Of a DNA stretch of 35,507 nucleotides, positions 1 to 35,507 are shown piece after piece. The DNA is from Candidatus Methanomethylicus oleisabuli (GTDB taxonomy: Archaea > Thermoproteota > Methanomethylicia > Methanomethylicales > Methanomethylicaceae), in contig MAGU01000037.1 of the NCBI GenBank assembly GCA_001717025.1, positions 585-36,091 of the forward strand. Direction: 5' to 3'. The position numbers and the translations under genes are program-made. Numbering within the stretch: position 1 is the first letter of the stretch; each line of letters begins with the position of its first letter. The notes under the pieces were generated by a model, which saw only the letters and a program-made list of their open reading frames with translations, did no database searches and was not told where the DNA came from.

Positions 1-785
1 TCGCCTCGTCCAGCGACACCATCCGCTTGGCCGCCTCCGCCGGCGTCGGGGTCATCCCTCTGGCGGCATTCGGCGCCTCCGTCAGCGCGTCGGCTGAGTG
101 GTCCCCGGTCGTCGCCAACCTGACGTTCCTTGCCCCATCGGTTCAGTTGGTCAACCTCACCCACGCGAGGGTTACCCTGCCGTTTACGTTCATCAACCCC
201 TCGGCGCTCGAAGTGCCCGCAGTCATAGAGGGCAACCTTACGAGCACATACGGCGCCCGCGCGCGGTTCTCCGACTCGCTGACCATCCGGTCCAACTCGC
301 CTAACTCCGGCTCGGTATTCGCCGACGTGCCGCTTCCGGCGAACATGACCGATTACCTCACCTCCAACCAGACCATCCGCTTGGCCGCCTCCGCCGCGGT
401 CACGGTCTTCGGCGCCGCCCGGTTGCCGTTCAACACTACCTGCGATGTCGCGTGGGGGGCGCCCATGTCAAACCTGACCTTCGGCGACCCCGAGGCAGGT
501 CCCATCAACTCGACCCACTCCATCGTCGCCGTGCCATTCTCGTTCGCCAACGCAAACGACTTCATGACGGTCGAGGGCACATTCACCGCCGCCCTCATCC
601 TTCCCAACGGCTCGGTCGCCGGCACCTCCCATCAGGCGGCATTTCGCGCGCCGCCCGGCGCCATGTTCAGCTCGAACGTCGCATTCGAGGTCCCTAACAT
701 CGCGGCATCGCCGTCTTACACCATGGTCGTGAGCTTCGCGACGCCTTATGGCAGCTTCCAGACGGAGGTGGCGGTTGGTGGGTAA
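1..785 (+). CDS. Secreted beta-repeat glycoprotein-like protein, 5' end missing
   Basis: The reading frame is open from the first complete codon (base 3) to TAA at 783-785, about 260 residues, and probably begins upstream of the window. It contains at least two copies of a unit of about 118 residues: the phrase TIRLAASA recurs, followed in each copy by an alternating hydrophobic pattern ending in VTLPFTF or VAVPFSF and then an EGN/EGT motif. This resembles immunoglobulin-like or LEA14/WHy-type beta domains, which is inference from pattern only. About nine N-x-S/T sequons (NLT, NMT, NQT, NTT, NST, NGS) suggest an extracellular, N-glycosylated protein. No catalytic motif is visible. The stop overlaps the start of the next gene, a membrane protein, so the two are probably co-transcribed and may act together at the cell surface. 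Exact function is not recognised. Confidence 0.6.
   Translation, partial: ASSSDTIRLAASAGVGVIPLAAFGASVSASAEWSPVVANLTFLAPSVQLVNLTHARVTLPFTFINPSALEVPAVIEGNLTSTYGARARFSDSLTIRSNSPNSGSVFADVPLPANMTDYLTSNQTIRLAASAAVTVFGAARLPFNTTCDVAWGAPMSNLTFGDPEAGPINSTHSIVAVPFSFANANDFMTVEGTFTAALILPNGSVAGTSHQAAFRAPPGAMFSSNVAFEVPNIAASPSYTMVVSFATPYGSFQTEVAVGG
18..410 (+). repeat. Direct repeat within the surface-protein gene
   Basis: A 24-base segment beginning ACCATCCGCTTGGCC at base 18 recurs identically beginning at base 372, an offset of 354 bases (118 codons). It marks the start of successive protein repeat units in the partial gene at the window edge. The near-identity at DNA level suggests recent duplication or gene conversion of the unit. 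Confidence 0.75.
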
Positions 786-1305
786 GCACAACATCTGGGG
801 GCTGAATATATCGAACGTCGGGCTGGCGTTGCGCGCCGTCGCCGGGGCGCTGCTCGCGGCGCTGCTCTTCGTCCCCCTCTCCCTCCTGCCAATGGCTGCG
901 CGGGCAATCCTCCCTGAGCTGCTGCCGAGCGAGGCGGGCGCATTAACGGGCGCGCTGGTTGCGCTCATACACCCCGCCCTGCCCTTCATCGGCGCAGCGG
1001 TCGCCCTCCTCTCCTTCCTACTCGTCCTGCTGAGGGGCTCCAGGGCATACGGGCCCGCGACAATCGCCTTCGGCCTGGCATTCATGGCATACATCCTGCT
1101 GGCATTCAGCTTCGGGTCCCCCTCGCTGGCTCTCCCGCCGGATCTGGCAGCTCAGGCGGTGCAGCAGGCACTCGGCATGCCCGTCGAGGCAGGCGTGGAG
1201 CTGGTCGCGCACGCCGACCTGACCGGGCTCATGCTCGTTTTGATCGCCCCCTTTGCTCTCACGGCGATAAAGGGGATCCTGATCACGACCAGTCGGCGTC
1301 CCTGA
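778..1305 (+). CDS. Hypothetical multi-pass membrane protein
   Basis: A 175-residue protein with four likely membrane segments (about residues 17-40, 52-82, 88-108 and 146-168), rich in Ala, Leu and Gly. I chose GTG at 778 because a GGAGGTG ribosome binding site lies at 764-770 with seven bases of spacing. TTG at 775 is an alternative, and ATG at 748 would extend the overlap with the preceding gene. The start overlaps the upstream stop by eight bases, which implies translational coupling with the secreted repeat protein. No enzyme or transporter signature is recognised. It could be an anchor or accessory subunit for the upstream protein, which is inference from gene order alone. Confidence 0.6.
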   Translation: MGKHNIWGLNISNVGLALRAVAGALLAALLFVPLSLLPMAARAILPELLPSEAGALTGALVALIHPALPFIGAAVALLSFLLVLLRGSRAYGPATIAFGLAFMAYILLAFSFGSPSLALPPDLAAQAVQQALGMPVEAGVELVAHADLTGLMLVLIAPFALTAIKGILITTSRRP

Positions 1306-1511
1306 GCTCCACCCAAGAGAGGGTGTGCCGTTGGCCCTGGCCACCCTATCCAACCCTCCAATCCTATCCTATGCGCTCCCATCCCCTCTGATCTCATCGC
1401 CTTAAATCCAAGAACTCCGCCTGCCGTCCCATAGCCCCCGCCAATGCCATCCGCATGCGCTCATTCCGAGGACACTGGGGCAGGTGCCCGCGCGGCGATG
1501 TGAAAATTAGG
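1306..1511. other. Intergenic stretch without a recognised gene
   Basis: Between the membrane-protein stop and the 3' end of tRNA-Asp I see no convincing coding region. A short open frame over 1455-1652 runs through the tRNA and is not credible. Pyrimidine-rich tracts around 1350-1440 could help end transcription of the upstream pair, but no clear U-run terminator is present. Confidence 0.4.
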
Positions 1512-1619
1512 CGCCCTGGCCGGGATTCGAACCCGGGTCACAGACTCTCCACGGACCTGCCTGATGGCAAAGCCGTCCTCGACAGGCCTGTATACTGGGC
1601 CGAACTATACTACCAGGGC
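1512..1619 (-). tRNA. tRNA-Asp (GTC) with a 33-nt intron
   Basis: On the minus strand the acceptor GCCCTGG (from 1619) pairs with CCAGGGC (ending at 1513), with discriminator G at 1512, as expected for Asp. The T arm is GACCC-GGGTTCGAA-type and matches archaeal tRNA-Asp. The anticodon stem CAGGC pairs with GTCTG only after removal of bases 1547-1579, which gives the loop CTGTCGA with anticodon GTC at 1583-1581. The intron lies between positions 37 and 38, the canonical archaeal bulge-helix-bulge site. CCA is not encoded. The spliced length is 75 nt. An upstream minus-strand AT-rich stretch at 1634-1655 is a plausible promoter. Confidence 0.93.
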
Positions 1620-1712
1620 TTCCCCCGATTCTTCTTTAAAGTGAGCTATTAAAATCTATCTATATCATTCGCACGCCGCTCCGCATGACGCGTAACTCCT
1701 GTTTTCATCAAG

Positions 1713-1720
1713 CTTAATAT
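1713..1720 (+). promoter_or_regulatory. TATA box of the HtrA-like protease gene
   Basis: CTTAATAT stands out in GC-rich sequence. Archaeal TATA-to-start spacing of about 26 bases puts transcription initiation near 1742, ahead of the GGTGATC ribosome binding site at 1754-1760 and the ATG at 1766. Confidence 0.5.
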
Positions 1721-1765
1721 GGGGCTCGCCGCTGTTTAATGAGAGGAGCTTCTGGTGATCATTCT

Positions 1766-2947
1766 ATGCCAAGCGAAATCAGGCGCTCAGCCCCGTTACT
1801 GATCATAATCTTGGTCGCCGGTCTATACGCCGGTTACGCCATTTCAACCTTTGCGGGTCCGCCTGCCCGCAGCGACTACCTAGCGGAGAGGGTAAGCTCC
1901 CTTGAGGGGGCGGTCGCCGCCCTGCAGTCGCAGATCAACAGCCTCGAGCAGCGGAACTCAACCGATCAGGGGGGCGCCTCACTCAACGCCATCTACAGCG
2001 CGTCCAAGGACTCGATAGTCACGATCTCCGGCCTCGTCTCATCCAGCCCCATGTTTGGCATCTACTCCGAGGTCCTCGGCTCTGGCTTCGTCGTCAACCT
2101 GACGGGCGAGTGCCTCGTCGTCACCAACTACCACGTCGTGGACGGCATGGTGAACGCCTCGATGACCTTCATCGATGGCGAGGCATACCCCTTCGACGTG
2201 CTGGGGACCGACAAGTACAGCGACTTGGCTGTCCTCAGGCCGCACGCCCCTGAATCCAAGCTCAAGCCGCTCACGGTCGTCTCGTCCTCGACACTGCTGG
2301 TGGGTGACAGCGTCGTGGCGATCGGCAACCCCTACGGGCTGCAGAGCACGCTGACGTCAGGCATCGTCAGCCAGCTCAACCGCGCCATAAAGACCGAGAG
2401 CGCGGGGAGCTACACAATCGCCGGCGTCATCCAGATCAGCGCCCCGATAAACCCGGGAAACTCCGGCGGTCCCCTCCTGGACTCTCAGTGCAGGGTCGTC
2501 GGAATAACTACAGCGATCATCTCTGGATCGCAGAACGTCGGCTTCGCGGTCCCATCTGACACCATAGTGAGGGAGATCGTCTCCCTCGCGACGACTGGCA
2601 GCTACCAGCACTCCTACCTCGGCATCACCGGCGTCTCGAACAGCTACCTGATCTCGCAGGTGTTGGGGCTCCCGCTGACCTACGGCGTCCTCGTCCAGGC
2701 CGTGGCCGCCGGCAGCCCCGCCCATCATGCCGGGCTCTCAGGCGGCTCATTCAATGTCACCATCGCAGGGAGCGACATCGTCGGTGGGGGGGACCTGATC
2801 ATCTCCATCGACGGCAGGCCCATCGTCACGATCGATGACCTGACCTCCATGCTCGACGCGTACCTGCCAGGGCAGACCGTCAGCATCACCGTCCTGAGGG
2901 GCGGGGAGAACGTCGTCCTGCAGGCGGCCCTCGCCGCCAGACCATAG
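1766..2947 (+). CDS. Membrane-anchored HtrA/DegP-like serine protease with PDZ domain
   Basis: A predicted extracytoplasmic serine endopeptidase for protein quality control. ATG at 1766 is chosen because GGTGATC at 1754-1760 precedes it; the in-frame ATG at 1739 lies at the likely transcription start. The 393-residue protein has an N-terminal membrane anchor (about residues 9-31), a short coiled-coil linker (about 37-63), a trypsin-fold domain and a C-terminal PDZ domain (about 280-390). The catalytic triad is readable: His123 in TNYHVV, Asp153 in SDLAVL and Ser233 in NPGNSGGPL. The GNSGG context and the single PDZ are typical of HtrA proteases. It lies alone between two tRNA genes. Substrates cannot be told from sequence. 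Confidence 0.93.
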   Translation: MPSEIRRSAPLLIIILVAGLYAGYAISTFAGPPARSDYLAERVSSLEGAVAALQSQINSLEQRNSTDQGGASLNAIYSASKDSIVTISGLVSSSPMFGIYSEVLGSGFVVNLTGECLVVTNYHVVDGMVNASMTFIDGEAYPFDVLGTDKYSDLAVLRPHAPESKLKPLTVVSSSTLLVGDSVVAIGNPYGLQSTLTSGIVSQLNRAIKTESAGSYTIAGVIQISAPINPGNSGGPLLDSQCRVVGITTAIISGSQNVGFAVPSDTIVREIVSLATTGSYQHSYLGITGVSNSYLISQVLGLPLTYGVLVQAVAAGSPAHHAGLSGGSFNVTIAGSDIVGGGDLIISIDGRPIVTIDDLTSMLDAYLPGQTVSITVLRGGENVVLQAALAARP

Positions 2948-2975
2948 CCCTCAGCCCCCCGGCCTTCGAGAAAAA

Positions 2976-2983
2976 CTATAAAT
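2976..2983 (+). promoter_or_regulatory. TATA box of tRNA-Tyr
   Basis: CTATAAAT follows an A-run just after the protease gene. Its centre is about 30 bases upstream of the first base of tRNA-Tyr at 3010, the usual archaeal distance for a transcript with a very short leader. Confidence 0.65.
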
Positions 2984-3009
2984 GTGGATGCCCTGTCAGA
3001 TAGCTGTAG

Positions 3010-3148
3010 CCCGCCCTAGCTCAGTGGTAGAGCGCCCGGCTGTAGACCGATGGTCGCGCAGGGGAATTCGCCTTGGGCGGCACATGTCCTTGCGCCAGCC
3101 TGGGCAATTACCGGGTGGTCGCTGGTTCAAGTCCGGCGGGCGGGACCA
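3010..3148 (+). tRNA. tRNA-Tyr (GTA) with a 64-nt intron
   Basis: The acceptor CCCGCCC (3010-3016) pairs with GGGCGGG (3138-3144). The C1-G72 pair and discriminator A73 are the archaeal/eukaryotic tyrosine identity elements. CCA is encoded at 3146-3148. The D arm reads GCTCAGTGGTAGAGC, and the T arm is GCTGG-TTCAAGT-CCGGC with one G-T pair. The anticodon stem CCCGG (3035-3039) pairs with CCGGG (3111-3115) after removal of 3046-3109, giving the loop CTGTAGA and anticodon GTA at 3042-3044. The intron is at the canonical 37/38 site and should be removed by the splicing endonuclease and sealed by RtcB, which is encoded at 20448-21929. Confidence 0.95.
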
Positions 3149-3230
3149 CCATCTCAGAACCAAACCCTCGCCGACGGCGTGAAGGGGGCGCCTTCTTCTG
3201 GCGAATTGAGTACTGTGCGCCATCCAAAGA

Positions 3231-3238
3231 TTTATTAG
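3231..3238 (+). promoter_or_regulatory. TATA box of the RNA polymerase operon
   Basis: TTTATTAG lies in the gap between tRNA-Tyr and rpoH. Standard spacing predicts initiation near 3258-3262. That is at or beyond the in-frame ATG at 3256 and therefore favours translation of rpoH from the TTG at 3316. Confidence 0.5.
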
Positions 3239-3315
3239 GGTAATCATTTTGGAGAATGGTTAGCTCGATTCTGGGCATTTCGTGTTTGTTTGAAATACTT
3301 TTGGGTGGTAAAATC

Positions 3316-3690
3316 TTGGGCAAGTTTGATATCCTTGAACATGAGCTTGTACCGGAGTTCCGGATACTCAACAGGGAGGAATACCAGGCGCTCCGGAAGG
3401 CCCTCGGAATAAGGAAGGAGGACCTTCCGTGGATAAGGAACAGCGACCCCGTATGCCTGCGCATTAAGGAGGCGCAGAAGAGCGCCCACTGCCCCAAATG
3501 CGGAGGCAAGCTCGTCGAGTCGGTAGAGGAGCGGGAGTTCAAGGGGGTACCAACCCAGAAGAGGGTCATGAAGTGCGAGAAGTGCGACTACTACGAGCCG
3601 GTCCTAGGCCCCGGGCAGATCCTTAAGATAACCCGGAATAGCGAGGTCGCAGGGCACGCGGTCGCCTTCAGGTACGTGGTTCCAGGGTGA
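3316..3690 (+). CDS. rpoH: RNA polymerase subunit H (RPB5 C-terminal homologue) with inserted zinc ribbon
   Basis: RpoH forms part of the jaw of archaeal RNA polymerase near downstream DNA. The N-terminal half is canonical (ILEHELVPEF, then LPWIRNSDPV), and the C-terminal strand LGPGQILKITRNSEVAGHAV matches the PGD-x-x-KI-x-R-x-S-x-x-AGxAV signature. Between them sits an insertion of about 45 residues absent from ordinary 75-85-residue RpoH. It carries CPKC (Cys59, Cys62) and CEKC (Cys87, Cys90), a treble-clef or ribbon-type zinc site. TTG at 3316 is preferred because GGGTGGT lies at 3303-3309 and the TATA box is at 3231; ATG at 3256 would add 20 non-conserved residues. rpoB follows with its ribosome binding site across this stop codon. 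I do not know a described precedent for the insertion. Confidence 0.88.
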   Translation: MGKFDILEHELVPEFRILNREEYQALRKALGIRKEDLPWIRNSDPVCLRIKEAQKSAHCPKCGGKLVESVEEREFKGVPTQKRVMKCEKCDYYEPVLGPGQILKITRNSEVAGHAVAFRYVVPG

Positions 3691-3695
3691 TTCTG

Positions 3696-6600
3696 ATGAG
3701 CGAGATTGCAATGGACGACCGGTGGGCGCTCATCGAGTCCTTCTTCAGGGAGAAGAACTTGGTGCGGCCGCACCTGGACTCATTCGACGACTTCATAAAG
3801 AACAAGCTTCAGGAGATCGTGGACGAGCAGGGCGTCATAGAGACCGACATACCCGGTCTCAAGATCAAGCTCGGCGCACTGACGATCGGTAAGCCGACCA
3901 TTCACGAGGCAGACGGCTCCGAGAAGGAGATCTTGCCCATGGAGGCTAGGCAGAGAAACCTGACCTACGCTGCGACCATGAAGCTCTCGATGGTGCCGGT
4001 CGTGGATGGCTACGAGGAGGACGCCATATCGGTCTACATCGGCAAGCTGCCAATCATGGTACGATCGTCTTACTGCGCCCTCGCAAACGCCACAAGGGCT
4101 GAGCTGATTAAGGCCGGCGAGGACCCCGCGGACCCCGGAGGCTACTTCATAGTCAACGGCTCCGAGAGGGTCGTGGTGATACAGGAGGACCTCGCCGTCA
4201 ACAGGATTTTGGTCGACAAGATGGAGGGCGCGTCGCCCGTCACGCACGTCGCGAAGGTCTTCTCTGCGACCTCCGGCTTCAGGGTGCCGGTCACCCTCGA
4301 GCGCATGAAGGACGGAAACCTCTCGGTCACGTTCCCGTCGATACCGGGCAGGGTCTCCCTCGCCATACTCATGAAGGCGCTGGGCGTCCCGTCGGACAAG
4401 GACCTGGTCGACTCCGTCTCAAGCGATCCCGTCATACAGAAGGCGCTCATTCCGACGCTCGAGAGCGGGATAGAGATCAACACCACCAGCGACGCGCTCG
4501 ACTACATCGGCAACAGGGTCGCCATAGGGCAGACGCAGGACTTCCGCATCCAGCGGGCGCTGCAGATACTCGACAAGTACCTCCTGCCGCACCTCGGCAT
4601 GGTGGAGGCCGACAGGAAGAAGAAGGCGCTCTTCCTGGGCCAGATGGCTGAGAAGCTAATAGAGCTCTCGATAGGGCGGAGGGCTCCCGACGACAAGGAC
4701 CACTACGCCAACAAGCGGCTCAAGCTCGCAGGCGACCTCCTAGCGAGCCTCTTCAGGGTCGCATTCAAGAGCTTCTGCAGGGACATGAAGTACCAGCTCG
4801 AGAGGGCAAGGAGCAGGAGCAGGCGCGTCTCGATAGAGACCCTCGTCAGGGCGGACGTCATAACCGAGCGGCTGAGGCACGCCCTCGCGACCGGCAACTG
4901 GGTCGGCGGAAAGGCGGGCGTGAGCCAGCTCCTCGACAGGACCAACTACCTGTCCACCATAGGTCACCTGAGGAGGATCATCTCCCCGCTCAGCAGGTCG
5001 CAGCCGCACTTTGAGGCAAGGGACCTCCACCCCACGCAGTGGGGCAGGCTCTGCCCGAGCGAGACGCCGGAGGGGCCCAACTGCGGCCTCGTCAAGAACC
5101 TGGCGCTCATGTCATTCATATCGGTCGGCATGGACGAGCCGCGGCTCGTCGAGGACCTCCTTTACGAGCTCAACATTGAGCCGATCGAGTCTGCAAGGAA
5201 GAAGAACATGACCGGCGCGAAGGTCATACTCAACGGCAGGCTGATAGGCATCCACGACCGTCCGGAGATGCTCGTCACCGAGGTCAAGAAGCATCGCCTG
5301 AGGAAGAAGTGGCACGAGGTAAACGTCGCCCACTACAAGCAGGGCGAGATCAACGAGGTCTACATAAACTGCGACGCCGGCAGGGTAAGGCGCCCGCTTA
5401 TAATCGTTGACGGCGGCTACCCGCTCCTCAACAAGGAGCAAATAGAGCGCCTGGTGGCTAACGAGTGGACGTGGAACGAGCTGATCAACCAGGGGGTCGT
5501 CGAGTACCTGGACGCCGAGGAGGAGGAGAACGCCTACATCGCCCTCGATTACAAGAACCTGGACAGGTCGAGGACCCACCTCGAGATAGTGCCGTCCACG
5601 ATACTCGGGATAAGCGCATCCATGATACCGTTCCTCGAGGCTAACCAGTCGCCCAGGAACACCTACGGGTCGGCCATGATCAAGCAGTCGCTAGGATTCT
5701 ACGCGGCCAACTTCACCAAGCGCCTCGACACGAGGGGGCACCTGCTGCACTACCCGCAGAGGCCGATGGTAAACACGAGGTCTGCCAAGACGCTCGATCT
5801 GGACCGGCGCCCAGCCGGGCAGAACTTCGTCGTGGCGATACTCTCCCACTCCGGCTACAACATCGAGGACGCCCTGATCATGAACAAGTCCTCGGTCGAG
5901 CGCGGTCTGGCGAGGTCATCCTTCTTCAGGTGCTACGAGACTGAGGAGCGCAGGTACCCCGGCGGGCAGGAGGACAAGATCGAGGTCCCCTCGCCGAACG
6001 TCAGGGGATACAGGACGCCCGAGTCCTACCAGTACCTTGGCGACGACGGGATAATCGAGCCCGAGTCCAGCCTGAATGGCGGCGACGTCCTGGTAGGCAA
6101 GACCAGCCCGCCGCGGTTCCTCGAGGAGTACAAAGAGTTCGAGCAGGCAGGGCCGCAGAGGAGGGAGACATCCGTCTCGATGAGGGCCGGCGAGGATGGC
6201 GTCGTCGACCTGGTGATAGTCACCGAGACCTCTGACGGCAACAAGCTCGTAAAGATACGCGTAAGGAACCAGAGGATACCGGAGCTGGGGGACAAGTTCG
6301 CCTCCAGGCACGGTCAGAAGGGGGTCATCGGGATGCTCGTCCCGCAGTACGACATGCCCTACACGGAGGATGGCGTCGTCCCGGACCTTATCATCAACCC
6401 GCACGCCATACCGTCGAGGATGACCCTTGGGCAGATGCTTGAGCTGCTAGGAGGCAAGGCATACGCCGCGTCTGGCAGGCCAATCGATGGGACCGCCTTC
6501 TGCGGCGACAGCGAGAAGACGATGCGGGACCTGCTCAAGGCGAGCGGCCTCAAGCCGAGCGGAAAGGAGGTGCTCTACGACGGACGGACCGGCAGGATGC

Positions 6601-7025
6601 TCGAGGCAGACGTCTATATAGGCATAGCCTACTACCTAAAGCTCCACCACATGGTGGCAGACAAGATGCACGCAAGGGCGCGTGGGCCGGTCCAGATCCT
6701 CACGCGGCAGCCTACCGAAGGGCGCGCAAGGGAGGGCGGTTTGCGCTTCGGAGAGATGGAGCGCGACTGCCTCGTCGGGCACGGCGCGGCGATGCTGCTG
6801 AAGGAGCGCCTCCTCGAGGAGTCAGACAGGACCGTCGTCAACATCTGCGAGGACTGCGGCCTGATCTCTTACTACGACCGTACGAAGGACAAGAACTTCT
6901 GCCCCATATGCGGCGAGAAGGCGAAGACGACCGCCGTGGTGATGTCCTACGCCTTCAAGCTGCTGCTGCAGGAGCTCATGAGCCTTGGCATCGCGCCGAG
7001 GCTGAAGCTACAGGAGAGGGTGTAA
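3696..7025 (+). CDS. rpoB: DNA-directed RNA polymerase subunit B (unsplit)
   Basis: The second-largest catalytic subunit, 1109 residues, encoded in one frame rather than as separate B'' and B' genes. ATG at 3696 is chosen because GGGTGATT (3685-3692) sits just before it; the GTG at 3687 overlaps that site. Diagnostic segments are [15 protein letters not shown] (around residue 455), [15 protein letters not shown] (about 719-733), [15 protein letters not shown] (about 865-879), the wall and hybrid-binding region, and a C-terminal zinc site with Cys1051, Cys1054, Cys1069 and Cys1072. It is the second gene of the rpoH-B-A1-A2 operon, with four bases before the TTG of rpoA1. No intein or frameshift is seen. 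Confidence 0.98.
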
Positions 7026-7029
7026 AGAG

Positions 7030-9681
7030 TTGTCGTTGTCAGAACTCGCAAAATCGGTACATGCTATAAAGTTCGGGCTGCTATCGCCTGAGGACATCCG
7101 GAAGATGTCCGTGGTGAACATCAAGGCTGCTGACACATACGATGAGGACGGCGTCCCGATAGAGACGGGGCTTATGGACCGAAAGCTTGGCACGATCGAG
7201 CCAGGACAGAGGTGCCAGACGTGCGGCAACCGCGTCGGGCAGTGCCCTGGGCACTTCGGCCACATCGAGCTCGCCCGACCGGTCGTCCACCCCGGGTTCG
7301 CAAAGCTCATCTATCTCATGCTGAGGGCGACCTGCTGGAACTGCGGCAGGCTCCTCCTCTCGGAGGAGGACTATCGCAAGTACTCTCTCAGGATGGTGAA
7401 GTACAAGAAGAAGTGGCCGCAGTTCAGGTTCAAGCTCTCTGACCAGATCGTCAAGAAGGCTATCAAGATAAACGAGTGCCCATACTGCCACGAGGGGCAG
7501 TTCAAGATAAAGTTCGAGAAGCCGACAGGCTACTCCGAGGAGCGCAAGGAGGGCCCAAAGAGGATATACTCCAACGAGATAAGGAGCCGCCTGGAGCGCA
7601 TAACCGACGCCGACGCCGCTCTCATTGGGCTAGACCCTTCCCTGGCAAGGCCGGAGTGGATGCTCCTGACCGTGCTGCCGGTGCCGCCGTCAACGGTACG
7701 TCCGTCGATCACCCTCGAGTCGGGCGTCAGGTCCGAGGACGACCTCACGCACAAGCTCGTGGACATCATCAGGATCAACGAGCGGCTGAGCGAGAACATC
7801 GACGCCGGCGCCCCCCAGCTCATCATAGAAGACCTTTGGGAGTTGCTGCAGTACCACGTGACCACTTACTTCGACAACGAGACCTCCGGCATACCCCCCG
7901 CAAGGCACAGGTCCGGCAGGCCGCTCAGGACGATCGCGCAGAGGCTCAAGGGCAAGGAGGGCAGGTTCAGGTCAAACCTATCCGGCAAGCGCGTCGACTT
8001 CTCTGCGAGGACCGTGATCTCGCCAGACCCAATAATCAGCATGAACGAGGTCGGCGTCCCGGTGGAGATCGCCAAGCAGCTGACCATCCCTGAGCGGATC
8101 AACAGATACAACCTTGAGGAGATGAAGGCGGTGATCGCCAACGGTCCCGACGACCACCCTGGCGCGAACTACATAATCCGTCCTGACGGCAGGAGGATAG
8201 ACCTCCGGTTCCCAAAGGATCGCAAGGTCATCGCCGACGCGGTCGACGTCGGCTACATCGTGGAGCGGCACCTCAAGGACGGGGACGTGGTCCTCTTCAA
8301 CAGGCAGCCCTCGCTACACAGGATGTCGATAATGGCTCACAAGGTCCGGGTCCTGCCGTACAAGACCTTCAGGCTCAACCTCTGCGTCTGCCCTCCGTAC
8401 AACGCCGACTTCGACGGGGACGAGATGAACCTCCACGTGCCACAGAGCGAGGAGGCGAGGGCGGAGGCGCTCGTGCTCATGCTCGTGCAGGAGCAGATAC
8501 TCTCGCCGAGGTATGGCGGGCCTATCATGGGCGGGATACAGGACTACATCTCCGGGGCATACATGCTCACTCGCAAGAGCACCAAGCTATCAAGGGCTGA
8601 CGCCTCGCAGCTCCTGACCAGCGCTGGCTACAGAGGGGAGCTGCCGCCGCCCGCCTCCACGTCCCCCGAGTACTGGACCGGCAAGCAGCTGGCAAGCCTC
8701 TTCTTCCCCAAGGGCTTCAACTACACGCTCAAGTCAAACATATGCCAGAAGTGCGATGTCTGCAAGCAGGAGGACTGCGAGAACGACGCCTACGTCGTCA
8801 TAAAGGACGGCAAGCTGGTCGCAGGCGTCATCGACAAGAAGTCGATCGGCGCGCAGCAGCCCGAGTCAGTCCTCCACAGGCTGGTTAAGGACTACGGGAC
8901 GGGCATGGGCAGTTACTACATCGACAATGCGTTCAAGCTCTTCCTAGCATTCATAGACAGCCGAGGGCTAACGATAGGGCTCGACGACGAGGAGCTCCCG
9001 GAGAGCGGGCGTCTGAAGGTCAAGGCTGACATACAGCACGCAGAGGAGGAGGTCGCCAAGAACATCAACGCCTACCATGAGGGGCTGCTCGAGCGGTTGC
9101 CGGGCAGGACGCTCGAGGAGACGCTCGAGACGCAGATCATGCAGATATTGGAGAATGCCAGGGAGGAGTCGGGCAAGACCGCGAAGAAGTACCTCAGGGA
9201 GGACAACACCGCGCTGCTTATGGCCAACACCGGCGCAAGGGGCAGCCTCATGAACCTCGCGCACATGGTCGCATGCGTCGGGCAGCAGGCGGTCCGTGGG
9301 GAGCGGATCTCGAGGGGTTACCAGAACCGTACGCTACCGCATTTCAAGCCGGGCGACCTGGGCGCAGAGGCGCACGGATTCGTTTACAGCAGCTACAAGG
9401 ACAAGCTCAACCCCATAGAGTTCTTCTTCCACGCTATGGGAGGCAGGGAGGGGCTAGTCGACACAGCCGTGAGGACGAGCCAGAGCGGCTACATGCAGCG
9501 CAGGCTCATCAATGCCCTGCAGGACATAAGGGTTGAGTACGACTGGACGGTGAGGGCGACCGACGGCTCGATCATCCAGTACATATACGGCGATGATGGC
9601 ATAGACCCTGCCAAGAGCGACCACGGCGCCGCCGTGAACATCGACAAGATAATCGAGAGGGTGAGTGTAGGAGGAAAGTGA
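7030..9681 (+). CDS. rpoA1: DNA-directed RNA polymerase subunit A' (A1)
   Basis: The N-terminal part of the largest subunit, 883 residues, in normal archaeal size range. TTG at 7030 is used because GAGGGTG at 7016-7022 gives good spacing; TTG at 7036 is possible. [13 protein letters not shown] is the canonical start of the clamp. It is followed by zinc motifs [17 protein letters not shown] and CWNCG/CPYC, the [20 protein letters not shown] lid region, and the catalytic [12 protein letters not shown] at about residues 458-469, whose three Asp bind Mg. A second Cys cluster ([12 protein letters not shown]) lies in the pore/funnel region. The gene ends after the bridge-helix region, and the remainder is supplied by rpoA2, which starts one base downstream of the stop. 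Confidence 0.98.
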
Positions 9682-9682
9682 G

Positions 9683-11137
9683 ATGACCAAGAGACAGACC
9701 GCCCATGCGGAAGCAGACGATGCTGGGGCAGACGTCGCCGCGGCGGGAGCCAAGACCGAGAAGCCAGCCAAGACCGTAGTGGCATCCAAGCGCAGGGTCA
9801 AGGAGGCGGCATCAGCATCAGCATCAGCCAAGCCGAATGCACCCAAAAATGCCTCGCCATCCAGGGCAAAGAAACCCAAGGCAGCGGGTGCAACAGGCGG
9901 CGAGGCGCCTGTACCGCTTGAGCCGACGCCGGATCTGGGGTTGGCGCAGGGGCGGGCGAGCAAGGCTCGCCAGCCGGATATGCCGCTCGTGGACGAGGTG
10001 CTGGCGAGGCACGACCGGCGCCTGCCCGAGATGCTCGTTAGCCAGCTCAAGGCAAAGCTGGCGCCGCTAAAGGAGAAGCTCAACGAGGAGCAGATGGTGA
10101 CAGTAGTGGAGGAGACCTACTCCTCCTACATCAAGGCCCTCATCGAGCCGGGCGAGGCTGCGGGAACGGTGGCCGCCCAGTCCGTCGGCGAGCCAGGCAC
10201 ACAGATGACGCTGAGGACCTTCCACTACGCCGGCGTGAGGGAGCTGAACGTAACCTTGGGCCTTCCGAGGCTTATCGAGATTGTGGACGCGCGTAGGCTA
10301 CCGTCGACCCCAACCATGACTATATACCTCGACGACGAGCACAAGCGCGACCTAACCAAAGCCAAGGACATAGCTTCCAACATCGAGACCGTCACGGTGG
10401 AGAACGTCGCGAAGAGCATAGGCTACGAGATGCTCAACAACTTCACCATAGAAGTCGATGCCGAGATGTGCGAGGACAAGCTGATTGACATCAACTACAT
10501 CGCCAAGTCGATCGAGAAGCTCAAGATACCCGGCAAGGTCTCCGTCGAAGGGAACACCATCACGGTCGAACCGGAGACGACCGACCGCGCCAAGATAAAG
10601 CGTATCAGGGAGCGGATCATGGACCTGCGCCTGAAGGGGCTGAAGGGCATCAAGAGGGTCGTGATCGAGAAGAAGGGCGACGAATACCTTCTCAGGACCG
10701 ACGGCTCTAACCTGGCGCAGGTGATCGAGAACGTCAAAGGCATCGACAGGAGGAAGGTCTACACGAATAACATCTCCGAGATCGCCGAGGTCCTAGGCAT
10801 AGAGGCCGCGAGGAGCGCGATCATCCGTGAGGCGTTCGAGGTCCTAGACCAGCAGGGACTGGACGTGGACGTCAGGCATGTGATCCTTATAGCCGACCTC
10901 ATGACCTCCACTGGAAAGATCAGGCAGATCGGCAGGCACGGCGTGAGCGGTGAGAAGTCGAGCGTCCTAGCAAGGGCAGCCTTCGAGGTGACCGTAAAGC
11001 ATTTATTGGATGCGGCTTCTCATGGTGAGGAGGACCGCTTGGAGGGAGTTACGGAGAACGTGATTGTCGGTCAGCCAATCCCGCTGGGCACCGGAATAGT
11101 CGAATTGTTTATGAGGTTCTCTAAAGAAGGTACATGA
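9683..11137 (+). CDS. rpoA2: DNA-directed RNA polymerase subunit A'' (A2) with long N-terminal extension
   Basis: The C-terminal part of the largest subunit, 484 residues, about 95 more than most A'' subunits. The recognisable core starts near residue 100 ([16 protein letters not shown]). It includes [20 protein letters not shown] (about 164-183), which contains the trigger loop, and the cleft/jaw region through [15 protein letters not shown] and [11 protein letters not shown]. Residues 1-99 are low complexity, rich in Ala, Lys, Pro and Ser (for example [20 protein letters not shown]), and so probably disordered and basic. The ATG at 9683 has an AGGAGG site upstream and lies one base after the rpoA1 stop, so the extension is very likely translated. 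It resembles the tail on L29 in this genome more than any RNAP element I know. Confidence 0.96.
9809..9828 (+). repeat. Short tandem hexamer repeat in rpoA2
   Basis: Three copies of GCATCA plus two bases encode alternating Ala-Ser in the low-complexity N-terminal extension of RpoA2. Slippage at such repeats is a plausible way for the extension to change length. Confidence 0.6.
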
Positions 11138-11138
11138 T

Positions 11139-11432
11139 ATGGACATAGCCAAAGAAATCAAGGTTGCGATAAACACGGGAAAAGTAGAGATAGGCTACAG
11201 GGTGGCGCTCAAGACCGCCAACAAGAAGAATGCGAAGCTCATCGTCCTTGCCAACAACGCCCCCGCCGAAATATCGTCGAAGGTGAAGGCCGCCGCGGGC
11301 GAGATCCCGATCTACGGATACCCCGGCTCCAGCTGGGAGCTCGGAGGGCTGTGCGGCAAGCCTTACCCTGTCTCAACGCTGGCGATAGTCGATCCGGGCG
11401 AGTCCGCTATACTGAAGATACAGGAGGGCTAG
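11139..11432 (+). CDS. rpl30e: 50S ribosomal protein L30e
   Basis: A 97-residue protein of the L7Ae/L30e fold, full length for the family. The segments KVEIGYRVALKTANKKNAKL, LIVLANNAP, PIYGYPGSSWELGGLCGKP and STLAIVDPGES are typical of L30e. It begins one base after the rpoA2 stop and is followed at once by nusA, the standard archaeal order rpoA2-rpl30e-nusA-rps12. It belongs to the large ribosomal subunit and binds kink-turn RNA. Confidence 0.96.
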   Translation: MDIAKEIKVAINTGKVEIGYRVALKTANKKNAKLIVLANNAPAEISSKVKAAAGEIPIYGYPGSSWELGGLCGKPYPVSTLAIVDPGESAILKIQEG

Positions 11433-11465
11433 CACTTACCCGCGATTAGGCTTACCTCTGACGAG

Positions 11466-11870
11466 ATGAGGTACATCGCCCTGCTAGAGAACCTGACAGG
11501 CGCGATCGCTAAGGACTGCGTCGTCAGCCCGGATGACAACTCTATCATCTACGTTGTACGCCCAGGCGACATGGGGCTAGCCATCGGCAAGAGCGGCGCA
11601 AACATCGAGCGGACCAGGAAGGTCATTAGCAGGCCTGTAGAGATCGTCGAGTATGCCGACACTCCTGAGACATTCCTCAGGAACATCGTCGCCCCCGCCA
11701 AGATACGCGGGATAAGGATCAGCAAGACTGCCGACGGCCACACCGTGGCGCAGGTTACGGTAGACCCGCACGACAAGGGGATGGCGATAGGCAAGAGCGG
11801 GAAGAACATCGCGAAGACCCGCCTTCTCATGAAGCGGCACTTCGACCTGGACAACGTCGTCGTACTCTGA
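11466..11870 (+). CDS. nusA: NusA-like KH-domain transcription factor
   Basis: A short archaeal NusA of about 134 residues, consisting of two KH RNA-binding domains without the bacterial N-terminal or S1 domains. Each KH carries a GxxG loop in the context AIGKSG ([10 protein letters not shown], then [10 protein letters not shown]). It is co-transcribed behind rpl30e and thought to bind RNA during transcription elongation or termination. The start is odd. Family members usually begin with a short segment like IRLTSDE before MRYIAL, and that segment is encoded in frame upstream (bases 11439-11465). However, no ATG, GTG or TTG precedes it; the position expected for Met is TTA at 11436. I give the first standard codon, ATG 11466, but the true start may be non-canonical and upstream. 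Confidence 0.9.
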
Positions 11871-11919
11871 TCTGCCATCTGCGTCAGGGCGCCACCTCTC
11901 TGGTCGAGTAGCGAAGAAG

Positions 11920-11928
11920 TTATATAAT
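11920..11928 (+). promoter_or_regulatory. TATA box of the rps12-rps7 operon
   Basis: TTATATAAT is a strong archaeal TATA element in the 97-base gap after nusA. Initiation would fall near 11950, with GGTGTA just ahead of ATG 11968, so rps12-rps7 has its own promoter in addition to possible read-through from the polymerase operon. Confidence 0.7.
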
Positions 11929-11967
11929 CGATTGTGTTCTCCTAACTTCGCGTCAAAGGTGTATCGC

Positions 11968-12411
11968 ATGGCAGGTTCAAAGTCACCAAAGGGTCTGCTC
12001 GCCGGAAGGAAGATCTCAGAGAAGCGAAAGTCCTTCCGCTGGAGCCTAAGGGCGTTCAAGAGGCGGTCCCTAAAGCTCGATATCAAGGCAGACCCGCTCG
12101 AGGGTGCCCCGCAGTCTAGGGGCATCGTTCTGGAGAAGGTTGGAGTTGAGAGCAGGCAGCCCAACTCGGCAGTCAGGAAGTGTGCAAGGATACAGCTCAT
12201 CAAGAACGGCAAACAGGTAACGGCATTCTTGCCTGGCGACGGCGCCCTCAACTTTGTCGACGAGCACGACGAGGTCATCGTGGAGGGCATAGGCGGACCA
12301 GGCGGCGGCTCTATGGGCGACCTCCCTGGCGTCCGGTGGAAGGTCGTCAAGATCAACGGCGTCTCCCTGCAGGCGCTCATGACCGGTAAGAAGCAGAAGC
12401 CAGTGAGGTAA
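11968..12411 (+). CDS. rps12: 30S ribosomal protein S12
   Basis: The decoding-centre protein of the small subunit, 147 residues, matching the archaeal length. The start [15 protein letters not shown] agrees with family N-termini and follows AAAGGTG; an ATG 12 codons upstream would add non-conserved residues. Conserved segments include [54 protein letters not shown] and the [15 protein letters not shown] stretch. Its stop is five bases before rps7. Confidence 0.97.
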
Positions 12412-12416
12412 TCGGC

Positions 12417-12983
12417 ATGTCTGAGATAAAGCTCTTCGGCAAGTGGGACCAGTCCAACATCGAGATAAATGACCTTGGCCTCAAGTCTGTCATAACCGTG
12501 ACGCCGACGCTAGCGCCGCACACGTGCGGGAGGCACGAGCACAAACGCTTCGGCAAGACCAAGCTCAACATCATAGAGCGGCTCGCGAACAGGGTCATGA
12601 GGCCCGGCCAAAACGGTGGCAAGAAGGTCCTGGCGCTGAATGCGGTCGCCTCAACGCTCGAGATCGTCCACCTCAAGACGGGGGAGAACCCAGTCCAAGT
12701 CTTCGTGAGGGCAATCGAGAACTCAGCGCCCCGTGAGGAGGTCACCCGGATCAGCTACGGCGGGGTCTCGTACCCGCAGTCGGTGGACGCATCCCCCCAG
12801 AGGAGGGTGGATCTTGCGCTTAGGTTCATCACCGACGCAGCGCGCAACTCCTCGTTCAGCAGCAACAAGCCATTTGAGGAGTGCCTAGCAGACGAGATAG
12901 CCCTAGCGGCAGCGAAGGATAGCAAGAGCTACTCCGTCCAGAAGCGCGAGGAGATCGAGCGCATAGCGATATCCGCAAGGTAA
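12417..12983 (+). CDS. rps7: 30S ribosomal protein S7
   Basis: A primary 16S rRNA-binding protein of the 30S head, 188 residues, typical for archaeal S7. Clear segments are IKLFGKWD at the N-terminus, the KLNIIERLANRVMRPGQNGG region, GENPVQVFVRAIENSAPREE and the C-terminal RNSSFSSNKPFEECLADEI. It is translated directly after rps12. In many archaea an EF-2 gene follows; here the next gene is EF-1alpha after a 118-base promoter region. Confidence 0.97.
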   Translation: MSEIKLFGKWDQSNIEINDLGLKSVITVTPTLAPHTCGRHEHKRFGKTKLNIIERLANRVMRPGQNGGKKVLALNAVASTLEIVHLKTGENPVQVFVRAIENSAPREEVTRISYGGVSYPQSVDASPQRRVDLALRFITDAARNSSFSSNKPFEECLADEIALAAAKDSKSYSVQKREEIERIAISAR

Positions 12984-13036
12984 GCGCGCCGGTCCAGATG
13001 GGCAGGGGCGACTACCCGTATTTTTCCATAATAAAA

Positions 13037-13062
13037 GTTTTTATATTACCTAAGATTTTTAA
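13037..13062 (+). promoter_or_regulatory. Promoter region of EF-1alpha with two TATA-like elements
   Basis: GTTTTTATATTA (13037-13048) and GATTTTTAA (13054-13062) lie in an AT-rich block that contrasts with the GC-rich flanks. Predicted initiation is near 13069 or 13087, ahead of the ATG at 13102. T-runs just upstream (13021-13025) may also end the rps12-rps7 transcript. Confidence 0.6.
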
Positions 13063-13101
13063 CCCTCAACACAATTAAGTATCTTAGAGAGCTGATAATG
13101 A

Positions 13102-14412
13102 ATGTCATTGTCGAAGAAAGAACACTTAAATCTGCTCGTTATGGGGCACGTAGACAACGGCAAGAGCACGCTTGTGGGGCACTTACTATTCCTTGCAGGC
13201 GGTCTTGATGACAGGACGCTGGCCGCACTGGAGGAGGAAGCGAAGCAGACCGGAAAGGAGTTCGCCAAATTCGCGTGGCTCGGTGACAAGCTGAAGGAGG
13301 AGAGGGAGAGGGATATGACTATCGACCTCTCCTTCTGGAAGTTTGAGACCCCAAAGTACTTCTTCACCATCATAGACGCACCAGGGCACAGGGACTTCGT
13401 CAAGAACATGATCACAGGCGCATCGCAGGCGGACGCCGCGATCCTCGTCATCTCCTCCAAGAAGGGGGAGTACGAGGCGGGCATGGGGCCGGGCGGTCAG
13501 ACCAGGGAGCACGCCTTCCTGGCAAAGACCCTCGGCGTCAACCAGATAGTCGTTGCGGTCAACAAGATGGACGACCAGACCGTCAACTACGACCAGGCAA
13601 GGTTCAATGAGGTCAAGGACGGGGTCCTGAAGTTCCTCAAGATGGTCGGCTACGACATCAGCAAGGTCATAGCTGTCCCGATCTCGGGCTGGAAGGGCGA
13701 CAACATCATAAAGCACAGCACTAACACGCCGTGGTACAATGGTCCAACGCTCTTCGAGGCTATGGACACGTTCACGCCCCCTGAGAAGCCAATAAACAAG
13801 CCGCTGCGCGTGCCGGTCCAAGACGTCTACACGATCACTGGGGTAGGGACCGTCCCGGTCGGCAGGGTTGAGACGGGCATCATGAAGAGGAACATGAACG
13901 TAATCTTCATGCCTGCGAACAAGAGCGGCGAGCTCAAGGACATCGAGACCCACCACATGAAGATCGATCAGGCGCTCCCCGGCGACAACGTCGGCTACAA
14001 CGTCAAGGGAATCGGCAAGACCGACGTCCACAGGGGCGACGTCTGCGGCGACACTGTAAAGCCACCCACAGTCGCTGAGACCTTCAAGGGTAGGATCTTC
14101 GTCCTCTACCACCCGACTGCCATAGCTGCTGGCTACACTCCGGTGCTTCACGTCCACACAGCTACCGTCGCGACAACTTTCCTGGAGCTGGAGAAGAAGC
14201 TTGACCCCAAGACCGGCGCGGTCATCGAGGAGAAGCCGACCTTCCTTAAGCAGGGAGACAGCGCAATCGTGACCTTCAAGCCAACGAAGCCGCTGGTCAT
14301 CGAGCCTTATACCGATCTGCCGCCACTGGGGAGATTCGCCCTTAGGGATATGGGTCGCACGGTGGCCGCTGGTGTGTGCATCGAAGTAAAGCCCGCTGTA
14401 CTCACCAAGTAA
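13102..14412 (+). CDS. tuf: Translation elongation factor 1-alpha
   Basis: The GTPase that delivers aminoacyl-tRNA to the ribosome, 436 residues, full length. Motifs in order are G1 GHVDNGKST, the switch I region with [14 protein letters not shown]3 DAPGHRDF, G4 NKMD and G5 near [10 protein letters not shown], followed by two beta-barrel domains ending in [16 protein letters not shown] at 13102 gives [16 protein letters not shown], consistent with the family. rps10 follows after 22 bases containing a run of T, so the pair is co-transcribed with possible partial termination between them. Confidence 0.97.
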
Positions 14413-14434
14413 CCCCCTTTTTTTGGTGTTTTCC

Positions 14435-14743
14435 ATGCCGCAAAAAGCGAGAATAATGCTAAGCAGCACCGACTTCCAAAGGCTGGAGGACGTGTGCACT
14501 CAGATCCGTAAGATAGCGGAGAAGACTGGCGTCAAGATTGCTGGGCCGGTCCCGCTCCCGACGAAGAGGCTTCTCGTCCCCACGCTCAAGTCTCCCGCAG
14601 GTGAGGGGACCAAGACATGGGACAAGTGGGAGATGCGGATCCACAAGCGTCTAATCGATGTGGACGCTGACGACCGGACCATGCGCCAGATGATGCGCAT
14701 ACAGGTGCCTGACGACGTATTCATCGAGATCGAGCTTGTCTGA
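14435..14743 (+). CDS. rps10: 30S ribosomal protein S10
   Basis: A 102-residue S10, full archaeal length, beginning [12 protein letters not shown] after a GGTG site at 14425-14428. It shows the conserved loop segment [20 protein letters not shown] and the [19 protein letters not shown] region. A TTG four codons upstream is less likely. It is the last gene of this cluster; a T-run near 14764 may terminate transcription before the convergent histidine kinase. Confidence 0.96.
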
Positions 14744-14837
14744 CAAGCAGTTCATTTGTAGGTCTTTTTCAAACCTACCCCCATCATTCTGGCTTGTCCT
14801 CATCCGCCTTCTGCATCCTGCACGTTTTTGGCGCACT

Positions 14838-16373
14838 TCAGCTCCGCTGGCGCCCTTCGTCAGTCCCGCGCCCATCGGCTCGACGCCGTCCGGCTGGTAG
14901 CCTGATCGTGAACGTTGTTCCCTTGTTAGGCGCCGACTCAACCTCTATCGAGCCGCCGTGCGCATCGATTATCCTCTTGCTGACCGCAAGCCCCATCCCC
15001 ATCCCCTTGGGCTTGGACGTGAAGAGCGGTTTGAAGAGCTTCTTCAGGCTCTCGGCGGGGATTCCTACCCCCGTGTCCGATACCTTTATCTCCGTCATGC
15101 CAAGCGACTCGTAGCCTCTTATGGTCAGCGTTCCACCATCCTGCATCGCCTGGACCGCGTTGTTAATTATATTCGTGAAGACCCTCCGGATCATTAGGGG
15201 GTCTGTGTATATCTGCAGCCCCTCCACTACGTCCAGCGTCACCCTGACATTGGGGGGCACGGTAATGCTATTTACTACGGTCTCGAGCAGCGCCGCCGCG
15301 GGCGTGTTGGTCTTAATGACCTTAAGGGGCCTCGCGAAGTCCTGCAGGTCCGAGACGATCTTGTTCATATACTCCAGGTTGCCCTCTAGCATCTCTATCA
15401 AGGCGCTGACCTGCCCACTCGCAGAACCGGCTGACGCCACCTCCTCTGCCAGCAGGTAAAGCGCGTTTGTCATAGCTTGGAGAGGATTGCGGAGGTCGTG
15501 GCCCACCATCGTAGCAGTCTCGCCTATTGCCGCCAGCCGCTCCTTCTCGCGCAGCTGCGCCGTCCTCTCCTGTACTGCCATCTCGAGGCGCTCGGTGTAC
15601 TTCTTGAGTTCCTCTTCCATCCTCTTCCAATCGGTCATGTCTGTGAAGGTCTCGATGGCACCCGTTACCTTGCCTGACGAGTCGTACAGGCGCGCCGCCT
15701 TGCCGCGGACGTACATCCTCGAGCCCTTGACCGTTATGTAGCTATTTGCGGTTATGGCGCCATTGCTCTTTGCGAGATTTCTATACTTGCTCTCGACATG
15801 GCGGTCCTCCCTGAGCACCAGGTCGATCAGTATTGGGCGCCTCTTCCCATAGAATAGGATCGAATATTCATAGTTGCCCTTGCCGATGATCTTCTCGGCC
15901 GGGACTCCCGTGAGTTCGATCATCGCCCTGTTCCAGACCTGAACGACGCCGGTCCTGTCAATGACGAACGTTGGGTCAGGAATGAAGTCTATTATGCTCG
16001 CGAGCCTCAGCTCCGACTCACGCAGAGCATCGCTTGCCCTGTCCCTAGCAGAGAGGTCAATCCCGACCGCGCATATCGCCCTCTTCCCCGTCGTGTGGTC
16101 TAGGAAAGGGCAGCACGCCCAGTGCATCATCACGCGCTCGCCGCTCTTCTTGACGGCATCTGCGACCACTGAGCCGTGGGTCTCTGGGCTCAGGCAGATC
16201 TCCTCTACGACCCTCGCCATCTCCCTGCCATTCGCGCCGCTCGCCGGCAGTATCGTCTCGCAGAGGTGCCTTCCAACCACCTCGCTCCTGCTGAACCCAA
16301 GGAGCCTCTCGGCGTCCTTATTGAAATCGATGATCTTGCCGTCAAGGTCGAACCTCACAATCGTTGTCAGCAT
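14838..16373 (-). CDS. Soluble PAS-PAS sensor histidine kinase
   Basis: A 511-residue two-component sensor kinase without membrane segments, so probably cytosolic. The order is PAS (about 1-108, starting a little short of a full PAS), a second PAS with attached PAC-like region (about 118-250), a coiled-coil linker (about 250-285), a dimerisation/phosphoacceptor helix with His292 in GHDLRNPLQ, and an HATPase domain. The HATPase domain has an N box around Asn405 (NIINNAVQAM), a G1 box DTGVGIP (433-439) and a G2 box GMGMGLA (457-463). The C-terminal tail is basic. No response regulator is adjacent, so the output partner is encoded elsewhere. It converges on rps10. ATG at 16373 overlaps the stop of a possible upstream micro-ORF. 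The signal is unknown; PAS domains commonly bind small ligands or redox cofactors. Confidence 0.9.
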   Translation of the reverse strand: MLTTIVRFDLDGKIIDFNKDAERLLGFSRSEVVGRHLCETILPASGANGREMARVVEEICLSPETHGSVVADAVKKSGERVMMHWACCPFLDHTTGKRAICAVGIDLSARDRASDALRESELRLASIIDFIPDPTFVIDRTGVVQVWNRAMIELTGVPAEKIIGKGNYEYSILFYGKRRPILIDLVLREDRHVESKYRNLAKSNGAITANSYITVKGSRMYVRGKAARLYDSSGKVTGAIETFTDMTDWKRMEEELKKYTERLEMAVQERTAQLREKERLAAIGETATMVGHDLRNPLQAMTNALYLLAEEVASAGSASGQVSALIEMLEGNLEYMNKIVSDLQDFARPLKVIKTNTPAAALLETVVNSITVPPNVRVTLDVVEGLQIYTDPLMIRRVFTNIINNAVQAMQDGGTLTIRGYESLGMTEIKVSDTGVGIPAESLKKLFKPLFTSKPKGMGMGLAVSKRIIDAHGGSIEVESAPNKGTTFTIRLPAGRRRADGRGTDEGRQRS

Positions 16374-16504
16374 ATGCGCGGACCCCCGCGCACACCGTTG
16401 CTGACGTGAATCAATGCACCGACCGCCGACCAGATGGTGGCAGAGAGGGCTTCCGCGCTAGCGCCCACGTTTACCATGATGCAACACGCCCCGCACAACA
16501 TCAT
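16367..16504 (-). CDS. Possible 45-residue micro-ORF coupled to the histidine kinase
   Basis: Minus-strand ATG codons at 16504 and 16501 open a 45-residue frame ending in TGA at 16369-16367, which overlaps the kinase ATG by a few bases. The peptide has a Cys-x2-Cys-Cys motif near its N-terminus (LCGACC) and a hydrophobic stretch (ATIWSAVGALIHV). A TATA-like AT-rich stretch lies upstream at about 16520-16545. It fills a gap that otherwise has no gene and could be a small regulator or a leader. The composition could also arise by chance in GC-rich DNA, so the call is weak. Confidence 0.25.
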   Translation of the reverse strand: MMLCGACCIMVNVGASAEALSATIWSAVGALIHVSNGVRGGPRIC

Positions 16505-16765
16505 CCCAATAGCTATGTCGATTTATCCTTTTAACTGTATTTTGCCGGCGCGCGTATGGGGCGGCGGCGGGGCAGGAGGAGTAGGTGGATGGGCGGGCAA
16601 ACGGCTAGCTTGGCTCATGCGGGAGAACGCTGGAGTGGCGCCGGGGAAGGGACTCGGACACTCGTGAAAGAGGGGATATCGCCAGCAATACAGTTTCTCC
16701 GCAGATACTTCCTCCTTTTTCTCTACAGAAGGTTTGGCAGAATTGAACCTGAGTGAGGACGAGGG
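16505..16765. other. Intergenic stretch with G-rich tract and tRNA fragment
   Basis: No credible gene on either strand. It holds a plus-strand G-rich tract (about 16558-16598, repeated GG to GGGG runs that could form quadruplex structure) followed by the degenerate tRNA-Ser 3'-end copy at 16636-16665. After that the composition becomes more AT-rich into the islet. Confidence 0.4.
16636..16665 (-). repeat. Degenerate copy of the tRNA-Ser 3' end, candidate att site
   Basis: Read on the minus strand, this matches the T arm, acceptor 3' strand, discriminator and CCA of tRNA-Ser(CGA) at 19714-19825. Seventeen bases are identical (16636-16652 against 19714-19730), and the next eleven differ at three positions, including two in the T loop. 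No other part of a tRNA is present. A direct repeat of a tRNA 3' end is the classic footprint of integration by a tyrosine recombinase at a tRNA gene, which makes this the distal boundary of the two-gene islet. Confidence 0.7.
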
Positions 16766-18052
16766 TTATACCATCCGCATCCCAAGGCGTTCGATATTAG
16801 CCCCTGAGAGCTTGGATTCCTTGGTCGCGAATATGTTGGGCACAAATATTGATTTGGAGAAGTCATTGCTAAAAAACCCTATTCCGCTTAAGTGGGGTAG
16901 CCTTTTCTCCTGAAGGTAAGCCCGAATCTCCGCAACTAACGGTTCAACATCCTCGAAATCTTCTCCAAGCCCGAAAAGCACCCAGTTGAAACCCTGAACA
17001 ATTATTATGTTCGGGCTACCTGGCTGGAGCTGCTTGAGCTGTCCGTTGATGTGACGAGTTACGTGCCTGAGGAAGGCATCTGTCTCGTCCTTTGCTGCCT
17101 TCGACGGGAAAACCATCATCGGGTGGATCTCCACAAGTAGGAACGTTGCCTTATGGATAGAGAACCAGCTAATTAGCTTACTTCCCTTTTCAAGTTCTCC
17201 CTTGCAGCATTGAACCCACCCATCTAATGGTGGCTGCTTGACTTGCTCCAGTTTCTTTGCATCCTGTGGCAGCACTAGCGGTCCAAGTTTTTCCAGCGTA
17301 GGCTGAAGACTTAATGTCAGCGAGATATCAGAGAGGTCAATCATACCCTCGAAACCCTTCAGTTTGTCAATACAGAGCCGGTCTATTTCGCAACAGATTC
17401 TGCTTGTTGATGCTACTTCGTCGATGTGGTCTTGGTTATCCAAAACGAGCAATTCGGGGATATTGACCCCCATGAGGACCATTGGCGTCCCGTTTACCTT
17501 TGTTCGGAGGTGGGAAGCTGCAGCATTGAGTATCCTTTGGATTTTCTTCTCTGGTGTGCTCTCGCTTAGGTTCCCTAGCTCGATATAAACTATACTCGCA
17601 TTAACCTTTGCGAGAACGTCCGAAATTTTGCCTGTAGTCAGCTCTGGCTCAAGCGTGACATTCCCAACGCCCAGCTTGTCCACGAGCCATTTGGCGTAGG
17701 TGAGCTCAGTATACTTGGTCAAGCTGTCAAAATAATCGTCGCTGCACAACTTCTTTTTCAGGGCTTCTCTTCTCTTTAGGTTCCATCCAGGCGCACCGAA
17801 GAAAACTAAGGCATCCTCGACCTCCTTTAGCCCCACTTCGTTCGGGTTGAAAGGGAGGCACCAACGGAGAAAGAGGTTTCGTGTCTTATTATATTCCTTG
17901 TCTTCATAGCCTGCGAACGAGCCGAACAAGGCGTCTAGAGTCTTGAATTGTCTGAGCCGTTTCCTTGCCACTGGTAGACCGGCCAGGTATTCCTTCTGCA
18001 AGATGTCCGTTTCACTGTACTGTCCAAGTAGGCCCAATATTGCCCTCTCCAT
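16766..18052 (-). CDS. Unrecognised 428-residue islet protein, possible PD-(D/E)XK-like region
   Basis: I do not recognise this family. It is predicted soluble, with no membrane segment or signal peptide. Around residues 117-160 a helix (ELTYAKWLVDKLG) is followed by GKISDVLAKV and then IVYIELGNL. The spacing of Glu117, Asp145 and Glu158 recalls the PD-(D/E)XK nuclease core, but the usual final Lys is absent, so this is a weak suggestion. The C-terminal half alternates strands and helices (FLLVEIHPMMVF, NIIIVQGFNWVLFGL) without a known motif. It starts 31 bases after the stop of the AAA ATPase gene with AAGGAAG before its ATG, so the two form an operon. Its AT content fits the islet rather than the chromosome around it. 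Confidence 0.75.
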   Translation of the reverse strand: MERAILGLLGQYSETDILQKEYLAGLPVARKRLRQFKTLDALFGSFAGYEDKEYNKTRNLFLRWCLPFNPNEVGLKEVEDALVFFGAPGWNLKRREALKKKLCSDDYFDSLTKYTELTYAKWLVDKLGVGNVTLEPELTTGKISDVLAKVNASIVYIELGNLSESTPEKKIQRILNAAASHLRTKVNGTPMVLMGVNIPELLVLDNQDHIDEVASTSRICCEIDRLCIDKLKGFEGMIDLSDISLTLSLQPTLEKLGPLVLPQDAKKLEQVKQPPLDGWVQCCKGELEKGSKLISWFSIHKATFLLVEIHPMMVFPSKAAKDETDAFLRHVTRHINGQLKQLQPGSPNIIIVQGFNWVLFGLGEDFEDVEPLVAEIRAYLQEKRLPHLSGIGFFSNDFSKSIFVPNIFATKESKLSGANIERLGMRMV

Positions 18053-18083
18053 TTCTTCCTTTTTACCAATACCGTTACTACAA

Positions 18084-19583
18084 TTATGCTATTAGCAAGA
18101 ATAGCCAGATTGGGATAATAGTGACATTCCCACGAACTTCCAATGTTTCTTTTGACAGCACAATTGCGTTTGGAGATTCAGTCATTTTCTTGAAATCTAT
18201 AACACCATAGAGGTCTCTGCTTGTTATTTTAGTTTGATATTTGACTTCAACAGCGACTGGTTTGGGTAAACCTTGCTTTAGAATGAAGTCAACTTCCCGA
18301 TCCTTTTTGCCTCGCCAATACATAACTGAATCTTCAGAGCAAAAAAGTTGTTTTTGTTCACATAGCCGGAATGATAGGCGCGCCATGTGGTCTGCTGCAA
18401 TTCCTTCGACTAGAGCACCTACTTTCTCAGGGTCCGCTAGATATTCCATAGTGGACTCGAACGGTTTCTTTCCACTAAGCCACGCCCTCATTGCATGCAA
18501 GAAGAAGGGATCGGTGAAGTAAACTTTCTTTTCCTTTTGGTAAGCTGGTTTGTTTCTGTTTGTGTCATAGCAAAACAGGTAATGAAGCACGAAGCTATCG
18601 CTTAGTGTGTCTATGTATTCAGCGACCGTGTTGTGGCTAGCTATGTCTGTGCCCTGTCTGAGGGTATTCCAACCGATAGGGGTTCCAGATGTTTCAAGAA
18701 CTCGACTTATTACTTGTCTTAGGTATGTTTCTCTTTTTCCCCATTTTGCCAAGTCCCCAAGAACGACATCTACGTATGTTTTGTAAATATTCTCAGAGAT
18801 TTCATTATGCTTTAGGTATTCGTCAGCAACTCGGGCTATTCCCCCCGTTAAAAGAAAGCTTTGGAAGAGCTTTTGCAACTCTCTTGAGAGGAATGAAAGT
18901 TCTTTTATCTCTTGTGGGATTTCACCATTAAGTAATGTTAGAAGGGCTGCTTTTCGGTTTTCCCATGAAAGCATACGATTCTGCTTTATTGTTTCATTGA
19001 CGTCTTTGCTTAGTATCTCAGCGTATTCTGCGAATTTCATAGGTAGCATAATTTTATCAAGCAGGTCTTTTGCTTCGCCCCGTCTTCCAGGGAGTTTTTC
19101 TGAGGCTTTCTTTATGTCTATTGTGTGAGAGCCTGTTAGAATCAAAGTGGTTAGTGTTAAACTGTCTTTATCGGCTAGGAATTTGATTGCTTTTTGCCAG
19201 TCTTTAACTGATGAAACTTCGTCAATTAAGAGGTAGGCGCGTTGTTTTTTATCAGGTCTTACCGATTCAAGGTATGCTGATATTGTTTCTGCTAGTGTTT
19301 TTGGGTTGTCGATTAGATCACATGTGAAGTAGAAAATGTTTCGCGGGGGCACCTTCTGGTTAATTAGGTCTCTTATCATGTCTTTGAGGAGCGTCGTTTT
19401 TCCAACTTGGCGTGGCCCTCTCAAGGTGTAAACTGCATCAGTATCAAGATCAAAGGTGTGTTTTATTCTCGGTACCCAGCAGACTTTGGATTTTGCGAGG
19501 GTAACGATTCTTTTGTCTTGTAATATATCCTCGGGCTTTCTCCACCAAGGATTTTGATCCATAAGCTCAATAGATGTTGACAT
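18084..19583 (-). CDS. AAA_14/DUF4143-type ATP-binding protein with C-terminal PD-(D/E)XK motif
   Basis: A 499-residue ATPase of the archaeal/bacterial AAA_14-DUF4143 group, a family of unclear function spread by transfer. Walker A is GPRQVGKTTLL (56-66), Walker B is AYLLIDEVSS (116-125), and a sensor-like LILTGSH (147-153) follows. The winged-helix and DUF4143 region spans roughly 250-430. Near the C-terminus, DREVDFIL (Asp432) and AVEVKYQ (Glu446, Lys448) form a PD-(D/E)XK-like site. The ATG at 19583 lies about 30 bases from a TTTATAAA box, so the transcript is leaderless or nearly so. Codon use is strikingly AT-rich for this chromosome. It is the first gene of the two-gene islet beside tRNA-Ser, and an inverted repeat brackets its promoter. 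Confidence 0.88.
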   Translation of the reverse strand: MSTSIELMDQNPWWRKPEDILQDKRIVTLAKSKVCWVPRIKHTFDLDTDAVYTLRGPRQVGKTTLLKDMIRDLINQKVPPRNIFYFTCDLIDNPKTLAETISAYLESVRPDKKQRAYLLIDEVSSVKDWQKAIKFLADKDSLTLTTLILTGSHTIDIKKASEKLPGRRGEAKDLLDKIMLPMKFAEYAEILSKDVNETIKQNRMLSWENRKAALLTLLNGEIPQEIKELSFLSRELQKLFQSFLLTGGIARVADEYLKHNEISENIYKTYVDVVLGDLAKWGKRETYLRQVISRVLETSGTPIGWNTLRQGTDIASHNTVAEYIDTLSDSFVLHYLFCYDTNRNKPAYQKEKKVYFTDPFFLHAMRAWLSGKKPFESTMEYLADPEKVGALVEGIAADHMARLSFRLCEQKQLFCSEDSVMYWRGKKDREVDFILKQGLPKPVAVEVKYQTKITSRDLYGVIDFKKMTESPNAIVLSKETLEVRGNVTIIPIWLFLLIA

Positions 19584-19598
19584 GACTGTGGAATCTTA

Positions 19599-19628
19599 TT
19601 GACAGCTCATTTATAAATAGCTTGTCAA
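19599..19628 (-). promoter_or_regulatory. Promoter of the islet operon inside an inverted repeat (candidate operator)
   Basis: TTTATAAA (19610-19617) is the TATA box for the minus-strand ATPase gene, centred 30 bases from its ATG. It is bracketed by TTGACAGCT (19599-19607) and AGCTTGTCAA (19619-19628), which are inverted copies apart from one missing base. A dyad centred on a TATA box is where a dimeric repressor would block TBP. The regulator is not identified. Confidence 0.5.
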
Positions 19629-19713
19629 TGTACTTCCAGGTTCCTTATAACATACATATTGATTAAGCGGATCAAAAGAAATCAAGCGAGCATTGGAAAC
19701 AATTCAATATTAA

Positions 19714-19825
19714 TGGCGCCGGGGAAGGGATTCGAACCCTTGCTCCATCGAAATGGAACCGGCTTGCCTGTCCCACTCATCATAAGATCTCGAGGCCGGC
19801 GCTTTAACCGCTCAGCCACCCCGGC
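19714..19825 (-). tRNA. tRNA-Ser (CGA) with a 24-nt intron
   Basis: On the minus strand the acceptor GCCGGGG (from 19825) pairs with CCCCGGC (ending at 19718). The discriminator is G, and CCA is encoded (19716-19714). A long variable arm (TTCCATTTCGATGGA) shows a class II tRNA. The anticodon stem CCGGC pairs with GCCGG after removal of 19765-19788, giving the loop CTCGAGA with U33 followed by CGA at 19792-19790. An initial reading as Leu(GAG) is excluded because no U would precede the anticodon. The T arm is AAGGG-TTCGAAT-CCCTT. The intron is at 37/38. The 3' end serves as the proximal repeat of the islet. Confidence 0.93.
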
Positions 19826-19847
19826 GGATAGTGGATAATCCGTTAGG

Positions 19848-19858
19848 GTCTTCTTAAC
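19848..19858 (-). promoter_or_regulatory. Likely TATA region of tRNA-Ser
   Basis: Minus-strand GGTTAAGAAG lies with its centre about 27 bases upstream of the first tRNA base at 19825, the expected archaeal distance. The motif itself is only a weak TATA match. Confidence 0.35.
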
Positions 19859-19941
19859 CTTAACGCTTCTGCCTGGTGCCGGCCGCCGCCGCTGTGGAAA
19901 GGGCAATAAACCGCGCCCTCCATATAGTTCCATGATCAACG

Positions 19942-20373
19942 ATGGTCTACGAGTTCCTCGACCACAAGTCAGACGTCTACGTTCGAGTGGTGGCGCCCTC
20001 CATAAGCCGGGCCTTCGAGGAGGCGGCGTTAGCGACCTTCGCCGTCATGCTCGAGCCGCCTTCAGTGAGGTGCAAAAAGACCATCGACCTGAAGCTAGAG
20101 GCGACCGACCTAGAGCAGCTGCTTTACATGTGGGTAGACCGCCTCCTATACCACTTCGATGCCGATGGCTTTGCCCTCGCGAGGGCAGAGGTGAGGTCGC
20201 TGAGGCGCGCCCCAGCCGGAGGTTTCAGGCTATCGGCTCGGCTGCACGGGGAGGACTATGACCCTGAGTCGCACGGGCAGAAGGTGGGGGTCAAGGCAAT
20301 GACCTACTCTCTCATGAGCATATCCCGTGCCCCGTCAGGGGGAGTGGAGCTCCGATTCGTCCTAGACATCTGA
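19942..20373 (+). CDS. Archease, RtcB cofactor
   Basis: A 143-residue archease, the small protein that speeds guanylylation and multiple turnover of the RNA ligase RtcB. The N-terminal signature YEFLDHKSDVYVRV corresponds to the family's F-x-DHTAD motif, with Lys-Ser in place of Thr-Ala. The C-terminus has the expected GVKAMTYSLMSI and final FVLDI acidic segment. A CAATAAA element at 19904-19910 points to initiation near 19933, so the ATG at 19942 would have a very short leader. rtcB lies 74 bases downstream. The gene starts next to, and diverges from, the intron-containing tRNA-Ser. Confidence 0.95.
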   Translation: MVYEFLDHKSDVYVRVVAPSISRAFEEAALATFAVMLEPPSVRCKKTIDLKLEATDLEQLLYMWVDRLLYHFDADGFALARAEVRSLRRAPAGGFRLSARLHGEDYDPESHGQKVGVKAMTYSLMSISRAPSGGVELRFVLDI

Positions 20374-20447
20374 TCCATGCCCGAGCGGCGGTCGGGGATT
20401 GGAAGATTAATTACCCCGTTTCGACATTCTAAACCACGTGAGCTAAT

Positions 20448-21929
20448 ATGGCAACTGGAGAGGTGGCTGGCGTGCAGGGCGGGGGGATCCCGCTCAGGAA
20501 GATTCAGGACTGCATCTGGGAGATCCCCAAGTCTTTCAGTCCGGGCATGAACGTGCCCGGCAGGGTCTACGCAGACAACGACCTCATCCAGAAGATGTCC
20601 GAGGACCTCACCCTAACGCAGTGCGTGAACGTCGCCCACCTGCCCGGCATCCTCGGCAGCTCCATCGTCATGCCAGATGGGCACCAAGGATACGGCTTCC
20701 CCATTGGCGGGGTCGCCGCGTTCGGCATGGATGATGGCGTCATCTCGCCCGGCGGGGTCGGGTACGACATAAACTGCGGCGTGCGCCTCGTCCTCTCCAA
20801 CCTCGACGTAAAGGATGTGCGCCCCGCGCTTTCGAGGCTCGTCGATGCGCTCTTCACCGCCGTCCCCTCGGGCCTGGGCAGCAAGGGCGGCATACGCCTC
20901 TCCCACCCGGAGCTGAACGACGTCCTCGAGAGGGGCGTGCAGTGGGCAGTCGATAAGGGCTACGGCTACGAGGAGGACGCAAGGCGGTGCGAAGAGGGCG
21001 GGACCATGAAGACCGCCGACCACACGAAGGTCTCCGACGCCGCCCGCGGCAGGGGAGCCGGGCAGCTGGGGACGCTAGGGAGCGGCAACCACTTCCTGGA
21101 GGTCCAGGCGGTCGACAGGATATTCGACACGCGCGCCGCCAAGGCGTTCGGGGTCGAGCGCGAGGGGCAGGTGGTGGCAATGATACACTCCGGCTCCAGG
21201 GGGCTCGGCCACCAGGTCTGCAGCGACTACCTCCATGTGATGGAGCAGGCAGTGTCAAAATACGGTCTGAAGATCCCTGACAGGGAGCTGGCATGCGCCC
21301 CCGCTGGCAGCAGGGAGGCGTCCGACTACTTCGGCGCCATGAGCGCGGCGTGCAACTACGCGTGGGTCAACAGGCAGTGCATCATGCACTGGACTAGGCA
21401 GGCGTTCCAGAAGACGTTCCTGACCGACCCCGAGCGGCTGGGCATGCGCATGGTATACGACGTCGCACACAACCTGGCCAAGCGCGAGGAGCACGAGCAT
21501 GGGGGCAGGCGCAAGACGCTCTATGTCCACCGCAAGGGTTCCACGCGGGCATTCCCCGCAGGGCGGTCCGAGATACCCCAGGAGTACCGCGACATCGGTC
21601 AGCCAGTCATAATCCCGGGCAGCATGGGCACAGCGTCGTACCTTCTAGTCGGCGGACCGAGGTCGCTCGACCTCAGCTGGGGGTCGACCGCCCATGGCGC
21701 CGGCAGGTTCCTCAGCCGCGAGGCTGCGATAAGGAAGTACTGGGGCAGCGACGTCAAGAGGGACCTCGAGGGCAAGGGCATCCAGCTCCGCGCCGCAAAC
21801 ATCAGGGTAATCGCAGAGGAGGCGCCGGGCGCCTACAAGGACGTCGACAGGGTCGCTGCCGTCTCGAATATGCTTGGCATCGCCACGCTCGTAGCGAGGA
21901 TGGTTCCACTGGGCGTGACGAAGGGATGA
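20448..21929 (+). CDS. rtcB: RNA-splicing ligase RtcB
   Basis: A GTP- and Mn-dependent ligase that joins a 2',3'-cyclic phosphate or 3'-phosphate end to a 5'-hydroxyl, sealing tRNA exons after intron removal. The protein has 493 residues with no intein. Recognisable parts are MPDGHQGYGFPIGG, GGVGYDINCGVR with metal ligand Cys110, GTLGSGNHFLEV, HSGSRGLGHQV, HNLAKREEHE, HRKGSTRAFP and WGSTAHGAGR, in which His416 is the expected guanylylated nucleophile. A TTAATTA element at 20407-20413 may add a promoter between archease and rtcB. The stop overlaps the ATG of the MBL-fold gene by four bases. The three tRNA genes in this window all need this activity. Confidence 0.97.
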   Translation: MATGEVAGVQGGGIPLRKIQDCIWEIPKSFSPGMNVPGRVYADNDLIQKMSEDLTLTQCVNVAHLPGILGSSIVMPDGHQGYGFPIGGVAAFGMDDGVISPGGVGYDINCGVRLVLSNLDVKDVRPALSRLVDALFTAVPSGLGSKGGIRLSHPELNDVLERGVQWAVDKGYGYEEDARRCEEGGTMKTADHTKVSDAARGRGAGQLGTLGSGNHFLEVQAVDRIFDTRAAKAFGVEREGQVVAMIHSGSRGLGHQVCSDYLHVMEQAVSKYGLKIPDRELACAPAGSREASDYFGAMSAACNYAWVNRQCIMHWTRQAFQKTFLTDPERLGMRMVYDVAHNLAKREEHEHGGRRKTLYVHRKGSTRAFPAGRSEIPQEYRDIGQPVIIPGSMGTASYLLVGGPRSLDLSWGSTAHGAGRFLSREAAIRKYWGSDVKRDLEGKGIQLRAANIRVIAEEAPGAYKDVDRVAAVSNMLGIATLVARMVPLGVTKG

Positions 21930-22597
21930 CCGCCCCGAACGCGGCGCCCCAGCCGCTCGTATCGCGAATCGGCAGGTTCCTCGCCATCCACGAGGAGTCC
22001 TTCGCAGGCGCCGGCATCTCCTCGAACGTATACGTCACCGAGCATGACGGCAGGTACTACGTCTTCGACGCGAGCGGTAGCCCAGACCTTCTATCATACC
22101 TCGAGGCCGCCGGCATCAGCCGCGGATACATCGCAGGCGCCATCCTCACCCATGGGCACTACGACCACGTCACGGGGCTCAGGTCCCTCGCCGGGCTCGA
22201 CCTGCCCGTCTTCATCAGCAAGAGCGACGTGAAGCTGATGGAATCTACCGTGGGCAAGGTGGGCGCTAAGGGGTTTGAGAGCCCCGCGGGTGCGTCCGTG
22301 CTCGAGTCCCTCTCCCTGACGTCGATATCGACCCCGGGGCATACGCCTGGGAGCACCTGCTTCTACTCTGAGCGGGAGGGGCTCCTCATAAGCGGGGACA
22401 CTGTCTTCCCAGGGGGATACTTCGGCAGGACCGACCTCCCGGGGGGCAGCGATGCCGAGATGCTCGCCAGCCTCGAGCGGCTCTCCAAGCTGGGCGTGAG
22501 CATGATGCTGCCCGGTCACGACATGCCTCTGCTGGAGGGCGCCTCCGAGTCGATAAGGTCGTCGCTGGAATATGCCCGATCCCTGCTGAGGCCGTAG
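21926..22597 (+). CDS. MBL-fold metallo-hydrolase, glyoxalase II-like
   Basis: A 223-residue metallo-beta-lactamase fold protein with the full metal site: THGHYDH (His76, His78, Asp80, His81), His139 in TPGHTPGS, Asp158 in SGDTVF and His198 in LPGHD. This arrangement is shared by hydroxyacylglutathione hydrolases and by many uncharacterised archaeal thioester or phosphoester hydrolases. The substrate cannot be assigned. The ATGA overlap with rtcB implies coupled translation. That raises, without proving, a role linked to RNA end processing; chance operon membership is equally possible. Confidence 0.88.
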   Translation: MTAPNAAPQPLVSRIGRFLAIHEESFAGAGISSNVYVTEHDGRYYVFDASGSPDLLSYLEAAGISRGYIAGAILTHGHYDHVTGLRSLAGLDLPVFISKSDVKLMESTVGKVGAKGFESPAGASVLESLSLTSISTPGHTPGSTCFYSEREGLLISGDTVFPGGYFGRTDLPGGSDAEMLASLERLSKLGVSMMLPGHDMPLLEGASESIRSSLEYARSLLRP

Positions 22598-22643
22598 CCC
22601 GTCTGCCATGGCGTCCACTCCACAGCACAGCACAGGCATCCCG

Positions 22644-23576
22644 TCAGATCGCGGACGCCGCCTGCAACAGCCACGCCATCCCCATCGACATTATCGGTGT
22701 TGCCAGCCACATAACTGCAAGCTTGACCGCCGCCTGCCTGTTGAGGGCGCTAACGCCCTTCGCAAGACCGCCGCCCGCCACCCCTCCTACTATGGCATGG
22801 CTTATCGAGACTGGTATTCCGCCCTGCGTGAATATGTGGGCAATGAATGCCCCGCCGAACTGCGAGGCGAATGCGGTAGGCGGTCCAAGGTTGGACATCC
22901 CCTCCCCCACCGTCCGGGACACCCTCTCGCCCATGAGTATCCCGCCGGCTGCGCTTGCCGCCACCGCCGTCGTGATCGCCGCCGCCCAGCCAAGGTCGCT
23001 CGTCACCACGCCCGCAACCAGTCCCAGCGTATTCGCTCCGAAGCAGTATGCAGTGTAGAAGCTCGCCGCTATCGTCAGCACGCCGTAGACGAAGATCGTC
23101 CCACCGACGCTGTTCATGCTTCGCCTCCTCAAAATCTTGGAGATAATGAACGCCGCCCCAGCAGCAAGGAACGGCGTGGCCACCCACGATGCCAGCACGA
23201 CGACTATCCCTGAGGCGTTCAGCGGCACGCCGAGGAAGATGCCGCACCCTATGGACGCACCGTAGACTGCCTGCGTCATCGGCAGCGGCAGGCTGACCGC
23301 GGTGGCTATCAGCACCATCGCGAAGGTTACGCCCAGTACTATCTCCAGCGACGTGGTTGGCAGAGCCCCCAGGAGCGCCCTGCCCTGAACTGCACCGGCG
23401 AGCTTGTTCCCCTCAAGAAGTGCACCTAGCGCAAGCCCCGCCACAAATATGAGTATTCCGTACTTGTAGGAGGTGACCTTTGAGCCAGCCACGGTCCCTG
23501 CGGTGTTGCTGGCGTTGTTTGCCCCTGTAATGCCGACCGTCAGCACGGTCAGAACGATGAGGATGAGCGAGAGCAC
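22644..23576 (-). CDS. PiT-family inorganic phosphate transporter
   Basis: A 310-residue integral membrane protein with about eight to ten hydrophobic segments. GANNASN at residues 18-24 corresponds to the PiT signature GAND-x-AN, and a second inverted-repeat half carries GGAFIAHIFTQGGIPVS and SHAIVGG. It is predicted to import phosphate driven by H+ or Na+. GTG at 23576 is supported by GGTGGTT ahead of it. It lies 57 bases downstream of the DUF47 gene on the same strand, the common PhoU-like/PiT pairing. It converges on the MBL hydrolase with a gap of 46 bases. Confidence 0.92.
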   Translation of the reverse strand: MLSLILIVLTVLTVGITGANNASNTAGTVAGSKVTSYKYGILIFVAGLALGALLEGNKLAGAVQGRALLGALPTTSLEIVLGVTFAMVLIATAVSLPLPMTQAVYGASIGCGIFLGVPLNASGIVVVLASWVATPFLAAGAAFIISKILRRRSMNSVGGTIFVYGVLTIAASFYTAYCFGANTLGLVAGVVTSDLGWAAAITTAVAASAAGGILMGERVSRTVGEGMSNLGPPTAFASQFGGAFIAHIFTQGGIPVSISHAIVGGVAGGGLAKGVSALNRQAAVKLAVMWLATPIMSMGMAWLLQAASAI

Positions 23577-23633
23577 AGGCGAACCACCAGCGACCGATAA
23601 TGAAACTTGCTGCCAACCTTTAAAAAAGATGCC

Positions 23634-24305
23634 TCACGCGCCCGTCTTCACGATCATGGCGGTCAGCACGTCCGATGCCACCTCTGCCGCGTCTGCCACC
23701 ATGTCGAGCCCGAAGATGAAGTCCCTCATCTGTAGGTAGGAGAGCGTCGAGAGCCTCCTCTCGTTTGCCGTCAGGTGCTTTATAAGCTTGAGCTTCTGCT
23801 CGTCGAGCCCCTCCTCCCTCTTCTCGACCTCGTGGGCGATCTTGAGCGCTCCCTTGGCGTCCCTGTCGACCATGGCGATGGCATCCCTCAGGCGCCCGAC
23901 GATGTCGATCGTACCGGTTATCATACTCGTGATATCCGGGTTGCACTCGAACAAGATGCCCGCCTCATCCTCGGTCGGCTCCCTTGTGGCGATAACCCTC
24001 GCCGCATCCTTAGCCTTGTCGGCTATGCCATCGACCGCATCGATGAGTCTTAGGAAGTCCTCCTTCAGTCCGACGAACAGTACGCCGCAGTAGAGCCCGA
24101 CCTCGACCCTCCTCTTGACGTCGTCGGCATTGCGCTCCACCATCGCGATCTTCTCAGCCGCCCGGCTGACTGCCTCCCAGTCATTCTCCCTGCATGCCGC
24201 TACGATGTCTTTGAGCAGGCTGGTCGCCTCGCAGACCAGCGAGAGGTGCTCTTTGAGCTTATCGTTTACCCCCTTGAGAGGTAATGTTGATAGCCTCCTC
24301 CACAC
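23634..24305 (-). CDS. DUF47 PhoU-like protein, partner of the PiT transporter
   Basis: A 223-residue all-helical protein of the DUF47 family, related to PhoU, which typically sits beside PiT transporters and is thought to control them. Matching segments are the helices around KIAMVERNADDVKRRVEVGL, LRLIDAVDGIADKAKDAARV and the C-terminal FIFGLDMVADAAEVASDV. GTG at 24305 is chosen because GGTGAT stands eight bases before it and a minus-strand TATA-like GTTTATGG lies at 24339-24346. It is the first gene of the two-gene phosphate operon. Confidence 0.92.
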   Translation of the reverse strand: MWRRLSTLPLKGVNDKLKEHLSLVCEATSLLKDIVAACRENDWEAVSRAAEKIAMVERNADDVKRRVEVGLYCGVLFVGLKEDFLRLIDAVDGIADKAKDAARVIATREPTEDEAGILFECNPDITSMITGTIDIVGRLRDAIAMVDRDAKGALKIAHEVEKREEGLDEQKLKLIKHLTANERRLSTLSYLQMRDFIFGLDMVADAAEVASDVLTAMIVKTGA

Positions 24306-24338
24306 GCCTACGTATCACCCCTGAACTGCCGGCTCGCT

Positions 24339-24346
24339 CCATAAAC
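24339..24346 (-). promoter_or_regulatory. TATA-like element of the phosphate operon
   Basis: Minus-strand GTTTATGG lies about 38 bases before the GTG of the DUF47 gene. Initiation near 24317 would leave a short leader carrying the GGTGAT ribosome binding site. Confidence 0.4.
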
Positions 24347-24407
24347 TTACTCTGGCTGCCGACCCTTTGCCTTTGCCACCAATCATTTACTACCATCCCT
24401 AATTATG

Positions 24408-26849
24408 CTACCTCACGATCTCCGCGCCCGCCTCGCCGGCTATGAACTCCAGGTCTGCGATGTGCAGCGTCTGCCTTATCAGCCACTCGTTCTTCCTGCA
24501 TGCCATTAGCATCTCCTCGCTACCCATTACCCTGCCTAGCTTAACCTCCGCAGCGAGTGCCGCCTTCATCCCGACCTTCTTCGCCCTGAGCGCCGCGATC
24601 GCATTGACTACGAGCTCCCCCGCTCGCCCATCTGCCGCCTCCCTCCCTTCCACCTTCGGCCACGAGGTGGCGTGTACCGATATTGCCCCCTCGCCATCCC
24701 TGAAGACCTTCTGGTATATCTCCTCTGTTATATGCGGGCAAATCGGCGCGAGGAGCCTTATGAACGTCGATATTGCCTTGTGGAGCGTCGCCTTAGCAGC
24801 CATGCTGCTCCCCGCATTCCTCGGGCTATAAAGCCGCGGCTTTGCCGCCTCGATGTACTGGTCGCAGAAGTCATGCCAGTAGAACCTCTGCAGCAGGTCT
24901 ACCGCGATGTGGAACTGGTAGCCGTCCATCGCCTCCGTCACCTTGGATACAGTCTCGTCCAGCCTGTAGAGGATCCACCTGTCGACGTCCTCCAGCTCCC
25001 CCTCATTAAGCTGGTATGACTTCTCGCCGAAGAAACCCTCGACGAAGCGCGCAGAGGACCAGACCTTCTGCAGGAACCCCTTACCATACTTGACGGGCTC
25101 CCACTTGAACGGGAAGTCCGACCCGAGCGTCAGCGAGAGGAGCGCTTGGCGTATCGCATCCGCGCCGTACTCGTTGATCCCCTGCTCCGGGTCTATCACG
25201 TTCCCCTTAGACTTGGACATCCTGGAGCCGTCCGGACCGAGTATGTGCCCATTTATGAGCGCCCCCTTGAACGGCGCCTGGCCGGTCAGCAGGTGGCACC
25301 TGAGTGTCGTGTAATACATCCACGTCCTGATTATGTCGTGGCCCTGCTGCCTGAGGTCTACAGGGTAAGCCCTCTTGAACCTCTCCCTGTCCGTGAAGTA
25401 TCCAGTCGCGATGAGGGGGGTTATGCTGGAGTCCACCCAGCAGTCGCAGACGTCAGTCGTCCCCGCGATCTCCGCGCCCCCGCACTTGGGGCACCTGTCC
25501 ACCGGGGGCCTGCTTTCGGAGGTGTCCACGGGGAGGTCCTCCTCCCTTGGGGGTATGATCTCGTTGCACGAGATGCAGTACCAGAACGGTATCGGCGTTC
25601 CGAAGACGCGCTGCCTCGAGATGAGCCAGTCCCACTCTATGCTGTTGACCCAGTCGTCTAGCCTGGGGCTCATGAACTTGGGCGTCCACTTCATCTGGGC
25701 GTTGTCGGCGAGCATCATCTCCCTGAACTCCTTGGACTTGATGAACCACTGGTCCTTCACGAGAAACTCGATGGGCGCCATGCAGTCCGCCCGCTCGTTG
25801 TGGGTGAGGACGTTGTGGGTGATCTCCTCCACCTTGGAGACCATGCCCTCCGCCTGCAGGTCCTTCACGACCTCCTCCCTAGCTGTAGCCGCCTTCATGC
25901 CCGTGTACTTCCCCGCGTTCTCCATCCTTCCATACTCGTCGATCGCCCTCGTGATAGGCAGCCTGTAAGTCTGCTGCCACTTGATGTCCTGCTCGTCGCC
26001 GTAGGTGCAGATCATGACAACCCCGGTGCCGAACTCCCTGTCGACGGCATCGTCGGCAAGGATCCTGACCCTGTTTCCGAATGCCGGAACGACGACCTCC
26101 TTCCCAACCAGAGCTCCGTACCTTCCGTCCTGCGGGTTCACCGCCAATGCCTGGCAGGCGTTCAGCAGCTCGGGCCTCGTCGTTGCGACCTCGACGCAGC
26201 CGCCGCTGTCCGCCGCGGCGAACTTTATGTGGTAGATCTTGCCCTTCTTCTGGACGTAGCCGACCTCTGCCTGCGCAAGCGCCGTCCCGCACCTTGGGCA
26301 CCACTGGACCGGAAACTCCTTCTTGTAGACGAGCCCATTCTTGAACATCGTCAGGAGCGTCCCTTGAACGGCCTTCCAGTAGCTCCTGTCCATGGTCCTA
26401 TACTCCAGCCGCTCCCAGTCTGGGCGGTAGCCCAGCCTTATCATGGTCCCCTTCATGCTCTTGATCATGTTTGCCGTCCACTCGGCGCACTTCTCCCTGA
26501 AGACCTTCCTGTCGTTCCTCGGTACCTTCCACTTGAACTGCACCTTCAGCTCTGTCGGGAGCCCCTGGCAGTCCCACCCCTGGGGCAGTATGACATCGTA
26601 CCCCCTCATCCTCTTGTAGCGTGCTATGGTGTCGTTTATCGAGTTCCAGTAGGCGTGGCCCATGTGGAGCTCGCCGGACGTGAACGGCGGCGGCGTGTCT
26701 ATCGTGAATATGGGCCTGCCGTCGTTCTTGAAGCTGTAAACCTGATAGAATTCCTCGGTCAGCCACCTCTGCTGCCACTTCTCCTCCACCGCGCGGGGGG
26801 CGTAGTTCTTCTCCATCTTCCTCAACGCGTCCGCCGAATCTGCTGCCAA
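24408..26849 (-). CDS. valS: Valyl-tRNA synthetase
   Basis: A class I aminoacyl-tRNA synthetase charging tRNA-Val, about 813 residues. The HIGH motif is HMGH (62-65), and the KMSKS motif is RMSKS (543-547). GWDCQGLPTE and DVCDCWVDSSITPL are variants of the ValRS signatures. An editing (CP1) domain lies between, with Cys pairs in WCPRCG and CISC/CPKC that probably bind zinc, and a C-terminal anticodon-binding helical domain ends the protein. The start is TTG at 26849 because GGAGG stands eight bases before it; GTG at 26855 is too close to that site. A promoter lies at 26899-26907. Confidence 0.95.
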   Translation of the reverse strand: MAADSADALRKMEKNYAPRAVEEKWQQRWLTEEFYQVYSFKNDGRPIFTIDTPPPFTSGELHMGHAYWNSINDTIARYKRMRGYDVILPQGWDCQGLPTELKVQFKWKVPRNDRKVFREKCAEWTANMIKSMKGTMIRLGYRPDWERLEYRTMDRSYWKAVQGTLLTMFKNGLVYKKEFPVQWCPRCGTALAQAEVGYVQKKGKIYHIKFAAADSGGCVEVATTRPELLNACQALAVNPQDGRYGALVGKEVVVPAFGNRVRILADDAVDREFGTGVVMICTYGDEQDIKWQQTYRLPITRAIDEYGRMENAGKYTGMKAATAREEVVKDLQAEGMVSKVEEITHNVLTHNERADCMAPIEFLVKDQWFIKSKEFREMMLADNAQMKWTPKFMSPRLDDWVNSIEWDWLISRQRVFGTPIPFWYCISCNEIIPPREEDLPVDTSESRPPVDRCPKCGGAEIAGTTDVCDCWVDSSITPLIATGYFTDRERFKRAYPVDLRQQGHDIIRTWMYYTTLRCHLLTGQAPFKGALINGHILGPDGSRMSKSKGNVIDPEQGINEYGADAIRQALLSLTLGSDFPFKWEPVKYGKGFLQKVWSSARFVEGFFGEKSYQLNEGELEDVDRWILYRLDETVSKVTEAMDGYQFHIAVDLLQRFYWHDFCDQYIEAAKPRLYSPRNAGSSMAAKATLHKAISTFIRLLAPICPHITEEIYQKVFRDGEGAISVHATSWPKVEGREAADGRAGELVVNAIAALRAKKVGMKAALAAEVKLGRVMGSEEMLMACRKNEWLIRQTLHIADLEFIAGEAGAEIVR

Positions 26850-26891
26850 GGTCACTTCCTCCGAATGCTCTACTTCATCAACTTATCAGAC

Positions 26892-27575
26892 ATGCTGATT
26901 AATAAAATCGGTGGGGTCGCCAGCTCCCCCCGCCATCGGGCTGCCTGCAATCCCGGCGGAGCCGCTCCCCCATCGCCACGGCTGACCGCCTCAAGGATCC
27001 CCCGCGGCGCAGACGACCGCGTTATGGACATTGGGTGCAGCCCCGGTACGCTGGCAATCCCGCTGGCAAAGATTGTAGAGTCCGTGACGACTGTCGACAT
27101 GTCCCCAAACATGCTAAAGGTCCTCCGGGAGAGGGCGTCCGCCGAGAACCTCTCCAACATCACCTGCGTCAATAAGCAGTGGCGGGACGTCGTCGTGGGA
27201 TCCGACATAGACCGGTCATACGACGCAGTGATGGCCTCCAACTCGTTTAGCCTGCTTGCCGCCAAGGAGACAAAGTGCGGCGACAGGACCTGCGTCGACT
27301 GGGACGTGATCGACGCCGTTAAGAAGATGAATGCCGTAGGGCGGGAGGTCTACGTCACCATGCCTCTGGGCGAGAGCGCCCCCTTTAGAATATACGATGC
27401 CATCGGCATCCCTTGCCACCCCCCTCCAAACCACGTCATCACCTACAACGTAATCTCAGAGACGGGCGTCCTGCCCGACATCGACCTGCTGCCATCGCAT
27501 CACCGCGGTTCAAGCGATCCTAAGGCACTTTCTAGCGCCCTGGGCGTTGCGACTTTCTGTAACGAAAAAGCCTAG
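26892..27575 (+). CDS. SAM-dependent methyltransferase, N-terminally short or decayed
   Basis: A class I methyltransferase-like frame. Motif I is VMDIGCSPGTLAIPLA (the usual VLDIGCGPG with changes), motif II is VTTVDMSPNML, and later strands such as YDAVMASNSFSLL and EVYVTMPLG follow. The C-terminal half looks intact to the TAG at 27573. The N-terminus is doubtful. ATG at 26892 is the first start in frame, but the next 35 residues are Pro/Arg/Ala-rich and lack the usual helix pair. This start also falls beside the divergent valS TATA element. ATG at 27024 begins inside motif I. The gene may be truncated or a decaying remnant; the substrate is unknown. Confidence 0.5.
   Translation: MLINKIGGVASSPRHRAACNPGGAAPPSPRLTASRIPRGADDRVMDIGCSPGTLAIPLAKIVESVTTVDMSPNMLKVLRERASAENLSNITCVNKQWRDVVVGSDIDRSYDAVMASNSFSLLAAKETKCGDRTCVDWDVIDAVKKMNAVGREVYVTMPLGESAPFRIYDAIGIPCHPPPNHVITYNVISETGVLPDIDLLPSHHRGSSDPKALSSALGVATFCNEKA
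26899..26907 (-). promoter_or_regulatory. TATA box of valS
   Basis: Minus-strand TTTTATTAA lies 50-58 bases before the TTG start at 26849. Initiation near 26877 would give a leader of about 28 bases containing GGAGG. It is the only AT-rich element in the short divergent gap. Confidence 0.55.
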
Positions 27576-27615
27576 GCAAGGCGCCCCGCGCCAGATGCCC
27601 CCTCCTGAGGCGCCG

Positions 27616-27975
27616 CTATGCCTTTGTCGCCTTCGCCCTGTCGTTGATCGCCTTGATCGCTCCAATGGCGAACTCGGCATCCATCTTGTCGATCTGGTCC
27701 TCCATCGTCCTGCATCCCTTCTCCTTGAACTCTGCAAGGACGTCTTGGACCTTCTTGCCCCTCCTCTTCTCGACCTCCCTGATCTTCGCGTGGAAGAATG
27801 CCTTGGAGAACCCCCCCGTCTCCTCATAGCAGCTAGGCATGCCCTCGCCCGCCGCCTCGCACATGCCTATAAGCGCCAGGCACGTGCCCGGGTCCCTCTC
27901 CGATGGGCACCTGTCCTCGCAGTGCGCCTTTGCGTACCTCAACACGCTGATGAGATCCCTCTTGTCAGTGCCCAC
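27616..27975 (-). CDS. Hypothetical Cys-rich protein, 119 residues
   Basis: I do not recognise this family. The N-terminal half carries five Cys (19, 23, 32, 39, 49) in the pattern C-x3-C-x8-C-x6-C-x9-C, with a sixth at 88, suggesting a metal site or disulfides. The C-terminal half is strongly charged and helical (REVEKRRGKKVQDVLAEFKE). GTG at 27975 follows GGTGAGG at good spacing. No membrane segment is visible. It converges on the methyltransferase-like gene and diverges from the structured leader of the SPOUT gene. Confidence 0.7.
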   Translation of the reverse strand: MGTDKRDLISVLRYAKAHCEDRCPSERDPGTCLALIGMCEAAGEGMPSCYEETGGFSKAFFHAKIREVEKRRGKKVQDVLAEFKEKGCRTMEDQIDKMDAEFAIGAIKAINDRAKATKA

Positions 27976-28136
27976 AAACCCTCACCATCAAATTTGGCCT
28001 CCGTTGTGACTCTTCTCCATCGCTTTCGCTTCGCGAACTCGGCAAATTCATCATTGGCCGTGACTTAATCTGCGATGGTAAGAGATAAGCTTTTTACGCC
28101 ATGCCGCATTCCCGTCGCAACATTTTGGGGTAAAGC
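27976..28136. other. Divergent intergenic stretch
   Basis: No gene is recognised between the Cys-rich protein and the promoter at 28137. AT-rich patches at about 28070-28095 could serve a minus-strand promoter for the Cys-rich gene, but none is clear. Confidence 0.3.
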
Positions 28137-28143
28137 TTTATAG
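28137..28143 (+). promoter_or_regulatory. TATA box before the micro-ORF and SPOUT methyltransferase
   Basis: TTTATAG, preceded by TAAAGC, is a clear archaeal TATA element. Expected initiation is near 28166, 15 bases ahead of the micro-ORF ATG at 28181, so the micro-ORF and hairpins are in the 5' part of the transcript. Confidence 0.65.
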
Positions 28144-28180
28144 CGGTCTCCAAATTCCATGAATATGTGAGGTGTTAACG

Positions 28181-28261
28181 ATGGGAGGTCGCCAGAAGAC
28201 AACTCTCCTCAGCCCGGTTCAGGAAGGGAGCAAGAAGAAGCCGTCCTCGGATAGGCAGTGA
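28181..28261 (+). CDS. 26-residue basic micro-ORF in the SPOUT-gene leader
   Basis: ATG at 28181 is preceded by GAGGTG with six bases of spacing and lies downstream of a good TATA box, so initiation signals are as strong as for neighbouring genes. The peptide is basic and begins MGGRQKTT, ending in KKKPSSDRQ. The first residues vaguely recall the start of ribosomal protein S25e, but the frame stops long before that fold and the remaining sequence does not encode it. Its last codons form the left arm of a hairpin. It may be a leader peptide or a stand-alone small protein; I cannot decide. Confidence 0.45.
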   Translation: MGGRQKTTLLSPVQEGSKKKPSSDRQ

Positions 28262-28300
28262 TCTGTCTGTCTATCCGATACCACCGCTCATCAGAGCGGT
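28247..28300 (+). promoter_or_regulatory. Two strong hairpins in the leader of the SPOUT methyltransferase gene
   Basis: Stem one is TCGGATAG (28247-28254) paired with CTATCCGA (28271-28278), eight perfect pairs, and its loop contains the micro-ORF stop. Stem two is ACCGCTC (28283-28289) paired with GAGCGGT (28294-28300), seven pairs with loop ATCA. They lie between the micro-ORF and the ATG at 28330. No T-run follows, so a simple bacterial-type terminator is unlikely. They could stabilise, process or attenuate the transcript, or bind a protein. Confidence 0.6.
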
Positions 28301-28329
28301 CCAATAACTTTCAACTGAAGGTTTGAACA

Positions 28330-29181
28330 ATGTCCGTAGCGCAAAAGAGGGACCACCAGGTATCCATATTCATACCCGTCTCGATTCTGTCCGATGTTCC
28401 GAGCCTGATTGAGAAGACGTTCAAGGTAGGGCAGATAGCCCGTGCGGCATCGATATTCAAGGTAGAGCGGATCGTGGTCTATATGGCATCAAAGAGCGAC
28501 TCGAGGGAGGACGGATTCCTCATCAGAGACCTGCTCTCATACGCCGAGACCCCTCAGTATCTCAAGAAGAGGCTCTTCCCACTCTCGGACTCCCTGCGAT
28601 ACGCAGGGACGATCCCCCCGCTACGGACACCGCACCACCCTCTGGAGTCCACGAATATGGACTACCGTGAGGGTCTAGTCCTCAAGTCAGGCCGTACGGG
28701 GTCGACCGTAGACATCGGTCTCAGGGCGCCTGTATCGACCAGCGCCCGTCTTACGCCCAACGCACGCGTCACCATGGTGCTGGACCATGGCTCCGAGTCA
28801 TGGGTTCCTGTGTCAAGGGCAGACGTCCCATACTATTGGGGGTACAACGTCTCTCTGGAGTTGAAGCCCCTCCGGCAGGTCTTAGACGCGTACGATCCGC
28901 TTCTGGACTCCGTGGTCGCAACATCGCGGTTGGGGGGGCCCGCCACGGCCTCCGCTCCGAGGATCAGGGGCATGATGTCGCCCGGGCAGAGGATGGCGCT
29001 GCTCTTCGGCTCCCCATCCGAGGGCCTGCACGAGATAATCGCGAGGGGCGGCGCCAGGATCGATGATGTTGCGGACCTCGTCATTAACACTGTTACCGAT
29101 CAGGGCACAGCGACTGTCAGGACCGAGGAGGCCATCTTCATCACGCTCGCCGCCTTGGACTCGATAAACGCCCTTGGCTAG
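28330..29181 (+). CDS. SPOUT-fold RNA methyltransferase (DUF171 type)
   Basis: A 283-residue member of the archaeal DUF171 group, knotted SPOUT methyltransferases related to human C9orf114, usually encoded just before rpl3 as here. Typical segments are VSIFIPVSIL, KVGQIARAASIFKVERIVVY, RLFPLSDSLRYAGTIPPLRT, HHP and the C-terminal knot with LLFGSPSEGLHEI and TVRTEEAIFITLAALDSIN. A central OB-like insertion (REGLVLKSG to VPVSRADVPYYWGY) is present. It is expected to methylate RNA; the target is not known. Its leader carries the micro-ORF and hairpins described separately. Confidence 0.92.
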   Translation: MSVAQKRDHQVSIFIPVSILSDVPSLIEKTFKVGQIARAASIFKVERIVVYMASKSDSREDGFLIRDLLSYAETPQYLKKRLFPLSDSLRYAGTIPPLRTPHHPLESTNMDYREGLVLKSGRTGSTVDIGLRAPVSTSARLTPNARVTMVLDHGSESWVPVSRADVPYYWGYNVSLELKPLRQVLDAYDPLLDSVVATSRLGGPATASAPRIRGMMSPGQRMALLFGSPSEGLHEIIARGGARIDDVADLVINTVTDQGTATVRTEEAIFITLAALDSINALG

Positions 29182-29235
29182 TGCATGCGCCTGCATCGAG
29201 GTGCCCTGGATTGGGCGCCCGAAAAAAAGATAGAC

Positions 29236-29244
29236 ATATATTTT
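29236..29244 (+). promoter_or_regulatory. TATA box of the rpl3 ribosomal cluster
   Basis: ATATATTTT stands in AT-rich sequence after the SPOUT gene. Initiation near 29267 precedes GGAGGT (29278-29283) and ATG 29290. Confidence 0.65.
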
Positions 29245-29289
29245 AGTAATACTGCTATCAACAAGCTAGTTTACACTGGAGGTTTACTA

Positions 29290-30300
29290 ATGGGACATAA
29301 AAGCAAGAGCGCACCGCGTAGAGGATCACTGATGTATTATCCTAGGGTGCGCGCCAGGCGAATCAGCGGAAGAGTAAGGACCTGGCCAACGGTGAGTGGC
29401 GATCCCAAGCTGCTTGGTTTTGCTGGTTACAAGGTAGGGACGACTCACCTAGTCATGATCGACAACAGGCAGAAGAGCCCTCTCTTCAACAGGGAGGCAG
29501 TGAGGGAGGTTACGGTGCTCGAGGTGCCGCCGATTTTGGTATACGGCTACAGGGCATACGAGAAGACGCCAAAGGGCATCAGGACGATCGGCGAGGTCAT
29601 CTCCAAGGGCCTCCCGAAGTACGCAGACCGCGCGGTGGTGGTTCCGAAGGAGTACGACCCCGCGCCGTCGCAGGCAGCGATCGAGTCGAACCTGCAGGAT
29701 GTTGTAGAGATCAGGGCTCTTGCTATGACGCAGCCGTTCAAGGTGGGCTTCGGCAAGAAGACGCCGGAGGTGCTCGAGATAAAGGTCGGCGGAAGCGACA
29801 TGAACGCCGTACTTGCGCACGCCAAGGCACTCCTAGGCAAGGAGGTCAGGGCAAAGGACCTCTTCTCAGAAGGCATGTTCATCGACGTCACTGGCGTGAC
29901 CAAAGGCAAGGGATTCGCTGGCGCCGTGAAGCGTTTCGGCGTAAAGGTCCAGCCGAACTGGCACAAGCACAGGAAAGGCAAGAGGGTCGTCGGTGCGATC
30001 AGCCCCTCGGTCCCCCACATGATGTTCCAGATACCGAGGCCAGGGAAGATGGGCTACCACCAGAGGACCGAGTACAACAAGCTTATCCTAAAGATTGGCG
30101 ATAACCCGAACGACATAAACGTGGCGGGCGGTTTCCTGCACTATGGTCTAGTCAGGGGCGACTACCTGGTGATGCAGGGCACGTTGCCTGGACCGTCCAA
30201 GCGACTTCTTAGGCTGAGGCTTCCCGTGAGGGCAAAGAAGCCGAAGATCGAGGCTCCTAAGGTCCTAACGATAAGCCTTGCCTCGAAGCAGGGGGTGTAG
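29290..30300 (+). CDS. rpl3: 50S ribosomal protein L3
   Basis: An archaeal/eukaryotic-type L3, 336 residues. ATG at 29290 follows GGAGGT with six bases of spacing and gives MGHKSKSAPRRGSL, the family start; a longer frame upstream is not conserved and crosses the promoter. Conserved parts include LGFAGYKVGTTHLVMID, the VTGVTKGKGFAGAVKRFGVK loop that reaches the peptidyl transferase centre, and the IPRPGKMGYHQRTEYNK segment. It is the first gene of the L3-L4-L23-L2-S19 transcript. Confidence 0.97.
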   Translation: MGHKSKSAPRRGSLMYYPRVRARRISGRVRTWPTVSGDPKLLGFAGYKVGTTHLVMIDNRQKSPLFNREAVREVTVLEVPPILVYGYRAYEKTPKGIRTIGEVISKGLPKYADRAVVVPKEYDPAPSQAAIESNLQDVVEIRALAMTQPFKVGFGKKTPEVLEIKVGGSDMNAVLAHAKALLGKEVRAKDLFSEGMFIDVTGVTKGKGFAGAVKRFGVKVQPNWHKHRKGKRVVGAISPSVPHMMFQIPRPGKMGYHQRTEYNKLILKIGDNPNDINVAGGFLHYGLVRGDYLVMQGTLPGPSKRLLRLRLPVRAKKPKIEAPKVLTISLASKQGV

Positions 30301-30303
30301 TGG

Positions 30304-31098
30304 ATGGCGAACAGTGGTGGTCTTGCGGTCGAGGCCGTCAAGGTGATAGCGCTGGACGGCTCGGTAAAGTCGGAGTTGCCTCTGCCCGCAGTCTTCTCAA
30401 CTGGCGTGAGGCCTGACCTGGTCCGCAGGGCGGTCCTCTCGAGCCAGTCTGCGAGGATACAGCCGAGGTCCAACGATTACTATGCCGGCAAGAAGAACAC
30501 CGCCGAGAGCCTTGGTGTAGGCCTGGACCTGGCAAGGGTCCCAAGGATCCACGGCGCCAACAGGGCGGCATTCGTCCCCAACGTAGTGGGTGGAAGGGTG
30601 GCATTCCCAGCCCAGCTGGAGAAGATCTACCACGAGCGGATAAACTCCAAGGAGAGGCTCCTTGCGCTCAGGTCTGCGATCGCCGCCACCGCCAGCGCAA
30701 AGCTCGTTGCGGCAAGGGGGCACGCCATTGCCGAAGGGACAGCGTTGCCGTTTGTCGTCGCGGACGACCTGAAGGGGCTGAAGAGCGCCGCGGAGTTCCG
30801 AGACTTCTTGAAGAAGGTGTCCCTTTGGTCTGACGTCGAGAGGGCAAAGGAAGGCGTGAAGGAGCGGTCAGGCAGGGGCAAGACGCGAGGCAGGCGGTGG
30901 GTCAAGCCCAAGTCAATATTGTTGGTCTCGGATGAGGCAAAGCCGCCCCTCAGGCTCGCTTCGAGGAACTTCACCGGCGTCGAGTTTGCAGACGTTGGCT
31001 CGCTCAATGTCGAGAGGCTCGCACCAGGCGGCCACGCCGGAAGGCTGACGGTCTGGACGGAGTCCGCTTTCAAGAAGCTTGATGAGCTGTATGCATGA
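30304..31098 (+). CDS. rpl4: 50S ribosomal protein L4
   Basis: An archaeal L4 (eukaryotic uL4 type), 264 residues, starting four bases after the rpl3 stop. It shows VFSTGVRPDLVRRAVLSSQS, the arginine-rich exit-tunnel loop region around RVPRIHGANRAAFVPNVVGG, GRGKTRGRRWVKPKSILLV and the C-terminal VERLAPGGHAGRLTVWTESA. It is followed by rpl23 after a few bases. Confidence 0.97.
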   Translation: MANSGGLAVEAVKVIALDGSVKSELPLPAVFSTGVRPDLVRRAVLSSQSARIQPRSNDYYAGKKNTAESLGVGLDLARVPRIHGANRAAFVPNVVGGRVAFPAQLEKIYHERINSKERLLALRSAIAATASAKLVAARGHAIAEGTALPFVVADDLKGLKSAAEFRDFLKKVSLWSDVERAKEGVKERSGRGKTRGRRWVKPKSILLVSDEAKPPLRLASRNFTGVEFADVGSLNVERLAPGGHAGRLTVWTESAFKKLDELYA

Positions 31099-31116
31099 TT
31101 TGAGATGGTGATTCAG

Positions 31117-31377
31117 ATGGAACCTAGCGATATCATAATCAGGCCGGTGTCATCGGAGTCGGCATTGGAGAAGGTCGAGAAGGAGAACAAGCTGCTCTTC
31201 ATAGTGTCTCAGAAGTCAAACAAGCTCCAGATAAAGCAGGCAGTCGAGAGGCTCTATGGCGTCAAGGTAAAATCGGTTAACACTATGATCACGCCTGCAG
31301 CGGAGAAGAAGGCGGCGGTTGTGCTCGAGAAGGAGTTTAGTGCGACAGAGCTAGCGACCAAGATTGGTCTGCTGTAG
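31117..31377 (+). CDS. rpl23: 50S ribosomal protein L23
   Basis: An 86-residue L23 at the polypeptide exit site, where SRP docks. ATG at 31117 gives MEPSDIIIRPVSSESAL, matching the family start; GGTGA lies at 31107-31111. ATG at 31105 would add four residues and overlap that site. Conserved parts are ENKLLFIVSQKSNKLQIKQA and LYGVKVKSVNTMITP. Confidence 0.95.
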   Translation: MEPSDIIIRPVSSESALEKVEKENKLLFIVSQKSNKLQIKQAVERLYGVKVKSVNTMITPAAEKKAAVVLEKEFSATELATKIGLL

Positions 31378-31410
31378 TCTTTATGATTTGGTTAGAAAAA
31401 GGTGTGGTGT

Positions 31411-32133
31411 ATGGGAAAGAGACAGGTTCTTCAGAGGAGGGGTCGGGGAGGATCCGTATTCAAGGCACCGTCGTGGAGAAGGATGGGGCGAGTGATGTAC
31501 CCTGCAGTCCATCAGGACGAAAAGACCTCCTCGGTTGAGTTCATAATCAAGGATATAGTTCACGAGTCGGGCAGGGGCGCGCCGGTGGCAGTCGCCGTCA
31601 ACAAGGACGGCGTCTCATCGCTCATGATCGCCCCGGAGGGCCTGTTTGTTGGGCAGAGGATATTCTACGGCGCGGCTGCGCCGGCGAGCCACGGCAACGT
31701 CCTGCCTCTCAAGGCTATACCCGAAGGAGCCCTCATATGCAACATCGAGGGCAGGGCAGGCGATGGCGGAAAGTTCGTCCGGTCAGCGGGGGGCTACGCG
31801 TCTCTAGTCTCGCACACCCATGAGGGCGTGCTTTGCATGTTCCCGTCTGGAGCCATCAAGACATTCAATTCGATGTGCCGCGCCACGATAGGGATCGTCG
31901 CGTCGGGCGGGATGACAGAGAAGCCAATGCTCAAGGCGGGTGCCAACTACCACAAGTGGCGCGCGAGGTCCATAAAGTACCCGCTTGTAAGGGGCAAGGC
32001 AATGAGCCCATACGCTCATCCGCACGGGGGCGGCTCGCACCCGAAGGGCAGCACCCCTGTCAGCAGGAACGCCCCTCCAGGGCAAAAGGTCGGAATCATC
32101 GCCTCGAGAAGGACTGGAAGGCGGAAGAAGTGA
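31411..32133 (+). CDS. rpl2: 50S ribosomal protein L2
   Basis: A 240-residue archaeal L2, needed for subunit joining and peptidyl transfer. The start MGKRQVLQRRGRGGSVFKAP follows GGTGTGGTGT; a GTG/ATG-rich extension upstream is not conserved. Diagnostic stretches are KAIPEGALICNIEGRAGDGG, SAGGYASLVSHTHEG, and the C-terminal YAHPHGGGSHPKGSTPVSRN, which carries the functionally important His. Confidence 0.97.
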   Translation: MGKRQVLQRRGRGGSVFKAPSWRRMGRVMYPAVHQDEKTSSVEFIIKDIVHESGRGAPVAVAVNKDGVSSLMIAPEGLFVGQRIFYGAAAPASHGNVLPLKAIPEGALICNIEGRAGDGGKFVRSAGGYASLVSHTHEGVLCMFPSGAIKTFNSMCRATIGIVASGGMTEKPMLKAGANYHKWRARSIKYPLVRGKAMSPYAHPHGGGSHPKGSTPVSRNAPPGQKVGIIASRRTGRRKK

Positions 32134-32151
32134 TAAGAGGAGTGATATGAT

Positions 32152-32559
32152 ATGGCACTAAGAGAATTCACATACCGGGGCTACACCACGAGTCAGCTAA
32201 TGAGCATGCCCATGGACGAGTTCATCAAGTTGCTCCCAGCAAGGCAGAGGCGCTCCCTGCTTAGGGGCCTGACCCCTGATAAGAGGGCGCTATTCGAGAG
32301 GATCAGGAAGGCAAAGAACGCCATGGCGAAGGGCAAGAAGATCGTCATAAGGACGCACTGCAGGGATATGATCATCCTCCCTGAGATGGTCGGGCTTACG
32401 ATTTCCGTCCACAACGGCAAGGAGTTCACCCCTGTGGAGATCATGCCTGAGATGGTGGGCCATTACCTCGGGGAGCAGGCGATCACTTGCGGCAAGGTTC
32501 AGCACGGCGCGCCAGGCCTCAAGGCAACAAGGAGCTCCATGTTCATACCTCTCAAGTGA
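32152..32559 (+). CDS. rps19: 30S ribosomal protein S19
   Basis: A 135-residue archaeal/eukaryotic S15-type S19 located in the 30S head. It shows [52 protein letters not shown] and [20 protein letters not shown]. It is the last gene before a T-rich stretch and a new promoter, so it probably ends the first ribosomal transcript. Confidence 0.97.
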
Positions 32560-32570
32560 GCTCAATTCCA

Positions 32571-32590
32571 TCGTTTTCTCTTTTTTTTCC
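32571..32590 (+). terminator. T-rich terminator after rps19
   Basis: A pyrimidine tract with runs of four and eight T begins 12 bases after the rps19 stop, followed by further T-runs at 32599-32609. Archaeal RNA polymerase terminates at such U-rich stretches without needing a hairpin. A new TATA box follows directly. Confidence 0.6.
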
Positions 32591-32618
32591 CTCAGTCCTT
32601 TTACTTTTTGTGAAAAAC

Positions 32619-32626
32619 TTTTTATA
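32619..32626 (+). promoter_or_regulatory. TATA box of the rpl22 transcript
   Basis: TTTTTATA, preceded by GAAAAAC, is a strong archaeal promoter element. Initiation near 32650 gives a leader of about 36 bases before ATG 32686. It divides the ribosomal cluster into two transcripts. Confidence 0.7.
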
Positions 32627-32685
32627 GCCCTCCAAGGTTGTAAAACTGCAATTCGACTCATCATAATAAATCGGATGTGTGGTCA

Positions 32686-33162
32686 ATGCCTGAATACGGC
32701 TACTCGATGAAAGACATTAATCCTGACCGGATGGCGAAGGCGAGTGGTAGAGATCTCCACATCTCGCCTAGGGAGGCCAGGGAGATATGCGCAGCGATAC
32801 GTAACATGCAACTGGATGACGCCATGAAGTACTTGGAGAGGGTTACCCAGAAGAAAGAGGGCGTGCCGTACAGAAGGTTCAATACCAATGTACCCCACCA
32901 CGCGGAGATCTCGTCAAGGTGGGGAATCCCATCAGGCAGATACCCGATCAAGGCCTCCGCTGAGATACTCAACGTGCTGAAGAATGCGAAGGCTAACGCT
33001 GAGAACAAAGGTCTGGACGTGGAGAATCTAAAGGTAAAGCACGCCTGCGCGCAGGCTGGCATGCAGATGAAGAACTACGTGCAGAGGGCCTTTGGCAGGT
33101 CGACGCCGTTCTATCACCCCTTGACCCACGTTGAGATTGTTGTTGAGGAGGCAGGCAATTGA
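32686..33162 (+). CDS. rpl22: 50S ribosomal protein L22
   Basis: A 158-residue archaeal L22 (eukaryotic L17 type). ATG at 32686 gives MPEYGYSMKDINPDRMAKA, the family start; GTG three codons upstream is less likely. Conserved parts are SPREAREICAAIRNM, VPYRRFNTNVPHHAE and the C-terminal RSTPFYHPLTHVEIVVEE. Its TGA overlaps the TTG start of rps3. Confidence 0.96.
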   Translation: MPEYGYSMKDINPDRMAKASGRDLHISPREAREICAAIRNMQLDDAMKYLERVTQKKEGVPYRRFNTNVPHHAEISSRWGIPSGRYPIKASAEILNVLKNAKANAENKGLDVENLKVKHACAQAGMQMKNYVQRAFGRSTPFYHPLTHVEIVVEEAGN

Positions 33163-33770
33163 GCGTAATGCGTTTCTTCGTAAACAAGGCATTAAAGAAC
33201 ATGATTATTGACAATTACCTTAAGAGCGAACTCAAGAGGGCCGGGTACGCCGGGGTGGAGTTCCAAAAGACACCCCTCGGCAACAGGGTCGTGATATACG
33301 CAGAGCGACCGGGGATGGTCATCGGCAGGCAAGGTGTAACCATTCGCGAGCTTGCGCAGACTATCGAGTCGAAGTACCACCTCGAGAGCCCGCAGATAGC
33401 GGTCATACCCGTTCAGACCCCTGAGCTGAACGCTAGGATAATGGCAGGGAGGGTCGCCTCCGCTCTGGAGCGTGGGATACACTTCCGGAGGGCGGCATTC
33501 ATTGCCCTCAGGCAGATCTCCGAAGCCGGGGCAAGGGGCGCCGAGATTATCATCAGGGGGAAGCTCTCTACCGAACGTTCGAGGTATGAGAAGTTCAGGA
33601 CCGGCGCCACGCTGAAGGCGGGGCAGCCGAGAAAGTATGCCATGGACACAGCGGTCACACACGTTCAGCTCAAGCCAGGCATGTTCGGAATAAAGGTGAA
33701 CATCTACCTCCCCGTTAACACCATCGACGACATCCACGTAGTCGAGCAGGCACCAAAGGCTGCGGAGTGA
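33159..33770 (+). CDS. rps3: 30S ribosomal protein S3
   Basis: A 203-residue S3 at the mRNA entry site. TTG at 33159 overlaps the rpl22 stop (TTGA) and is supported by GGAGG at 33147-33151 with seven bases of spacing; ATG at 33168 would remove three residues. An N-terminal KH domain has the GxxG loop in VIGRQGVTIRELAQ, followed by the S3 C-terminal domain with KFRTGATLKAGQPRKYAMD and GIKVNIYLP. Confidence 0.96.
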   Translation: MSVMRFFVNKALKNMIIDNYLKSELKRAGYAGVEFQKTPLGNRVVIYAERPGMVIGRQGVTIRELAQTIESKYHLESPQIAVIPVQTPELNARIMAGRVASALERGIHFRRAAFIALRQISEAGARGAEIIIRGKLSTERSRYEKFRTGATLKAGQPRKYAMDTAVTHVQLKPGMFGIKVNIYLPVNTIDDIHVVEQAPKAAE

Positions 33771-33775
33771 TACTG

Positions 33776-34141
33776 ATGGCAATTATCAGAGTCGATGAGA
33801 TTAGAAAGCTGACGAAGGAGGATCGCGCGAAGCGGCTCTCAGAGCTCAAGGCCGAGCTATCCAAGCTTATGGCAACAAAAGCCATGGGCGGGTCGATCGA
33901 GAATCCTGGGAGGATCCGCCTCCTTAAGAAGACGATAGCTAGGTTCAACACGATCGCCCGCGAGGAAGAGCTTGGAATAGCGCCGAATGCCAAGGCAGAG
34001 AATGCAAAGTCAGAAGCCAAGCCTGCCAAGGCAGAGAAGGCAGAGCCCGCAGCAGAGCCCGCAGCAGAGCCCGCAGCAGAGCCGCCAAAGCCTAAGAAGG
34101 CGAGGAAGTCCAAGTCTGCGAAGGAGGCTCAAAAAGAATGA
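33776..34141 (+). CDS. rpl29: 50S ribosomal protein L29 with long Ala/Pro/Glu/Lys-rich tail
   Basis: The first 70 or so residues are ordinary L29 (a helical hairpin with VDEIRKLTKEDRAKRLSELK and GRIRLLKKTIARFNTIAREE), a protein near the exit tunnel. Another 50 residues follow, low complexity, built from AKAE/AEPA repeats and ending in basic KKARKSKSAKEAQKE. Most L29 proteins stop near residue 70, so the tail is unusual. ATG at 33776 follows GGAGTGAT. The stop overlaps the start of rnp1 by four bases, which shows that the tail is translated rather than a missed stop. A similar composition occurs in the RpoA2 N-terminal extension. Confidence 0.94.
   Translation: MAIIRVDEIRKLTKEDRAKRLSELKAELSKLMATKAMGGSIENPGRIRLLKKTIARFNTIAREEELGIAPNAKAENAKSEAKPAKAEKAEPAAEPAAEPAAEPPKPKKARKSKSAKEAQKE
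34040..34083 (+). repeat. 12-bp tandem repeat in the rpl29 tail
   Basis: Three full copies of GCAGAGCCCGCA and a partial fourth encode the AEPA peptide repeat. Being a multiple of three, changes in copy number would lengthen or shorten the tail without shifting the frame. Confidence 0.85.
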
Positions 34142-34428
34142 ACTTCAACTTAAATGTCAACCCGCATAACCTGATCTACAGCGATTTGGTCGGTCTAAGG
34201 GTTCGCGTAGCCGCGAGCACCGATCCAACACAAGTAGGAGTTACTGGTATGGTAGTCGACGAGACCGCAAGGACTCTGGTCATCTCAGCCGGCGGCCGTG
34301 ATAAGGTCATCCCGAAGGTATCGTCCAGCTTTGCTTTCAGCCTCCAACGGGAGGTGCTGGTTGACGGCAGCTCCATCGCCTTCAGCCCTGAGGAGAGGCT
34401 GAAGCGGCTACAGAGGAGGAGAATGTGA
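34138..34428 (+). CDS. rnp1: RNase P protein component 1 (Rpp29/Pop4)
   Basis: A 96-residue archaeal RNase P protein homologous to Rpp29, an Sm-like barrel that with Rpp21 helps the specificity domain of RNase P RNA cleave 5' leaders from tRNA. Typical segments are NLIYSDLVGLRVRV, GVTGMVVDETARTLVI, VIPKVSSSFAFSL and the C-terminal SPEERLKRLQRRRM. Its ATG overlaps the rpl29 stop. Placement between rpl29 and rps17 is the common archaeal arrangement. Confidence 0.95.
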   Translation: MNFNLNVNPHNLIYSDLVGLRVRVAASTDPTQVGVTGMVVDETARTLVISAGGRDKVIPKVSSSFAFSLQREVLVDGSSIAFSPEERLKRLQRRRM

Positions 34429-34746
34429 ATGTCACAGGCAAAAGATACTAAGACAGCTTCATGTGGAGATATTAACTGCCCTATCCACGGGACCCTCTCG
34501 ACGAGGGGCTCCATCCTGACGGGCAAAGTAGTAAGCGACAAGATGCACAAGAACGTGGTCATTCAGATAGATTTCCTTCACCATTACCCGAAGTTCCACA
34601 GGTATGCTAAGAAGAAATCCAAGATACACGCCCACAACCCGCCTTGCATAGCTGCAGCAAAGGGCGACACGGTTACCATACACGAATGCAGACCGCTTAG
34701 CAAGACCGTCTCATTCGTGGTTGTAGAGAAGAAAGGTGGGGTCTGA
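34429..34746 (+). CDS. rps17: 30S ribosomal protein S17
   Basis: A 105-residue archaeal S17 (eukaryotic S11 type), an OB-fold 16S rRNA-binding protein. It begins directly after the rnp1 stop. Conserved parts are CPIHGTLSTRGSILTGKVVS, the YPKFHRYAKKKSKIHAHNPP loop and IHECRPLSKTVSFVVVE. It has a CGDINC pair near the N-terminus. Confidence 0.96.
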   Translation: MSQAKDTKTASCGDINCPIHGTLSTRGSILTGKVVSDKMHKNVVIQIDFLHHYPKFHRYAKKKSKIHAHNPPCIAAAKGDTVTIHECRPLSKTVSFVVVEKKGGV

Positions 34747-34748
34747 GG

Positions 34749-35177
34749 ATGGCGAAGAGAGGAAAGGGTTTAGGCGGAGGCATAACTTACAGGCCAGGCA
34801 TAAGCGCCGGGCTCCATCACGAGTCGCTACTCAAATGCGCCGACAACAGTGGAGCGAAGGTAGTGATGATCATAGGCGTCCCGCGTATAAAGACCAGAAT
34901 CCGAAGGGTCGGGGCAGCCACGGTCGGCGACAAGGTCATCGTCTCCGTCAAGGAGGGCACGCCTGACACGAGGCACCAGATCTTCCACTGCGTGATCGTG
35001 CGACAGAGGAAACCCTACAGGAGGATGGACGGGACGTGGTTGCAGTTCGAGGACAACGCCGGAGTCATAGTTACTGAGGAGGGCGAGACGAAGGGAACCG
35101 AGATACGGGGCCCTGTGGCGAAGGAGGCTGCTGAGAGGTGGCCTAAGGTCGCCGGTCTCGCATCGATCGTGATTTGA
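34749..35177 (+). CDS. rpl14: 50S ribosomal protein L14
   Basis: A 142-residue archaeal L14 (eukaryotic L23 type) at the subunit interface. It shows CADNSGAKVVMIIGV, GDKVIVSVKEGTPDTRHQIF and the C-terminal RGPVAKEAAERWPKVAGLAS. It starts two bases after the rps17 stop. Confidence 0.97.
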   Translation: MAKRGKGLGGGITYRPGISAGLHHESLLKCADNSGAKVVMIIGVPRIKTRIRRVGAATVGDKVIVSVKEGTPDTRHQIFHCVIVRQRKPYRRMDGTWLQFEDNAGVIVTEEGETKGTEIRGPVAKEAAERWPKVAGLASIVI

Positions 35178-35185
35178 GGGGGTAA

Positions 35186-35507
35186 ATGGAATTGACCACT
35201 AACAAGCCAAAGGCTCAGAGGAAGTCCTACTCTAGGCACTCGACAAGGGTGGGCGCCATGCGTTCCCCGCTGTCCTCAGACCTGAGGTCGCAGTACTCGG
35301 TGCGCACGGTGCAGATCAGGAAGGGCGACTCTGTATCAGTAGTCAGGGGTGACTACAAGGGTCATGAGGGCAAGGTGACCGGCATCTTCTCATCGGAGAT
35401 GAGGATCACGGTCGATGGCGTTAACATGCCAAAGATGGACGGAACCAACAAGCCAGTCCTGCTACCCCCTTCAAAGGTAATCATAACCAAGCTGGACCTC
35501 TCAGACA
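35186..35507 (+). CDS. rpl24: 50S ribosomal protein L24, 3' end outside window
   Basis: At least 107 residues are encoded before the window ends. The N-terminus (KPKAQRKSYSRHSTRVGAM, then SPLSSDLRSQY) and the KOW motif RKGDSVSVVRGDYKGHEGKV identify archaeal L24 (eukaryotic L26 type), which helps start 50S assembly near the exit tunnel. ATG at 35186 is very close to the GAGGGGGT ribosome binding site, so TTG at 35192 is an equally plausible start. Confidence 0.94.
   Translation, partial: MELTTNKPKAQRKSYSRHSTRVGAMRSPLSSDLRSQYSVRTVQIRKGDSVSVVRGDYKGHEGKVTGIFSSEMRITVDGVNMPKMDGTNKPVLLPPSKVIITKLDLSD

Follow-up and report, generated by a model that had tools for sequence, protein, structure and literature searches.

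A predicted zinc ribbon inserted within RNA polymerase subunit RpoH/Rpo5 in Candidatus Methanomethylicus

Few small parts of the archaeal RNA polymerase are as constrained as subunit H (RpoH, or Rpo5), and the locus described here raises the question of how a segment with two CxxC knuckles came to lie inside it and what that segment might do. The window is a stretch of 35,507 nucleotides from Candidatus Methanomethylicus oleisabuli (contig MAGU01000037.1), and it encodes rpoH (rpo5) on the forward strand at 3316-3690 as a protein of 124 residues with a TTG start.

Architecture of the rpoH gene

The translation of the 3316-3690 frame is free of internal stops, and the TTG start is supported by relatives in which the frame begins just a single codon ahead of the shared LGKF/MVKF start. 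The gene is single-copy in its genome and lies in an operon of the order rpoH, rpoB, rpoA1, rpoA2; the open reading frame list and BLASTP place rpoB (rpo2) at 3696-7025, rpoA1 (rpo1N) at 7030-9681 and rpoA2 (rpo1C), which encodes the partner subunit of RpoH, at 9683-11137, all on the forward strand. The position before rpoB that the first-pass annotation had called normal is thereby confirmed. The rpoA2 product carries an Ala/Lys/Pro-rich low-complexity N-terminal extension of ~100 residues that is common to genomes G005, G013, G015 and G002 and much shorter in G019. Just upstream of rpoH, at 3010-3148, a tRNA-Tyr(GTA)-like gene with an intron was read by eye; it was not reported by ARAGORN in bacterial mode, and a similar tRNA-like sequence also lies upstream of rpoH in G002.

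The protein matches the Pfam family RNA_pol_Rpb5_C (PF01191) over its cut-off at 6.3e-21, as two stretches, and the NCBIfam archaeal RpoH equivalog PRK09570 at 5.8e-24 (83.7 bits against a cut-off of 83). In a six-frame search with the Rpb5_C profile, profile positions 1-47 and 49-73 correspond to the two RpoH halves: an N-terminal half of residues 1-50, running to SDPVCLRI (3316-3465), and a C-terminal half of residues 99-124 plus the stop, PGQILKITR...VVPG (3610-3690). Alignment with seven RpoH sequences of the order opens a gap of exactly 45 columns from I-x-A-x to PG, where the three residues of the usual GAK turn are replaced by 48 (net +45). The first-pass annotation had described about 45 extra residues with CPKC and CEKC inside RpoH, and both the split Pfam match and the alignment bear this out; the internal site stands, and its limits need the minor correction that residues 51-98 (3466-3609) are the better bounds. 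The insert has the motif CPKC-x24-CEKC, with the first knuckle at residues 59-62 (3490-3501) and the second at residues 87-90 (3574-3585).

Distribution and selection

The same insert is present at the same point in a second genome of the genus, Ca. Methanomethylicus mesodigestus V1 (MAGS01000088.1; G005, locus L031), with 94% identity over 48 residues and all four cysteines, and hence both knuckles, kept. The two carriers share 92% identity over the whole RpoH protein at a synonymous divergence of ~0.35-0.65, and their rpoB products are 95% identical, compared with 84% to a third member of the genus, G006 (first 221 residues), and ~82% to other genera. Changes in the insert between the carriers number 1, 2 and 8 at the first, second and third codon positions, and only 3 of 46 residues are changed at a dS of 0.35, with residues of the hairpin conserved and not the cysteines alone. 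The dN/dS ratio of ~0.09 in the insert (0.032/0.353) is close to the 0.095 of the RpoH halves, which indicates that the insert is translated and constrained; judged by codon comparison, purifying selection is equal on the two.

G006 possesses a normal 79-residue RpoH without the insert, which is also absent from all other members of the order with a detected rpoH; in G007 (59% complete), G011 and G001 rpoH was not detected, and these genomes are therefore uninformative. At class level, one uninterrupted match is present in 34 of the 36 genomes with rpoH. Across the phylum sample, rpoH was matched in 377 of 398 Thermoproteota genomes, and the best matches all lie at E = 2.7e-20 or better save those of the two carriers, a fragment (G370) and a frameshifted gene (G397). 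An rpoH with the insert scores 1e-12, so matches at 2.7e-20 are out of its reach, and by best rpoH match per genome the insert was not found in about 370 other Thermoproteota genomes. The turn is otherwise length-invariant, at 219 nt per 73 profile positions in the fully matched Thermoproteota RpoH among the matches listed. Two split cases considered as further RpoH insertions (G397 and G040:C11) join without extra sequence and were rejected as frameshifted or degraded copies. Since G006 and the other relatives lack the insert, the insertion arose, on the Thermoproteota sampled, within the genus Methanomethylicus and later than the divergence from G006.

The source of the insert was sought within and beyond the genome. 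No good second copy was found in the genome (best E 0.06 or worse), so duplication from elsewhere in it was rejected, and neither a viral nor a plasmid source was found. In an order-wide search nothing came up beyond weak ribbons, among them Elf1 and a protein named here Mut7-C-like.

Predicted fold and possible role of the ribbon

Full-length RpoH was modelled with AlphaFold2 from a shallow alignment of 8 sequences, 2 of which carry the insert, and gave a mean pLDDT of 82.6, with insert blocks at ~80-92. Rpo5 elements E14-17, H20-30, E39-41 and H45-56 precede the ribbon strands E65-75, E78-87 and E93-95, and Rpo5 elements E102-109 and E113-122 follow; the first two ribbon strands form a long beta hairpin (3508-3576), which is predicted in the full protein and in the insert alone. 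A Foldseek search with the model returned archaeal Rpo5 chains first (7oqy_H, 6e-7), with target-normalised TM scores of 0.75-0.79 for the leading archaeal Rpo5 matches. The insert modelled alone gave the same three-stranded ribbon at a pLDDT of ~90, and sequence and model together place two CxxC knuckles on a beta hairpin, the arrangement of a zinc ribbon. The confidently predicted fold is that of an intact RpoH with a separate three-stranded zinc-ribbon-like hairpin, and the four cysteines in this predicted fold suggest that one Zn would be bound. A zinc-ribbon profile search, proposed at first pass, did not return any curated Pfam family above cut-off for the insert (best 0.0025). The claim that this is an internal insertion rather than a terminal fusion is upheld by the split profile match (1-47/49-73), the second genome, purifying selection and the predicted fold.

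These results are consistent with a genuine, expressed Rpo5/RpoH variant with an intact core, in which the ribbon serves as a Zn-binding auxiliary contact module at the Rpo5 surface, a reading to which we would give roughly an even chance. A zinc-ribbon module would have been inserted within Methanomethylicus into the turn, otherwise constant in length, that links the DPV helix to the PGD strand; the subunit is expected to assemble normally, because both RpoH halves keep their conserved residues, and the ribbon would stand out from the surface of Rpo5 at the lower jaw, next to the Rpo6/Rpo1C contact. A peripheral contact module is suggested by what the literature places around Rpo5. In S. shibatae, RpoH R64 is reported to form a salt bridge with RpoK D12 (PMC3906176), and by alignment R64 falls in the strand right after the insert-bearing turn. 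In Sulfolobales, Rpo13 sits in the groove between Rpo5 and the clamp head, which in eukaryotes is partly taken up by the jaw (PMC2675907), RpoH lies close to downstream DNA and is important for open complex formation (PMC6690254), and an interaction of Rpo5 with TFE has been reported in some archaea (PMC13257274).

The likeliest contact would be a protein, be it TFE, some elongation factor or a regulator specific to the lineage, and the alternative contact would be the downstream duplex DNA. Counted from the sequence, the insert is roughly charge-balanced (~10 basic and 8 acidic residues plus Cys4-Zn), which lends no special support to DNA binding and makes a protein partner appear somewhat more likely. 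Genes for TFS, TFE, Elf1 and Rpo6 are present in both carriers, and the insert was thus rejected as a replacement for any of these as a lost factor; retention of TFS, TFE and Elf1 suggests instead that the ribbon adds to them. No compensating change was seen in Rpo6, which has its ordinary form of 85-87 residues.

A serious but less probable alternative is that the insertion, specific to this lineage, is neutral or nearly so: the folded ribbon would sit in a surface turn that tolerates it, have no dedicated partner and be kept only against misfolding. The insert is confined to two close species, and no factor with which it might be paired is lost or altered, which fits this explanation, but the turn, being length-invariant among the matches listed, is not obviously a tolerant site, and conservation of hairpin residues besides the cysteines also argues against it. 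As for the contact module, it may more specifically be a built-in regulatory module peculiar to Methanomethylicus, gripping downstream DNA or docking an initiation or elongation factor at the lower jaw as an independent counterpart of the Rpb5 jaw and Rpo13; this version is put forward tentatively.

It is unlikely that the ribbon derives from or mimics one of the Elf1 or Rpb9/A12.2/TFS type, doubling that ribbon's function on the side of the downstream DNA. With a home-made Elf1 profile of the order, the insert reached 15.7 bits, more than any of 500 Cys-fixed shuffles, and was the best non-Elf1 match among the ribbons of the fetched loci (true Elf1 scored 62-76 bits); ribbons of Rpb9 and Pol I A12.2 were also among its Foldseek matches (TM ~0.46-0.49). 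However, the Elf1 match has an E of about 0.02 per genome, which is not significant as homology, Elf1 (PF05129) is absent from the best 25 Pfam matches of the insert, and its PDB neighbours are weak, with E values of 0.5-0.7 for Rpb9 and A12.2 and 0.16 for large serine recombinase ribbons. The TFS/TFIIS ribbon (PF01096) scored 7.2 bits, a value reached by 17 of 500 shuffles, and the catalytic DE pair of TFS ribbons is absent from the hairpin tip. That the genome still encodes Elf1 and TFS, and that the CPxCGGK pattern is common to generic ribbons, also count against such an origin. At the level of profiles, the similarity to Elf1 is a lead, not homology.

Removal of the 135 nt before or after translation, by an archaeal splicing-endonuclease intron or by protein splicing, would leave an ordinary mature subunit, and excising the segment does nearly give back a normal RpoH. 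This is very improbable given the codon-level purifying selection with its third-position bias, the retained zinc-knuckle pairs, a segment fold of no unusual stability (z = -0.85) and a length far too short for an intein. An assembly or binning artefact, conceivable in that both genomes are MAG-type with many contigs, is scarcely credible and the read or assembly error considered at first pass is already refuted, because two separate assemblies at species-level distance (~0.5 synonymous divergence) carry the insert, each in a normal operon.

Comparison with other polymerase subunits

Archaeal RpoH is said to be without a jaw (PMC2675907, PMC6690254, PMC3906176). Many rpoH genes of other Thermoproteota families (f10, f19, f28, f32, f39 and others) have open frames of 180-209 aa and encode an N-terminal domain of ~110 residues; examples from G288, G126, G323 and G070 lie at L069:1102-1728, in L070 (minus strand), at L071:1138-1725 and at L072:1135-1719. 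The domain matches Pfam Mrr_cat or NA-iREase1 at 1e-9 to 1e-10 in two of three proteins. A profile of three long RpoH matched plant Rpb5 at 1.4e-31 over most of its length (query 29-180 to chain 51-205); searched on its own, the N-terminal part matched no PDB chains other than those of Rpb5 (best 8e-4). On these profile matches, the REase-like N-terminal domain is a homologue of the eukaryotic Rpb5 jaw, and a jaw-like domain in Thermoproteota RpoH is potentially more important than the zinc-ribbon insert. A second, frame-split rpoH copy (L081/L085, G040:C11:326693-326910) accompanies the jaw-bearing one in G040, and G118 (C45, C58) and G070 (C48, C58) each have two rpoH genes.

The insert is a lineage-specific add-on of Methanomethylicus, seen in two close relatives within a methanogen lineage of archaea, to the normally invariant RpoH/Rpo5 of the core enzyme. 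No description of a zinc ribbon inside RpoH was found in the open-licence literature searched, in agreement with the first-pass view of the architecture as undescribed. The selected ribbon shows that, within the lifetime of a genus, small assembly subunits can still gain new modules at their surface, and it provides a defined deletion for testing contacts near the Rpo5 platform.

The window RpoH resembles archaeal RpoH/Rpo5 of S. acidocaldarius (7ok0_H), S. shibatae (2waq_H) and M. thermautotrophicus (1eik) in both fold halves, in conserved residues and in gene position before rpoB, whereas known archaeal forms are ~75-85 residues long with a short turn and the window RpoH has a 48-residue ribbon in place of 3 residues. 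Elf1, Rpb9/A12.2/TFS and large serine recombinase ribbons share the C-x2-C-x(about 24)-C-x2-C beta ribbon and weak profile or fold similarity with the insert, but they do not lie inside Rpo5 and show no significant similarity. Bacterial beta/beta' insertions (BEAN/HABAS, Si3; PMC11515920, PMC10802570) are likewise domains in a core RNA polymerase subunit of one lineage, but lie in the large subunits of bacteria and have different folds. The role of the ribbon would be analogous to those of other lineage-specific additions near Rpo5, namely Sulfolobales Rpo13 and the eukaryotic Rpb5 jaw. Rpo13, too, is a module of one lineage that lies next to Rpo5 and close to downstream DNA (PMC2675907), but it is a separate helix-turn-helix protein without zinc or sequence relation to the ribbon. 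Eukaryotic Rpb5 (RPABC1) has the C-terminal assembly domain in common with the window RpoH, whereas its addition is an N-terminal jaw and that of the window RpoH is an internal zinc ribbon.
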